Shown here piece by piece: positions 1 through 64,000 of a stretch of 64,000 nt of DNA. Position 1 is the stretch's first letter. Each line of letters opens with the position of its first letter. A model generated the notes under the pieces. It did no database searches. It was given only the letters and a program-made list of their open reading frames with translations, and was not told where the DNA came from. The stretch lies in assembly GCA_003194525.1 (NCBI GenBank), contig NBIV01000133.1:1-64000 (forward strand), written 5' to 3'. Source of the DNA: Gracilariopsis chorda (Eukaryota; Rhodophyta; Florideophyceae; Gracilariales; Gracilariaceae). The position numbers and the translations under genes are program-made.

Positions 1-5
1 AGCTG

Positions 6-1056
6 TTGTCCTATCGTTATTACCGATTGGAAGACTCTTCGGGCACTCGAAGTTCGAGAGACACCGGTCGGGTGAAGGATCTCATACGTCGTATGAATGT
101 GACGATGCTTAAGCAGAAGTTCTCCGGTGAAGATCCGATCCTCGTGTTGGATTTTCTGGCCCGCTTTGTGCAGGAAGCAGACGTACTCGAAATGAGTGAG
201 GCGCAGGCATACGTTGCGTTGCCCTACTTTCTTTCAGGAATGGCTGAAGATCAGTACAACTCGGTCAGGGGTTCGTCCAGGCCTCAGAAGGAGTGTTACG
301 TGCTGGCCCGAGGCTGTACACTACCTGCTCAGGTCGTACGCGACGGGAACTGCATCAGTCAAGCCATCGTGGCGGTTCGCGATACGAAACAGAAGCCTGG
401 TGAAACGGAAACGTCGTATTCAACTCGCTTGAATAAAGCGTTTCATCGTTGTGGAAATGTGTTTACCGCTTTTTGAGCGTTGCTCCATGCTGGTGGATGG
501 TTTAGATCCTGGTATCAGGGCACTGGTGTCCCGCTACAGGGAAGAGAAGCGCAAGGCGACGTATCTGGAACTGGTCCAGTACGCGCAGGCTGAGGGTGAC
601 ACCCTCAGAGCGAGAGACCCGAGGCGTCGGTCGTCGAAGGCTCTCTTCGTCGAGAACGAGGCTTCCTCGGCATCTCTCCCTAACCCGGGACCACCTTCCG
701 GATTTGCGGATAACATCCAGTATCTTGGCAGTCTTGAACAGTCGTTGGCAACCTCGGAACTGCCGTCCACGGTTACACCCCCCGTGGTAGATCCGGCCTT
801 TTACGCAAACCCCGGTCGGGTTCCCCCAGCCCCGCTAGCCTACGCGTCGAGCGCCACACGACACTCCCGCCCGGGATGGTCCAACCCGAAGCAACTAGCA
901 TTCCAACCACAACACCCTCAGCACCGCGGAATGATGTCCCACGCCACCGGAACACGTTCAGCCCCGCTGATTTGCTACATTTGTTACCTTGAGGTCATAC
1001 TGCGTCGCAGTGTACCCTCCCCATTCGCGAGATGTGGAAGATCGTGGGAATTATGA
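6..1056 (+). pseudogene. gag: gag of element 1 (partial, frameshifted)
   Basis: Retrotransposon capsid-type Gag. The segment from about 15 to 470 aligns well with Gag of element 2 (shared pattern of YRYYRL, DPIL-FLRF and SEAQA-VALP-FL). The frame opens at the window edge, so the N-terminus is missing. A stop at 474-476 ends the first frame, and the reading continues in another frame from about 451 to 1056 through a Pro/Ser-rich tail. A decayed CCHC zinc knuckle (CYIC start) lies near 972-985. The protein would package element RNA. Pseudogene. Confidence 0.8.
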
Positions 1057-1411
1057 GAATCTCCACCGGAGCATAAGGCTCGTGTCCGAGTAATTCGTAT
1101 GAAGACGCAAGGCTGCGGTCCACAATGCTCAAGCTCGAGAAGCCTCGAAAACCGCGAACGGTAACAACCCTAACTTTCGGAACGGCTCAGCCGCACCCAG
1201 CGGTCGATTCGGTCCGAAAAACTAATCTTGGAGTCCCCCACGGGAGGGGGTGTCTTCAAGCCGAAGTTGAAGACGCCTGAGGCGCCACCGCTTCGCACCC
1301 TGCCAAAATCCTTACGAGGAAACTGGCTCAAGAAGACGTGAGCTCGGACCATTAGTGGCTCTGCGTCGTCCGTGGATACGGTCCACGTAACCTCCGCATC
1401 CCGGATGAGTT

Positions 1412-2192
1412 TTGGTAATGGCCAAGAGGAACTATAAAGTTTATAGTGACCTCGGTCTCTCTAACCAGTTCATGGTTCGTCAGTTATCTGTCCTGGATAC
1501 AGGTGCCGCTCCGAACCTGATCAATATCGGGATTATTCACCCGCCATGCGGAAATGCATTCGCATTGGTCCAAGTCTGGATCTGGCGACGCTAATAACAA
1601 CCTGCTCCAGACTCTTGGAACAATTCCTCTGGTACTCAGACTAGGCGCCTAGGTGGTGAAGTTGGGACTTCATCGTATGCGACTCTCTTGCTGCACCGGT
1701 CATCCTCGTGTTGTGATTTCTGTGACCGCTTCGTGGAAGCCATCCGCCCTCGCTCCAGATCCGTGGAATTGGCCAACGGTTCGACCATCCGATTGTACGG
1801 AAGCCCTTGCGACACGCCTCCCGTAAACGGGTACCTTTACCTGCTGCTCAGGAAGCGTCCAATGTGGAATCGAGCATCTTACGAAGATTCGCGTCGCGGA
1901 ACCAGTTTCGATCCCGAAGGAATCTCAGGTGTGGGTCTCAGTAACATCCAAACACCACGGGTTGCAGGTTGTTTCAACCGCTCCCTCGCTCTACGAACAG
2001 CGTCGTCTCGCATTAGCAAATGGCATCGTATTCGTCGAGCCGGACAAACCCTTTAAGGTTCTCGTTGCTAACCTCGGAACTACCACTCAGTGGTTGGTTA
2101 AAAACCAGGTCCTGGGCAACATGCTTCCGCATCCGTTGGCTATCTTCCTACAAAGATTCCGATATCCGACGTTCTCGGAATACAAGACCTAA
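1412..2192 (+). pseudogene. Protease and linker region of element 1 pol
   Basis: The frame from 1412 carries the aspartic protease active-site triad context (LDTGA) of retropepsins. It breaks at 1594 and resumes in another frame near 1690, where CDFCDRFVEAIRP matches the protease C-terminus of element 2 (CDYCDRFVEAIRP). A third frame (1929-2192) matches the protease-RT linker of element 2, including KNQVLG. At least two frameshifts make this non-functional. It would normally cleave the Gag-Pol polyprotein. Confidence 0.8.
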
Positions 2193-2441
2193 GGAGGGGA
2201 GGAGGTCCCGTTCGTTCCGTTGGATCCCGCCGGGAAAGTTCAGATTCGACTGTCGAAGAAGCTCAGAAGAGCACGAATTCAGCATCGGCAGATACTGCGT
2301 TAGACCCAGAACAGGCTTTGGATAAGTTGGACCTGGATCACATTAATGAATCTCATCGTGAGAAGTTTCGTGACATGCTCAGGGACTTTACCGCCATGTG
2401 GGACGGTTCCCTGGGGACGATAGGGGTAACCGAACATCGGA

Positions 2442-3991
2442 TTGATTTGTTGCCGGATACACGGCCTATTGCACAGCACCGTATCGGGCAGGCCTAAAGC
2501 AAGGGGGGGAAGAGAAATCTCAGGTGGAGAAGATGCTGCGAGCTGGAGTTATCGAAGCAGCACAATCCCCTTGGGCTTCTCCTGTTGTCCTTGTTCCGAA
2601 AGCCGATGGATCATGGCGTTTCTGTGTGGATTACCGCCGCTGAATGCGGTTACTGTCCAGGACGTCTATCCGATTCCACGAATGGACGAGTACATTGACT
2701 CCCTGGGGAGCGCCACGGTGTTTCACTACCCTTGATGCCAATTCGGGATACTGGCAGGTCCCTATTAGGAAAGAAGATCGTGATAAGACCGCGTTTGTGT
2801 GCCATCAAGGACTATATCGCTTTAAGCGAATGCCTTTTGGACTAACGAATGCCCCAGCTACATTCCAACGGGCAATCGATATCCTCTTGGCGAGGTTCAA
2901 ATGGACCAGCTGTCTGGTATACTTGGACGACATTATAGTGTTCTCCAATAACTTGGACGATCACCTGTCCCATGTCCGGGAAGTCTTGACAGTGCTCCGC
3001 AACGCGGGCATCACCCTGAAGCTGGGAAAGTGTGGGTTCTGCGCCGATTCGGTAAAATATCTGGGGCACATCATCCGCCCCGGACAGCTTTTCAATCGAT
3101 GAAGCAAGAGTGAAATCACTTCGAGAGGCGAAACATCCGACTAATCAAACGGAGCTTCGATCCTTCCTAGGACTTTGCAATGTATATCGCCGATTCGTCC
3201 CGAACTTCGCCGACTTGTCAGCACCGCTTAACGCACTCCTCCGGAAAGGACAACCCACCGAACTGGACGTTTTTGACGAGGCTGAGTCGTCAGCATTCTC
3301 GTCTCTTGTCGACGCTGTAACGTCCCCGCCAGTTCTGGCCTTACCGCACCCGGACTTACCCTTCGAAGTGGATACTGACTCAAGTGCCCACCAGGTGGGT
3401 TGTGCGTTGTTTCAAGTCACGGAAGAAGGAGAAAGACATCCGATCGGATATTGGTCACGTTCGTTGAACGTTCACGAGCGCAACTACTCGGTGTCCGAGA
3501 AGGAGTGTCTTGCTGTTGTTTGGGCGTTGGCGACGCTTCGCCCATACCTTATGGGTAACCATTTCAAGGTTCACACCGATCACTCGGCTCTCCGTTGGCT
3601 ACTCGAAATTCGAGAACCGTCGGGCCGCCTCATGCGTTGGCGTCTCCGACTCTCGGAATTTACATTTGATGTCCTCTACAAGAAGGGATCCCTGAATACT
3701 CAGGCTGACGCCCTATCGCGCTTAGGAACATCAGCGGAAACCGAACCGGTCGATGATCTGGAAATACCATGTTTCATGGCACAATCCCCGGAGGGAACGG
3801 AAGAAGACGACCCAGACGTGAATGGGGATGACATCTGTGACGATATTCTAGCTGCAAACCCTACGGATCCTCCGGATGACCAGGTTGTTCCCATATCCTC
3901 TGAGGAAATGATCCGTGAACAACAGCAGGATCCTTTCTGTGCCAGATTCGTGCCCGTCTTAACGGGGGCGCACAGATACCCTTTGCGGTGA
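2442..3991 (+). pseudogene. pol: Reverse transcriptase and RNase H of element 1
   Basis: RT core: the FCVDYR motif near 2620, FTTLDANSGYWQ near 2730-2765 with the first catalytic Asp present, the FGLTNAPATFQ block, and YLDD at about 2920-2931 holding the catalytic Asp pair. RNase H follows from 3110 with DTDSS, SEKECLAVVWAL and HTDHSALRWLL. Active-site residues are preserved, but the frame shifts near 2640-2730 and 3100, and a stop ends RNase H at 3991. The product would copy element RNA into DNA. Better preserved in catalytic residues than element 2. Confidence 0.85.
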
Positions 3992-4079
3992 ACGATCGAG
4001 GCTACCTAGTCAGGTTGCTGACACGGGCCCCACAGATCGTTGTACCTCACACGCTGCAGCAGCGCGTCTTGCATCTATC

Positions 4080-5636
4080 GCATTACGCGAAGTTGGGTGC
4101 ACATCCGGCGGGAGGAAACTATACCTGACCCTTCGCAGGGATTTCTATTGGCCTGATATGGCATTTGACTGCTATGCAGTTCGCCGCTCGTGCGTGGAAT
4201 GTGCGAAGAATAATGTAAAACTTCGGAAGTACTCGAAGAAGTTAACACTATTCCCGGCACGGGGCGCCACTCGAATATGTCGCTATTGATATCTTGGGCG
4301 AGCTTGTCAAAACCAAACGTGGTTACAAGTATCTTCTCGTCATTGCTGACCGCTTCTCAAAGTTGGTGAGAACAGTACCGCTTAAACAGATTACCGCGGA
4401 CGTGGTTGCGCGTGCGTTCGTAACCCACTGGGTCTTTACTTACGGCCCGCCGGTACATCTACTCTCCGACAACGGATCTCAATTTACCTCAAAGTTCTTT
4501 CAGGACGTATGTAGAATCTTGGGAATCAAGAATATGTTTACTACCACCTACCACCCGCAGTGTAACGGACAAGTGGAACGATTTAATCGTACTATGCTCA
4601 ACGCACTGCGCGCGTATGTCGCGGATCACCCCATGGAATGGGACTTGTACACGGACGCTATTACGTACGCGTATAACACCCAGGTACACTGGGTCACGAC
4701 CCTCGCTCCATTTGAGCTGGTCCTGTCTCGGATTCCGCCACCCATGGCTATTGAAGCGCAACCGAACGTCTCGGGGTACCCTTCGACAAGGTTTATATCG
4801 AGATTCCTGGAAGGAATGGTTGAAGAACATGGTCCCTACCGCCCGAAAAGGCTATGGGAAAAGCCCAGGAGGCATAAAAACAGAACTTCGACGCGAAGAT
4901 TCGTACCCCGATACCCCAGGTCTCGGAAGGGGATTCTGTCTTCCTGCGAAAGGAATATTATAATCCCGAAAAGGAGAAGCGCCACAAGTTGTCACCGATA
5001 GTGAATGGACCCTATCGGGTGGTTTCCGTCGCCGACGACACAGTCGTACTGGACATCGATAACCAGTTCGAATGCGTCTCACGCAACCGCGTAGCCCACG
5101 CGCCTGCGCCCCCTGAGGGCTCATCACCGCTCGTGACAATCCCGGAGGATGACCTCGTAACTCCGCCAACGGATAATCTGGTTCCGTCCCGCCCACCCGT
5201 CTTACCGCACCCGGAACGGGGACTCTCGGATCTTCCGATTGCCGATCAACCGGTTGAGCGCGCCGCGCGTATCGTGAAACGCACGCTTGACCCCAAACGC
5301 CTAACCGTTACTCCGCCCGCGGAGGTCCTTCAGCCTGAACCCACCCCCCTCTCACCTAAGGAGGGGGAGGGACGGGAATCGATCGCGCCATCGCGGAAGG
5401 AAGCTCCGGCGTCGGACGGTGTCCCGTTTCATACGGCATCGTCGGATGAGCACCCCCGGAGCAGGGAGGAGTTGAACGCATCTCGAAGCGAGAAGGCCTC
5501 CTCCGCGGACCCGGATGCACTCCTGTCGAGCGAGTCACTGGGTAGCGAAGGAGGAAGTAGTGAACCGGACTCGGTGTGGTCACTAATGTGGCGAATGATA
5601 TCTCCGAGCACGGAGCACATACAACCTCGGTCATAA
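4080..5636 (+). pseudogene. Integrase of element 1 with C-terminal extension
   Basis: DDE integrase core in the frame 4294-5001: first Asp near 4287-4292 (context AIDILGEL once read across the break), second Asp in LLSDNGSQF (about 4460), Glu in NGQVERFNR (about 4565-4590). The Zn-binding HHCC region lies upstream at 4080-4250 in a different frame. A Pro/Ser-rich C-terminal tail continues in another frame to 5636. Several frameshifts separate these parts, so the integrase is inactive. Confidence 0.8.
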
Positions 5637-6188
5637 CCAGTTTCGTGGTGAGCTGAAAAGCAACCGCGGACACGGAGAGTGTGGTTGACACTGCGTGCGT
5701 TACCGCAGAGCCCCACAAATGGACACTGTGACGCCACTGTCACGCGGACGAAGCCCGAAGTTCCAAACCGTGGAAAGGTGTACACGTACATACCGCCGGC
5801 CGGCGTCAGGAGTACAGTCAAGACCCGCGTCGTGGAAAGACCGCGCGCGACACTTGCCGCCAGCGGCCAGCCAATCACAGTGTGTGATGCATGGCAATCC
5901 GCCTCCTGGCGTCGGAACCGTAGTGAACCGCCTCCCTCACCGTGAACGGTCAAACTCACCAGAGTTGCACGGGTCGCGTGGGAGAAGAGCTCGCGAGCTG
6001 CGAGTCAATAGGGGAATCCGGTTAGAACGGAAGGCCCCCCCCCCCACAAGGAGAGGATTAGGAAGCGGAAAGACCGCAATGCGGTATCAAGTCCCAGCAC
6101 TCGCAGCGTCGAGGAAAGCTGACTTTGCCCGCAGGGTCGCGCCAATTTCAGGCAAGTCCCCTCACAGGGTTCTCCCTTAAGCCCTGCC

Positions 6189-6423
6189 ATGACGGGTCAG
6201 GAGCCGGCTACGTACGACCAGGAGTTTGTCGTTGACCACATCGTGGATCATGTTCTGGACTCCAAAGGAGTGTGGTTTTTACCAAATCCGATGGTACGGA
6301 TACCCCCCGGAAGAGGACACATGGGAGCCCATTCAGCACCTTCCTCGTTCCAAGGTGATAACCTACCACCGCCGGACGCGGTTCCCACTCCCATCCACTT
6401 TGGACATGGCCCAGGTTGGGTAG
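6189..6423 (+). pseudogene. Chromodomain at the end of element 1 pol
   Basis: Split over two frames: EFVVDHIVDHVLDS (frame of 6189) then YQIRWYGYPPEEDTWEP (frame of 6226), ending at a stop at 6421-6423. The Trp and Tyr of RWYGY and an aromatic residue at the start (Phe for Tyr) correspond to the methyl-lysine aromatic cage of HP1-type chromodomains. Chromovirus integrases use such domains to target chromatin. The end of the domain (MAQVG) matches the end of the element 2 copy (DARVG), which fixes the end of pol. Confidence 0.8.
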
Positions 6424-6758
6424 GACGATACACTGCACTATGAAGAAGTTCCGAAGACGGAAGAGAAGTCTCCGAAGAGAAGAGGACACAAGAAGAGATC
6501 TGGCTACGGAAGGTTACACGAAGTAATGGACTGGATAGGGAAACCAATGGTCATTGGACGTCACACCGCCTAGCGGTCCGACCGAAGTAACGGTTTAATG
6601 AAGAATACCGCCTGGCGGTCCAGCATGAAGATGCTATGAAGAAGAAAAAGAAGAGTCCGGACATACGGGTATAGAAGAAGGAAGTCGTTTACCACAAGCT
6701 ATGGAGCGTTAAGCGCTAACCTATATCAGGTGTGCGTGCCACGGTCCAGGATCCTGAC
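6424..6758. other. Convergent spacer between pol and antisense ORF, element 1
   Basis: Non-coding spacer between the 3' ends of pol (plus) and the antisense ORF (minus). The first half is purine-rich on the plus strand. It holds two small perfect palindromes of the same design, ACCGCCTAGCGGT at 6565-6577 and ACCGCCTGGCGGT at 6607-6619, and a third short inverted repeat in GAGCGTTAAGCGCTAAC near 6704-6720. They lie where transcripts from both sides would end, but a terminator role is only a guess. Confidence 0.4.
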
Positions 6759-8600
6759 TTAGGATGAGCCGCTCGTTGGCGGTTGGTAGTTCGCAGACGC
6801 GAAAGCCAATAACTCGCTCACGCTGGTGAGGTTGGAAGGCGCAACCACTCCAATGGACTGGAGATGAGCCCTGAGGGCAACGGCCTGAGGGTCCACGGGG
6901 ACTGGAGATGCGGTAGACGGAGAAGCAGCCGCACTGGCGGCCATATTCCAGCCATCTGGAGCAGCCACATGCTGGCCGGATCCGTCGAGATCGTTGACCA
7001 TCGCCGTTACCGGGGCTACGGCCTCCTCCACCTCATCGGGGTCGTCATCCACCATTGGATCATCCTCGTAGGAACCGTGCCAGTCATCGGAAAACATGAA
7101 CCCAACCGGGTGGCCTCGCGGAACGGAGCGTGGTACATCGCGTAACGCTAGCGCGTGAGCCCGTGAAGTCACGGATACCTCCCAAGGGTCATAGAGGACG
7201 AAGTTGCCAGCGTTTGGATTTCTCCGGCATGGAGAGCGATCATGCCTGGAAGGCTCACCGTCAGGGACGTTGGAGACTGGGACTGTATCCCAGTTAACCA
7301 TATCGATGGTGTTCAGAAGGCACTGAAGCTCATCCACATTGGCTTCGGATCCCAGAGGGATATAGAGATCCAATCGGCGGATAACCTGGCGTAGGTGAGG
7401 AGGAATGTACCACAGACGGTTCTTGTCGTACACCTCCCAGAGGAGAAATGCGGCAACGCGAGCAGCCCATTCGGCGAGGAAGAGAGTCCAGTAACCGGAA
7501 TCCGGATTGTTGATTAATCGTGAACCGATGTAGCTGAGGCACGGAGGCATCTCCGCAAAGCATCCCCTCGGGACTTCGAACCTGCTCCACCAATGGGGAA
7601 GAGGTGCATACCGGCCGCGCATCGCGGATGGACGGAGCCTCTCGACCTCCAGATTTTGGTATGGTACCAGGAACCCGAAGCGGGAGCGCGCCTTTCGCTC
7701 AAACCGGAGTCGGTCGAAGAAGGATCCGCGATGATTCGGACGACGAAGATATCGGAACTCTGCACGCAGAATTGGGCGCCTCCAGAGGAGCATCCCGGCT
7801 TCTATTGGAGTGGACCGGAACGGTGTAGATGGCTGGTAGGCAGCAAGGTTCTCGCAGTATGAGACTTCACCGTAGGTACGGTACCGCGAGAGGTCAAAGC
7901 TGTATTCCGTTGGTATCAGCTCATCCGGATAACTCGCGCGGGCGAGACGGTCGTAGGAGACCTTGGCCATCCCGGCACGGGCGTCATTCAGCGTCTCGAA
8001 ACCATATCTGGTGCGCTTCCGTGCGAGGAACTGTGGCTCTACCGCGATACACGTCCTCCAGTCGAAAGAGTCGACCATATCCCGGCCTAGTCCCCCTGGG
8101 AGCTCGCCCTCCTCCACATAGGAGTCGATGAGGTCCGAATCGGAAACCCATGTGGGGTGGAACCAGGGCGCACGCGAAAAGAGGAGAGCGTCTTCCCGGG
8201 GATTGCGGGCCCAAAGTGTCGATGGTGACACCCAGCCGGCGGCGGTCGCAGTGATCGGTATCGCTTGAGCGGAATTCCAGGCGGCGATACTCGCGGCATC
8301 CGAGGCATCCAAGGTTGGAACATGAGACGATCCTCCAGGCAGAGGCAAGGAGAGGAACCCAGAGGTTGGGTGACGAACCCACGACCCCGGCGTCACGAAG
8401 GAAGGTTGTCCGCTCGCGGAAGTCCCCTGCGGGGCGCCCGCAGGCGGGTTGTTCGAAAACGGAGTGTTGGTCATAGTAGAGAGGGGCACAGATTCTGTTG
8501 AAGAAGGTACTGAGGGTTGATCAGTTGTAACCGTGTTGGTACGGGGGACCGGTATCTCGGCGATTCCCTTGTCGGGACTATTTATACCCTCGCGCCTCAT
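6759..8600 (-). CDS. Antisense ORF of chromovirus element 1, unknown family
   Basis: An open frame of 613 codons from ATG at 8600, on the strand opposite to gag-pol and convergent with pol. I do not recognise the family. The N-terminal 120 residues are Ser/Thr/Pro-rich. A conserved core of about 370 residues contains RAPWF, RAEFRYLRR, FGFLVPYQNLE, SYIGSRLINNPDSGYW and LYDPWE. It is followed by an acidic stretch (DDDPDEVEEA) and an Ala/Pro-rich tail. No signal peptide, clear membrane span or catalytic motif is visible. The core aligns, at roughly 40 % identity by eye, with the ORF at 10745-12208, which has the same position and orientation in element 2. An alternative start is the ATG at 8474, about 105 bp downstream of a TATAAATA motif. 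This is the only long unbroken frame in the element. Confidence 0.75.
   Translation of the reverse strand: MRREGINSPDKGIAEIPVPRTNTVTTDQPSVPSSTESVPLSTMTNTPFSNNPPAGAPQGTSASGQPSFVTPGSWVRHPTSGFLSLPLPGGSSHVPTLDASDAASIAAWNSAQAIPITATAAGWVSPSTLWARNPREDALLFSRAPWFHPTWVSDSDLIDSYVEEGELPGGLGRDMVDSFDWRTCIAVEPQFLARKRTRYGFETLNDARAGMAKVSYDRLARASYPDELIPTEYSFDLSRYRTYGEVSYCENLAAYQPSTPFRSTPIEAGMLLWRRPILRAEFRYLRRPNHRGSFFDRLRFERKARSRFGFLVPYQNLEVERLRPSAMRGRYAPLPHWWSRFEVPRGCFAEMPPCLSYIGSRLINNPDSGYWTLFLAEWAARVAAFLLWEVYDKNRLWYIPPHLRQVIRRLDLYIPLGSEANVDELQCLLNTIDMVNWDTVPVSNVPDGEPSRHDRSPCRRNPNAGNFVLYDPWEVSVTSRAHALALRDVPRSVPRGHPVGFMFSDDWHGSYEDDPMVDDDPDEVEEAVAPVTAMVNDLDGSGQHVAAPDGWNMAASAAASPSTASPVPVDPQAVALRAHLQSIGVVAPSNLTSVSELLAFASANYQPPTSGSS
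8579..8586 (-). promoter_or_regulatory. TATA-like motif near the antisense ORF start
   Basis: TATAAATA on the minus strand, followed by an open frame with ATG at 8472-8474 about 105 bp further on. It lies just inside the longest version of the antisense ORF (ATG 8600). If it is a real TATA box, translation would start at 8474. Sequence match only; no support from transcription data. Confidence 0.3.
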
Positions 8601-8804
8601 CTCCTCACGCCTATACTCACGTTCGTTTTCGGCCCTTAAGGAGGGGGATGTGTAGTGCAATACATTCCCGCGTACGGGCGATGGTGAAACTCATATCTGA
8701 GGTGTACTCGGTGCGAGCGATGAAGCGGGATGCATGAATTTTAGCCCCCGTTTACCGGGCTAATTGGCGGTCGGGTTACCCAGGGTGGTTATGGGAACAT
8801 TCAT

Positions 8805-9563
8805 ATTTTGTGGTACCTGCCTGGCAAAGGTGGTGGACACGTGGCTACAGCCCCGGCCAGGAGGCCCAAAACGGCTACTTGTTTTAGTATAGTTTAGGGG
8901 TTAATTTTACTTAGGCTAGTGCACTACCTACTGTACTGCACTGAGCTAGTACTTGAGCGTGGGCCGCACGGCGGCGAGCTCACCAAGAAAAGTAACAAGA
9001 GTTCGGCTCTGACTCTATTCGCCATGCGAAGTGTCTAACTCCTCGCGGAGGTACACCGCTTGCCCGATAGTTTCACCCGACTCGCACCACCGAGGAGACC
9101 GTGCTCGTCGTACCCAGTGGGTTGTGACCACTCGTGGTATTCGTTGTTGTCGTGTGACCGCCCGTACAGGCCCTATCTCCGCCCCAGTTTTGGGTATTGA
9201 TATTACCGACGTGTGTCGTGAGACCGTGAGACCATCTTTTCCCCTCATATCCCCTAACCGCCGCGCGGTGCGTGTTCGTGTGTGTGTATCGGCACCCCCC
9301 TCCGGGGTCTGTTCCCGCTTTCCGCACGCCCCCGTCGGGTGGTCCCTCTCCCTCTTTTGTTCCCCTGTTCGCAGGCTACTTCCGGACCAGCCGTGGTTCC
9401 GACCCGTTCTAACCCCTAAACCTCCGAGGTACATCCAGGCTCCCGACGGAGTTACACCCGTCATACAGGACACGGAGGGCTCTACCCAGCTGGGCCTACC
9501 TCTCCAAGAGAGCAAGGCTTCGAGCTGCCTTGGGTGCCTTTCCCACACCGGGATTGCACCACA
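8805..9563 (+). repeat. LTR A (3' LTR of element 1)
   Basis: Related throughout to LTR B (9947-10665, inverted) and LTR C (21280-22026). Shared landmarks in order: ACACGTGG near 8839, TAATTTTACTTA near 8903, a GTGGGCCGCACGGCGG-type GC hairpin near 8960, CGGCTCTGACTCTATTCGCC near 9004, and a terminal GATTGCACCACA ending at 9563. The end is well defined. The start is approximate (8805-8880) because only diverged copies are available. No PBS follows, as expected for a 3' LTR. Confidence 0.65.
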
Positions 9564-9841
9564 CTTGAAGCCGCGACAGCGGGAGCAGGCCGGGGTGCCT
9601 GGGGCACTGCCGCAACAGCCGGAGTCGATGCTGCATTCCCCTGCGGGGGTGATAACGAGGGCAAAAGGAGGTTCCGGGGTTCCCGGTCAGGGGTATCATT
9701 CCGCGACGAAGCGGCGCCAGCACGGCTGGAACTTGTCCGTATAGGGATACGGGGTACGAACCGAACTTCGGATGTGTCCGCGTTGTCGCGGGAGCGACTA
9801 CGCGTAACCACTGGCTCCGCATCGGAGGGATTTCTCGACAT
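9564..9841 (-). pseudogene. Truncated gag start of a third chromovirus
   Basis: Minus-strand ORF from ATG at 9841 (MSRNPSDAEPVVTRSRSR start), downstream of LTR B and its primer binding site. In position and composition it matches the Gag leader of element 2 (MHTRSRSSSGTPDAAG start), Ser/Arg- then Ala/Pro-rich. It is cut off where LTR A ends (about 9563); residues read beyond that point come from LTR A. So LTR B acts as the 5' LTR of an element of which only some 280 bp of gag remain. Confidence 0.55.
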
Positions 9842-9925
9842 GAGGAAATACCGTTACGACGGGAAACGATCACGGAACTTCCGGTGAATGAAAACAAACC
9901 TCGTAAGAGGGAAAACAAAAACCGA

Positions 9926-9943
9926 TTCTAGGTCAGGAGACCA
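9926..9943 (-). other. Primer binding site next to LTR B
   Basis: On the minus strand, three bases after the LTR B end (ACCACA), is TGGTCTCCTGACCTAGAA. It begins with TGG as expected for pairing with a tRNA 3' CCA. The same sequence with one change lies beside the element 2 5' LTR at 20225-20242. The priming tRNA was not identified. Confidence 0.6.
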
Positions 9944-9946
9944 CTT

Positions 9947-10665
9947 TGTGGTGCAATGCCCCAAAGGAGAAAAACACCGAAAGACGTCCGGGATCTTCCT
10001 CTCACGAGGTGAACCCAGTTGAGTAGAGCCCTCCCAGAGGTGTCACGGCGAAGCCAGTTTGTAAGACCAGGGACACCTGTCGCGACTCGCGCAGGGAGGT
10101 GAAGGCGAAGAATCGGTATCCGCGTGAGCGGGGTGTGATCCTCAGTAGAGGTATGTTTCCACGTAAGTGGGGGTGTGTGAGCGGATGCGCACACGAGGGC
10201 CGCGGATAGCGGGAGGTGCTACCCTAAAAAGGGGAAAGAGTAAGGACGAAGTGGGTCGCGAGAGCGACGAGCAGATACGGCAATGCCAGTGGACAGGACT
10301 CCCTATACAGGGCGAAACACCAATATGATTGGAACAATTAGTACTCCCAATGATGGGTCTCCTTTAGATGTGCAAGGGGGGTGAACTTCCGTACACTACG
10401 GTGCTTCCCTCCAAGGAGGAGTTGAGAACACGCGGAGGCGGTAAAGCTCAGAGCCAATTCTCCAGGTTGGGGTCCCTTGTTAGGGAAGGTTTACTGGTGC
10501 GACGGCAGTGCGCCGTCGCACTAAGTACTAGCTTCCCAGAAATGGGTGTGAAAATAATAAGTAAAATTAACTAAAATACTCCACATTCCGTGGCAACATC
10601 CACTACTGTGGCCAACCGCCAATTGACCCAAAACCGTGTCCCACGTGTCCATATCCACCATAGTG
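9947..10665 (-). repeat. LTR B, minus orientation
   Basis: Reverse-oriented relative of LTR A and LTR C: GACACGTGG near 10642, TTAATTTTACTTATT near 10565, a GCGACGGCGCACTGCCGTCGC hairpin near 10500-10520, TTGGCTCTGAGC near 10455, and the terminal GCATTGCACCACA at 9947-9959. It follows the antisense ORF of element 2 (3' LTR position) but is itself followed by a PBS and a gag start (5' LTR position). The outer boundary is approximate (10585-10665). Confidence 0.65.
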
Positions 10666-10744
10666 GGGCGTAGTTCATATACACACTACACAACCGATAA
10701 TATCGGGAAAACGATCAAGTACCCGGAATCCCTCCCTGAGGGCG

Positions 10745-12208
10745 TTGCACATCACTGATGTCAGCACCTTTCCGTCCTACGCAGAACTGGTCGGACGCAA
10801 TCCGTTGCAGCATCTAGCTTCATACTCACGCGCACCATGGTTCTTCCCGGCGGCTGTCCGCAATGAAGGTCTCATCGCCACATATGTTGTCGCCGGTCGA
10901 CTTCCTGACTGGTTGCCGTGGTTTGCGCTGTACAAGAGCGATTGGCTGAGCCACTGTGCTCTTCCAGATGTTGTGATCAGTCGCTACCAAAACGAGTCCA
11001 TGGCGGAGGCCCGCAGACAGTTTGTACGATTAATGTACTTGCCGATGCGCCGCGTCATTGGGACGGTTCCCCTCAATGAAGATTGGAACCTCGACACCTG
11101 GGTCGCTCGGACCAACGGCGAAGCTTACGCATACGTCGAGAACCTTGCGAACCTAGACGTCCGTCAGTGGCGTGGTGGCCGTGGTGGTGTGTCCAATGCA
11201 GCTCTCTGCTTCGACAATCCTCAACTTCGAGCAGAGTTCCACTACTTGCGTAAGCGTGACATCCACTATTGGGAGTACCCACGATGGGAAAGGCAGACCA
11301 AGTCAAGACTTGGGTACCTCGTGCCCTATCAAATGCTTGAGATTGACCGCGTTCGGTATCTCTCGCGCATTGGGCGCTACATCCCCGTTCCAAGACATTG
11401 GCATGAAATCGAGTGTCCTCGTAGCTGTGCAGTGGAGCTGCTTCTCGCGCTGACCTACGTGGGGTCTCTGTTAACAAACGATCCGTTTTCGGGGTATTGG
11501 GTAGTGGTCTACACTGAGTTCATAGCCAAAATGGCAGTGTGTGTCCTCTGAGATGTGTACGACACCTACCGCTTGTGGTACATGACCCCGATGGCCCGCC
11601 GTTACGCACGAGAACTCGATCTCTCCTTCATCCTAGGCTCCCGAGCCAATCAAGAGGAATTTCGTCGCCTTGTCGACATCATCGACCAAGTGAACTGGAG
11701 TCTCATCCCTGTGGAACAGAGCTCAAGAGGAAATCCCCGCGTTCACCATTCTCCTGGGAGGAACGGCCCTGGTGGTGATTTCATCTGGTATGATCCCTGG
11801 ACGAGCCAGCACATAGATGGCAGACAAGCCAAGCAATTACGGGAAAATCCGCGAGTCATGCCGCAGACACAGCCTACTGGTTACCTATTCGAACCGATGC
11901 CGATGAACTCTGACGCTCTCGTCGACGAATACCAGGAGATAGCCAACGATGTGGCGATGGGGGAACCCGAAGAGGAGGTGGATGCACCAAACCGTGGTAC
12001 TGACGTGGAGCATATTCCTGCTGCGATGCAGGAGTCTGCTCCAGCACCTGCTCCACTGCTAACCATACACGGTGAGGCTGAGCTCCATTTTCTGAGGTGT
12101 CTCCTCTTAGATGCGGGTGTTTCGCCGGGTCAGATCCCGAATAGCCGCCAACAAATGGTTAAGCTCCTTTGCGATCACATGGGCAATATGCCCAATACGA
12201 ATGCGTAA
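10745..12208 (+). pseudogene. Antisense ORF of chromovirus element 2, one nonsense codon
   Basis: Homologue of the 6759-8600 protein, again opposite to gag-pol and convergent with pol. Shared blocks: RAPWF, RAEFHYLRK, LGYLVPYQMLE, TYVGSLLTNDPFSGYW and WYDPW, then an acidic segment and a tail. The frame is interrupted once, by TGA at 11549-11551 where the other copy has Trp (TGG); it continues in the same frame on both sides for 488 codons in total. No ATG is in frame upstream (the open frame begins at 10664), and about 110 N-terminal residues present in the other copy are absent. Function unknown. Confidence 0.7.
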
Positions 12209-12785
12209 CGTTTTCGGTAACGGCAAACATCAGTAGTGACTTCACTTGAATAGATAACTTGGAGTAAATGTACCTTCTTGAGACTTTTGTCGGCCTGCTT
12301 CATCTTCATGGCCCCCTTTTGATCCTGATAGTTCTTCTTTGTGTGACTTCATCGTCATCTCCACGCGCTGGCGCGCCGTGGCAAGCCCAAAGATTCAAAT
12401 AAACTAATTGACCGATTTTTTGGGAAGTGCATTGGCGCCTTGCGCGCAATCTGTCGCCAACCGCGAAAATGACGCCATACGCCACGATGTGTGTAGAGTC
12501 CAAATCTGCACTCCAAGCCGTTATGGGTGGCCTAGAAGCCGAGATATGGCCACATCTTTGTTTTGGGAAGAAAAGTGGCGTGCAAGTGCACTTCAAAAAA
12601 TCCGGACAATTCCAACACCATTATTTGATAGGGCCATGCGCCGTGGTAAGCCACTCCTCGCCCTGTAAGGCGCCAGGCCATTACGGTGACTCTTCACTTC
12701 TTTGTCCTCTTCATCCTCTCGAACTCGAGCTTCTTCTTCATGCTTCCTTCTGAGCTTCTGATTGATCAACGAGATCTTCATCCAT
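12209..12785. other. Convergent spacer of element 2
   Basis: Spacer between the antisense ORF (ends 12208) and the pol stop (12786). It contains the MITE-like insertion at 12406-12611. The rest is purine-rich on the element's sense strand, like the corresponding spacer of element 1. No gene seen. Confidence 0.5.
12406..12611. mobile_element. MITE-like insertion in element 2
   Basis: About 206 bp bounded by imperfect terminal inverted repeats of about 30 bp. Left: AATTGACCGATTTTTTGGG then AAGTGCATTGGCGCC. The right end, reverse-complemented, reads AATTGTCCGGATTTTTTG then AAGTGCACTTGCACGCC. It lies in the pol/antisense-ORF spacer and has no counterpart in element 1. No transposase is encoded. 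The parent transposon family was not recognised. Confidence 0.55.
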
Positions 12786-13942
12786 TTAACCGACGCGAGC
12801 GTCATCAATGTTGTCCGGGATAGCTAAATTAGCCCGCTTGCAGTACGACAGTACATGAGGCCGTGGTAAATTGCCAATTGGTTCCAAAGTATCACTACTA
12901 GGCGCGTATCCGTACCACCGTACCTTACACAGCAAACAATTGTCTGCATCCCGTCCGTGGAAAACGATACGTTCGATAACGTATTCTCTCTCGCTGTCGA
13001 GTTCCTCAGCTGGGACTATGTCCCGATCAGTAGATGATGGTTCACGCCCTTGATATGCGTGTCGCTGAGTTCCCTCAACATCGATGTCATTTGATGACTT
13101 CTCATCCGCATCGACGGTATTCCCTTCCGAAATCCCCGCCGATGGGCTTCTAATCGCCAGTCTCCTGGATTCTTGTTTCCTTTCTGGTTTGGCCGGTTTT
13201 CCCAATCCAACATTCGGTACAACCGATTCAGTCGGCGAAGACGTGACTTCCTTCGTCACTGTACGCCTGAGAATAGCCCACGAAGGCCTCTCTAGATCCG
13301 GGCTTACGATAGCCGGTGTAATGGGTTGTTCCCGTTCTTGTCCAACCTCCCCTACAGTCGGGTCGGCCGAGACAAGTTTCTGCTGTGGTCGGGCCACTTG
13401 AACCTCATTTCTTCCTTTCCTCTCCCTGTCTTCATGAGACTTTACGGTTTCCACATGTGCAGTTGCACCTTCTTTCACGTCACGCCAGTCTAGTGCTCTA
13501 CCCGTGGCGTTGTCGCCTTGGGCTTCAACATTGCCGTTGCTCGACTCACTTCTTTGCTCGGAGCGTTCAGTCGCGGTAGTGGGAGGCGGTTCCGCTACGG
13601 CGTGCGTCGCCTTACTGTCTCCACGGGGCTTCCCAAGTCAAGAATATCGTCCACGGACGCACTGTACGGTGGCAATGCGCCATTGCGCTCCGTAAAACGG
13701 TCCTTTTGGCCCGCATCGCCAGGTGGCGCTTCTTTCGAAATTATTTTGCCCTGTGGTGGGACATCAGTGGGTTCCTGCCCTGTGAGTGGCTGGATTGGCG
13801 TCAACGTCTGCGAATCTGCACGAGATGCCACCGCTTGCTGCGCGTCAGCCTCTGCACTGGGTGCACTCACCACACGATCAAGTGATATGCGCTCCACTTC
13901 TTTTCCTCTCCTAATGACAACTGTGTCCTGGTTGAACTCCAC
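12786..13942 (-). pseudogene. Integrase C-terminal region and chromodomain, element 2
   Basis: Two adjoining minus frames (13942-13595 and 13478-12786). The first resembles the post-integrase GPY-like and linker region. The second is a charged linker ending in a chromodomain: EREYVIERIV, then CKVRWYGYAPSSDTLEP, ending DARVG. The three aromatic-cage positions (Tyr, Trp, Tyr) are present, while the later conserved Trp of the usual TWEP motif is Leu. A frame break near 13480-13595 separates the parts. Confidence 0.75.
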
Positions 13943-13946
13943 AACT

Positions 13947-14723
13947 TCATGCGGTCCAGTCGCGATTGGGGCTAGCTTGTGACGGCGTCGTCTGTCTCTT
14001 TTTTTCCTCGGGCGTTTTCCCGTCAGTTCTCTCTAGTCTCACGAAGACGTGTCCTCCAACCCGCAAATCCGGAATAGAAGGTCTAATCGTAGCGTCATAA
14101 TTGCGTTTAAACCGTTCTTGGGCCTTTCCCATTTGCTTTGCGGCCTGCACAGCGCGTGCGCGCAGCTCGTTCCTCCGGCGTAGGTGGAATTGAGCCGGGG
14201 TCGGCATGTCGTCGAGTTTCTCTTCTTTCGAGCTAACCTCGATCGGTAGAGCCGGTGGCCGGCGTGACAGTACCAGCTCGAATGGGGCATATTTCGTCGT
14301 CGAATGCACATGCGTATTGTACGCATAACAGAGCGTGTCCGTACACAGATCCCAATCCTTTGGATGATCAGCGATGTAGTGCCGAAGAGCGGCTAGTATA
14401 GTACGGTTGTACCGTTCCACCTGGCAGTTGCACTGCGGATGATATGTCGTGGTAAACATGTTCTTAACACCCGGTATCCTGCATACATCCTGAAAGAAGC
14501 GAGCAACAAATTGCTTTCCGTTATCTAAGAGCAGATTATCCGGGGGTCCGTAGTAGTAAACCCAATGGTGGATAAAAGCTCGTGCGATCACGGGAGCGGT
14601 AATCCGTTTGAGCGGAACAGTTTCCACCAGCTTCGAGAAGCGATCGGTGATTACCAAGAGGTACCTGTTCCCTCGCTTAGAGCGAATTAATTCTCCAAGT
14701 ATATCTATGCTCACATACTCCAA
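13947..14723 (-). pseudogene. Integrase catalytic core, element 2
   Basis: Uninterrupted 258-codon segment with all three DDE residues: Asp in SIDILGEL, Asp in LLLDNGKQF, and Glu in CQVERYNR (Asn-Cys-Gln replaces the usual Asn-Gly-Gln). It aligns along its length with the integrase of element 1 (VFTTTYHPQCN, FELVLSR). The N-terminal HHCC part lies in the preceding frame (around 14750-14870). The core looks catalytically plausible, but the polyprotein it belongs to is broken. Confidence 0.85.
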
Positions 14724-14800
14724 AGGCGCCTTCGCAACTTTGCCGTCGCGTGGCAGTCCATTGCCAATGCTGGCCCATGGAAATCTCTTCTTAGACTTAG

Positions 14801-16318
14801 CTAAAGCTTCGTATCTCCTGGGTGACCAGATAGCTGCGAATAATGCGCCAGATGCAGTACCCTGCTCTTGAGAGAGTGTGGTATCACGATCTGCACATAG
14901 GCTTCGACAGTTCGAACTAATATTCCGCGATCGTCGAGACGAAAAGGTAGCACCTCCCCCCCGTTAAGACGTGAGCGGATTGCAGCACAAAAAGCGTCAG
15001 TGAGCTGTTCACGGAGTAGCTCCTCGAGCGTAATTCGTTCAAGCTGCCGGTCAGCATCAGTATCCGTTGTTTGCGCTATCAGCACATCCATAACGTAATC
15101 GTCGTCATCCCAAGTTTCCACTTTCATTTCTAGAAATACCAGCTCCTCCATTGTAAGACAAGGGATGTCATCATCAATTTCCAATTGGGTCTCGCCCAGA
15201 GTTTCGAGCCGCGAAAGCGCGTCAGCATGGACGTTATAGGTTCCTTTCTTGTACTTGACTGCGAAGTCGAACTCAGAAAGACGTAGCCCCCAGCGCATTA
15301 AGCGTCCCGAGGGGTCAGAAATTGACATAAGCCATCTTAAGCAAGAGTGATCCGTGTTGACGGTGAAGTGTACCTCCTCTAGGTAAGGCCTAAGGGTCGT
15401 AAGAGCCCATACTACAGCTAAACATTCCTTTTCGGAAACGGAGTTGTTCTTCTCTGCCTGATGCAGTGAACGAGACCAGTATCCAATGGGATAACGCTTG
15501 CCGTCTTCGTACGTTTGAAAAAGGGCACATCCTACCTGGTAGTCACTAGAGTCTGTGTCGACGGAAAAGGGTAGATCCGGTTTTGGAAGTTGTAGCACTG
15601 GGGCTGAGGTCAGCATATGCTTCAGTGTTTCGAAAGCGTCCGTCTCGGCTTCCCCGAATTCCTTCAACTGTGAGTATTCTCCTTTCTTCAATAAAGCATT
15701 CAAAGGCGCAGCGACATGCCAATAGCATGGAACAAATCTCCTGTAAACGTTACAGAGTCCTAAAAAGGCACGTAGTTGCGTCTGTGTCCGCGGAGGTTTT
15801 GCTTCATGTATTGCAGCGGTCTGCATCTCCACGATTTCCAAAGTTCCCGGCTTGATCCGGTGTCCAAGGTACTTCACCTGGTTCGTGAACCATTCGCACT
15901 TCTTAATCTTCAATGAAATGCCAGCATTATCCAACTGCTTGAGGATTGCCTCGAAATCAGAGAAATGGTCTTCCATATCATGACTGTAGACATTGATGTC
16001 GTCCAAGCAGACTAAACAAGTCTTCCACTTATAATGTGAGAGTATGATATCGATAGCGCGCTGAAACATTGCCGGAGCATTGGTCAAGCCAAAAGGCATT
16101 CGATTGAAGCGATATAGTCCTGCGTGACAAACAAACGCCGTCTTGCCGCGATCTTTTGGTGCAACGGGCACTTGCCAGTAACCCCAATTTGCGTAAAGCG
16201 TAGTAAAGACGTTGGCTTCTCCAAGTCTATAGATGCATTCATCCATGCGTGGCAATGGATAAGTATCCCTCAGTGTTACTGCGTTCAGCTTCCTGTAGTC
16301 AACACAGAAGCGTAACTA
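14801..16318 (-). pseudogene. pol: Reverse transcriptase and RNase H, element 2 (catalytic Asp lost)
   Basis: Long frame with RT palm motifs and RNase H (DTDSSDYQVGCALFQ, SEKECLAVVWAL, NTDHSCLRWL), then the integrase zinc region (HLAHYSQLSGH). Compared with element 1, the first RT catalytic Asp in the TTLDAN block is Tyr (codon TAC, about 16195-16200), and the following Ser is Trp. The second motif reads CLDD, so its Asp pair is kept. A TAG at 16316-16318 lies in the [11 protein letters not shown] block. This RT cannot be active. Confidence 0.85.
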
Positions 16319-17614
16319 TCCATCTGCTTTCAGAACTAACACCACGTGGTGAGGCACATGCTGACTGAGCTGGCTCAATAATACCTTTCTCCAGCATGGA
16401 GTCAACATGTTCCTGTTCGATTTGTCGAGCGCGCGGCCCTGCCCGATACGGTGGTTGGGCGATGGGTCTAGTGACCGGCAACACGTCGATGTGATGCTCT
16501 GTAGCAGCGATCTGGCCAAGGTGGCCATTCCACATATGTGAAAACTTCAGCAGTAGTCTGCGTAATCTCTCATGACAATCCTCAGGTACGTGTTCCATCT
16601 TCACGCCATCGAGGGCTTCTTCAGTTTCCTTCTTGGAAACCTTCTCCTCTGGCACGTTGTCCGTCGCTGTCCGCGCCGGTGCCGGCTGCAAATCACTCTC
16701 AGGTGAAACTCCCAAGACGTCTGCCGTCATAACATTAGTAGGTATGACTACCGAAGGGTTTGGCAGAGCGGTTCCAAGAACCTGATTCTTGTGCAGTCTG
16801 CACTCATTGACTCCGGTGTTGCTCACCAGGATTTTGAATGGCCTCTTGTGCTCCACTTGGGCAATGCCGTTAGGGACAAGTATTGCATGGGTATGATAAA
16901 GTGCCAAGTTCGGCTGAATGACAATGAGTCCATGCTTCGCAGTGGTGACTGTTATCCAAGCCTGATGTTGGGGAGGCACCACTGTCATCTGAGACACACG
17001 AACTCGTGGCGAAATCCTGCCCTTTGGGGCTTCGTACTCCTGTGAAACGGAGCAGCTGCGTTTGAACGCCGTAATGGCCTCCGTACTATCGGTACAGTGG
17101 ACCCGTCGTCCAACTCAACTTCCCAATTCTTAGGACGAATTGCTTCGACAAACCTGTCACAATAATCACAACCAAGCACAACTGGTGCAGCTAACGTGGT
17201 ACACACGATGAACGGCAGAATGACAACATGATTTCCAAGTTGAACGACAAGTTTTATCGTTCCAAGAGACTTGATGGGTCTCTTGTTTGCGTCCCGGATA
17301 TCCGGTAAGCGTGCCTCCTGGATTCGAGCTCGCTCGTCAGACTGTAGTTCCGACAATCTGATGAAGTTTTGCCCAGCGCCAGTATCGATAACTGCGAGCC
17401 TGCGTGACAGGAGAGACTTTGACGAGCCAATCTCGGCAAAGACCTTATAATTCCTGCGGGCAATGATCATGACGTAGTCCGTCCGTCTTCCTGGGCACAC
17501 ATATCGTCTCCAAGGGCGTTTTAAAGCACAGTCGAGCTGCACTCGTTTCCCGACATTCGAAGATTTCTCTGGTCTCAGAAGGACCTTCGGTTTAAAATCC
17601 CGGGAGCGGGGCAA
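16319..17614 (-). pseudogene. Protease and linker, element 2
   Basis: The frame 17614-16985 contains the retropepsin motif VIDTGAGQNF and the flap/C-terminal block LAAPVVLGCDYCDRFVEAIRP. The next frame (16997-16299) holds the linker to RT (KNQVLG, the HID block, ARQIEQEHVDSML). Frame breaks occur near 16990 and near 16360. Same order and motifs as the dispersed fragments at 1412-2192 of element 1. Confidence 0.8.
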
Positions 17615-17676
17615 TGCCGAAACCCCGGCCAGTAAGATGGGATCGATCTTTACCGACCCCCTGAGGACTCCCTCCT

Positions 17677-19782
17677 CTAGTTTCCCGATTGAGCAGGCTT
17701 ACGAACCACCACGGGTGCGTTCCCCATCTTCAAGTCTCCTCGCGTTTGTTCCACCTTCTGGACCCCCGATTGGCGTCTGGTGTCTGCTGTAACGCAAGCC
17801 TTGGCCTGCCAGTACGAGTTAGACGGTACACGGGCACGTTCCGCTTCCGATAGGGCTTCATAATTCAGGATGACCTGCGCGAGCTCTCTGACGGACAGCG
17901 TGCACTCTGCCGGCAGATGGTGTCTACCATAACAGCTATAACAAATCAGGCCTTCCCTGTTCAGTCGCCCCTGGTAGTTGCCTACCAGGCGATTGTTTAC
18001 CCAACCGGGTCTCTTCTCAGTTATTCCTCCTGGGGGCGGGACGACCGCATTTCTTTGGTACGGATACCTGCGTGGTTCCATAGCCATCAGTTCAGAATCC
18101 TGAAGAGACTCAGTTGAAGGCAACTCCGTGGTCGGTATCGACCTAACTGGTTCATCCAGATACTGCAAAGCATCATGCTCCGCATGGCTTTCCTGTGGCG
18201 TCTGCGTCGAAAAGTGCGAATCTTCTGGCGACTCCAGATACATGGCTTTGCCCCTCTTCGCAGCACGCTGCAACCTTACATCTTTAGCGGGGTACGTTCC
18301 AAGACGTCGGGTTGTAGAGATCACTCCACTGCGGGCTCGGACCGCGTCTCCTTCCGCCTGCGCGAATTGAGAAAGCTCCAGGAAGCGGATTCGGGGATGC
18401 CGTTCCCGATGGCTGGCAACAAGTGACTTGATGGTCCTATCCAATCCATCGACGTAAAGCGTTATCTTGTCGTCCATACTGTGAACGTTTCCACAACGAA
18501 TCGCTGCCTTATTCAGCCTTGAGCTGTACTCCACCTCTGTCTCCGTATACTTCTGGGTAACTTCCCTGAGGTCCAACATTGCTCCACGAATGGCGTTCGA
18601 AGTAGCATAACTACGTAGCAAACACTGAACAGCCTCAGACCAACAGGTGACTCCACCTTCATCCGCATTCAGCGAGCCACTGGCAGCACGATACTGCTCC
18701 AGTGCGACCCTCCGCAGAAATTGTGGTAAAGCCACGAACGCCTGCGCTTCGCTAACCTTGAGAGTGTTTGCCTCTATGACAAACCGGCTCAAAAACTCAA
18801 AGATGAGTATGGGATCCGTCCCATCAAAGGTGAGTTCAGCCAAACCAACTTTCAATCGGCGAATGTGATCTCTCACTTTCCCCGTCTCGCGACCTGATCG
18901 CTTCGTCTTACGAACTCGTAATCGATAGTACCGATAATCGGTAATCTTCCGATAAAGCGGATTCGTACACGAAAGGCGCTTCATTCCGTAGTGGGAAGGG
19001 CCCTTCTTAAGACACGAAACTGAGTTACCACTCTTCTTCCTTCTCGGGCGGCGAGATTCTTCGTCGTCGCTCGAGCTACTGTCGTCCTCTGACGAATCGT
19101 CCTCAGAACTCTCTGAAGAGGAGTTATCATCATCGGAGTCCTCCGAATTCTCATCAGAATCATCAAGCCTTATGGACTTCCACTTCTTTGACCGCTTTAA
19201 AGACTGCTTCTTCCGTTCTTTCCTTTTCGAAAAGGCTTCAGCTGTACCGACTGCTTGCGCTTCAGAACGTTCTGGTTGCACAGGTGTGTTCACCACGTTC
19301 TCAAGTCGTTCGAGGCGAGGATTAACGCGTGAGAGGACCTCCTCAACAGTGACCGGTATTGCTGGTGGGGTTCCCAGGACGTTTCCTTGCCCTTCCATCA
19401 GACGATTGACGTCTTCGCGAATTGTCCGAACGACATCAGCCATCTGATTATCATCTCTTCTGTTCTTCAGAGCAGTCTGCTCACGTCTTAACGTCTCCAA
19501 TGACGATTCTAACAGGTTTACCTCACTTTGCATCTCTTCCAGACGGAACTTCTGCGACGCAGATTCCGCACAGAGCCACTGTATTTCAGCACGTAGAACG
19601 TCGGTTGACGAGGAAGACTCACGGGGGGCGGGTGCTAGTACCTCAGAAGGTGTTCCAGCCCCTCCTGTCGACCTCGACTTCACTGCTTGCTAATATAAGC
19701 GGTTGCCCGCCTCTGTAGACGTGGCTAAACGACTACCAGCAGCATCAGGCGTTCCTGAACTCGACCGGCTTCTTGTATGCAT
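17677..19782 (-). pseudogene. gag: gag, element 2 (one amber stop)
   Basis: From ATG at 19782 (MHTRSRSSSG start) the frame is open for 702 codons except for one TAG about 30 codons in (near 19693). Regions: a coiled-coil-like segment (LRREQTALKNRRDD), an acidic Ser/Asp tract (residues about 190-235), a capsid-like domain shared with element 1 (ITDYRYYRL to the end of the SEAQAFVALP block and beyond), and a CCHC zinc knuckle CYSCYGRHHLPAEC near 17900-17945. It would form the virus-like particle. The 702-codon length suggests nearly full length. Confidence 0.85.
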
Positions 19783-20224
19783 AGCAACTGAATACCCTCT
19801 GGCGTTCCAGATCGCTCGACGAAAAGCGTAACAACAAACGAACAGCGTTGCAAAAAGCGAGTGGCGATCGACACAAACCAACAAAATCGATGGAGACAAC
19901 ACTTCTGCACACAGAAAACAAAACAGAAAACAAACTTCACAACAAATCGATAGCGATTACAACAAAACACAAAACACTTCTGCACACAGAAACACAGCAG
20001 AAGGAAAACTTCAGAAAACTTCAGGTCTCTGATTCCGCGAGCGAACTGTAAAGTTCGGACCTTTGGGTCGTCTGTCCCAACAGAATCCGTAACGACGGTT
20101 CCAACTCAGCGTTCTGAATATCAATGGCGCGAGTAAAGTCCTACTTCGGAAAACAAGTTGTGAACAACACCGGAAACTTCTCGAAAGCGAGTGAACGAAC
20201 ACACACCAAAGTGGCAAACTGATC

Positions 20225-20242
20225 TTCTAAGTCAGGAGACCA
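20225..20242 (-). other. Primer binding site, element 2
   Basis: TGGTCTCCTGACTTAGAA on the minus strand, five bases after the LTR D end (ACCACA). It differs by one base from the site beside LTR B. Conservation between diverged elements supports a primer-binding role. Confidence 0.6.
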
Positions 20243-20247
20243 GTTTA

Positions 20248-20820
20248 TGTGGTATTCCACTAATGCCTGTACGGCCTCGGTAGTGGGGTGGAAAGCCACA
20301 AACGAACCACGGTTGTGGGTGTCGCCTTGCGAGCAACGGGGCTAGAAGTTAGTACCACGGTGTGAGCACCAGTAGCGAGAGAATCACGTGTGTGAGTAAT
20401 GTGTCCGAGAGCGGAGACCCAGCGTAGCCAAAAGATAACAATATCAGATGATCCTGTGGCAAACACAACAAAACAACAAACACAATAACAAAACATACAC
20501 AGTCAGCTGTAAGACACGTGAGGGTATCCTCGGAACAAAGAGCTATAGCTCAGAAGCAATTAAGCACTGATGCTATAGGTCCCCCTGTGTCGAATACGAC
20601 TTAGGATTCTCACGGTCTGACCAAAACGTCTTGAGTGGGGGTGTTGGTTGGCCTTCGCCTCCCTCACGTGGGCAGGTCGCCCTTTACTAGGCTGCGAAGC
20701 CTTTCAGTAGTTTGACTGTAATGCATAAATGTGTGGCTCTCCACTAACTACATTAACAATAAATAAAGTAGAATAAAACTAATAATTAGTGGAGGCCCAC
20801 TATAGTACCAAAACTTACTA
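20248..20820 (-). repeat. LTR D (5' LTR of element 2)
   Basis: Lies upstream of the element 2 PBS and ends in ATACCACA at 20248, matching the ACCACA end of the other LTRs. The distal boundary is uncertain (20758-20820), and an inverted repeat CTCCACTAA...TTAGTGGAG spans about 20739-20804. The body is much less similar to LTR B than LTRs A, B and C are to each other. Confidence 0.55.
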
Positions 20821-21279
20821 CTCTTAGTTCACATTCTTCCATAAAGGGGTTCCTTTCCTAAACCTCGCTGTACGGCCATGTACTGCAGCCGAAAGCTATG
20901 AATGTCGTCCTCGACTTAACTCATCATTCGGTGATCCGATACCACTGCATCTCGAATGATACAGCTTTTTTCTCTTTCAGTTAGCGCTTTACCTCGAGGC
21001 ATTACTGTAACGCTGTTTTAAAGGTTCTTGTTCAAGAACTGTTTAGCATGGCTTTGTTGTTGTGGTAGCCGTTCTGTGGTTCAGATACGACAACAAAAGG
21101 CGCGAAAACACATTAAAAACCTTTTTGGATTTATTGAATTTCGTGGATTTATTTTATATTTCACATACAAAATGAAGAGCATGCCTCGTAAGAGGGACAT
21201 CTGGGGACTTGTCAATTTTCCCGGTCGCACCGGCTTTCATACATGTTCATGCATGACTTTTCCCAGTGCCAGGTGGCAC
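20821..21279. other. Gap between LTR D and LTR C
   Basis: Holds the Tc1/mariner fragment (20962-21177). About 140 bp on its left and about 100 bp on its right have no recognisable content. The right part resembles the region just inside the 3' LTR of element 1. Confidence 0.4.
20962..21177 (-). mobile_element. Tc1/mariner 5'-end fragment
   Basis: The reverse complement matches the first ~210 bp of the complete element at 26853-28093: TIR TGTGAAATATAAAATAAATCC, the block with AACAAGAAC and AAAACAGCGTTAC, and the transposase start (MPRGKALTEREK). Similarity stops after about a dozen codons. The orientation is opposite to the complete copy. Confidence 0.75.
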
Positions 21280-22026
21280 TGCCTGCGAGCAGGAGTTGGC
21301 CCGGTACACCGGTGGTACACGTGGAACACGGGCGTTGGCAAGGGTTGCAGGCAAAGATAGATAGTGAATGGGTGGTTGTTATATATTTATTTAATTATCT
21401 ATTTAATTAGTTATTACACTAGGGAAGCTACACTACTTAGTGCGCCGGCCTCGCGGCCGCCGCACCATTAAATCTTCCCCACCAAGGGTGTTCTACTCCA
21501 AGAAGTTGGCTCTGAGCTCATTCGCCTTCGGCGGTACTCGACTCCATTTAGGACAGATATCCCGCTGCCTACGGTGTGCTCAACCCCCTTGCTCGCCAAG
21601 ATACCCCTCTTGAGGATTGTTCCCATTGTTGTGGTTTCGCCCGTGTATACGGTATATTTCTCGGCAGTGCCGGGCCTCCCCCGAGCCACTCGCGTGACTC
21701 GTTGTCGTCCCTTTCCTTTTTCCCATTCCCACCATATTCCTTTATATTTCCCCTTTCCTATTTAGGATAGTTCCCGCTATCCGCGGCTCATACCGACATC
21801 TGTCGTGTGTGCGCCACTGTGTGGAGTCATCCCTCCTCACCAGAGTATTGCAATGTGTTCCAGGTTTACCTATTCACCTTCCTGCGCTAGTCGCGAAGGT
21901 TGACCTCGGTTTACACCCGACTTCGTCGTGTCATCTCTGGAAGGGCTCTTTCGCTGTGCTACCCTCGTGAGAGGAAGATCCCGAACGACTTCGGCGTGTT
22001 TTCCCATCACTGGGCATTGCACCACA
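21280..22026 (+). repeat. LTR C (solo or 3' LTR)
   Basis: Plus-oriented relative of LTRs A and B: ACACGTGGAACACGG near 21317, an AT-rich stretch, a GTGCGCCGGCCTCGCGGCCGCCGCAC-type hairpin near 21440-21466, TTGGCTCTGAGCTCATTCGCC near 21507, and a terminal GGGCATTGCACCACA ending at 22026. No internal gypsy region follows, so it is a solo or terminal LTR. The start is approximate. Confidence 0.6.
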
Positions 22027-22143
22027 CAAAAGTGTGTACAAGTGTGTTGTATAGTTTAAGTTGCATGCTTTAGCTGTTCTGTTAAGTAAGCTACACCAGT
22101 CGCTATATGTTACCGCACTTATTCCTCCTCCACCGGCCTTGCT
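22025..22143 (+). repeat. Inverted repeat copy 1 (~117 bp)
   Basis: Nearly identical to the reverse complement of 26736-26852 (ACAAAAGTGTGTACAAGTG start, CCGGCCTTGCT end). It lies between LTR C and the truncated copia element. It does not resemble a coding sequence, and its origin is unknown. Confidence 0.7.
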
Positions 22144-22189
22144 TTAGAGAACTGCTGCTAGGCAGGCCAGTGCCCGATTCTTTGGAAAC

Positions 22190-22597
22190 AGTGACGAAGT
22201 CGCCGCACAACTTTTGAAGGCCATACAGAACCTACAGGAGTCGCAGACAACCACCGCAGACCCCCCCCCCCAAAACGAGGGTAAGTATCTGCTAGACTCT
22301 GGTGCTCACCCAACTCACACGTCCTTACCACTAACCGACGCTACTTCGCTTTCCCAACCCTCATATACTACCACCACCGACGCTACAAAAATTCCCATAC
22401 ATCAGATGGGAACAATCAGCCTAAAGACTAAAGGCAACACACGAATATCCCTCCCGGATTTGGTCTCCAGACGCATTAAGGGTACACTTATCTCCATCCA
22501 CGGCCTCTCTAAACAATACGGCCTCGTGGCCTTTACCCCCAAACTAGCATTCGTTATCGATACAGCCACCCCCGCAATCATAGCAACCGCGAAGTGA
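22190..22597 (+). pseudogene. copia gag end and protease
   Basis: An open frame reads from the gag C-terminus into an aspartic protease with LLDSGAHPTH (copia-type DSG active site), ending at a stop at 22597. Further fragments in another frame to about 22840 lead into the pre-integrase region. Non-functional as it stands. Confidence 0.7.
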
Positions 22598-22849
22598 CAG
22601 GGAAACGGGTACTACTTGGCCGGGACCGCTTCAGCATCCAATGCAGTCTCGCAAGCCATTCCCACCTCTGCGCCACACACCGACATATCTCCCGTGTGCG
22701 GCACTGGAGGCACACTGCGCAGACGCCAGCGAAAGCCAAACAAGCTTAAGCCTAAACGTGCGAACCCCTCAATCAAACCCTAACACCAGACCACCCCGAC
22801 TGCCCTGCTCACAAGAGCAAAACCAAACTCGGAACTCGTAGCCGCCTTC

Positions 22850-23575
22850 CATGATTGGCACCTGCGGTATAACCACCTCAGACCACGCACCCTTCAAGAA
22901 ATGGCCAAGTGCGGCTTACTGAACCTTCCGCAAATATTACAGCGAACCCCCCCTCCAATCTCTTGCAGAGGGTGCATCCACGGCAAGCGCATGAAAATGG
23001 CCCATAAGAAGACCGATCACCAATACGACCAAGAACACACAGTATCGTCTGACATCGCCGGCCCCATCAACCCTCAATCTACTCACGGCAACAAGTACTT
23101 CGTAGTCTTTCTGGAAACCACGACAAGATTCCTTTTCACTTTCTGTGCGGCAACCAGAGACCAGTTATACGCCTTTACTGCGCAAGTACTCAACCTTATG
23201 CGCAATATGTTCGGCCTCTCCCCACTTCTCATCACCACAGACAATGCAGGCGAGTATCGTTCTCACACTTTCCAACGCATTCTTGACGGCCATGGCACGC
23301 AGCCCTCAACATCGACACCATACAGTCCCCAGGAAAACTCGCTCGCCGAGAGGGTAATTGGCACCCTTTCACGCATCGTACGGGCCAGCCTCTTGCACTC
23401 GAGACTGCCAAGCGCCTACTGGGAAGACGCACGTCGTGATGCTACTTTCAAATACAACCGCACCCTCCACAGCACTACACAAAAAAATCCCCTACACCGA
23501 ATGGCACTCAAAACCTCCGACCGTGTCGAACATGCTCATATTTGGACAGCTCGGCAGCATCCCAGTGGTAACTGA
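22850..23575 (+). pseudogene. copia integrase
   Basis: Pre-integrase zinc region (WHLRYNHLRPRTLQEM, then CRGCIHGK), followed by the DDE core: Asp in VSSDIAGPI, Asp in ITTDNAGEY, Glu in ENSLAERVIGT. The frame ends at 23575, where the continuing sequence shifts into the next frame. The catalytic triad is intact, but the polyprotein is broken. Confidence 0.8.
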
Positions 23576-25526
23576 CCCCCACGCGCAGCACAAGCTCGAC
23601 GAACGGGGCATTCTCGTCCGAGACATGTTCGGCATTAAAAGCTTACATGTAATGGTCCAGAACGTTAGGACTAATGAGTATCGAAAGGTTCGAGCCATCG
23701 ACTTCAAGCCATATCGGTGCGAAACCGATCCCGTGTGCACCACCAACGCCGCTTTCCGCGCATTCACCCCAACCCCAACTCCCACCCAAATTGACAAATT
23801 CACGCCAGCCCCTTTATCAAGACCGCATGCTCACCGATACCCCGATGCTCAATACTGGGCACAGGCACAAGATGCAGAATTAGATAAGTTGGATAAACTG
23901 GGAGTCATCGATTGGCTCCCGAAGGACCAGCTCCCAAACAAGCTCATCCCCCTTACCATGAAATATCGCTATAGGCGCGGGATCGTCGACGAAATCCTAC
24001 AGCAAAAGGCGCGTCTGGCCGTTCGCAGTGACCTTATGAAACCCCACCAGCACTTTGACCCCGATCACACCTCGGCGCATTTGGCCCAAAAGGAAACCGT
24101 TCGGCTAACCCTCGCGATTGCCGCCGCCAATAATCTAAATATTGAACACTTCGACAAGACCACAGCATACCCACACGAACTCTACCGGTATGAAAAGCCT
24201 GTATTCTTGCGACAACTTCCGGGTTTCGATGGTTCGTTCAAGCACCCAACACCCGGGGGCCGGCTTGTCCGCAATCTTTACGGTAACCCGTCCGGCTTTT
24301 TCTACTACCTCGAAGGCGCAATCGAATGCTTACGCAGGATCGGGTTTACCCAGGCCCCGGATGACCCATGTCTTTTTATGGAACACAAGTCACCCACCGA
24401 CTACACCGTCATTTGCCTCAACAGCGACGACTATCTATTCGCCTCAACCGCCACCAGCCGCATCGACAACCTATTCTCACAGCTCTCAAAAAAGTACAAC
24501 ATCCGCCGAATTGGCACACCGACTACATACCTCGGATGGACAATCACCTACACCGCTCAAGGTATACATATCAGCCAGCCTAACTACATAGAGCAAGCTC
24601 TTGCCTTCGCTCCGCTCTCCACCTGCAATCGTCGACAGTCCTCCCACACTTCGAAAGCCAAGTTTCACGGCCCTAGCGACAACGACACACTGCTTCCCAA
24701 CCTCAGCGACCTTTACCGACAAATTGTCGGGATTCTCCGATGGGTGACGGATTGCACTCGACCTGACATCGCGTTTGCCGTATCGCGCCTCGGTCAGGCG
24801 TCTCAAAACACCACAGTTCGACAATGGAACCTTTTGAAAGAAGTTCTGAGGTACCTCCCAGGCACAACACAGCATGGCATACTTTTCTGCTACGGTCCTG
24901 AGTCAAACTGTGCACAAATATCATTTACGACCTATGCCGACGCCGACTTTGCTACAGACGATACTAACAGGAAATCCATAACAGGCTACATCTCCACGGT
25001 CTGCAACGGGTCGATATCTTGGGCCTCCTGTCAACAATCTTGCGTGGCACTTTCAACTGCCGAAGCAGAATACATCGCCACCACATCAGCCGTCCAAACT
25101 ACTTGCTTTCTTCGGCGCACGCTGCGCTTTCTTCAGCTTCTCGACCCCTTCCCCTCTCGTGTCCTAGTCGACAACCAATCGGTTCTCGCTATCAGCCAAA
25201 ACACCGGAAACTCAAAGCGCCCCAAATTTATTGAATTAAGACATCATTATATCCGAGATCACCTTCAACGCCGCGACATTAAGCTTGAGTACGTCCCCTC
25301 ATCCCACAACCTGGCTGACGTACTCACAAAACCCACGGGACGGGTTGCGTTTCTACGACTCCGCGCGGCGTTGCACATAACACCTCCCGGCGCTGCTTCT
25401 CGTACTCCCCAGCATCAGGTGGTGTGTTATCACAACAAAAACGGTCATGTACGTGAAGATTCTGACGAGTCTCGAACAGTGCCTCTCACAGAGTCTGTTG
25501 TCACACGTAGCCAGTGCACACCTTAG
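23480..25526 (+). pseudogene. copia reverse transcriptase and RNase H
   Basis: The open frame includes the post-integrase block, RT (KARLAVRSD; FDKTTAYPHEL for the usual DVKTAFL block; NSDDYLFAS for the usual YVDD) and a good RNase H (TYADADFA, STAEAEYIATTSA, VDNQSVLAIS, IELRHHYIRDHL, LADVLTKP). Both Asp of the second RT motif are present in an altered context. The fusion to integrase is lost by frameshift near 23500. Confidence 0.8.
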
Positions 25527-25794
25527 CCGCCGCCGCCTAGTACACTTAAGCTCGAAACCGACGACACCTCAGTATACTTCGAGCCATCGGCTCCTTCCAT
25601 AACGTCACCACACTTCGTATTCACCTCTACAGGTATAGCTAGTATCCACCATCGGATTTACACCCAACACTCGTATGGAGTAGAGGGCTCTTCCACTGAG
25701 TCTACCCTCCATAGGGAGCAAGGACTCGGACGCCTTGAGAGCTACAACCCGCACGGGTTTTGCTCCACAAAAACGGAGTTTCCTGTGCACTCCA
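25526..25794 (+). repeat. Probable 3' LTR end of copia element
   Basis: Directly follows the RNase H stop. It ends TTTTGCTCCACA and shares with the gypsy LTRs the pattern TATTCACCT, TTTACACCC, GGGCTCTTCCACTGAGTCTACCC near 25618-25710. The left boundary was not determined because no intact 5' LTR is present for comparison. Confidence 0.4.
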
Positions 25795-26528
25795 TGTTGC
25801 ATATGGCAACCACTCGCTTGGTACTGCCGAGATGTTTATTCCACTCTGGGTTCCGGTCGAGGGGCCAGTTTGCATAGCAATTTTGTCTATGTTCATAATG
25901 TATCTCTCGGTTGACTCTTGGTAATTTTCTAGTTCTATGCGTATCGTTTGTACTCTATCTAGATACCATGATCTGCATACGTTGCGGTCTCTTATGATCA
26001 TATAGATTTCTTCAATTTGATCTGCCCAAAAATTTGCGGCTAGATGCGGTGGTACTGTATATACAAATTTGTGATTCGAAGAAGGCCCTTAGAAGTCCTT
26101 AGTGCGACTGATATTGTCTCGATTCCTGATTCTATACTTTTGGCTTCAATGAAGTCCTCGCGATATTCTTTTTGTTGGTACGTGAGGACTCCGCCCCCTT
26201 ACCCTCCAGCGCTGGAGTACGTTAAAAGCCAGTCGCATCTTTCAATCGCAGCATACCCTTGGATTGTTGGCGTATCGTCCTGCAGTTGAAGATGAGTCTC
26301 TTGCTGGCAGAGAACGTCTGCCTTGTATTGGTGAGCGGTGGCTGCAAGCTCGGCGCATTTTCCTGATCCTAGAAGACTTCGACCATTTAGTTGAAGAATA
26401 CTTACCTTCGTCGGTGATTTTTGTGAACTCGTATTTTTTAGTGGTTGTGAAGCTATTAGCCTCCGTAGGAGACCCGGTCGCGATCTCATTTCGCTTCTCT
26501 GCGACATGATCGTAGAGAAGTCAGGCAC
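25795..26528 (-). mobile_element. LINE endonuclease fragment
   Basis: The minus-strand translation resembles the APE-type endonuclease of non-LTR retrotransposons: VSILQLNGRSLLGSGKCAEL, then CQQETHLQLQD, a Gly-Gly-Val segment and ETISVALRTSKGLLRITNLYI. It is broken by a stop near 26035. No reverse transcriptase is present. The fragment ends against the copia 3' end. Confidence 0.6.
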
Positions 26529-26852
26529 ACCGCGTGAAGGCGAGTTGCGTGTGCCCTACACTAGTTCGATTACTACATAGGGCAGAGCACTGCAATTGAA
26601 GGCAACACCGTGAAGACTGTTCGTGGCAAGGCCAACCTCCGGTCCCAGTCGCCCACCACAGCAGCTCGCTATGTGCACATACACTCACCGAAATTCAAAT
26701 AAATGCACCAAACCGCCTGCCTTGTTCGTGAAGAGCAAGGCCGGTGGAGGAGGAATAAGTGCGGTAACATATAGCGACTGGTGTAGTTTACTTAACAGAA
26801 CAGCTAAAGCATGCACCTTAAACTATACAAAACACTTGTACACACTTTTGTA
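26529..26852. repeat. Spacer with inverted repeat copy 2 (26736-26852)
   Basis: 26736-26852 is the inverted copy of 22025-22143 and ends exactly at the TA target site of the Tc1/mariner element. The preceding 200 bp holds nothing recognisable. Confidence 0.65.
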
Positions 26853-28093
26853 TATGAAATATAAAATAAATCCACGAAATTCAATAAATCCAAAACGTTC
26901 TTTAATGTTTTTGGCGCCATTTGTTTTCGTACCTGAACAAAAAAGCGGCTACCACAACAACAAAGCCATGCAAAACAGTTCTTGAACAAGAACTTTTAAA
27001 ACAGCGTTACAAATAATGCCTCGTGGTAAAGCACTAACTGACAGAGAAAGAGGCATCATTCTAGCCTTACGACATGAAAAAATCAGCGAGCGAGAAATTG
27101 CTGATGCTGTCGGTCGATCCAGGGGAGCTGTTCAAAAGGTTCTGAACAACCCCAACAAATCCAAACGCAAGTATTCAAGAGCTAACAACCGTAAGCTTAC
27201 CAAAAAAAACGGAGCGTCGAATCATTCGAAAGGCCCTGACTGGTGAGTTTAGTGCCAATGAAATACGTCGGTAAATGAAACTACCGGTCACAACCCGCCG
27301 TGTTCAGCAAATAATTCACAATGTACCTCACCTGAAGTACAAGAAAATGATGAAAAGTCCATACATGAAGACTTCACAAAAAATTCGAAGAATGGAATTT
27401 GCCAGGAACTACCTTCAATCAAATGCTTTTGACTGGAAAAATGTCATTTTCACGGATGTAAAAAAGTTTAATTTGGATGGACCCGATGGCAATCGCATGT
27501 ATCGGCATGATTTTAGAACCGAACCAAGGTGGTTTTCTAAACGCAATATGGGAGGAGATTTTGTAATGGTTTGGGGAGCCATTTCTTACTACGGTGCTTT
27601 GCAGGTAGTGCAACTAAACGGTAATCAGAGTTCTAATGACTATGTGGAACTACTTGACGAGAACCTTTTACCGTTTGTTGTTGAAACACTCGGAGAGAAT
27701 TGGACTTTGGTTCATGATGGGGCTTTTATTAATCGTTCTAATGCCACCAAAGAGTGGATAGCACGCAAGAAGATGGATTTTCTACAGTGGCTTGCTCATA
27801 GTCCGGACCTTAATTTAATCGAAAATGTCTGGGGTACTATGGTTCGAGATGTCTACCAGGGTTTCAAGCAGTTTGAAACTGTAGAAGAGCTTGGTGCAAA
27901 GATTGAATCAGTTTGGAATAATATCGAAGAAGCTTTTATAAGGAATCTTTACCGTTCTATCAATAACCGTCTATGTGTGTGTGCTGGACGCAAATGGTGG
28001 GCCATCAGGCTACTGAATGTGTTGTTTTGGCTAAGAAGTCCTTTTTGGACTTTTGGACTTATTGAATTTCGTGGATTTATGGTAAATTTCACA
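26853..28093 (+). mobile_element. Tc1/mariner (DD34E) transposon, nearly complete
   Basis: 1241 bp flanked by TA at 26851-26852 and 28094-28095. The terminal inverted repeats start T(A/G)TGAAAT and share ATAAATCCACGAAATTCAATAA plus a TCCAAAA tail. It carries one transposase gene in two frames. Size, TA duplication and DD34E spacing all fit the IS630/Tc1/mariner superfamily. Confidence 0.85.
27016..28017 (+). pseudogene. Tc1/mariner transposase, frameshifted
   Basis: N-terminal helix-turn-helix (27016 onward, MPRGKALTDRERG start, then REIADAVGRSRGAVQKVL). The frame shifts near 27200, a stop lies at 27272-27274, and the catalytic part runs in the frame of 27275. Catalytic Asp in IFTDVKKFNLDGPDG, Asp in LVHDGAF, and Glu in SPDLNLIENVWG, with 34 residues between the second Asp and the Glu (DD34E). 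The residue after the first Asp is Val where Glu is common. It would cut and paste the element at TA sites, but this copy cannot make a full protein. Confidence 0.8.
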
Positions 28094-28577
28094 TACTAAA
28101 TCCTAAAGTTGTTGTTGTTTGAGTTTTGCTTTGTTATTTCGGTACTATCACTTTGAATGCTATTCTACTCCATTGTCTATGAGCTACTTCTTCAACTTTG
28201 ACCTGCCTTGCTCTTCGCGAGCTAGGCCGGCAGTCTACTGGACTTATTTGAATTTCGCAGAGTGTACTGCATAATCTATCCTCCGCGCACTTTGCGCGCC
28301 ACACGAACAATTCTCGCAATCACTGAGCGTCGAGCGGCGCTCCCCCCTGGAGCACGCGACCTAGGTTTCCACGTCGACAATGTCGACTCGAGCTCTCGTA
28401 TGAGAACACCTAAGGACTACATGTTCGACGGTTTTCTTCACGTTCGTCGCGCAGTCGCAGCGTCAACACTTCGTCATCGTGGCTTCTGCACCCACCGTCG
28501 TTCCATTTACAATCACTGTTCTGAACTATATACAGTACCGTCTGATATCTAAGCTTCTACAAGGGTACGCTCAAACC
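28094..28577. other. Intergenic, upstream of AhpD-like gene
   Basis: No gene seen. A TATATA motif at about 28528-28533 lies some 50 bp before the chosen ATG (28578) of the next gene and could be its TATA box. Confidence 0.4.
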
Positions 28578-29993
28578 ATGACAAATCATGCTCCTTCTAA
28601 CACCCCACGCACTCTCACTGAAGCTTTAGTACCTTACGCACTGCCAGAATCTTCTTTTCGCCAATTCATTCCGTGTCGAGAAGTCACTAAACGATTTCTG
28701 GGTGAAGATGTATCATTCTATCCTGTCATGGCACTCTCTCCGGTTGCTATGCACACTCATATCGGTTTGTTCAGACGCTGCTTCTATGCGCCTTTTGTGG
28801 AGCTTCGTTTATCCGCAGTTACACCCGAGCTGCGGCAAATCGCCTTTGTAGCCTCCACCTCAACTTTTGAGTGTTCTTACTGCCTCGCACATGGCCTGGC
28901 CTTTGGTGATATGTTAAGTGGTGCAATGGAAAACCAACTTCGTCGGGGTTGTCCGCTCCCCAAATACTCAGTAAACCTGGAAGCAGAACATCTCACACCA
29001 ATTCAATCAGCAGTCATCCGTCTTGCAATCGCTGTTTCTAAACGTAAGCATACGGCTTCAAAGGGTCAGCTCTTGCCCCTCTGCCAGAACCTTTCCCGTT
29101 TGTTCGCAAATGGTGGGAACAAACACCACAGCCATGATGTTGAAGTCATCAAGTCCATTGTTTGCTTTGTGGGCGCCCTCAACACATTCATGGGCATTAT
29201 GGGCGTGCAACTGGAGCCGAAAGCAAGTGCTTTTGCCAGTGTGCGTGCTGCCGAGGTGGGAGTGAACTTCGAGCCGGGAATACACGCGTCTGCTACACAT
29301 AATACTGATAGCCATCGTGATAGCCAGAGTGGTGGGCATAGCGATCATATGTCAGCGAAACATTCCTCTGTTGGTGGGATATTGGCAAACTTCATCGATT
29401 TCGTAGGATTAGTTCCGGACATAATCGCAATGATGGCACTTGAGCGAGAGATTTACAGTGAAACTCCGACAAGCAACGAAGCACTCGATGAGTGGGTGAA
29501 GCATCAGCTTAGTGGTAATGTTCCCCAGTTTATGGCAAACATCCAGCGATTGGGATTCAAGCAAGCTGTTTGCTTTGGACTGCAGGCAAATGTGCTCAGA
29601 GGAAGTGAACATAGTGCGAATGGTGACAAAAGTGAAGTGAAATGGACAAGGAGAGAACGATGTGGATTGATGTACGTGTATGGAACTGTAGTAGGATGCG
29701 AAGAGATGCGAGTGCTGGGGAAGAAATTATGCCCAAATGGCAATACCAGCGACTTCAAATCACTAATGAACAACCAGGAATGTGAAACAAAATGGTCATC
29801 CGGCTTTGTGGCAGCAAAGACGGTTGTAGTGGAACATATTGTCAACGCAGAGAACGTATCGACAGAAACCATTCAACTGATAGTGAAAGAATTTCCTGCG
29901 GAGGGGGTTGTGGAAGTTGTTTCATTGATCAGCTTTTTGTGTTTCTTACATCGTGTCATAATGTTGTTCAATGATGAAGAAATGTGTCAATGA
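28578..29993 (+). CDS. AhpD/carboxymuconolactone decarboxylase-like protein
   Basis: 471 residues. Residues about 60-115 carry the AhpD-type core: SPVAMHTHIGLFRR, then ELRQIAFVAS and CSYCLAHGLAF. The Cys-x2-Cys-x3-His at residues 99-106 is the alkylhydroperoxidase active site, where two cysteines are redox-active. The rest has a His/Ser-rich loop (about 235-260) and a second helical half (LMYVYGTVVGCEEM) that may be a degenerate repeat without the Cys pair. Families of this fold reduce peroxides or decarboxylate lactones; the substrate here is unknown. ATG 28578 is chosen because a TATATA motif lies about 50 bp upstream; the frame also reaches an ATG at 28479. No intron is evident. Single-exon gene between transposon relics. 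Confidence 0.65.
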   Translation: MTNHAPSNTPRTLTEALVPYALPESSFRQFIPCREVTKRFLGEDVSFYPVMALSPVAMHTHIGLFRRCFYAPFVELRLSAVTPELRQIAFVASTSTFECSYCLAHGLAFGDMLSGAMENQLRRGCPLPKYSVNLEAEHLTPIQSAVIRLAIAVSKRKHTASKGQLLPLCQNLSRLFANGGNKHHSHDVEVIKSIVCFVGALNTFMGIMGVQLEPKASAFASVRAAEVGVNFEPGIHASATHNTDSHRDSQSGGHSDHMSAKHSSVGGILANFIDFVGLVPDIIAMMALEREIYSETPTSNEALDEWVKHQLSGNVPQFMANIQRLGFKQAVCFGLQANVLRGSEHSANGDKSEVKWTRRERCGLMYVYGTVVGCEEMRVLGKKLCPNGNTSDFKSLMNNQECETKWSSGFVAAKTVVVEHIVNAENVSTETIQLIVKEFPAEGVVEVVSLISFLCFLHRVIMLFNDEEMCQ

Positions 29994-29999
29994 ACATTT

Positions 30000-30765
30000 A
30001 ATGTTTATTACAGAGCACTGTGGTGACAGAACAGATGCCCAGGGACGGCGCCGGTCAAGGTGGTGACCCTGGGTGTCTTTATGGGCGGATGAGCTCCTGG
30101 AACGTGGCCAGGTGTGTGCGCGTCGCCACGAAGAAAGTATGTATAGCATATAGAGATAGAGAACACGCGGTGCTGGTGAAATCAAGAGTCTTTGCGCGTC
30201 GCCACACTCCCCGCCACCGCGTGAGACGAGGGGTCGTTGTGGCAAATTTGACGAGTAAGGGTTTGAAAGCGGTGTGGCCGCAAAGGTTTTGTTAGAACAT
30301 CTGCAAGCATGAGTGAAGATGGGAGATGCTTGACATGCATATGTTTGCAGCGAACAGCGTCGAGAAGAAAGTGATGACGAATGTCAATATGTTTGCGGCG
30401 TCGCGTTGGAGCATTGGAGTTAGAGAGCAGAACTGCTGCTTGGTTGTCAACATTCAACACATTTGGAGCGCATGGGAAGAACTGAAGCTGGCCTAGCAAA
30501 CCACGAATCCATAGAATCTCTTGCACTGCTTGGGCCGCTGCAATGTACTCGGCTTCACAGACCAAACCTTGGTGGCAGCAGAAGTGTTAGGTCCTCTTGA
30601 GGTGAAAACTATGTTATCGAAGACAGCTCTACTAAGCGACGAAGTAAGATTAAGATCGAATATATCCGCAAACTGCCACACACTACAACTGAACTTTCGG
30701 GCACGCTGTAACATAACAACCGAAACTTGACATGAAACGACTCTTATTACACAAACCAAACCGAA
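30000..30765 (-). mobile_element. Ty1/copia RNase H relic
   Basis: The minus frame 30565-30182 reads VCEAEYIAAAQAVQEILWIRG, VDNQAAVLLSNS, DIRHHFLLDAV and LADVLTKPL, which is the C-terminal RNase H of a copia element. A related out-of-frame part extends to about 30760. The ~180 bp after its stop may be LTR remnant. It belongs to a different copia lineage from the element at 22150-25775. Confidence 0.75.
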
Positions 30766-31531
30766 ATTTGCGATGCGTTCTCTCGAGCAGTGGTCTGGCG
30801 ATATACATTATTGAGAACTAGTAAGCACACTCAGGTTAACGATTTGGAACACCCTTTTGCATGATCCAAGAAGGATCCAAGAAGGATCCAGAAAGGATCC
30901 AAAGGGGGAGTAGCCAGGGTGTAAGGGATCGGTAAGGGAAGCTTTCCACTATGCCCAAGGACAAATGCACCTCTTTGGTGAAGCTCTTGCGTAAAACAAC
31001 ATAGTCCGAAGCGTTAGCTTCCAACTTGGACGCTCCAAGTGGGTTCCCTGGCATTCTCATTCTGCACTGCGGGAGAAGTTCTCCTGAAGAAGGTAAAGGG
31101 ACAGCGTCTATCTACCCTTCCCCTGTCAAAACTCCTGTTCCCGTTGCTTTCTTTGGTGACTAAAGTTTGGTCATCACATGATGATGCTGTGCCAACTGAA
31201 ATTTTTCTCAAAAACAGGAATGTTCTGTGCGTCCCCCTGTTCCCTCTAAACAGCCACATTGCTGACGGGAGCGCAAAACCCAAAATTACGTTCTGTAACA
31301 GAACGTAATTTTGGTTTTTGCAGAACTTCTGTTGTTGCCATTTCACTTGTGCATGTCCGCGGGCATCCACGTCATTGCGTACCACAGGCACCTCAATTCC
31401 CTTCCTCGCGCCTTCGGTTGTGTGGCGCACATCAGAAGCTTTCCTTTACTTGTACCTAAACTGTTCGTATCAAGAAAGAAAAGCAATACTCACCAATAGC
31501 CAGTGCCGTTTGGCTCGAGACTGGCCTCAAC
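30766..31531. other. Intergenic before Sec1 gene, with repeat and long hairpin
   Basis: Holds four spaced copies of a GGATCCAA(G)AA unit at about 30863-30905 and a long near-perfect inverted repeat at 31273-31321. No gene seen. Confidence 0.5.
31273..31321. repeat. 49-nt near-perfect inverted repeat
   Basis: Arms CCAAAATTACGTTCTGT (31280-31296) and ACAGAACGTAATTTTGG (31298-31314) are perfect complements around one base. The pairing extends by six more bases beyond a single mismatch, giving 24-base arms. Confidence 0.8.
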
Positions 31532-33955
31532 ATGTCGGTGCCAAAGGGGCATGTACGCTCTGCTCTGCAATCTCGTCTTCTGGATGGCATGATTCGCAAG
31601 GTAAGAAGTCCTACTGAAAAATGGAAAATCCTAGTAGTCGATCGTGCTGCTCTGCGAATACTGGCCGCCGCTCTGGAAGTCAACAAACTGGTAGACGAGG
31701 GCATCACAATCGTTGAAATGCTCGACATGCGTAGACAGCCTTTGCCAAGAATCCCAGCCATCTACTTCATCACCCCGACTGCTGAAAGTGTTGAACAATT
31801 GGCACAGGAGGCTAGTACGCAGTACCAAAGCTTTCATTTATTTTTCACTGGCCGGCTACCGGACTTCTTAATGGATGTGCTGAGAAGAAACACGCAGATG
31901 TTACGGAAAGTGAAATCTCTAATGGAATTAGACACCCAGTTCCTTGCATTGGAATCACGCGTGTTTAGCCTAGATCGACCTGCAGCTTCTATGCCGCAAC
32001 TCTATGCCGAGGGCACGAAAGCCGCTCACGAGGAAATGACCGTCATTTCTGAACGTTTGACTGAGGCCTGCAAGGTACTTGCTCCGCGAGTGGATTGGTG
32101 CGTGCGCTGCGATGCGACTTCCAACCATAGCCGAACTGTTTCGTCACTGGTTAAAGAACAGCTGGAAACTGCCCGTTTGGAACGTAAAGTCAAGGATCAT
32201 GAGCAGAGCAAAAACGATGTCCATCGAAACAATAACGGACAAGAAGACGACCAAGAAGACGGGGACGAGATAACGAAAGCCACTTTGCTCATCGTAGATC
32301 GTGCAACGGATCTGGCTTCTCCGTTAATCCATGAATTCTCTTATCAAGCGATGGCACATGATCTCTTACAATTGGACTACCAGAAGCCAGGAGGCGCTCA
32401 TATTGAGATTCCAGACACAAATAACGCGTCCAAGACGAAAACCTTGCAGCTCGAAAACGAAGACAACGACAGTCTGTGGAATCAAATTCGCTTGGCGTTC
32501 ATCGAAGAAGCACTCGTTGAAGCTCATAAAACGTTTAAGAACTTCCTCGAAACTGACGCAGCATTTAAGATTCGCGGTAAAGATACAAGTGAGGTTGATA
32601 TCAAGGATATGGGTGCAGCTGTTCGAGCCCTTCCAGACTCTCAAAAGAGCGCGGACAAATATGCAATGCATATCCATGCTCTGAAAAGTTGTCTGAGTAC
32701 ATGCCATGAGCTCAACTTGAGCAAGCTAGCGGTGGCAGAGCAAGACTTGATAATTGGCAGGCATTCTGATGGGACCAAGATTCCACCTGATGAAATCGTT
32801 GAGAGCATTACCGAAATTCTTCGTAATGCTTCCATTCCAATTGACCATAGAGCACGTCTATTAATGTTAGCATTCGTTGTTCTGGAAGGGCTTCTCGGTC
32901 TTGGTGGAGAGAATTCTGCTTTGGCGTACTCGGCCACGTTTCGGTTGAAGTTGCAGCGAAGTGGGTTTGAGAACATATCCGACATTACTCCTCAAGTTGT
33001 ATCAGCGGTGAAAGGATTGCAAATGGTGCTCAGCACAGCGAAAACGGGCCTAGAAGCTTTCCAAGCAAAACAAAAACCACTTCTAGACGGAGAAGAAACG
33101 GTGGCGGCGAAACTAAAGCAGAAATATGCCAGGCGCCAAGCACGCAAGAACCTGAAAAAAGTGAACGCTGCCCGACGAAGAAGACATGGACTGGAAGAAG
33201 AAGGAAGTTTACACTATGATGTCGCGCGGTACCATCCACCTCTTCGAAGTGTTATGATGGATCTTGTTGATGATGAACTGAACAAGGAAGCGTTTCCTTT
33301 CATTGGAGCCGTGTCCGTCAATTCTATCATTGCTTCTGTTGGAAGAGTATCATTGGGCGACGATGATCGAACGTCTGGCGATTCGATTGAGTACCATGGG
33401 CGATTCGGCTCAGGGCATATTCGAGGACACTCTGCTGCTGTAGCGGGCATGTTCAAGGCCATAGCGAGAGTTGACTCTGATAAATCCGCAACATCCGATG
33501 AAGACGACGGAAGGTTCAGACTGGCAGAAAGAGGTCATCTGTACGTGATTTTCGTTATCGGCGGAATCTGTCATTCAGAGGTGCGATCCATGTACGAGGT
33601 ATGCCGCAAGCGTGAGGCAAATCTCGTTGTTGGGGGATCACATATGGTAACGCCAGAAACATTTACGAAAGTGCTAAGCGCCGTATCAGACCCCGTGGAA
33701 CGTATTCGCGTCATGCTTCCACCGCTACCCTTAGAATTGGCACAATCAAGGGCTGCAAGAGCAAGAACCATGGCTGCAGGTGCGGAGAAGAAGCCGCAAG
33801 CGTCGGTTGGTATCGCTGAAAGTGACGCAGATGAGACCCATGACAGTGAGGTGCACGATAACTCCTTTTCTGCAGAGCGCAATGAAGCGGAGGTAGAAGT
33901 AGTGACCAGCTACAAGAAGAGCAGACTTCGTCTTTTCGGTCGCAGAAAGAAGTGA
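31532..33955 (+). CDS. Sec1/Munc18 (SM) family syntaxin-binding protein
   Basis: 807 residues, single exon, ATG at 31532. SM proteins bind syntaxin SNAREs and promote vesicle docking and fusion. Diagnostic blocks: the N-terminal WKILVVDRAALRILAAA; FFTGRLPD and the following helices (residues about 100-125); the central LLIVDRATDLASPLIHEFSYQAMAHDLL (about 253-280), equivalent to the ILDRGFDP-SPLLHE block of Munc18/Sec1; and the C-terminal YVIFVIGGICHSEVRSMYEV then VVGGSHMVTP. The central region fits the plasma-membrane Sec1/STXBP1 branch better than Vps33 or Sly1, but I hold that loosely. A charged insert (about 230-250), a basic segment (about 530-560) and a 70-residue tail ending RRKK make it longer than the usual 600-700 residues. 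It converges with kynurenine monooxygenase, whose stop is 190 bp away. Confidence 0.88.
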   Translation: MSVPKGHVRSALQSRLLDGMIRKVRSPTEKWKILVVDRAALRILAAALEVNKLVDEGITIVEMLDMRRQPLPRIPAIYFITPTAESVEQLAQEASTQYQSFHLFFTGRLPDFLMDVLRRNTQMLRKVKSLMELDTQFLALESRVFSLDRPAASMPQLYAEGTKAAHEEMTVISERLTEACKVLAPRVDWCVRCDATSNHSRTVSSLVKEQLETARLERKVKDHEQSKNDVHRNNNGQEDDQEDGDEITKATLLIVDRATDLASPLIHEFSYQAMAHDLLQLDYQKPGGAHIEIPDTNNASKTKTLQLENEDNDSLWNQIRLAFIEEALVEAHKTFKNFLETDAAFKIRGKDTSEVDIKDMGAAVRALPDSQKSADKYAMHIHALKSCLSTCHELNLSKLAVAEQDLIIGRHSDGTKIPPDEIVESITEILRNASIPIDHRARLLMLAFVVLEGLLGLGGENSALAYSATFRLKLQRSGFENISDITPQVVSAVKGLQMVLSTAKTGLEAFQAKQKPLLDGEETVAAKLKQKYARRQARKNLKKVNAARRRRHGLEEEGSLHYDVARYHPPLRSVMMDLVDDELNKEAFPFIGAVSVNSIIASVGRVSLGDDDRTSGDSIEYHGRFGSGHIRGHSAAVAGMFKAIARVDSDKSATSDEDDGRFRLAERGHLYVIFVIGGICHSEVRSMYEVCRKREANLVVGGSHMVTPETFTKVLSAVSDPVERIRVMLPPLPLELAQSRAARARTMAAGAEKKPQASVGIAESDADETHDSEVHDNSFSAERNEAEVEVVTSYKKSRLRLFGRRKK

Positions 33956-34142
33956 TCTCCCCTGTTGTCGACGTTTAAAGCAAGACTTGGAGTTTTCGCC
34001 TCCCTAACCCTGCTAACCATTGTTCTTGTAGAGGACGTAACAAGACTGATTGGTAGACTGATGGATAGCATCATCAGTCACTCTCGCCCGTTCGCCAAGA
34101 GGCAGTAAAGTCAATCGCTAATTCATGACTAATAACAACTTC

Positions 34143-35522
34143 TTATTGGGATGGTCTGCTCAGCGCCGCTCGACATATTGCCACTCCAGAAGCCGTAAGA
34201 AAGAGCAAACCAGTAAACATCACGCACTGTTCAATCTTTCGATCTTGCCATTTAGCGCGAAGTACGGCCTGTCTGTAGGGAATGTTGGAGAATGAGACCA
34301 TGGAGTACAATGGTAAAAATGTGCGGGGAAACAATCGATTTGCCACAATTTCCAGCCGGCGACGAAGTACAGCAAGCGGTCGCGCTGACTTCGTGGACAT
34401 ATCTTCATAGTGCTCTATTGCTAAGTCAGCAATCGTATCGACATTCGGTTTTCTTGCACGTGCATAGTCGGACAGAACAGCGGACATGTCGTGCCAATCG
34501 TGCCCCTCAATGGCTTCAGCTAAGAGACGACAGTCTTCAAACGCAGCGTTACACCCTTGACCATAGAATGGAACAATAGCATGTGCCGCATCCCCAACCA
34601 GAACAGCATTGCCGATGTAGTTAAATGGATTACATCTGACGGTGATAAGCGATGGAGCAGGGTTGTTGATAAAGTCTGTAACGAGAGAAGGCAGCAAGTC
34701 AACAGCATCCGGGAAGTTGGTTTTGAAGAACTGCTTGATTGCAGCAGGCGTTGAAAGTTTATCCATCTCTGACTTGTCCATAAACAGAGTACAGGTGAAA
34801 GATTTTTCATCGTTTGGGAGCGCAATGAGCATGAAGCGATGGCGCGGCCAAATATGCAGGAATTCAGGGGGGAAGACTGACTGCTCAGACGTTGCTGCGT
34901 TGACCATGGTGAGTTCTTTGTATGCAGCGGGAACATATGACTGCGAATACTCAAACCGATCCATTCTTGCCATAGCCGCACGAACGCGAGAAAATGAACC
35001 GTCTGCTCCGACAATTAGGTCTGAGGTAACGTACAAGTCGGCTTCTTCACCATCAATGACTTCAGTTCGGAGGAAGCAGACACGACGATCTTCAAGGTCA
35101 ACATTGGTGCACATGTGACCAAAATGAATCTGAATCAATTGGCGCTTCTCACATTCATCTAGCAAGATCTTGCACAGTGTACGTCGTGAAACAGACAACA
35201 AGTGCTGGTGCTTCTGACCGTAGGGGTGGAACTGCAGGCGGCCACCCACAGGGTGAATGCATCGGCCGTGCATAGGAACGGCATGCTGGACAATCTTTTC
35301 TGCGACGCCAGCACGCTTGAGGGCTGTGAGCCCGCGCGTAGACAAAGCAAGATTGATGGACCTTTGGCGGTCTTTGCTGCCCTGGGACTTTCGCAAGTCT
35401 GAGCGAGAGTCGTACAGATCAACTTGACAACCTAGCGCAGAAAGCAGAAGAGCGAGAAGACATCCTGCGGGGCCTGCCCCAACAATTGTCACATGGGGGA
35501 CCTTTTCTGCTGAATGACGCAT
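34143..35522 (-). CDS. KMO: Kynurenine 3-monooxygenase
   Basis: 459 residues from ATG at 35522. It hydroxylates kynurenine to 3-hydroxykynurenine with NADPH, O2 and FAD, in tryptophan breakdown and NAD synthesis from tryptophan. FAD motifs: GAGPAGCLLALLL (residues about 14-27), LIVGADGSFSRVR (about 170) and GNAVLVGDAAHAIVPFYGQG (about 310-330), the last being typical of KMO. The substrate-site block RSINLALSTRG follows the first motif. A hydrophobic C-terminal segment (MFTGLLFLTASGVAIC) fits the membrane anchor of eukaryotic KMO, which sits on the mitochondrial outer membrane. The frame is open further upstream, but homology begins at this Met. It is divergent from eRF1. Confidence 0.93.
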   Translation of the reverse strand: MRHSAEKVPHVTIVGAGPAGCLLALLLSALGCQVDLYDSRSDLRKSQGSKDRQRSINLALSTRGLTALKRAGVAEKIVQHAVPMHGRCIHPVGGRLQFHPYGQKHQHLLSVSRRTLCKILLDECEKRQLIQIHFGHMCTNVDLEDRRVCFLRTEVIDGEEADLYVTSDLIVGADGSFSRVRAAMARMDRFEYSQSYVPAAYKELTMVNAATSEQSVFPPEFLHIWPRHRFMLIALPNDEKSFTCTLFMDKSEMDKLSTPAAIKQFFKTNFPDAVDLLPSLVTDFINNPAPSLITVRCNPFNYIGNAVLVGDAAHAIVPFYGQGCNAAFEDCRLLAEAIEGHDWHDMSAVLSDYARARKPNVDTIADLAIEHYEDMSTKSARPLAVLRRRLEIVANRLFPRTFLPLYSMVSFSNIPYRQAVLRAKWQDRKIEQCVMFTGLLFLTASGVAICRAALSRPSQ

Positions 35523-36447
35523 TATGGCGCAGAAGACTCTCTGTGTGCTGCCTGAAAGCTTTATGAAAGATGTGAAAGTCTGCTGACTATTTCCGCTCAA
35601 GTGGGATGCTCTGGGAAGCACTAAGAAGACTCGGGAGGAGTCGCTCGCAATGGGGTCATCCCATGATCTACTGGCAATGCACCCGAGAATCTTCACACCT
35701 TTCGTAGCTCTCCATCTCTGTGGCGTTGACGAAAACTCTATCACTGTGGACATACGTATGATCCAAACAGAAGCACTATATTCAATTGTAAGAGCAAACG
35801 GAGGTGCGCCTGCAGGGAACGTGGACCGGAAATGGACCTTCGTGCGGCCCAATGGGATCAGGAAAAAGCAGAGCCGGAGGCTACTCGGATCAGTCTGAGG
35901 AGAGGATACACCTGGATGCCAATTATTGGATGCTTTGGCTTTACGAACAACCAGGCACGTTAGAACGGCATCGCTGGTGCCCATGCAGGGACGAGTGAAG
36001 TGTGACGTTTCTTACACGTGTCACATCTGCCGTATTCCCGGCTCAGACTGCGGGACCTGCTGGGCCGCGCTGCGCTTCGCTACGCAAGCCCTGCAGGCCT
36101 GCCCCGGTGCCATTGGAGTGCCCCTGCGACAGCGTTACCTCGTACAGTGCGTAAAATGGTTGCACACACAGGTGCTGGTCGCCTCCGTTGACACATCGTG
36201 GGGGGTTGCGTGCAATGTAGTAGCCTTCCTAGCTTCTGTGCGAATGGTGCCGCCGTCGAAATGTCCCACGGTCCCTGCCTCCTGCTAAACGCCCTCGCGC
36301 CTGCTCATCTTCCAGCCTCTACCTTCATTTCCAGGCTTCCACTCGCCTGTCAACAACCCCGACGCTACTGCTCTTATCCCAGCCACATTCTACCCCCCCC
36401 CCCGCCCGTCGCGGGTTCCACATCCCTTTCACCACCACTCACCCAAA
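35523..36447. other. Divergent KMO/eRF1 intergenic region
   Basis: 925 bp between two divergent genes. No further gene seen. A run of cytosines (about 36397-36407) and a pyrimidine-rich stretch lie just upstream of the eRF1 ATG. Confidence 0.4.
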
Positions 36448-37773
36448 ATGGGAGAGAAGGACAAAGCTCAGGACGACGACGGCGACCGCGCCGTTCAAGT
36501 ATGGAAGATCAAGAAACTCATCAAGGCGTTGGAGCAGGCTCGTGGAAACGGAACGAGCATGATCTCGCTCATCATTCCCCCGCGAGACCAGACAAGCCGC
36601 GTCAACAGAATGCTCAGCGATGAGTACGGTACAGCCTCTAACATCAAGTCGCGCGTCAATCGCCAATCCGTTTTGAGTGCTATCACATCCACACAACAAC
36701 GTCTCAAACTCTACCCGAAAGTCCCCACGAATGGGCTTGTCATTTATTGCGGAACTATCATGAACGATCAAAACAAGGAACGTGAAGTCTTGGTTGATTT
36801 TGAGCCGTTCAAGCCCATTAACACTTCCCTTTATCTTTGCGACAACAAGTTTCATACCGAGGCACTGGCCAGTCTTCTCGAGTCTGATGAAAAGTTCGGT
36901 TTCATAGTCATGGACGGCAACGGCGCGCTCTTCGGGCTGCTCACCGGAAACACACGAACCGTTTTACACAAGTTCTCCGTGGATCTCCCAAAGAAGCACG
37001 GACGAGGTGGTCAATCCGCTCTACGATTTGCGCGTCTTCGATTAGAAAAGCGTCATAACTTTGTCCGCAAAGTCGCCGAAATCGCCGTGACTCAATTCAT
37101 TCCCGACGGCCAAAAGGTGAACGTTACGGGACTTATTCTTGCCGGATCTGCTGATTTCAAAACAGACTTGTACAACTCCGAGCTGTTCGATCAGAGATTA
37201 AAGGCCAAAGTGCTCAAAACTGTCGATGTCAGCTATGGTGGTGAAAACGGTTTCAATCAAGCAATTGATTTGGCTGCCGAAACCCTTGGCAATGTTAAGT
37301 TTATCCAAGAGAAGAAACTTGTTCAAAGGTACTTTGATGAAATATCTAAGGACACTAACAAGCACTGCAATGGTGTGGTAGATACCATGAGAGCTTTGGA
37401 GCAAGGTGCTGTTGAAATTCTGATATTGTGGGAGAACATGGATCACACAAGAGTAGAACTGGAGAATCCGCAAACAGGAGAGAAGATTGTTAAGATTCTT
37501 AGCTCCGAACAAATGCAGGATATGTCCAACTTTGTGGATAAGGAAACTGGAGTTGAGTTGGAAACAAGAGATCAGGAGCCTTTCGTCGATTGGATGGCGG
37601 CAAACTACAAGGAATATGGTACCCAGCTGGAGTTTATTACAGATAGGTCACAGGAAGGTGCTCAATTCGTTCAGGGTTTTGGAGGGATTGGAGGTATTAT
37701 GCGATATGAAGTTAACTTTGAGGTATATGACGAGCCTGACGAAGACGAAGATTGGGAGGATCTGCTGGGTTAA
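36448..37773 (+). CDS. ETF1: Eukaryotic peptide chain release factor 1 (eRF1)
   Basis: 441 residues, single exon, standard length for eRF1. It recognises all three stop codons in the ribosomal A site and triggers peptide release with eRF3. Visible hallmarks: TASNIKS (residues about 64-70) and YLCDNKF (about 130-136), both parts of the stop-codon reading site; [19 protein letters not shown] (about 190-208) with the GGQ that contacts the peptidyl transferase centre; an acidic C-terminus ([14 protein letters not shown]) for eRF3 binding. ATG 36448 matches the usual N-terminus. It converges with PHF5A, whose stop is 180 bp downstream. Confidence 0.97.
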
Positions 37774-37952
37774 GCGTTTGACCACATCAGGTGCACCCTT
37801 GAGAACCCAGGAGTCAGTCGGGCGACGCATTTCGATGACACGTGAAGCTCTATGCGTGTGTAGTCCTTTCGTAGACTTGCTGACCGTGTAACATGTTTCA
37901 GAAAGATTGTGGCGGGATGTAACTTGGCATGTTATGGTCTGTCCACAGTCCG

Positions 37953-38378
37953 CTATCTTTTGTACTTCTTCTTCTCGTATACCAAATCTATCTTAGCGGT
38001 TCCGACGTTAACAATTTTTGGACATCCGTCTCGATCTTTCTCTAGAATTGTGCACTCTATGCAATAGTATGCATCAGCAACACCCTGGTTCCCACAGACG
38101 ATGCACTTTCCCTACGTTTGTTTGTTAGTTCATCAAAGGCTCAGCGTTAGTCTTTTTTAGACGTTTGTTACATGTACAGTCTTAAATGGAGTTGGGAAAA
38201 AGGCTTCACGTACTTGAAACGAGCCGTAATTGCATTCATCACAAATGCGTGCTGGTGTTGTTTGAGAAACCAATGAATCACATATAACACATTTTCCTTC
38301 ACATCGTTCACAAAGACGTCCGGTTACGATGCCCGGCTGCTTACGACACATCACGAGATCGGGGTGGTGCCTTGACAT
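37953..38378 (-). CDS. PHF5A: PHF5A / Rds3, SF3b subunit of U2 snRNP (two exons)
   Basis: 107 residues from two exons: 38378-38214 and 38111-37953, separated by a 102 bp intron (starts GTACGTG, ends CGTAG, with CTAAC about 18 nt before the end). The protein begins [14 protein letters not shown] and carries the full set of CxxC pairs ([25 protein letters not shown], then GKCIVCG and YYCIECT) forming three zinc sites in a knot. It ends [12 protein letters not shown]...KKYKR as in PHF5A. It is part of SF3b, which recognises the intron branch site together with SF3B1. The splice junction restores the expected sequence exactly. Confidence 0.96.
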
Positions 38379-39118
38379 TCTGAGAGGGCCTTTTGTCACA
38401 CGTCGTTAACCTCTGCGAAGCGAAAGCGCCTTGTTCTGAGGTATAGCACGATGAATATGGGGCACGGAATCCAGGAAAACTTGTGTCCTTGAAGCAGTTT
38501 GTCAGCACGCGTGCTGTTCGTCTCCCAAGACTTCCTGACGTTTGACGGCGACTTTGGACTTTCAAGATCATCATGCGCGATCATCTGTGGAGAGATTTAT
38601 GTCTATCAGTTGGTAGAAATAAATAATACCCAAAAAAGTTCCAGAGTAAAATCGTACAGTACGAGCAGCCGTGACACAACCCCGCATGCCGACTCTTTCC
38701 GTCCTGCAACGGTTTATGTTCTAGAGCATTGCTAGGATACATAGCTTCCTTACGAACTCTCAGCGCTTGTAACTGGGAAACCAGTGCGGATCCGAAATAG
38801 GATATCTGCGGCAACGCTCGTCAGACTTTTATGAGCTTGTAGCATGATGATATCCAATCATTGTGCAATGGTGTTCAAAAATGTCTTCTGATATCGTTCC
38901 TACGTAAACGCCACTGCAATCAAGACGTACAAGCGGTACCGTCGTAACGGTACTCACATGTCATAGCCGAGAAACGCAGCCTCAAGAACTATATCTTCGC
39001 AATTGAGTATATCCATTCTGCAAACTTTCTTTGACAGCTGTGGATGTGTTTGGTCAACTGTCAGGGGTGCCGCTGATATCTCCCTACAATTCCAGACTGA
39101 TAGGCTTATTAGAACAAG
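38379..39118. other. Divergent PHF5A/XPG intergenic region
   Basis: 740 bp between divergent genes. Short ORFs on either strand show no recognisable features. Nothing else seen. Confidence 0.4.
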
Positions 39119-42100
39119 ATGGGAGTTCATGGCCTGTGGGAACTATTAGCACCAGTTGGACATCGAGTTAGTAACGAAAACGTTCGCAACAAGATTCTAG
39201 CCGTGGATGTCTCAATTTGGCTTACGCAGTTCGTTATAGCCATGCGAGACCCCGAAGGTGCCAAAGTCAGAAACTCTCATCTGTTGGGTGTCTTTCGTAG
39301 ATGTATTAAGCTTCTATTTCTTTCTGTGAAACCAGTCCTCATTTTCGATGGAGCTACTCCTGCCATAAAACGAAGGACATTAGCATCGAGACGAGCACAG
39401 AGAGAAAAGCATGAAGCCAAAGTTCGCAGGTTGGCAGAGAAAATTTTAGTGACCCACATTAAGAAACATGCTGTAGGACGGGCAATTGCTGGCAAGAAAA
39501 GAACAGGTATCGAGAATACTACGAGAAAGGCTCCTGAGGAACTTGACAATCAACCGCATGAACAAAATGTGCAAGCAGGTGTGGAGATGGCTCAAACTCG
39601 CACCAATGAAACTACGCCTTCAATTGTTGAGGAAGACGAGATCCAACCTATATATTCATCAAGAAATGATCCAGCTAAATCACAGAAGAAGTTTGGTGTT
39701 TCCGCATCAGTCGTTAAGAGTGCTGAACAAAATCAAAGTGTATCAGGTGGTGACGTTGCCGGTGGAGCAACAAGTGATCTTGATCTGGATGATAAATCGG
39801 AAGACGGCTACATTGTATTGCCCAAGGACTTGCAGGATATTGACCATGAAGCACTAGTTGATCTACCTGCTCATGTGCAGTCTGAGATCTTTAAGCAAGT
39901 CAAACATGAGCAACGACTGCGTCATAGAGAAGACATGATACGCCAACAAAACAATCCCACGGAGTTTTCTAAAACTCAAATCGAAGGTTTCTTACGCCGC
40001 ACTGCCCTTAATAGAAAGATTTCAAGCGTTCGCAACGTTCTCAATGAGAATTCTGGTGTGAATAATCGAATCGCCTCGGATAGCAGACGACAATTCGTTC
40101 TTGAAGAGAAAGAGGAACCCAATAACACAAAGCATGACTTGGGATTCAGCGATTCAGACGACGATATCATAAATTCTTCTTCCGCGAGAAATAGTTCAAA
40201 CAAGGATCCGAGAGATATCATGTCCCGGATTCGTGCTGCAAACGAGGATACTCTTGTCTCAAAGAGAATGGCGTCGCATAATGCTCTTAAAGAAAAGCAG
40301 AAGCAAAAGGAGTCGAAGTCAGGTGTCGGTTGGGCATCCAAAGTTCTATCTCGCCATGGAGGCCTTAATTTAAGTGCTATTCTACCAGGAACAGGAGCTT
40401 ATAACAAAGATGGCCTTAGTCATTCATCTGAGGAATGTGAAGAAGTAGGCGATAAGTACGATGAAGCAGATGATCAGCTTCAGACACGAGAGGTGTTGCG
40501 AAAAGAGTCTGTGTCTCAGGCGAGAGAAGGAGCGATGAAAAGCAGCGAAAATGAAAGCGACAGTGATGACATAGAATGGGAAGATGGCGCTGTCCAGTCC
40601 GACCCCGAAGGTTCCGAGCGGGACTTCCAGCTTTCATTGTCCGATAGGATACAAGAGAGGAGAGAGTTGGCCGAAAAGCCATTCAAGAATGTTTCAGCTG
40701 CGAGTGTGATCCACTCCAAACCTTACATGAAATCAACGATCGAAGAGAGACCTTCACCCGTCAATCTCCACACCCTGTCCAAAGAAGACGTACTAGTTAG
40801 AAAAGAACGTGATCGAAGCGAGCGGAGAAGAAATCACAGCAGTCTTTTGGAAGAACCCCGGACGAAACAAACAGTCGAATCCACGGACGGTCATTCATCT
40901 CAGTTCCTTCACCGAGCCAGTATGGAACCCATTAGACCCAATTCTTCTCTCCCTACGATGACTAGAGCGCCGACTAGAGTACCTTCGGAGAATATATTAC
41001 CAGAGCACGAAACAGCTCTCTTGCATAGCTCCAGGGATGATGTACGTGATTTCGAAGAAAAGGTTCCAAAGGAAAACGCAAAGGAAGGGAATGACACCGA
41101 ATTAACCGGAGATTCACTCATTTCGGATCCGAGGAGGAAAACAGCCACAGGGGTTACTCCAGCAAAAGAAAATGAACCTAGAACTTCAACAAGTAACCAT
41201 GTTTTCGGTCCTACAACCGATTCCATCGGAAAGGATATGATAAGTACAGAGCTTGCGTCCTCAAGGAAAACTCGAGCTGATGAAGAGGAAGAGCGTGATA
41301 TAGAACTCGCCATCGCTCTTTCTAGAGCGGAAAATGATCAAACACAAACGGTGACAAAAAGCACAGATCGTGGTTACCAAGATATTGTAGAACGCGAAAG
41401 AGGTCCACTTGGCAACGAAGTACTAGAACCCCACACTCTGAGCGCCAGAGAACAATCCGAAGTTGATCTGGAGGCCGACAACGAGGAATCAAGGGACAAT
41501 GTAATCGATCTTTCAGAGCAATCGGACATCAATGAAACTACGAACAAGAAGAAAGTAGTTAATTCACAAGAACATGTAGCCCAGAAGTCACGCAGAGAAA
41601 TGTCACTTGAAGAAATGGAGAGCTTACATGCGGAACTCGAAGCAGAGACTCAGCAGATTAGGAAGCAGCAGATGAGTCACATCGGTGCGACTGAGCGAAT
41701 TTCGGATGAAATGTGTTCGGAAACGCGAGACTTGCTGAAACTCTTTGGGATCCCTTATCTTGAAGCTCCAATGGAAGCAGAGGCCCAGTGTGCATTCTTG
41801 AATATCGCAAGGATTGTTGATGGAATAATAACAGAAGATTCCGACGCATTTTTGTTCGGAGCCCATACAGTTTACAGGAAGCTATTTGCCGATGGTAGAT
41901 TTGCTGAGGTCTATGAAGCGAAAGATATTAAATCAAGCCTGGGACTAGATCGTAAACACCTGATACGGTTAGCCTACCTGCTAGGCTCTGATTACACTCC
42001 TGGAGTTCGTGGGGTAGGTATAGTGAATGCAATGGAAATACTGGAAGCTTTTCCGGGAATCAATGGCTTAAACGAATTCCTTGAGTGGACACAGAAAGTC

Positions 42101-42682
42101 ACGATTCTTGACAAAGAACCAGATGAATCTGTAATGACCGGGACATCGGAGGATGCCGTAAGGCGACGCTTTTGTTGGAAACATAGAAACATGAAAAGGA
42201 ACTGGGAGATACGAGACGGCTTTCCGAATCCAGTCGTATCTGAAGCATATTTGAAACCGACAGTAGACGAGAGCAAAGGTCGTTTTACATGGAGACCAAT
42301 CGATTTCGACGGTCTGGCAAAGTTTTGTTGGGAAAAGTTTGGATGGGAACAGAGTTCTTTCGAAAGCGCGGTAGGTCCTCTAAAAACGCAGCTACGCTTG
42401 AGGCGCGGTGTACAACAAACAAGGATAGATGAATTTTTCAAGCCTCACAGGTTCGCCAAAATCCGTTCCGAACGTTTGCAACAAGCAGTTAAAGGGATAG
42501 CGGGGGAGCAAGCAGAAGAACTCATGGCAACATTTGCGCGCCGAGTGAAGCGTCGGAGGACAAGAGCAATGACTTATCAACCCTCCTCTGACTTTACGGT
42601 TGAAGAGGAGGAACAAATGCTGAAGTTACTAGAGAAAGCGGATAGCAATACTGGGATAAAGAAACGAAGAAATGAGAAATAA
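39119..42682 (+). CDS. ERCC5: XPG/Rad2 (ERCC5) nucleotide-excision-repair endonuclease
   Basis: 1187 residues, single exon, close to the length of animal XPG. It makes the 3' incision in nucleotide excision repair. The N-nuclease domain (residues 1-100) begins MGVHGLWELLAPVG and includes KILAVDVSIW and LIFDGATPAIKRRTL. It is followed by a long charged spacer of about 750 residues, the length that separates XPG/Rad2 from FEN1 and EXO1. A ubiquitin-interacting motif lies near 720 (ERDIELAIALSRAE). The I-nuclease domain (about 870-970) has PYLEAPMEAEAQCAFL, ITEDSDAFLFG and the helix-hairpin-helix LGSDYTPGVRGVG. A PCNA-binding box, QTRIDEFF, lies near 1100, followed by a basic tail. It converges with MCM6, the two stops being 80 bp apart. 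Confidence 0.93.
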   Translation: MGVHGLWELLAPVGHRVSNENVRNKILAVDVSIWLTQFVIAMRDPEGAKVRNSHLLGVFRRCIKLLFLSVKPVLIFDGATPAIKRRTLASRRAQREKHEAKVRRLAEKILVTHIKKHAVGRAIAGKKRTGIENTTRKAPEELDNQPHEQNVQAGVEMAQTRTNETTPSIVEEDEIQPIYSSRNDPAKSQKKFGVSASVVKSAEQNQSVSGGDVAGGATSDLDLDDKSEDGYIVLPKDLQDIDHEALVDLPAHVQSEIFKQVKHEQRLRHREDMIRQQNNPTEFSKTQIEGFLRRTALNRKISSVRNVLNENSGVNNRIASDSRRQFVLEEKEEPNNTKHDLGFSDSDDDIINSSSARNSSNKDPRDIMSRIRAANEDTLVSKRMASHNALKEKQKQKESKSGVGWASKVLSRHGGLNLSAILPGTGAYNKDGLSHSSEECEEVGDKYDEADDQLQTREVLRKESVSQAREGAMKSSENESDSDDIEWEDGAVQSDPEGSERDFQLSLSDRIQERRELAEKPFKNVSAASVIHSKPYMKSTIEERPSPVNLHTLSKEDVLVRKERDRSERRRNHSSLLEEPRTKQTVESTDGHSSQFLHRASMEPIRPNSSLPTMTRAPTRVPSENILPEHETALLHSSRDDVRDFEEKVPKENAKEGNDTELTGDSLISDPRRKTATGVTPAKENEPRTSTSNHVFGPTTDSIGKDMISTELASSRKTRADEEEERDIELAIALSRAENDQTQTVTKSTDRGYQDIVERERGPLGNEVLEPHTLSAREQSEVDLEADNEESRDNVIDLSEQSDINETTNKKKVVNSQEHVAQKSRREMSLEEMESLHAELEAETQQIRKQQMSHIGATERISDEMCSETRDLLKLFGIPYLEAPMEAEAQCAFLNIARIVDGIITEDSDAFLFGAHTVYRKLFADGRFAEVYEAKDIKSSLGLDRKHLIRLAYLLGSDYTPGVRGVGIVNAMEILEAFPGINGLNEFLEWTQKVTILDKEPDESVMTGTSEDAVRRRFCWKHRNMKRNWEIRDGFPNPVVSEAYLKPTVDESKGRFTWRPIDFDGLAKFCWEKFGWEQSSFESAVGPLKTQLRLRRGVQQTRIDEFFKPHRFAKIRSERLQQAVKGIAGEQAEELMATFARRVKRRRTRAMTYQPSSDFTVEEEEQMLKLLEKADSNTGIKKRRNEK

Positions 42683-42762
42683 ACTCATTCCTTCCGTGAC
42701 CTAACTTGTTCACGTTTTCACGACAGGAACAGGTAGCCTTTACGTTCTCAGCTACTTCATAT

Positions 42763-45753
42763 CTAGGATTCGACAACATAGTTCGGGTGTACAGCGTAGA
42801 TACGTTCGTCTCGAGGTAACGGACCCGAGCTTCCCCCAACGTTTGGAACTTCAACGAGAACCCGCTCCTTCTTTATCATTCGGTTCACCACTAGTCTCAT
42901 TCGTCTTGCTTCTTGCCGTAACGCATCTTCAGAATCAAATGCACCTCCAACTCCTCCTTGACTATCAGCGTCTTCCAAAAGGAACATAATTATGTCTTTC
43001 CGCTTGGCGGCTGCTCCCAAAGGATCTCCTAGTGCTTCCTGCTTTCTCAAGTGCACAACAACTTTGTTCATTAACACTCGAAATTCGTTGAAGCCAATGG
43101 TGATCTTTTCGGAAGTAGAGGTCTGGCCTGATCGCGCTTCTGTAGAAGCAGAAGCCATAGGTGGATTCTCAGACGTGGTTTTTTGTATCGAGGACTGTTC
43201 AGTCTGCTTTGCGGGCTCTGCTGCTTGACTTGCCACAGGCTCTTCTTTTGGTTTCTTTTCAATAGAGCTCTTCCTGGTTTCTGCTGGAACATCTCCTTCA
43301 ATAGGTTCACTACGTCCTTCTCCTGAGGAATTGACCTTCGAACCAGACTTGATCTCTTCTCCAACTCCTTTATCGACAGCGCTTGAAGCTTGTTCTATTG
43401 CGTCTTCGTTTTCTCCATGTCCGGCATCTTGACTTGATCTTCTAGTACGTACACGAACTGGCCGGATCTCGTCATCATCGTGGTCGTCATCCTCATCAGA
43501 ATCTGAATCCGGAGCTCTAGAATCTCTCCTTGGTCGAGGACGACCACCAGGTCGCCTGTTCTGCCTCGGTTCATCCTGGTCTTCGTCATCCTCCAGGTCA
43601 ACGGTGTTCTGATGACCGTCTTCTTTATCGCTATCATCGTCTTCATTGTCAAGGTTTATGTCTTCTGTTTCGACATGTATGATTGACTTCCGCAAGAGAC
43701 GCACTGCTTCTTTAACATACTGAGGGCGTACGAACGAATCCAAGTGAAGTCGCGCGAGAGCTTCTGAAAGCCGAATAAGACTTTCCAGTTGACGTACAGT
43801 TATCCGGTATGACGTTCTTGCACCACCAAAAGAATCAGCCTGGCGCAACTGCTTGTAAGATTGGACTAGTAGGTCTCTTGATTCCGGGGGGATAACTGGG
43901 TTGAGATGCCTTGCCGCTCGAATATATCTTTGCAACTGAGCCTTGCTAAACTCTGTCGGTTGAGCAGAAGCTCCTCCCCTGTGAACGCTGACAATGAACT
44001 TTGCCACATTGAAGTCGGATGATTCCTCGCTTTCGTCCAGAACGACAAAGAACAAATCGAAACGCGACATAATAGGTGCTGTCATGGTTAGATTCTGTTT
44101 TAGTGTTCTTGAGCGATCATAGCGTCCACCAATCGGATTTGCTGCGGCGAGAATCGAAGTACGGGCGTTGAGCGTTGCTTGAATGCCTGCTTTGGAAATT
44201 GAGATGGTTTGTTGTTCCATTGCCTCATGGATGGCCACTTGATCCTTGATATCCATCTTATCAAACTCGTCGATACAACATATTCCATTATCTGCAAGCA
44301 TTAGAGCTCCAGCTTCAATGCAGAACTCTCCAGTCTCATGGTCCTTCGCGACCGAAGCTGTTAGGCCAGCGGCAGAAGAGGCCTTTCCACTGGCATACAC
44401 TGCTCTTGGCAAGAAGTCGACTGTGTACTTCAAGAATTGGCTCTTCGCCGTAGATGGGTCACCAACGATACATACGTTAATATCACCACGCAGAGATATT
44501 CCTTCTGTAGTCTCCTTGTGCACGCCACCAAAAAGCATGAGCAGCACACCGCGCTTAACTTCATCATGGCCATACACAGTAGGTGCGATACTATTAACCA
44601 TTTTCTGATACAGACGAGGTGCGGCCTTCATGAGTACAATTTCATCGCGTTCTTCTTTGGTGTAGCTATGTAGAACACTCTCATATGTTTCGTGATCTGC
44701 ATCTTCTCCGCGGATGGAGGTTGAGCCCGGTTTGGCGTCAGCGGCAGCTACATGAGAGGCTAAGAACGAAGTACGATAAACAAGTTCACGCACGCCGAAC
44801 TCCTTAACTCCAGTGTAACCGTCCCCACGAAGGCCAGCGCCGCCCTTCGGAACAGCACGAACACGTTCTCCAGCTCTAGCCAGACTGACCGCGTCGGGAA
44901 TGACAACAAGTGTGCCTGTGAGCACGGCTTTGTCTCCGGCCTTTGCACTCTCGACAGTGTCATTTCGAAAGATGACATCAATAGTACGAGGCATAGATCC
45001 AGCAGGAATTTCCTGCGCGTTTTCCTGAAGTCTGACTCTCTGCCAGTCTACGAATGTACTCTTCTCGACGTCAAGTTTCCAGTTATGCTTTGTGTTGCAA
45101 AGCTGGCACATAGGCGGCTCTGTGTAGCGGAACTGTTGTTCGACATTGCTAAACGGTTCACCACATTCGTTGCAGGTGAAGGAGCCGACTAAGAGTTCGG
45201 GGCGCACCTCAGACGTTCTGGTAATGGTTCCCGATATGGAGGCGAGCATGCCGATTTGATCGGATCGCAAGTCTCTGAGCTTGAGAACGGTGGGCATGTT
45301 GAAAATAGAAAGCCAGTAACTCTTCGGATCATTTTCGCTCTTCCTGCTAATGCCTGATGGATCGAGTTTCGGAAGGTTCTTAACGATGAATTGGCCAGTG
45401 CGTTCCCGCAGGGCCGGTTCAAAACGAAAATACTCCTCGGAGATGACGCTGAGTTCTTGGTTGTAAGCCATGATATGGGAGTAATCCACGTACAGAGTGG
45501 TGCGAAGTCTATCGCGCAAGGTACGCAGTTGAGCGAGGTATGTGGGCTCTGGTGGGCGTTGGGGAAGCACATCGGGCATATCTTCTGGCTGATTACGCTC
45601 GACGAAGTTCTCGAGGAACTCGGTGAACATACCAGCAACGGTTTCGACGAGCTCATCGGTTTGAGTGGATCCAGCAACGGGTACGAAGGGCTGCACAGGC
45701 GTTTGAGGAGTACCGAGCATTTGTCCGGTTCCAGGGGCTCCAATATCCGCCAT
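42763..45753 (-). CDS. MCM6: MCM6, replicative DNA helicase subunit
   Basis: 996 residues from ATG at 45753; the open frame extends upstream to 45906 but without an ATG. A subunit of the MCM2-7 helicase. The N-terminal zinc finger (CNECGEPFSNVEQQFRYTEP then CQLCNTKH, about 196-230) is MCM6-like. AAA+ core: GDPSTAKSQF Walker A (about 432), ICCIDEFDKM Walker B (about 498), MSRFDLFF arginine finger (about 562). LLMLFGGVHKETTEGISLRGD is closest to MCM6 among the paralogues. An acidic, Ser/Glu/Arg-rich linker of over 150 residues (about 700-870) lies between the AAA+ domain and the C-terminal winged helix. This makes the protein about 170 residues longer than animal MCM6. Two E2F-type motifs lie upstream. 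Confidence 0.93.
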   Translation of the reverse strand: MADIGAPGTGQMLGTPQTPVQPFVPVAGSTQTDELVETVAGMFTEFLENFVERNQPEDMPDVLPQRPPEPTYLAQLRTLRDRLRTTLYVDYSHIMAYNQELSVISEEYFRFEPALRERTGQFIVKNLPKLDPSGISRKSENDPKSYWLSIFNMPTVLKLRDLRSDQIGMLASISGTITRTSEVRPELLVGSFTCNECGEPFSNVEQQFRYTEPPMCQLCNTKHNWKLDVEKSTFVDWQRVRLQENAQEIPAGSMPRTIDVIFRNDTVESAKAGDKAVLTGTLVVIPDAVSLARAGERVRAVPKGGAGLRGDGYTGVKEFGVRELVYRTSFLASHVAAADAKPGSTSIRGEDADHETYESVLHSYTKEERDEIVLMKAAPRLYQKMVNSIAPTVYGHDEVKRGVLLMLFGGVHKETTEGISLRGDINVCIVGDPSTAKSQFLKYTVDFLPRAVYASGKASSAAGLTASVAKDHETGEFCIEAGALMLADNGICCIDEFDKMDIKDQVAIHEAMEQQTISISKAGIQATLNARTSILAAANPIGGRYDRSRTLKQNLTMTAPIMSRFDLFFVVLDESEESSDFNVAKFIVSVHRGGASAQPTEFSKAQLQRYIRAARHLNPVIPPESRDLLVQSYKQLRQADSFGGARTSYRITVRQLESLIRLSEALARLHLDSFVRPQYVKEAVRLLRKSIIHVETEDINLDNEDDDSDKEDGHQNTVDLEDDEDQDEPRQNRRPGGRPRPRRDSRAPDSDSDEDDDHDDDEIRPVRVRTRRSSQDAGHGENEDAIEQASSAVDKGVGEEIKSGSKVNSSGEGRSEPIEGDVPAETRKSSIEKKPKEEPVASQAAEPAKQTEQSSIQKTTSENPPMASASTEARSGQTSTSEKITIGFNEFRVLMNKVVVHLRKQEALGDPLGAAAKRKDIIMFLLEDADSQGGVGGAFDSEDALRQEARRMRLVVNRMIKKERVLVEVPNVGGSSGPLPRDERIYAVHPNYVVES

Positions 45754-45907
45754 GGCAAAGAGGGTTGTGTCAAGTGGAGGTACTTGAGGAGTAGACGGGG
45801 TGATGTCGAGTGCTGGAAACGGAAGTTGGTGTAGAGGAAGATTGCAAGGGGACGTTGGCTCTGGCAATGGGCTACAAGTACGAGGTGTGTAGAAGAGCGG
45901 GAACAAA

Positions 45908-45919
45908 TTTGGCGGGAAA
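45908..45919 (+). promoter_or_regulatory. E2F-type site upstream of MCM6
   Basis: TTTGGCGGGAAA, a match to the E2F/DP consensus TTTSSCGS, 155 bp upstream of the MCM6 ATG. E2F drives MCM genes in S phase in animals and plants. Sequence match only. Confidence 0.6.
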
Positions 45920-46012
45920 GAGGAATACGGATGCAGCCATGAAACGACAGTATAGTAATGTGGAGTGAAATTTTATCCGAAATTGTATGTTCTGAAGGGC
46001 TAATACTCGAGG

Positions 46013-46024
46013 TTTGGCGCGAAA
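46013..46024 (+). promoter_or_regulatory. Second E2F-type site upstream of MCM6
   Basis: TTTGGCGCGAAA, the strongest form of the E2F consensus (symmetrical core TTSGCGCSAA), about 260 bp upstream of the MCM6 ATG and about 105 bp from the other site. It lies between MCM6 and the 3' end of the next gene. Confidence 0.65.
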
Positions 46025-46202
46025 AACGGAGTGCTCACTTGCCCTGTTAACGTGTCACAGCTGTCGAGTCGCGGTTGCCTTTCAGGTTGGTCATGAACGG
46101 CCACATGTCTACCGCTCAGCTGCCCTTCTATTCTTATATCTATCTTCTAGAGAGCATCTAGCTAGCAACCGGAGGGCAGTGAGAAGATAGGGTTCGTTAG
46201 AT

Positions 46203-46964
46203 CTACAGGCCAAGCCTGATAGCTGTTGCCAGCAAATGCTCCTCCGTTGTTGTCTGGTACCTCGCCGCGAAAGCTGTGAACTGCAAGCCGTCCGTGAGCG
46301 ACGGCACTCTCACCGCGCGCGTGTAGCGCGGACTATTGACATGCATTATCTTAGCCACACACGAGACAGCCTCACAATAGGAAGTCATCATCATCGGGAC
46401 ACCATGGAACAGCACGATATGACCGGGTGTAGCGCAACTACCACTTGAATCACACAGCACTCTAGCAACGCGATGACGGGCATACACCAAATCGCGTTGC
46501 GAAAGGTGCGCCAAAGAGCGCGCAGCAATACAAACATCGCTCGTCTGAGCAGCGGGTGAGGCATTCGGAGCCGTGGGTCCATCCACCGGGGTGAGTTCAT
46601 CATCCTTCGCGGCCGCTTTTTTCGAAAAGCAAAACGGCTGTGACGAAGTGTTACTGGAATCGACGCATATTTCACCGTCCTCGCAATCGGAGCTTCGTGA
46701 GCAATCTTTCATTTCGGATTTACGACACTCGCACCCTATTGTGTCGGCCTTATCGGCGCACTCCACCTCTGTGACGGTGTTTGTCAAAAGGCATTTTCGG
46801 CCGTCTGAACAGTCGGAATTGTTCTTACAAGAATCGCCAGTCAGCCCGTTTCGCGCCACGGAGGGGAGTTTACCCAGCAATGCGTTGACGGGAAATGACG
46901 GCAACCCGGAAGCCGATGTGGCCGCGCATAGGAGAAGGAATACCGAGGCGACGAAGGCACGCAT
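46203..46964 (-). CDS. Secreted cysteine-rich protein of unknown function
   Basis: 253 residues from ATG at 46964. A clear signal peptide (MRAFVASVFLLLCAATSASG) predicts secretion or wall targeting. Residues about 40-115 hold two units of the type C-x5-D-C-x-(D/E)-G-x2-C (SCKNNSDCSDGRKCL and DCSRSSDCEDGEICV), as in Dickkopf/EB-like disulfide modules. After a Pro/Ala linker comes a C-terminal domain with CIAARSLAHLSQ, CATPGHIVLFHG, MMMTSYC and CVAKI. I do not recognise this domain. The frame is open upstream but without ATG. The MCM6 promoter lies immediately downstream. Confidence 0.6.
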   Translation of the reverse strand: MRAFVASVFLLLCAATSASGLPSFPVNALLGKLPSVARNGLTGDSCKNNSDCSDGRKCLLTNTVTEVECADKADTIGCECRKSEMKDCSRSSDCEDGEICVDSSNTSSQPFCFSKKAAAKDDELTPVDGPTAPNASPAAQTSDVCIAARSLAHLSQRDLVYARHRVARVLCDSSGSCATPGHIVLFHGVPMMMTSYCEAVSCVAKIMHVNSPRYTRAVRVPSLTDGLQFTAFAARYQTTTEEHLLATAIRLGL

Positions 46965-47621
46965 CGTACGGGCACCCAGAGTTGAAAACGTCAAACAACG
47001 CGTGATGACTTGGGCTTGTGGATGAATTGAAACACTGCTTGATCACAGAAACGACGGCGGTTGTGAAAGTGGCGATTGGGGAGGTGCTGCACGAGGCAGC
47101 TGCTCAAGCAGAGAGCAACGGCTAGAAGGTGGTGCGATTGAGAAGGCGCATAACGAACGTACGTGGCTTTGTGTTTGATGATCAACCTTAGATCCAGCGC
47201 GGCGTGAAGCGTGACATGTTGGGCGCGACGAACGGTCCAATATCGCAACGTACAGGCGCCTTTTGGGTGCATGCGCTGCTAATCTTAGCTGCAGCTGCGT
47301 TCATTCTTCAGGCGTTGAGCGCAGCTTTTGGAAGCGCGCATTTCACGCTGAATTCAGCCGTTTCGGCAATTTGTGAAGCACAGTACTGCACAGACGCTCA
47401 TCTAATTTTTAAATTCAAAACGCTGTTCTGAACTCTATTGGAACAACCAATCATCGTCAACGATGCAAATCCAACCATGTTGTGCCGAGCCAATGCCAGC
47501 TGTTTCATTCCCGCACAATGTAAGGAAGAAAACAGCGCATACCTCCCTCGCCAATTCGTTCTTGTTTCAACGTCCGCGAGACATAAAGCTATCATTCTAG
47601 TATATCCATCACTTCCAGATT

Positions 47622-47668
47622 CGAAACGTTTGCTTTACATTGTTGTACAATGTAAAGCAAAAGTTTCG
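47622..47668. repeat. 47-nt near-perfect inverted repeat
   Basis: Arms CGAAACGTTTGCTTTACATTG and CAATGTAAAGCAAAAGTTTCG, 21 bases each with one mismatch around a five-base loop. Confidence 0.8.
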
Positions 47669-48078
47669 TGTACGTGGAGTTTACATCGAACAACAGTTGC
47701 ATTTCTTGCCATTTCATGTGCACACAGCGTCTCCCTCCATCAAACAAGCACAAAGCGTATAAGCTGTTAGACAACATTTCAGCCCTTTGCAGGATGTGAC
47801 TCATCCATATTGCCCCGCAAGAGACCAGTGCGCTCGCCCGGTAGCTACGGTCCATGGCCGCATATGCTGTCCTTTCTGTTGAAGCCAGTGCCGGTTCCAA
47901 ACCACTACTGCTAATCCTGCATGCTCGTCTAGGTTATGATCTTCCAGCCCACTACAGTGCGAGAGTGAACGAAACACTACACGCACATCATCATTGACTT
48001 CATTCTCAAGCAGTTATCTATACCCTTGTAGTCCTATCACAAAACCTCAACGGTTGTAGTTGCGTAGCCGTTGCTCCA

Positions 48079-48081
<3 letters not shown>

Positions 48082-48119
<38 letters not shown>

Positions 48120-48141
48120 AAGAGAAAGAGTGTGTGTGTGT
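48082..48141. repeat. (GA)n/(GT)n microsatellite
   Basis: About 30 bases of uninterrupted GA, then GAAA variants, then GTGTGTGTGTG. Confidence 0.9.
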
Positions 48142-48925
48142 GCTTTTACGGGCAGCTGCCTCCGAATCAGAGGCAACGGTATTAAGAGGTTATAAGAGGT
48201 TAACTTCTAGGATGTATAACGCAAATTATCCACTAGACGGCTAAGTTCCTGTACTACACTGGAGTACTCTAATTATACATTATTACTTGTATATCCATGT
48301 GATTATCTGAACCCTTCTGTTACGTTTGAGTCCTTCCGGTGATTTTGTCATCAAGCCTCTTGAAGGCTGACAATGGACGACAATTGTTGAACTGTGAGTT
48401 GACATAACTATAGCTGCAGTACAATTTATATGTTATATTGCATCTGTGATTATCTTTACTCATGTATGAACCTTGTACGAACAAGAACACTGTATTGTGA
48501 ATCTATGCTCCTTTCAAGCCTCAAGAGCGGAAGGAGACGGAACAACATCTAATTAGACCTTTGCTTACAATAACATCATTTCAGCTTCCATCCTGACAAG
48601 TCCAATTTTAAGATGGACAAGCGACTCACATCTTCCCAAGCTGACGGAGATTCTCGAAGGCAAACTCGATTTGAAATGAACGTATACAAAAGCCAGTAAA
48701 CTTAAGAAGGAATCCGAAGAACAACAGCTCAACGTCTGCAGGAACGGCTTATCGTCTCAAGGAAGTATTCATTCTTTAGTTTTCTCTAGTTTGATATATT
48801 TCTTTGTTAAGGCGAAACCCAGCCGTATATAGTCAGTATGATTGTTGTGTTACCGAAAGTTAAAGGAAACAGCGCGAGTGCATGCACTTCGCACGTCAAA
48901 CCACGTTAGTTTCTTTGAGGTTGGC

Positions 48926-50581
48926 CTACAGTTGCCCAGGATTTTGCGGAGCACTATCCACTGAACTTTCTTGCTTGACAAAGCTGTGAAACCTATGAGG
49001 TCCATGCGTCATTCCTAGAGGCAATCCGTATGGGTTAGAATCGTTGGGTCGCCATTGGTGGTTTCTTCTACCCCCTCCAGGTCCTTGTCTGTTTCCTTTT
49101 CCCCGTCCCCGTCCTCTACCCCTTCCTCTGTTTCCCCTCCGCGGTTGCCAGGGTCGTTTTGGGGGCAAGCCTCTGTAAGGCTGCGTATTCTTGTCTGCGA
49201 CAATGTGGCGAACGACAGGCGGCGGCGGCGCCTGCGGCGCAAAACTGCCGTCTGCTCGCTGGTGCAAAGCTGCCCCCCAAATAGCATGTGCGCGTCGCAG
49301 CCATTCAACCGGGTCGATGTTGTGTTGCGGCGTCGGGGGAGGTGGGGGAGCAGCTGTTGTAGGCACACTGTGTTTACGCCAGTCGCTGCTCGCTGAAGAC
49401 CTTGCACCGCGTTTTCGAATGTGCGGAGCGGGCGGCAAGCGCTTGTTGTTCCGACATTTTGCGCTGTCATCGCGAGTGCTGCCAAGCAGCTTTGACGTAG
49501 AATGACATGGAACGTCTTTCGCGGCAGGTGAAGCTGGACGTTGTGCAGGGCTTTGCTGAGCGAGGTTCGGCTTGACGAGCTGACTGGCTTGTTGCTGGGC
49601 AGCTTGTATAGCTGCGGATATTTCCGAGAGACCGTACCCTGCAAGCTGATATGGCCAGTGGGTCATGTTTTGTTGCATGTGCGAGGATTGTTGACCACCT
49701 GATTGATAGTCGTGGAAAGCAGCGTTGAGCAGCGGGAGAAGGTTCTGCGGGGGCATAGGCTGAATGGGTTGGGGCGCTGTCGGCTGTGAGACTGTCGGCG
49801 CCGGGACGGGAGGGGGAAGATGAACCGCGGGAGCATTGCTCTGCCCGTCATTGAAGCGATGTTGAAATGGATGTTGCTGTGGCCGCAGCAACTGCTGTGC
49901 AGGTTGCTGCTGGTGGATGTGCTTCCCTTGCGCATCGTGCTGTTGCAAAGGCTGCCGCCGCGACTGCTGCTGCGACTGCTGTGGTTGTGGTGGTTGAGAG
50001 TGTTGCTGCCGCTGCTGCTGCGGCCTTTGCTGCTTCTGCTGAAGACTGGATGGAGGCTTAGGGTTGCGGTTATTCAAATTCGCAGGGTCGGAAGCATTGC
50101 TGGGCTGTGCGGGCTTGTCAAAAGGCTCTGACTGAAGGATTGGAGTGGGCGGGGTTGCCGGATTTTGCTTCGAAGGTGGCTCGGAATGGCGACGAGGTTT
50201 CTTCGGTTTTCGCTTCTGGCAGGGTAGAGGTTTGGCATGTGCATCATTGTGAATCGGGTAAGCGGGGGTTTCAGAAGGTGGCAATGGGCGTGCGGCGACT
50301 TGTTGCGGTTTGAAAGCTGGCTGGCGAGACGGGGAGAAAGGCGGTTGTGCGGGGGATGAAGCGGGGGGATTCTGTTGGATGGGGTTTGACTGCGACGGAG
50401 GCAGGGGTTGGACGGAGGTGAAGAGGGATGACAAAGGGAGATCGTGGATTGCCTGCGGGGGTGCGACTTTGGAAAGATCGATGGCGGCGGTTATGTCGTC
50501 CCATGTGAGCTGCGGGATTGGCATGCCCGCATGGGGATGCTCTGGTGGCGAGGGATTTGGCTTTGCGGTGTTGGTAGACAT
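48926..50581 (-). CDS. Pro/Gln-rich protein with C-terminal RG-rich tract
   Basis: 551 residues from ATG at 50581. The frame is open further upstream but without ATG, and a TATAAAAA motif at 50689-50682 sits about 100 bp before this ATG. No folded domain is recognisable. Residues about 20-45 are the most ordered (MPIPQLTWDDITAAIDLS). The middle is very rich in Pro, Gln and His (long poly-Gln-like stretches near 180-260). A segment near 300-350 (LLNAAFHDYQSGGQQ, GLSEISAAIQAAQQQ) may be helical. The C-terminus has an Arg-Gly tract (RGRGRGRGKG) of the kind that binds RNA. A disordered RNA-binding or condensate-forming protein is a reasonable guess, no more. It is divergent from the carrier gene. 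Confidence 0.55.
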   Translation of the reverse strand: MSTNTAKPNPSPPEHPHAGMPIPQLTWDDITAAIDLSKVAPPQAIHDLPLSSLFTSVQPLPPSQSNPIQQNPPASSPAQPPFSPSRQPAFKPQQVAARPLPPSETPAYPIHNDAHAKPLPCQKRKPKKPRRHSEPPSKQNPATPPTPILQSEPFDKPAQPSNASDPANLNNRNPKPPSSLQQKQQRPQQQRQQHSQPPQPQQSQQQSRRQPLQQHDAQGKHIHQQQPAQQLLRPQQHPFQHRFNDGQSNAPAVHLPPPVPAPTVSQPTAPQPIQPMPPQNLLPLLNAAFHDYQSGGQQSSHMQQNMTHWPYQLAGYGLSEISAAIQAAQQQASQLVKPNLAQQSPAQRPASPAAKDVPCHSTSKLLGSTRDDSAKCRNNKRLPPAPHIRKRGARSSASSDWRKHSVPTTAAPPPPPTPQHNIDPVEWLRRAHAIWGAALHQRADGSFAPQAPPPPVVRHIVADKNTQPYRGLPPKRPWQPRRGNRGRGRGRGRGKGNRQGPGGGRRNHQWRPNDSNPYGLPLGMTHGPHRFHSFVKQESSVDSAPQNPGQL

Positions 50582-50681
50582 GGTTGGGAGAGGATGGGAT
50601 AGCGTATACCCGCTTCTTGGAATGAGGTGGAAGGGGTTGGGCGGAAGGGGATGGCGACGATGAAGCGGGGGTGAGCGGCTG

Positions 50682-50689
50682 TTTTTATA
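50682..50689 (-). promoter_or_regulatory. TATA box of the RG-rich protein gene
   Basis: TATAAAAA on the minus strand, about 100 bp upstream of the ATG at 50581. It supports that start over longer versions of the frame. Confidence 0.5.
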
Positions 50690-51220
50690 GTGGTTGACGG
50701 CGCCATAGTGCGGGATGTTCGTTGGGCTTGAAGGCGGTGAGAGCGGCGGTGCGGAGGTTCGGAGCAAGACGAGGCGGCTTGAAGTGAACGGATCACGCGC
50801 GCGGGGTCGAGATCAAGGAGTGGATTAGATACGGTAGTTCTATAGATACTAGCTAGACCTAACTTGGAGAGATACTCTCAGCGATGCGACTGTACGATCC
50901 ACAGCGGGGCGATTTGAAGTGGCGGCGCATATGTCAATAAACACGCCACTTGGCGACAGCGCATTGGAGCGCGTGCGTATACAAAATCTGAGCGGCTCGC
51001 AGAAGGCGCGGTTGACGGACAGCCGCGGCTTGCGCCATGCGCGCCGCCACCACGCCGCCAGTTGCGAGCTGCTCGCGCGCACTGGTGACACGCCCCAATT
51101 CGCCCTTTCTCCCAACCCGCCTCCGCCCCTCCACCACGTCGATCCCGGTCCCCCACCCCCCCCCCTCCCCCCGCCTTCTCCAAGGCCCACGCGCCCAACG
51201 CCGCCGCCCGTTCGCGACGA
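50690..51220. other. Divergent promoter region, RG-protein/carrier
   Basis: About 530 bp, GC-rich, with a C-rich tract before the carrier ATG (51140-51180). No gene seen. Confidence 0.4.
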
Positions 51221-52741
51221 ATGGCGTCTTCCCTCGACCCCGTGCATTCCGCGCTCGCGTTTCTGCGCGCAGCCCCTCTACCGGGCGGTGCGCAATCTCG
51301 TCGTCTTTCTCCCTTCTCAGTTCCGCTTGCCGCCCGTCGAGTTTTCCCTATTCCATCCCCCTCCAAAACAGCCCCCCCGTCCTGCAAAGCACCCCTTTCT
51401 CAAATTGTGCACCCGCGCAATGATAACCCTTTGCACAACGCCTCGCAACCAATAGCGCCACCCCCCTCGCGAATGCCGAGACGTGCCTTTGTAGCTCTCA
51501 CACTGGCAATGGCGCTGTCCACATTACCCGCAATATCCCCACCTCCAGCCAAGTCAATGGAACTCGCACCCACTCCAATCAACCCGTATGCGCGCCGACG
51601 TCGTGAAAAGGCCTACCAACGCTACGCCGAACAGATTGAACAAAGTTTAGAGAAGGTTGCAGTCGCCGATTTTGAGCACGTGGTAAGGGCTGGTGGCGGC
51701 GGTATAAGCGTTAGTTATCACATTGCAGGCTTCGCAGCTTTTGTTGCAAGTGCCGTTTCAACCGCTATACTTCATCCAATTGATAGCATCAAGACCCGAT
51801 TGCAAGCCAGGGCCGCTCGACTCACCGACACTCATCCCGATTTATTTGACAATCTCTACCGCGGTCTCTTCAGCAACGTTTTGAAGGAAGCCCCTAATGC
51901 AGCCATTTATCTTGCAGTGTATGAGTTGTGCAAGTCGGGTCTTACCAATTTGTCATTCACTACCTTCTTTCATGATTTGCCACTGCTCACCTTCATGGTT
52001 GCCGGCGCTTTGGGCGACGCCATTGGAAGTGTAGTCCGCGTTCCCGCCGAAATTGTCAACAAAAGATTACAGCTTGGTGTTAGTGCCTCTTGGGTCTCAG
52101 CTCTTCGCGATGCGTTTTTCACACCGTCGGGTCGGGACGCTTCCGCTATAGCATGGCAAGCTGTTCTTCTTCGCGACGTTCCGTACGGTGGGTTACAAAT
52201 CATGTTGTACGAGTTTGGAAAACTAGTGTTGCACAACCATCCGCACTTGTTCAATGGCTTTCTGGCCGACAGGGGCATCATGGCCGATGCCCTCATGGGA
52301 GCCGTAGCCGGTTCTTTGGCCGCGATGATCACCACACCGGCCGATGTACTCGTCACTCGTCTCAGTGTTTCTCAACCTTCTGCAAAGCCAGAGACGGGTT
52401 CTCCCGGGGTGACAGCCACAGCAAGAACCATCTGGATCACAGAAGGATTTGCCGGATTCTTCAGAGGCGCATTGCAAAGAGGCGCGTACTATGCACCACT
52501 CATTGGTCTTTTCTTCGCGCTATACGAGTTCAGCAGGCAGTCTCTGGCTGATCCTACAGCGTTGATGGCCTCTTTTGTCAGTTTTGAACACGTGCTCTTG
52601 GCCGATTGGCACGCTTTACCGGCCCAGCTTTCGCACGCCTATCAAGCTGTTGTACCTTATCTTACTGCTTTTGCCTGGCTGATATCGGAGCAATTGCCTT
52701 TGGTTTTGAGCGTTGTCACTGCTAGTGGAGGTCAGATGTAG
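51221..52741 (+). CDS. Mitochondrial carrier family protein with plastid-like leader
   Basis: 506 residues, single exon. Three carrier repeats (residues about 165-450), each with the PX(D/E)XX(K/R) signature: HPIDSIKTR (about 184), PAEIVNKR (about 275) and PADVLVTR (about 373), plus GLFSNVLKEAPNAAIY and GFFRGALQRGAYYAP. The family exchanges small metabolites across organelle membranes. Repeat sequences resemble the S-adenosylmethionine/iron-type group, but the substrate is not certain. The N-terminal 105 residues are Pro/Ser/Arg-rich with few acidic residues, followed by the hydrophobic FVALTLAMALSTLPAIS. This looks like a transit peptide, possibly to the plastid envelope; most mitochondrial carriers lack one. 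A further ~50-residue hydrophobic C-terminus is also unusual. Confidence 0.8.
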   Translation: MASSLDPVHSALAFLRAAPLPGGAQSRRLSPFSVPLAARRVFPIPSPSKTAPPSCKAPLSQIVHPRNDNPLHNASQPIAPPPSRMPRRAFVALTLAMALSTLPAISPPPAKSMELAPTPINPYARRRREKAYQRYAEQIEQSLEKVAVADFEHVVRAGGGGISVSYHIAGFAAFVASAVSTAILHPIDSIKTRLQARAARLTDTHPDLFDNLYRGLFSNVLKEAPNAAIYLAVYELCKSGLTNLSFTTFFHDLPLLTFMVAGALGDAIGSVVRVPAEIVNKRLQLGVSASWVSALRDAFFTPSGRDASAIAWQAVLLRDVPYGGLQIMLYEFGKLVLHNHPHLFNGFLADRGIMADALMGAVAGSLAAMITTPADVLVTRLSVSQPSAKPETGSPGVTATARTIWITEGFAGFFRGALQRGAYYAPLIGLFFALYEFSRQSLADPTALMASFVSFEHVLLADWHALPAQLSHAYQAVVPYLTAFAWLISEQLPLVLSVVTASGGQM

Positions 52742-54055
52742 TGCGCAGTGACAGCTGTTCGGCGTATTGTGTCGTTGCTCATGACGGACACGCTGTTTCC
52801 GTTTTGTGGCACCGCCTTGATGCCTTTTTGGGTTGTTTCTGTTTCTGATTTGTTTTGAATGTAATGGCGCAACTTGTATTGCACCATTCTTCGCTTATTG
52901 TTCTTTCGTTAGTCCGTCGTTTGTACCTGTATGAGAATGGTGATAGAGATAAGGACACCTGTAGAGTTTATACTGGGGAAGGCCGGGGTTTTCTGCTCAG
53001 GCGTAAAGATGGTGTGCAGCTGATTACAGTTGAATCCTTGTAAAACCCTGACTGTGTCGAAAATGGTGCGTTTCTATGAGAGAAGACAGCGGGAAAGGTA
53101 CCAACGGTACTAAAGGTAGGGTGAGTTCATTTCGAAATCCACCCTTCGCGTGTTCTAGCTAGTAGGTAATGCCTCTTGTGCACGATACGGATATCTGAAT
53201 CTATCCGCATCTTGTTATTTGTTGTTAAATGGGGCCGTTGAATCTGAAGCTTTGCAGGCAGCGTATTTATTTATTTATTTACCGAAGGATATCCTTAATC
53301 TTATCATCGGGCTTTTTTCGAACATCATGTCGTTGTACTTCCTTTAGTTGGAGAAGCGATGCATCCTACCCAAAATCCCAGGGATGTAAGCGATATCGCT
53401 TCTCTACGTTTCGCCGCCGCCTCGGCTGGGAACACTGTCGCTCATGCCGTTCCTCGTCAACGATCCCGCCGATTGGTCGCGTACGATTTCTGCCAGCTTT
53501 GCCTCGTACGTGTCCGCCAAGCTTGCCACCATTGCTTCTGACGCCTACCCGGGCAGCTTTTGTGCTCCTTCCCGAGCTTTTTGCCATTCCGCCCAGCTCT
53601 CATCGAACTGTGGCTACGGAGGGAAGACTGCTACTTTTCATATATATGAACAGCCTTCATCAAAACTTTTCGCGAAAATGTACCAAGGTGCATGTGGCTG
53701 GTGTGTTCGAGTCGAAAACCTGCTTCTTGCGCGTATCTGTCCATGAAGGAAGCCTCCATTACAGATGCAATATAAAGCCAAAGAATTCTAATCCTACCGC
53801 ACTAGTTGGCTGCCTATACTGGAATTGAGGTCACGCCATGTGCCTAGCGGAAAAGTCACATGCCGCTTCTTGCCGGGCGTAGTGTTTGCAAGTGCAGCGA
53901 TTAACGAGTGAAACGTCGATCTTGGCGTCAACACGTGAAACTCTCTGTCGCACACAAATCACAATTCTTTGGTCAGTCTTTTGATCATAACCCCCGAAAG
54001 CTATGGGGTAGCGGCTAACCCTTAGCGGTAAGGGTTAGCGGTCTACTGCTAAGGG
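52742..54055. other. Intergenic region 52.7-54.1 kb
   Basis: 1.3 kb without a convincing gene. An ATTT microsatellite lies at 53264-53281. Inverted and direct copies of a GCTAACCCTTA unit lie at 54014-54060, at the 3' end of the next gene. Confidence 0.4.
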
Positions 54056-55386
54056 TTAGCAATCCGACCGTGTGGTGCCCCATACCAAAATCGCGATTGC
54101 GAACCGATATTTCGGCATCTTCAAATGGAAGTGTAATACGTACGCCAGAGCCTGCATATGCAGAACGATCAGCATCGAGTCCAGCAATTGTGCCTGCTTC
54201 TTACCCAGCTTCTTAAGGACACGATTCGTGTGGCCCGTTCCAGGCTGAACGTCCTCCACATACCTTACGACGTGCAAAGGCTTGCGGAACGGAAAGCCCC
54301 CGAATGCGTCCCTCACTTTATCCTCACTGATAGCCCCGGCGTCCTCCGACGTAATGATTACGTGTGTGAGCTCCGGTTGCATCAGAGCGAGTCGCATCAC
54401 TACATCGGCCGTTTCTTCCAGCGTCATGCAGGTCATTTCACCAGGGCCCGGATGTTTTCTGTTGTCATAGCACTTGTCTGAGGCGCGAACCGGGACGCCG
54501 ATGAGGCGCGGCGGGCCCGGTCTACCGTTGGCGATCAACGCTTTCTCGACCTCAGAACGCACGCGCGCTGCAACGCGATTGTTCAGCCTTGTCGTGTAGA
54601 ACGCCGCCGCGGACAGCCACAGCCGTCTAGCGTGTGCTTCAGGCTTCAAAACGTCCAATGGCGCAGACGGAACCAAGCGTTTCACTTGCTCAACAAAGTC
54701 GTCTTGGTAAGGGAAGCTGTGTAAGAAATCACTAAACCGTTTGCCCATCTTCTTCTGTGAAAAACGCAACGCCGAATGCGCACCACCTCCAGCATTGTTG
54801 AGCGCAAACGAACCGGCAGAGCTGTAATTGGCATCAAAAAACGGGAATGCGGCCTCCGTCTATGAGCTTTTTCACTCTCGAAAACGGGCATGTTTGCGAG
54901 AGAGGACGAAAGTGACAGATGAAACGCCGGTTGTTCGCCTTGTCCGGGCAGCCGTTAGCCCAGTAAAAAGACAGGCCATCGCTAAGAACAAAGACGCGAT
55001 CAGTTTGCAAAGCGGTATAAAAGGCGGCGATGATGTGTCGGATCTGCGAGCCGAAGCCGAGGGCCGTTCTGTACTCGAAGATAAGGTAGCTCACTTTGGC
55101 ACAGTCAACGGGGTTTTGGTGTTGGTCCAAGGCTTCAACCAAATCGGCGAGGATATCACCTAACGGAGCGTCACGGAGCGCGCTATAATCGTCCCATGCA
55201 GAGGCCCAGTGAATAATGAAGGAGAAATCTGTGGTGAATTGCGGCTCTACGCGCGTTGCATTGGGCAAGACCCGGAGAAGGCGCGACACCCTGCTAGGAA
55301 CGCCAAGGATACCCGTGGAAATGAAAAGCGCGAGGAGGATTGAGAGCACTAGGGCGGCAAAAGCATTAGCGAGGCGACCAGCCATG
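54056..55386 (-). pseudogene. Fucosyltransferase-like type II membrane protein, single frameshift
   Basis: Two abutting minus frames. From ATG at 55386 the first encodes a short cytosolic part and a membrane anchor (FAALVLSILLALFIST), then a luminal region with FEYRTALGFGSQIRHIIAAFYTAL, the start typical of GT23-like alpha-1,6-fucosyltransferases. It ends in TGA after a run of six T (about 54835-54841). One base fewer there would join it to the second frame, which continues open through RLIGVPVRASDKC (compare the VRRTDK donor-site motif of FUT8/NodZ) and HVIITSEDAGAISE, and stops at 54056. A Golgi glycosyltransferase is likely, though the family assignment is by motif only. Either a pseudogene or a homopolymer error in the sequence. 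Confidence 0.5.
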
Positions 55387-58299
55387 GAGTCGTGAACGTC
55401 GCCCACATGGAACGAGGGCAAATTTTCGCTACCGACCGGACGTCAGCGTAGAGTGGACGTAAACGTCCGCGAACAGTGTGAGAGAAACTTCTCCGTTCTA
55501 CACCTACGTAGCCTTGGTAGTCACACCAATAGGCCCGGTTCTAGCAAAGCGAAGAATGTACAGAGCAGTCAGGAATACAGCCCAAGTTATCGATTGCCCA
55601 TTTTGAAGTCTTGTTGAGCTGTCGTCATCGTGTGCAGAAACAGATGAGACACGCTAGCTGCCGCCGTGCTTGACAGCTTATCTGGTGCCAAACCGAAACG
55701 CACTAAGGTTTTATATCCAAGACCATACCTCCACGAGTGATAACCGCCCTTTGTCCAAGCTCTTCATCGTACAGTATCGCGTTCGCCAATCTTGATTTCT
55801 ACACCGGATGTGCGACGCGACTTGGATAGGATTTGCTTCTCTTGTTAACAGCCTCTGGAGTCATTAGAACTGCGGCCCCGCAATGCGTATGCACCTGTAC
55901 GAGCTCTTTGGTGAACGCAATCGGATGTACGGGGGTGAAACCCTTTATACACATGCCAAACGTACGCACCCACATCTTTGCGTTTTACATCATTTGTAAT
56001 GAGCCGTGGCGTCCTGGATGTACAAACGATAGTAGCGGAAGAAGGGTAAACCGCGATCTCTAGAGGGTGAATGAAGAAGTGCAGAGAAGAAGGCGATAGT
56101 CGTCGGAAACGAAACGCTTCAGCGGTTGAAGACACGTATGGGACCTAATACTTTCTTCGTATCATATGTAGCCCAGTGAGTGCAGCACGGCTGCTGGTTT
56201 GTTGTTCGAGGCTACGGTATAGGAGCAAGTAGTATAGGTTGTTGGGGTTCTTAGCAAACCCCCGCGCTACGAGGAATTAATGTATGCGTGTTTGGAAAAG
56301 AGAGAGAGAGAGATGTAGACCGGGGGTATTGAATGACGTCGACCATTATGTTCTGATGTCCTTTGAGGGTTCGATCTCGCAGAATATGGTTGCCGAGTAC
56401 GCGTGAACGACACGGACTTGCCGTTAACGATATCATCCGAAAATGGCCTGGGCTACAGCTGGTTTTCCTCGCGAGAGAGCGCTACTTTTATTTGAAGCGC
56501 TCTGCGCTACCCTTGGTAGACTAAGTTGTGTAGAAATTATAGTGTACCCGTAAGAGAGAGAGAGAGAGGGGGAGAGGAACGCGGAAAAGAATCCATTTGC
56601 AGACTCAAGGGCACACTTTCGCAGCTCTGTCGTCGTCGGCGCGCACGTCGTAGCCGACCCACTGCGCTGCGAAGCGGCGGCGCAGGCCCTTTTCCTCGAA
56701 CTGCGCCGACACGCTCCTTTTTCTTTCTTTTTTGAGGTTGTGTTGTGTTTGCGCATGCGCATGTCACTGTACTAGAGTGGGTGCAGCAAAAGGGTACAGG
56801 GTTACGGGAATCTCGTTGCATGCGCCGTGGTGGAGGTGTGTCAGCTGTCTGTGTATCTTAGCATGTCTGCCTTGATAACATGAACTGATGACGGGACAGA
56901 TGATGAAATGTTGAAGCCAGGTGCATCGTTGAACGTTTTGATGATAACCCTTTATCATCTCATGGAAAAGGCAAACGTTGGAAGCGAACCTGAGAGGCAT
57001 ACTTCTGTGGCCACTCGGCTCCCACACGATTAACGTAAATGGGACACATTCAATTGGTATTGCGTGAAGCCAAGCAACAGACCGATATGAGATTTGGTCT
57101 GTTGAAAAGCCCGCCTAGCATATGAGGTCAGATTGCCGATCGAATAGACACTACTAGTGTTCATATTGGCGCTCTTGGTATAATTGTGGAAAACATGACA
57201 TCTTACTCTTGTATCATGATGGTGAACTGGTCAAAGTGGAAAGAAGAAATAAAGCAACCGCCCACCCATGGACATTTATTTTAATACAGTCTTGTCAAAA
57301 CGAGCATTCAATGGTGAAATATCTACAGTACCATTGTAACTCATACAGAGGAGCATGTCAAAAGCATATCAGGATAAACTTCGTGCTGTACCGAAACTTA
57401 CGCGAGCTTCAGACACAAATCAGATGCTCGAGAAGACCGGCGGCAAGTGGCTGACATTCTCAGCACACTGACAAGAGTGATGTACTGTACATATCTTTTG
57501 CGTGACCAACCCAGCCAGTCTTTCTGTCGGGTTGTGTCAACGTTGAAAGGATATCAGTCTCGGCACGAAGAAAGCTTTCACCCTTCATTTTCTGGATGAA
57601 GGAAAGGGCAAACTTGACACGAAACAAGCAATCGCCGTGAATTGGCGTAGCCGGATATGGGCTGATGCACTTGTAGCATAGCAAAAAAAAAAACTGGAAC
57701 CATTGTCAGCACAAAACCTTCCAGCGTCTATGAGTGCTGGAGGTGCCGTAGTGGATGTCATTGTACTCGCTGGAACCATTGTCAGCAGACAGCCTTCAAC
57801 CGTCCAGGAGTGCTGGAGATGCCGTAGTGCATCATTGTACTCGCAGCGGGCGGAAGTAGATCTTAGTCCCCGAACTCAAGGGATTTACATTAGCACATAT
57901 GGCCAGAACACAAGTCATGCGGGCTCTAGTGCGGGCGAGGACACAAACGAAGTGCAAAACTGATACTCGCCGCGCATGAATGACAATGGCCGCAGCAAGT
58001 TCAAAAGTTCAATTTAGTGGCCAATGCAAACCAAACAAGTAGCGTTGTTGTTAGCGAGTTGGAGCACAAACCCAACAGCATATGGCAACTTTACAGTGAC
58101 AAGTAAAGAAGACTCACATATGAGCTAGACATGAAAGGCCGATCCCAAGGTAACACGCAGAAGAAAATCACAGGACGAACAAGGAGGGAGTTGGAGATCG
58201 ACGCATAGTTGCAGCATGTAGAATCAGAGGACTAACGTTGATATAAGAAAAGGAGTGGGACAGTTGCATCAGCGAGCAAAAGGGTACAGTTGAGACAGT
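55387..58299. other. Long intergenic region 55.4-58.3 kb
   Basis: 2.9 kb with only short ORFs of no recognisable character. It contains two GA-rich microsatellites (about 56298-56312 and 56554-56575), a short inverted repeat (57075-57104) and a two-copy tandem repeat (57694-57843). Confidence 0.4.
57694..57843. repeat. Two-copy tandem repeat of ~75 bp
   Basis: Copies 57694-57769 and 57770-57843, both beginning CTGGAACCATTGTCAGCA and ending CATTGTACTCG, with several substitutions and a 2-base length difference. Confidence 0.85.
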
Positions 58300-58921
58300 T
58301 TAGAAACCCAGCTCCATGAGATAGTCCGCAACACGACCGGCATCGGTGTTTACAGAGCCGAAGGAGGCTCCATCAGCATATTGCGGATCGTGCACGCCGA
58401 TGACAAAGGCCTGGGTAGTGGCGTAGATAATGACACCCTGCGCTGACTTGCCTTCCTCTTTGCAGCGACCTTGAGCGTAGGAAGGGTTACCTTCTTCATC
58501 ATCGACTTCGCCACGGGTGAAGGTGTACCTACACGGATGGGGAGGCGGGGTGGGTTAGACTGGAGCAGCGCAGCGAGAAAGGAATAACGGGCATGGTAGA
58601 GCTACGGAACGTACTTTTGAGTGGCAATAGTGAAACCGGAGCCGGAGATCTTGCCGAGGTTGCTGTTGACAAGGGCCTCTACGAGCACCTCACACTCCTC
58701 GTTGGAGATGTCGAAGCCGGGGCTGGAAGCCCACTTTGAGCCATCATGACCATAGATGGCGGCGTACTGTGCGCAGTGGATGTGCAAGGAAGGAAGTGAC
58801 AGTGATGGAATTGCGTTAGGACAGAGGGATCGCGGAGCAGTGCGGGGATGTGAGAGCGGGGACGTACCATGCAGCCGGCAGCCATAAGCTGGTCGTCAAC
58901 GTAAGTTTGCCACGACGCCAT
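58300..58921 (-). CDS. Profilin (three exons)
   Basis: 144 residues from exons 58921-58868, 58766-58615 and 58528-58300. The introns are 101 and 86 bp, beginning GTACGT, ending CACAG and TGTAG, and both have CTAAC inside. Profilin binds actin monomers, poly-Pro ligands and phosphoinositides and supports filament growth at the barbed end. The start MASWQTYVDDQLM is the classical profilin N-terminus (poly-Pro site Trp and Tyr). Exon 2 gives AAIYGHDGSKWASSPGF, and exon 3 gives the C-terminal QGVIIYATTQAFVIG block and a terminal helix ending MELGF. Slightly longer than the usual 125-135 residues. It is divergent from the TBC gene, and the intergenic region is about 220 bp. Confidence 0.93.
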
Positions 58922-59142
58922 GGCTAGTGAAGTTGATGGGGATGTAGTAGTGGAGAAGAGAGGAACAGGAAGGTGTGCGGTGAACGGATCGGTGCGCTGA
59001 AGCCAGAAGCCAGAAAAGCTAAGATGCGAAGAGGAGCGCTGGAGGAGTCAGCAGCGGCAGCTTTTGATTTAAATGAGCGAGAGCGAAACGGCTGCCATCA
59101 GCGCGTGATGTAAGACGACAAAGACAGCCTGTCGCTGAACGG

Positions 59143-60567
59143 ATGGCCACAGCGGGCGCTTACACCGTCGTGGCGAGCGACGCGGGCGGTGGCCACGTGG
59201 CGCGGCGCCTTGGCGCTGCGGCAGGCGCGCGCAGGTGGCGCCGCGCACATGAGCAGCAAGCAGCCGTGAAGGCGCGCTGGCGGTGCGGCTGCTGCGCGTG
59301 CGCCTCCGATCGACATGGGCTCCGCGCGTCAGGTGGAGCTGGTGGACTTGAGCAACGCGCGCCGCCCCCGCTCCGCCCCTCCCTCCTATCCCCCTCCCCA
59401 CCCGCCCGCCCATCCCCCCCCCCTCCCTCAGAGCCCGACCACTCCTCCCCCTCCGACACAATCTCCGCCCAGATCCACCACGCCCTAACCGGCCAGCAGC
59501 CCTCCGCCCATCTCCCGCTGTCGCCCTCCGCCTCCTCCCTCTCAACCCTGTCCGCCGCCTCCACCTCCGCCCCCCCCATCCACGCCGACTCTCGCGAGGA
59601 GCTCTTTCGCGCCTGTCTTCGCACCCCCACCGTCGACGTCGACGAGCTCCGCCGTCTCGTCTGGGCGCACGGAATTCCCCCCGCCCCATGGGCACGCCCG
59701 CTTGCATGGCACCTGCTCACCGCTTATCTGCCCCCCGACCGCCTCGACTGGCAGCCCACGCTCGCCGTCAAGCGCGCCAACTACTGGTCGCACGTCGCCA
59801 ACCTCAGCGTCGACCCCACCGAGCGTCCCGTCACCGGTGACCATCCGCTCAGCGACGCCCACGACAGTCAGTGGAAGCAGTACTTTGACGACTGTCAACT
59901 TCGCGTTTGCATTCGTCGTGACGTTGAGAGAACTCACCCCGACCTCCACTCCTTCGCTCCGCTACGCGATGCGCTTGAAAGAATCCTCTTCGTCTACGTC
60001 AAGCTGCACCCGACCCTCGGGTACAAACAAGGAATGAACGAACTTGCCGCTCCATTCTTGCTTACTTTTGCCGACACCCGCGTTAAGGACTTGTCCGACG
60101 TAGAGGCCGATGCCTACTTTTGCTTTGACAGTATCATGATTGAGATGGTTTCTTGTTACGAGCCGTGCAACTCGGACGTCACCGGAATTGCCCGTCAGCT
60201 ACGAGAGCTTCAGGCTCTGCTGCGCATAAAGGACCCGGCCTTGGAGCGTCATTTTGAGAAGCTCGGCATTGATACCCGCTTTTATGGTCTTCGCTGGATT
60301 CGTCTCTGGCTCATGCACGAGTTTCACGTGCCGGATTGTCTCTGTCTGTGGGACAGCTTTCTTACGTCCGAGCTTCGACTGCCTTGGATTCGATATGTCT
60401 GCGTCGCTATGGTCATTCGTATACGAGAACGCCTGCTTGTAGAGGACTTTGCGGGCTGTATGAAGCTTCTACTCAATTATCCGCCTTGCGACGTTTCCGA
60501 GTTGCTGAGAATTGCGGATAGGCTGCGAACCTCTAATGTTATAATTGTTAGAACCGCTAGAAGATAA
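59143..60567 (+). CDS. TBC-domain Rab GTPase-activating protein (TBC1D13-like)
   Basis: 474 residues as one open frame. The TBC domain begins near residue 165 (LRRLVWAHGIPPAPWARPLAWHLL). The catalytic arginine finger lies in IRRDVERTHPD (about 257) and the glutamine finger in YKQGMNEL (about 293). CFDSIMIEM, then the WIRLWLMHEF and CLWDSFLTSE blocks complete the domain. Such proteins speed GTP hydrolysis on Rab GTPases. The first 110 residues are low-complexity (Arg/Gly, then Pro/Ser) and may not be translated as shown. A pyrimidine tract ending CCTCAG near 59428 looks like a 3' splice site, and an ATG in another frame at 59310 starts a plausible MGSARQVELVDLS. The true N-terminus is therefore open. 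Confidence 0.82.
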   Translation: MATAGAYTVVASDAGGGHVARRLGAAAGARRWRRAHEQQAAVKARWRCGCCACASDRHGLRASGGAGGLEQRAPPPLRPSLLSPSPPARPSPPPPSEPDHSSPSDTISAQIHHALTGQQPSAHLPLSPSASSLSTLSAASTSAPPIHADSREELFRACLRTPTVDVDELRRLVWAHGIPPAPWARPLAWHLLTAYLPPDRLDWQPTLAVKRANYWSHVANLSVDPTERPVTGDHPLSDAHDSQWKQYFDDCQLRVCIRRDVERTHPDLHSFAPLRDALERILFVYVKLHPTLGYKQGMNELAAPFLLTFADTRVKDLSDVEADAYFCFDSIMIEMVSCYEPCNSDVTGIARQLRELQALLRIKDPALERHFEKLGIDTRFYGLRWIRLWLMHEFHVPDCLCLWDSFLTSELRLPWIRYVCVAMVIRIRERLLVEDFAGCMKLLLNYPPCDVSELLRIADRLRTSNVIIVRTARR

Positions 60568-61768
60568 CTGTGTATCATAACCCTAACTTGTTGTTCACTT
60601 GCACATGCGCTGAGTGTTCTGCACCACCGTGCAAAGTTGTTTCTTTTCCTACCTTACGAAATGTCCATACTACCTGTACCCATGTCAACCGAGCCAGCCG
60701 CTGTTATCGCCGAAGTCGACCCTGTCGCGTATCGTTTTGCAAATATCCTAAGCGCTTTGCTCATCCGACCGTTATCTGTGGATCTGCAGCAGGAATACTC
60801 GTCAGGACTAATTCAGACAACAATTAAATGCTTAAAAACCTTCTACTCACACGCATGAGGCAACACGCTGTCACTGGATGGGCCATCGTATCTATCGCCG
60901 TGCCTAGCCACACGACGGTTCGTCCTCTGCGCCGTCATCACATCACCCCTGGTGAGGACTGGCGTCGATTTCCTCTGTGCAAAGTGCCACGAAAAGGCAT
61001 GCTTGAGCGCTTTTTCAGGTCGCGTAAGGTCGCAGCTGTTCAGCCGGCAAACGTTAAGGTTCTCACAATTGGCTGCAACTTATCGAGTCTCGTCGCTTAC
61101 ATACGTATCGCAGTCTGCTTATAGAAAAATAAAGAGCAGAGATTTGTTGCGTAACATCGAATCGTGAAACCAGAGCAGACCATCAGCCGTCATGTGAGCA
61201 TGGGCTTCTTATTATTTTTGGCCTTCTACAGGGCACGAAGATTGCTCTGGGCGAGTTCTCAGGGGAAGTTGTCGGGAGACTGCATTAGTACCACAGCAAA
61301 TTTCGTGCATGGAGCGTTGCTATACAAGAGTAGCCGCAGCGCATGAAACAGGTGCAAAGCTTTGTATGAGAGGTATCTTTGTTGAGAGAGGAGCGTGGGC
61401 TCCCTTTTAGAGGATTATATGATGTTTAGGTACAAGGGTGAGGTAGATGCGCGTTCAGGGAGAACGAAGAAGCTTTTGCCCAGGGGGATAGACAGGGGCG
61501 GTGGACTTGAAGCGCGGACCAATTCCCACACAAACCCAATACCTTTGAGTCAATTTCCTTTCATTACGCACGTGGCCAGGTCACACAGCTTATACAGCAG
61601 AACGGAAAGATCGAAACCAGATCTGTGGGAAATGCAGGAGCGCACTGTCACCATGATTGCATTCTGACATCGACTTTGCCACCTCACAAAGTGCTACCGT
61701 CGTACCTTCAAGGGTGAAATCGTCGCAATTCGTTACCAGCGTACGCCTTTCTTATCCGCATTGATAAC
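60568..61768. other. Intergenic region 60.6-61.8 kb
   Basis: 1.2 kb between the TBC and NDUFA12 genes. Overlapping ORFs of 60-98 codons are present, but none shows a recognisable motif. Nothing else seen. Confidence 0.4.
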
Positions 61769-62308
61769 ATGGCGGCTACATTCAAAGCTCTCATGGCCGA
61801 ATTGCGTTGGCGTGGATTGTGGGGCACAGTTCGAGCAATCAAAATGAACAAGATGGGCACAATGCAATGTTTTGGTACGTGCATCCAATGAATCCTACAT
61901 CTCTTCTGGAGCGCCTCGTATAGTACTAACAGAAAGCATGCAGTTGGAGAAGACAAGTTCAAGAACCGTTTCTTTGAGAACAAAAACGAAACGTACGGGC
62001 GCGATCGTTGGGTGGAGTATGTAGATGATCGCAACCCGGACAGTCTCAAGATAACTCCCGAATGGCATGCGTGGCTTCACCATAACGTTGACGAGCCTCC
62101 TACAGATCATCCCCTGCCGAAGCCAATATATCAAGCTGAAGAGACAGGAAACCCAACTGGAACGCGAGAGGCGTATGTACCACCACACCACAAACTAGCA
62201 AAGAACTCCGTTGGGAGTGCGTCGGAAAAGTATGAGTCATGGAGACCCGGATCGGAAGCAGCTGATACGGAAGTAGATGATCGAAAGGATGTACTAGATC
62301 TCAAGTAG
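61769..62308 (+). CDS. NDUFA12: NDUFA12 (B17.2), complex I accessory subunit (two exons)
   Basis: 156 residues from exons 61769-61874 and 61944-62308. The 69 bp intron starts GTACGTG and ends CATGCAG, with a perfect TACTAAC branch motif about 20 nt from its end. The protein belongs to mitochondrial NADH:ubiquinone oxidoreductase, at the junction of the matrix arm. Family blocks: GLWGTVRAIKMNKMGTMQCFGVGEDKFKNRFFENKNETYGRDRWVEY (spanning the splice), then ITPEWHAWLHHNVDEPPTDHP and a variable C-terminal tail. The human protein has 145 residues. The splice junction restores the family sequence exactly. Confidence 0.94.
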
Positions 62309-62673
62309 GTGCGATTTGTACCAGACTTGTACTAGAAAAGATGACTGAGTTTTATGTTGTTCGCAACGCAGATACGGTGTTTCCTACGTGAAGAGATGTG
62401 CTTCCTCAGTGTGACATGTACTTCATGAAACAAAGCCGCGTTAAAGAGGCATCAAAAAGCACCTCTATGAGCAAAACGTCAGGCGAGCGAGCGAAAGGTA
62501 GAAAGTATTCCCAAACAAGCAGCAATATTTTGTGTAGCGAAAAGCGACTTGGAAGAAAGACGGTCTATGGACTTGTAGCAAATGCGATCGATGAACCCGA
62601 AATTATCCTTGCAAGGCACTATACTGCGGCACCTCTCGCATACTTTCCTTTTCGACCAGTGAAAACCCATACC
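62309..62673. other. Short convergent intergenic region
   Basis: 365 bp between the 3' ends of NDUFA12 and the START-like gene. No feature seen. Confidence 0.4.
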
Positions 62674-63129
62674 TTACGAGGATACTGCACTGGCGTCTTG
62701 TTTCTCAACTCGTTCCTTTAGTGCATTATTAAAGGCCTCAAATGCTTTCGGTAGGTCTTCACCCATCATGTTGTTCAGGGGCGATGAGAGTACACCAGAG
62801 AACCTTTCTCCATGAACGAATGTGCATCCGCCTTCTGAGTTTCCTTCTATAATAAAGTAATGTTCGCCTCGATACAGACAAGCCAACAAGAGCTTACCAA
62901 CCCAGCGGAATTCCCGATTTACTTCGTTCTTCAGAACAGTTGGCTTGAAAGATTGCGGTGCACGTGCTCCCACTTTTATACTGACTGTTAGTGTTGAAGA
63001 TGGGGATGTGTCACCATCAATCGAAAGCACCATTGGGTTCCATTCTGGGTACGAGGGGAAGTCCATAAGCACATTGTATGTTTGCTCTGGTGTGGCATTA
63101 ATGACAATCTTCTTCTCAACGTCAGACAT
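62674..63129 (-). CDS. SRPBCC/START-like (polyketide cyclase family) protein
   Basis: 151 residues from ATG at 63129. It begins VEKKIVINATPEQTYNVLMDFPSYPEWNP, the standard opening of SRPBCC helix-grip proteins (beta strand, helix, then the P-x-W-NP turn). Later come FRWVGKLLLACLYRGEHYFIIE and a long C-terminal helix (LPKAFEAFNNALKERVEK). Such small proteins bind a hydrophobic ligand; bacterial and plant relatives include polyketide cyclases, CoxG-like and Bet v 1-like proteins. The ligand here cannot be predicted. No signal or transit peptide. Confidence 0.75.
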   Translation of the reverse strand: MSDVEKKIVINATPEQTYNVLMDFPSYPEWNPMVLSIDGDTSPSSTLTVSIKVGARAPQSFKPTVLKNEVNREFRWVGKLLLACLYRGEHYFIIEGNSEGGCTFVHGERFSGVLSSPLNNMMGEDLPKAFEAFNNALKERVEKQDASAVSS

Positions 63130-63646
63130 TGTTAATCTTTTCTTGGACAACTGAGAAACGTTTGGAAGATTGGAAGTATGTAGACAGATTCAGCCGGACG
63201 TGCTAGTTTCTGGTCCGGCTGTCTGTCGTGCTGTTGTTCATGAGGCAATGCTAATTTATCTACACGAGAAATGAAAGACGAAGTTATTCGGGATAGCAAC
63301 CTTACCGATAGTACCGGTGCCCTTGTACTTCTATGAGAACATACAGTACCTGGCCAATCCGCTTGCGGTGATGAATCAAGATTTAATGTTTCAGTAGTTA
63401 TAAGCTAGAAATTGGGAAATATGAGCTGACCCGGCCAACGGTGATGCCTTCTTGCGTCATCGCAAATGTCAGAAAGTACCGAGTCACATTTGGCTCATAC
63501 GTCAGTATAGCTAGCAGAGATTAAGACCGAGAATATCAGTCAGCAGTGCGTGTTCCGCTCCAGTCACTCTGGTAGCATAAACGAAAAAGCATCCAGCAAA
63601 AGCACAATAACGAACGGATATCGGAACACGGACAAGCACTCAGTCT
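63130..63646. other. Intergenic, right end
   Basis: About 520 bp between two minus-strand genes. No feature seen. Confidence 0.4.
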
Positions 63647-64000
63647 TCAACCTGCATCCGCGAGGCTCAGGGTAGAAGGGGGGTGCCCCCATGGAACGGA
63701 ATCCCGTCTTTGCGCTTCTAAGTCAACCCCTGGTATCACACCGGTCTCCTGGTCGGGATCATCAAAGGGTTCAAGAGGGTTTCGCTCTTTTCTTCTTCTG
63801 GCATTCCGCCTTCGCATGCAGCAGCAGCAGCATACAACCACAATCGATACGATGACGAAGACAGCAGCTGTTAGCGCGCCAACAATGTAGAGCAAGCGAG
63901 ACTGTTTGCCATTGAGCCTGTGCTTAATCCTGATTGAGGTTTGAAAGCCATTATTGTAGCCCGGCAGTGACAGACCAAGGAGTTCCTGCATAGGTCGCGA
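63647..64000 (-). CDS. C-terminal part of a single-pass membrane protein (partial)
   Basis: The frame is open to the window edge, so the N-terminal part is missing. Visible: a short extracytosolic piece, one transmembrane helix (LLYIVGALTAAVFVIVSIVVV) followed by five cysteines (candidate S-acylation sites), a strongly basic stretch (MRRRNARRRKERN; positive-inside, so this tail is cytosolic), and an acidic/Pro-rich tail of about 50 residues ending at 63647. I do not recognise the family. Confidence 0.6.
   Translation of the reverse strand, partial: SRPMQELLGLSLPGYNNGFQTSIRIKHRLNGKQSRLLYIVGALTAAVFVIVSIVVVCCCCCMRRRNARRRKERNPLEPFDDPDQETGVIPGVDLEAQRRDSVPWGHPPSTLSLADAG

What the first reader, a model, noticed from the sequence alone, without database searches (positions are those of the whole stretch)
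6759..12208. Two diverged chromoviruses both carry a related antisense ORF between pol and the 3' LTR
The ORFs at 6759-8600 (minus) and 10745-12208 (plus) encode clearly related proteins of no family I recognise. Each lies downstream of the chromodomain, opposite to gag-pol, in a different element. They share about 40 % identity by eye over some 370 residues, while the two elements' pol genes are also well diverged. Reading frame has thus been kept while sequence drifted, in elements whose pol frames are shattered, which suggests a real protein inherited with the element. Antisense additional ORFs are known in some plant gypsy elements (e.g. maize Grande, rice RIRE2); I know of no description with this core. 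A role in regulating sense expression, in silencing defence, or in transposition is speculation.
Basis: partly seen in the sequence, partly recalled or inferred. Interest (0 to 1): 0.88.

Follow-up and report, generated by a model that had tools for sequence, protein, structure and literature searches.

The report
Antisense extra gene in algal retrotransposons
Hundreds of retrotransposon copies in this genome, which looks red-algal, carry relatives of one unknown protein gene; wherever its orientation could be read it faces the opposite way to the element's other genes, and evolution has kept the protein while the elements diverged.

Summary
Confirmed and extended. The minus-strand ORF (likely ATG at 8474, 571 aa, ending 6759) and the plus-strand frame 10745-12208 (one in-frame TGA, N-terminus lost) encode related proteins. 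Each is tail to tail with a gypsy pol that ends in a chromodomain. Relatives occupy at least 321 loci in the same genome (capped lists). 176 of 321 have a listed integrase on the opposite strand 1.65-3.2 kb past the match, none has one there on the same strand, and 142 cannot be judged. All 32 distinct loci whose DNA I hold are antisense. Between subfamilies dN/dS is about 0.09-0.40 (dS near saturation). The protein's tree follows the integrase and RT trees except for one group, where an exchange of the 3' part is likely. The named relatives are red algae (Gracilariaceae). Searches of Pfam, NCBIfam, PDB, fold libraries, phages, plasmids, GTDB and IMG/VR gave no convincing match. [quoted passage not shown] the chromovirus/red-algal setting and this protein family appear new within the searches that ran. 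Most likely it is an accessory protein, probably nuclear, made from an antisense transcript starting in or near the 3' LTR; that function is inferred.

The parts
6759..8474 (-). aORF1, 571 aa from the likely ATG (frame open from 8660)
   Evidence: 72 relatives
10745..11551 (+). aORF2, N-terminal half of the core, ends at an in-frame TGA (11549-11551); N-tail missing
11555..12208 (+). aORF2, C-terminal half, same register
6..476 (+). gag-like ORF of element 1 (named by position and by its relatives beside pol; no Pfam scan was made of it)
2644..3991 (+). element 1 RT and RNase H, in two frames
   Evidence: Pfam RVT_1, RT_RNaseH
4294..5001 (+). element 1 integrase
   Evidence: Pfam rve
6271..6423 (+). 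element 1 chromodomain and the end of pol
   Evidence: Pfam Chromo, 32.0 bits against a cut-off of 25.1
8651..9563 (+). element 1 3' LTR (913 bp)
   Evidence: 5' LTR copies begin at 8649-8651; copies diverge just past 9563
9564..10750 (-). LTR-like stretch that abuts aORF2 (3' LTR of element 2 or of another element)
   Evidence: 92% to L038 6955-8158; ends
12786..13478 (-). element 2 linker and chromodomain
   Evidence: Pfam Chromo E 0.004, below the cut-off; similar to chromodomain regions of relatives
13947..14723 (-). element 2 integrase
   Evidence: Pfam rve
14801..16255 (-). element 2 RT and RNase H
   Evidence: Pfam RVT_1, RT_RNaseH
18478..18936 (-). gag-like stretch of element 2
   Evidence: 46% to the gag-like ORF of element 1

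Best explanation
The ORF is a genuine accessory gene of a chromovirus group that, by its relatives, belongs to red algae (class aORF-3R: between pol and 3' LTR, antisense). SHOWN: many copies; antisense, tail-to-tail layout in every locus read; protein-level purifying selection between subfamilies; mostly common history with pol, with one likely exchange of the 3' part (linker, chromodomain, aORF). INFERRED: a separate antisense mRNA from a promoter in or just inside the 3' LTR (the likely ATG is 177 bp from it); a protein with a flexible N-tail, a helical core of about 380 residues, an acidic linker and a C-terminal helix-loop-helix that acts in trans, most likely in the nucleus, on the element's own expression, silencing or integration. 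The analogues are Grande gene23 and HTLV HBZ (from papers seen) and VANC of Arabidopsis MULEs (recalled).
For: Copy number. Orientation: 176 of 321 loci with a listed integrase antisense 3' of the ORF, 0 same-strand there; 20 of 20 fetched 10-kb loci, three more subfamilies, seven family-1 copies. Selection. One open frame of six in each of four subfamilies. Trees. Precedent for a nuclear protein from its own antisense promoter: PMC7264820. A conserved basic stretch, E-R-x-x-R, lies in the core.
Against: No transcript or protein was seen. No recognised nucleic-acid-binding domain or fold. Within-subfamily pN/pS is 0.42 and 0.68, and close pairs reach 0.59-0.91, so current selection on individual copies is weak or absent. 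Stops in the match are more frequent than in integrase (27 of 150; 16 of 150). A hydrophobic segment passes the usual membrane cut-off (1.6, recalled) in 3 of 10 proteins. Nuclear location is by analogy only.
Confidence: 0.5

Rival explanations
1. The protein is a structural or replication accessory: it joins the particle or pre-integration complex (scaffold, chaperone, nuclear entry) and does not regulate expression.
For: Selection of the same order as on integrase and common history with pol; the reviewers suggest roles in retrotransposition for such ORFs (PMC7264820).
Against: A separate antisense transcript is an odd way to supply a particle component in step with gag-pol (argument, not a test); no similarity to capsid, nucleocapsid or other known folds.
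Confidence: 0.27
2. The antisense RNA is the functional product (dsRNA, self-limitation or transcriptional interference) and the ORF is incidental.
For: The tail-to-tail layout would let transcripts overlap; dsRNA effects are discussed in PMC7264820.
Against: Differences pile up in third codon positions and dN/dS is 0.09-0.40 between subfamilies; the other five frames are full of stops.
Confidence: 0.06
3. A captured host gene carried as cargo, or a protein serving the host, without a role for the element.
For: Cargo capture is known in LTR elements (PMC7264820).
Against: No host-type relative found outside the family; long-term conservation in several element subfamilies. The protein searches score only candidates that share short words, and three later ones failed.
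Confidence: 0.09
4. The ORF is the gene of a separate mobile element that once inserted antisense and is now carried along.
For: Antisense orientation and no similarity to gag-pol.
Against: No similarity to a known transposase; same position in the loci read; long-term selection. Even if true of the origin, it would not explain the retention.
Confidence: 0.05

Closest known systems
Maize Grande gene23 and rice RIRE2 antisense ORFs (aORF-3R)
   Same: Between pol and 3' LTR, antisense, present in most copies; gene23 has its own promoter and a nuclear protein (PMC7264820, parts 1 and 2 of 3 read)
   Different: Land-plant elements; I had none of their sequences to compare. Here the elements carry a chromodomain and the named relatives are red algae
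Retand lineage with TRP28 (PF04195) antisense ORFs
   Same: Antisense ORFs between pol and 3' LTR throughout a lineage (PMC11963269, passages)
   Different: Described as non-chromovirus and as known only in flowering plants; no Pfam match to TRP28 at E up to 10 in 16 family members
Boty of Botrytis cinerea
   Same: Antisense ORF between pol and 3' LTR outside plants (named in PMC7264820)
   Different: Fungal; sequence not compared here
HTLV-1 HBZ
   Same: Antisense gene read from a promoter in the 3' LTR, nuclear protein (PMC7264820 and PMC11963269)
   Different: Retrovirus; HBZ is a bZIP protein (recalled); no similarity known
Orchid gypsy elements with an m6A demethylase domain (PMC9289625, search listing only)
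   Same: Extra protein domain acquired by a Ty3/gypsy element
   Different: A known enzyme domain; the present protein has no recognised domain

Membership tests
Chromovirus (Ty3/gypsy with chromodomain) | RT, RNase H and integrase of LTR-element type | tested here: met
   Pfam RVT_1, RT_RNaseH and rve in both window elements
Chromovirus (Ty3/gypsy with chromodomain) | Chromodomain at the C-terminus of pol | tested here: met
   Above the Pfam cut-off in element 1, L042 and L043; just below in L041 (24.6 against 25.1 bits) and weak in element 2 (E 0.004)
Chromovirus (Ty3/gypsy with chromodomain) | RT phylogeny within the chromovirus branch | not tested
   No reference RT set was aligned
aORF-3R class | ORF between pol and 3' LTR, antisense to gag-pol | tested here: met
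   the LTR boundary itself was fixed only for family 1
aORF-3R class | In most copies, conserved about as well as other element proteins | tested here: met
   lists capped, so the share of copies with the ORF is not known. The core evolves faster than integrase (34-45% against 64-74% identity for W1 against the other subfamilies)
aORF-3R class | Antisense transcript | not testable with these tools
   No expression data at hand
Retand / TRP28 | Antisense protein with PF04195 | tested here: not met
   No match at E up to 10
Env-like aORF | Sense orientation after pol | tested here: not met
Env-like aORF | Membrane-spanning segments | tested here: inconclusive
   Best 19-residue hydropathy 0.94-1.99; 3 of 10 proteins above 1.6 (cut-off recalled), with charged residues inside the segment

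The most novel reading that the evidence does not exclude
An old chromovirus lineage of red algae independently evolved an antisense-coded, trans-acting regulator or anti-silencing protein with a fold of its own. It is kept by selection across subfamilies that together number hundreds of copies, and is exchanged between elements as one 3' cassette with the chromodomain, so that targeting module and accessory protein travel together.
Probability: 0.33. Interest if true: 0.78.

Novelty: new variant of a known kind. Interest (0 to 1): 0.62.

Why it matters
The review read here says the functions of antisense ORFs in LTR elements are unknown. This case adds a host group far from land plants and fungi, several subfamilies with many open copies, and direct evidence that the protein, not only an antisense RNA, is selected. 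Unrelated proteins in the same slot (TRP28 in Retand; this family here, as far as Pfam can tell) would suggest that the position itself, antisense beside the 3' LTR, is useful to such elements. It also tells annotators that a 'hypothetical protein' such as BWQ96_10156 of Gracilariopsis chorda (P0010) belongs to a family that sits in retrotransposons.
Full report
WHAT IS THERE. Element 1 fills the start of the window on plus and ends at 9563. Element 2 lies on minus, from a gag-like stretch at 18.5-18.9 kb down to its aORF at 10745-12208. Pfam recognises RT, RNase H and integrase in both. The chromodomain passes the cut-off in element 1 (6271-6423, 32.0 bits), L042 and L043, is just below it in L041, and is weak in element 2 (E 0.004). 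aORF1 is open on minus from 8660 to 6759; relatives point to the ATG at 8474. aORF2 has one in-frame stop and has lost its N-terminal tail. The two proteins are 35% (268 residues) and 43% (115 residues) identical.

LTR OF ELEMENT 1. Seven other copies (L002-L008) match the window up to 9563-9567 at 98.5-98.9%; L005 does so from 5431 on, plus a shorter piece. Six of them and the window have seven different flanks directly after the terminal CA (L004 was not in that list). With 8642-9563 as query, 35 of 40 rows start at base 1 and five at base 8-10; the five are read as 5' LTRs, starting at 8649-8651. The pairs on C375 and C4 give elements of about 11.45 kb. So the 3' LTR is 8651-9563 and the likely ATG is 177 bp from it. 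LTR boundaries of the other subfamilies were not fixed.

COPY NUMBER AND ORIENTATION. The genome is 91.3 Mb in 1081 contigs. Capped searches list 72 near-full relatives of aORF1, 143 of the first half of aORF2 and 150 of a third subfamily. Merged, these are 321 loci. Four integrase searches (and the first 70 rows of 37) merge to 409 loci. 176 of 321 have an integrase on the opposite strand 1.65-3.2 kb past the matched part of the ORF, 0 on the same strand on that side, and seven integrases lie on the 5' side (five same, two opposite strand). 142 of 321 have none listed within 6 kb, which the caps do not let me interpret. Of the loci whose DNA I hold, all 32 distinct ones are antisense to a chromovirus: the two of the window; L021-L040, rows 2-21 of the list (20 of 20); L041-L043, one each of three more subfamilies; and L002-L008, by flank identity that includes the chromodomain. 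In five loci measured (W1, W2, L028, L032, L043) the stops of pol and aORF face each other at about 0.2-0.6 kb.

SELECTION. Between subfamilies differences pile up in third positions (51, 39, 125 for aORF2 against L026). Where dS exceeds 1 and is finite, dN/dS is 0.085-0.40; for element 2 against L026 it is 0.085 for the aORF and 0.133 for integrase. Many pairs are saturated, so the values are rough. Against element 2, L025 at dS 0.24 gives 0.46, and the nearest copies L022 and L023 give 0.59 and 0.77; the L028 group gives 0.72-0.91 within itself. Within young subfamilies pooled pN/pS is 0.42 (8 copies; dN below dS in 18 of 28 pairs) and 0.68 (5 copies; 10 of 10 pairs). That fits changes after insertion, when selection has ended. 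In four subfamilies the coding frame has no stop and the others 8-30 each. Stops inside the match: 27 of 150 in one aORF list, 16 of 150 in the integrase list of that subfamily.

HISTORY. Quick trees (SH-aLRT only) of aORF core and integrase for 17 loci, and of RT for 14, share the main splits. The exception is L028-L031: with element 2, L021, L022 and L025 by integrase (95) and RT (99), but outside L026-L027 by aORF (100). Integrase of element 2 against this group has dS 0.40-0.46 while the aORF is saturated. At DNA level L022 and both L028 and L030 are about 90% identical up to about 140 bp past the integrase core and near 67% in the aORF, whereas L022 and L026 are 74% and 73%. An exchange of linker, chromodomain and aORF explains this best. 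The linker is variable in all comparisons, so the exact breakpoint is not fixed, and a burst of change in the 3' part is not excluded.

THE PROTEIN. Pfam, NCBIfam and PDB sequences give nothing significant. Among 5.8 billion proteins two searches found 12 different relatives, P0004-P0015; only candidates sharing most words were scored, and three later searches timed out. Three of the 12 are named, from Agarophyton chilense (two) and Gracilariopsis chorda (one), both Gracilariaceae. Invariant in an alignment of eight are P-x-L-R-A-E-F-R and E-R-x-x-R-x-x-x-G-x-x-x-P-Y-Q. The models (pTM 0.46 for 571 aa with 15 sequences, 0.67 for the core with 12) are mostly helical, with a low-confidence N-tail and linker and a C-terminal helix-loop-helix. 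No fold match was found. The species of the window was not identified; red-algal origin is inferred from the relatives.

WHAT IT DOES. Shown: a selected, element-borne, antisense protein gene. Inferred: its own transcript from the LTR side, and a trans-acting role that is most likely nuclear. The inference rests on precedent (Grande gene23 with its own promoter and nuclear protein; antisense promoter in the HTLV 3' LTR; PMC7264820, parts 1 and 2 of 3), not on any domain. A role in particles or pre-integration complexes is the main rival.

NOVELTY. The class is known in plants and in fungal Boty. I saw no paper on such an ORF in red algae; the searches that ran were (open-licence papers only), and four more failed (95, 112, 116, 117). 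A 2012 survey reports no retrotransposon chromodomain in three red algae (PMC3350952, passages), while another paper's abstract mentions chromoviruses in red algae (PMC3605345, passages). Hence: new variant of a known kind, with a protein family that I could not place. On re-checking, the membrane test went from negative to inconclusive, so the rival of a structural role was raised slightly.

Noticed in passing
window 9564-10750; L038 6955-8158: An LTR-like stretch 92% identical to one beside a gag-like stretch in L038 lies between element 1 and aORF2. In L038 the LTR runs on past the point where element 1 begins in the window, so element 1 appears to be nested in it.
   Followed up: partly
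L041 2-2620; L043 2076-4469: About 600-680 residues rich in Pro, Ser and Thr separate the integrase core from the chromodomain in these pols.
   Followed up: no
G000 C15:283917-302540; C3:99040-117392: Integrase matches in tandem at exact spacing, four at 6,017 bp and three at about 8,812 bp, as if whole elements were repeated head to tail.
   Followed up: no
window 1-5250: Gag-pol of element 1 is broken into several frames while its aORF is intact; the same integrase in many other copies lies in open frames of up to 1490 aa or more.
   Followed up: partly
window 23222-23497: A weak integrase-like match (27%, E 4e-5) on plus, perhaps another, distant gypsy element.
   Followed up: no
L023 6245-7911: The integrase match is split by about 0.9 kb, as if something had inserted in it.
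   Followed up: no
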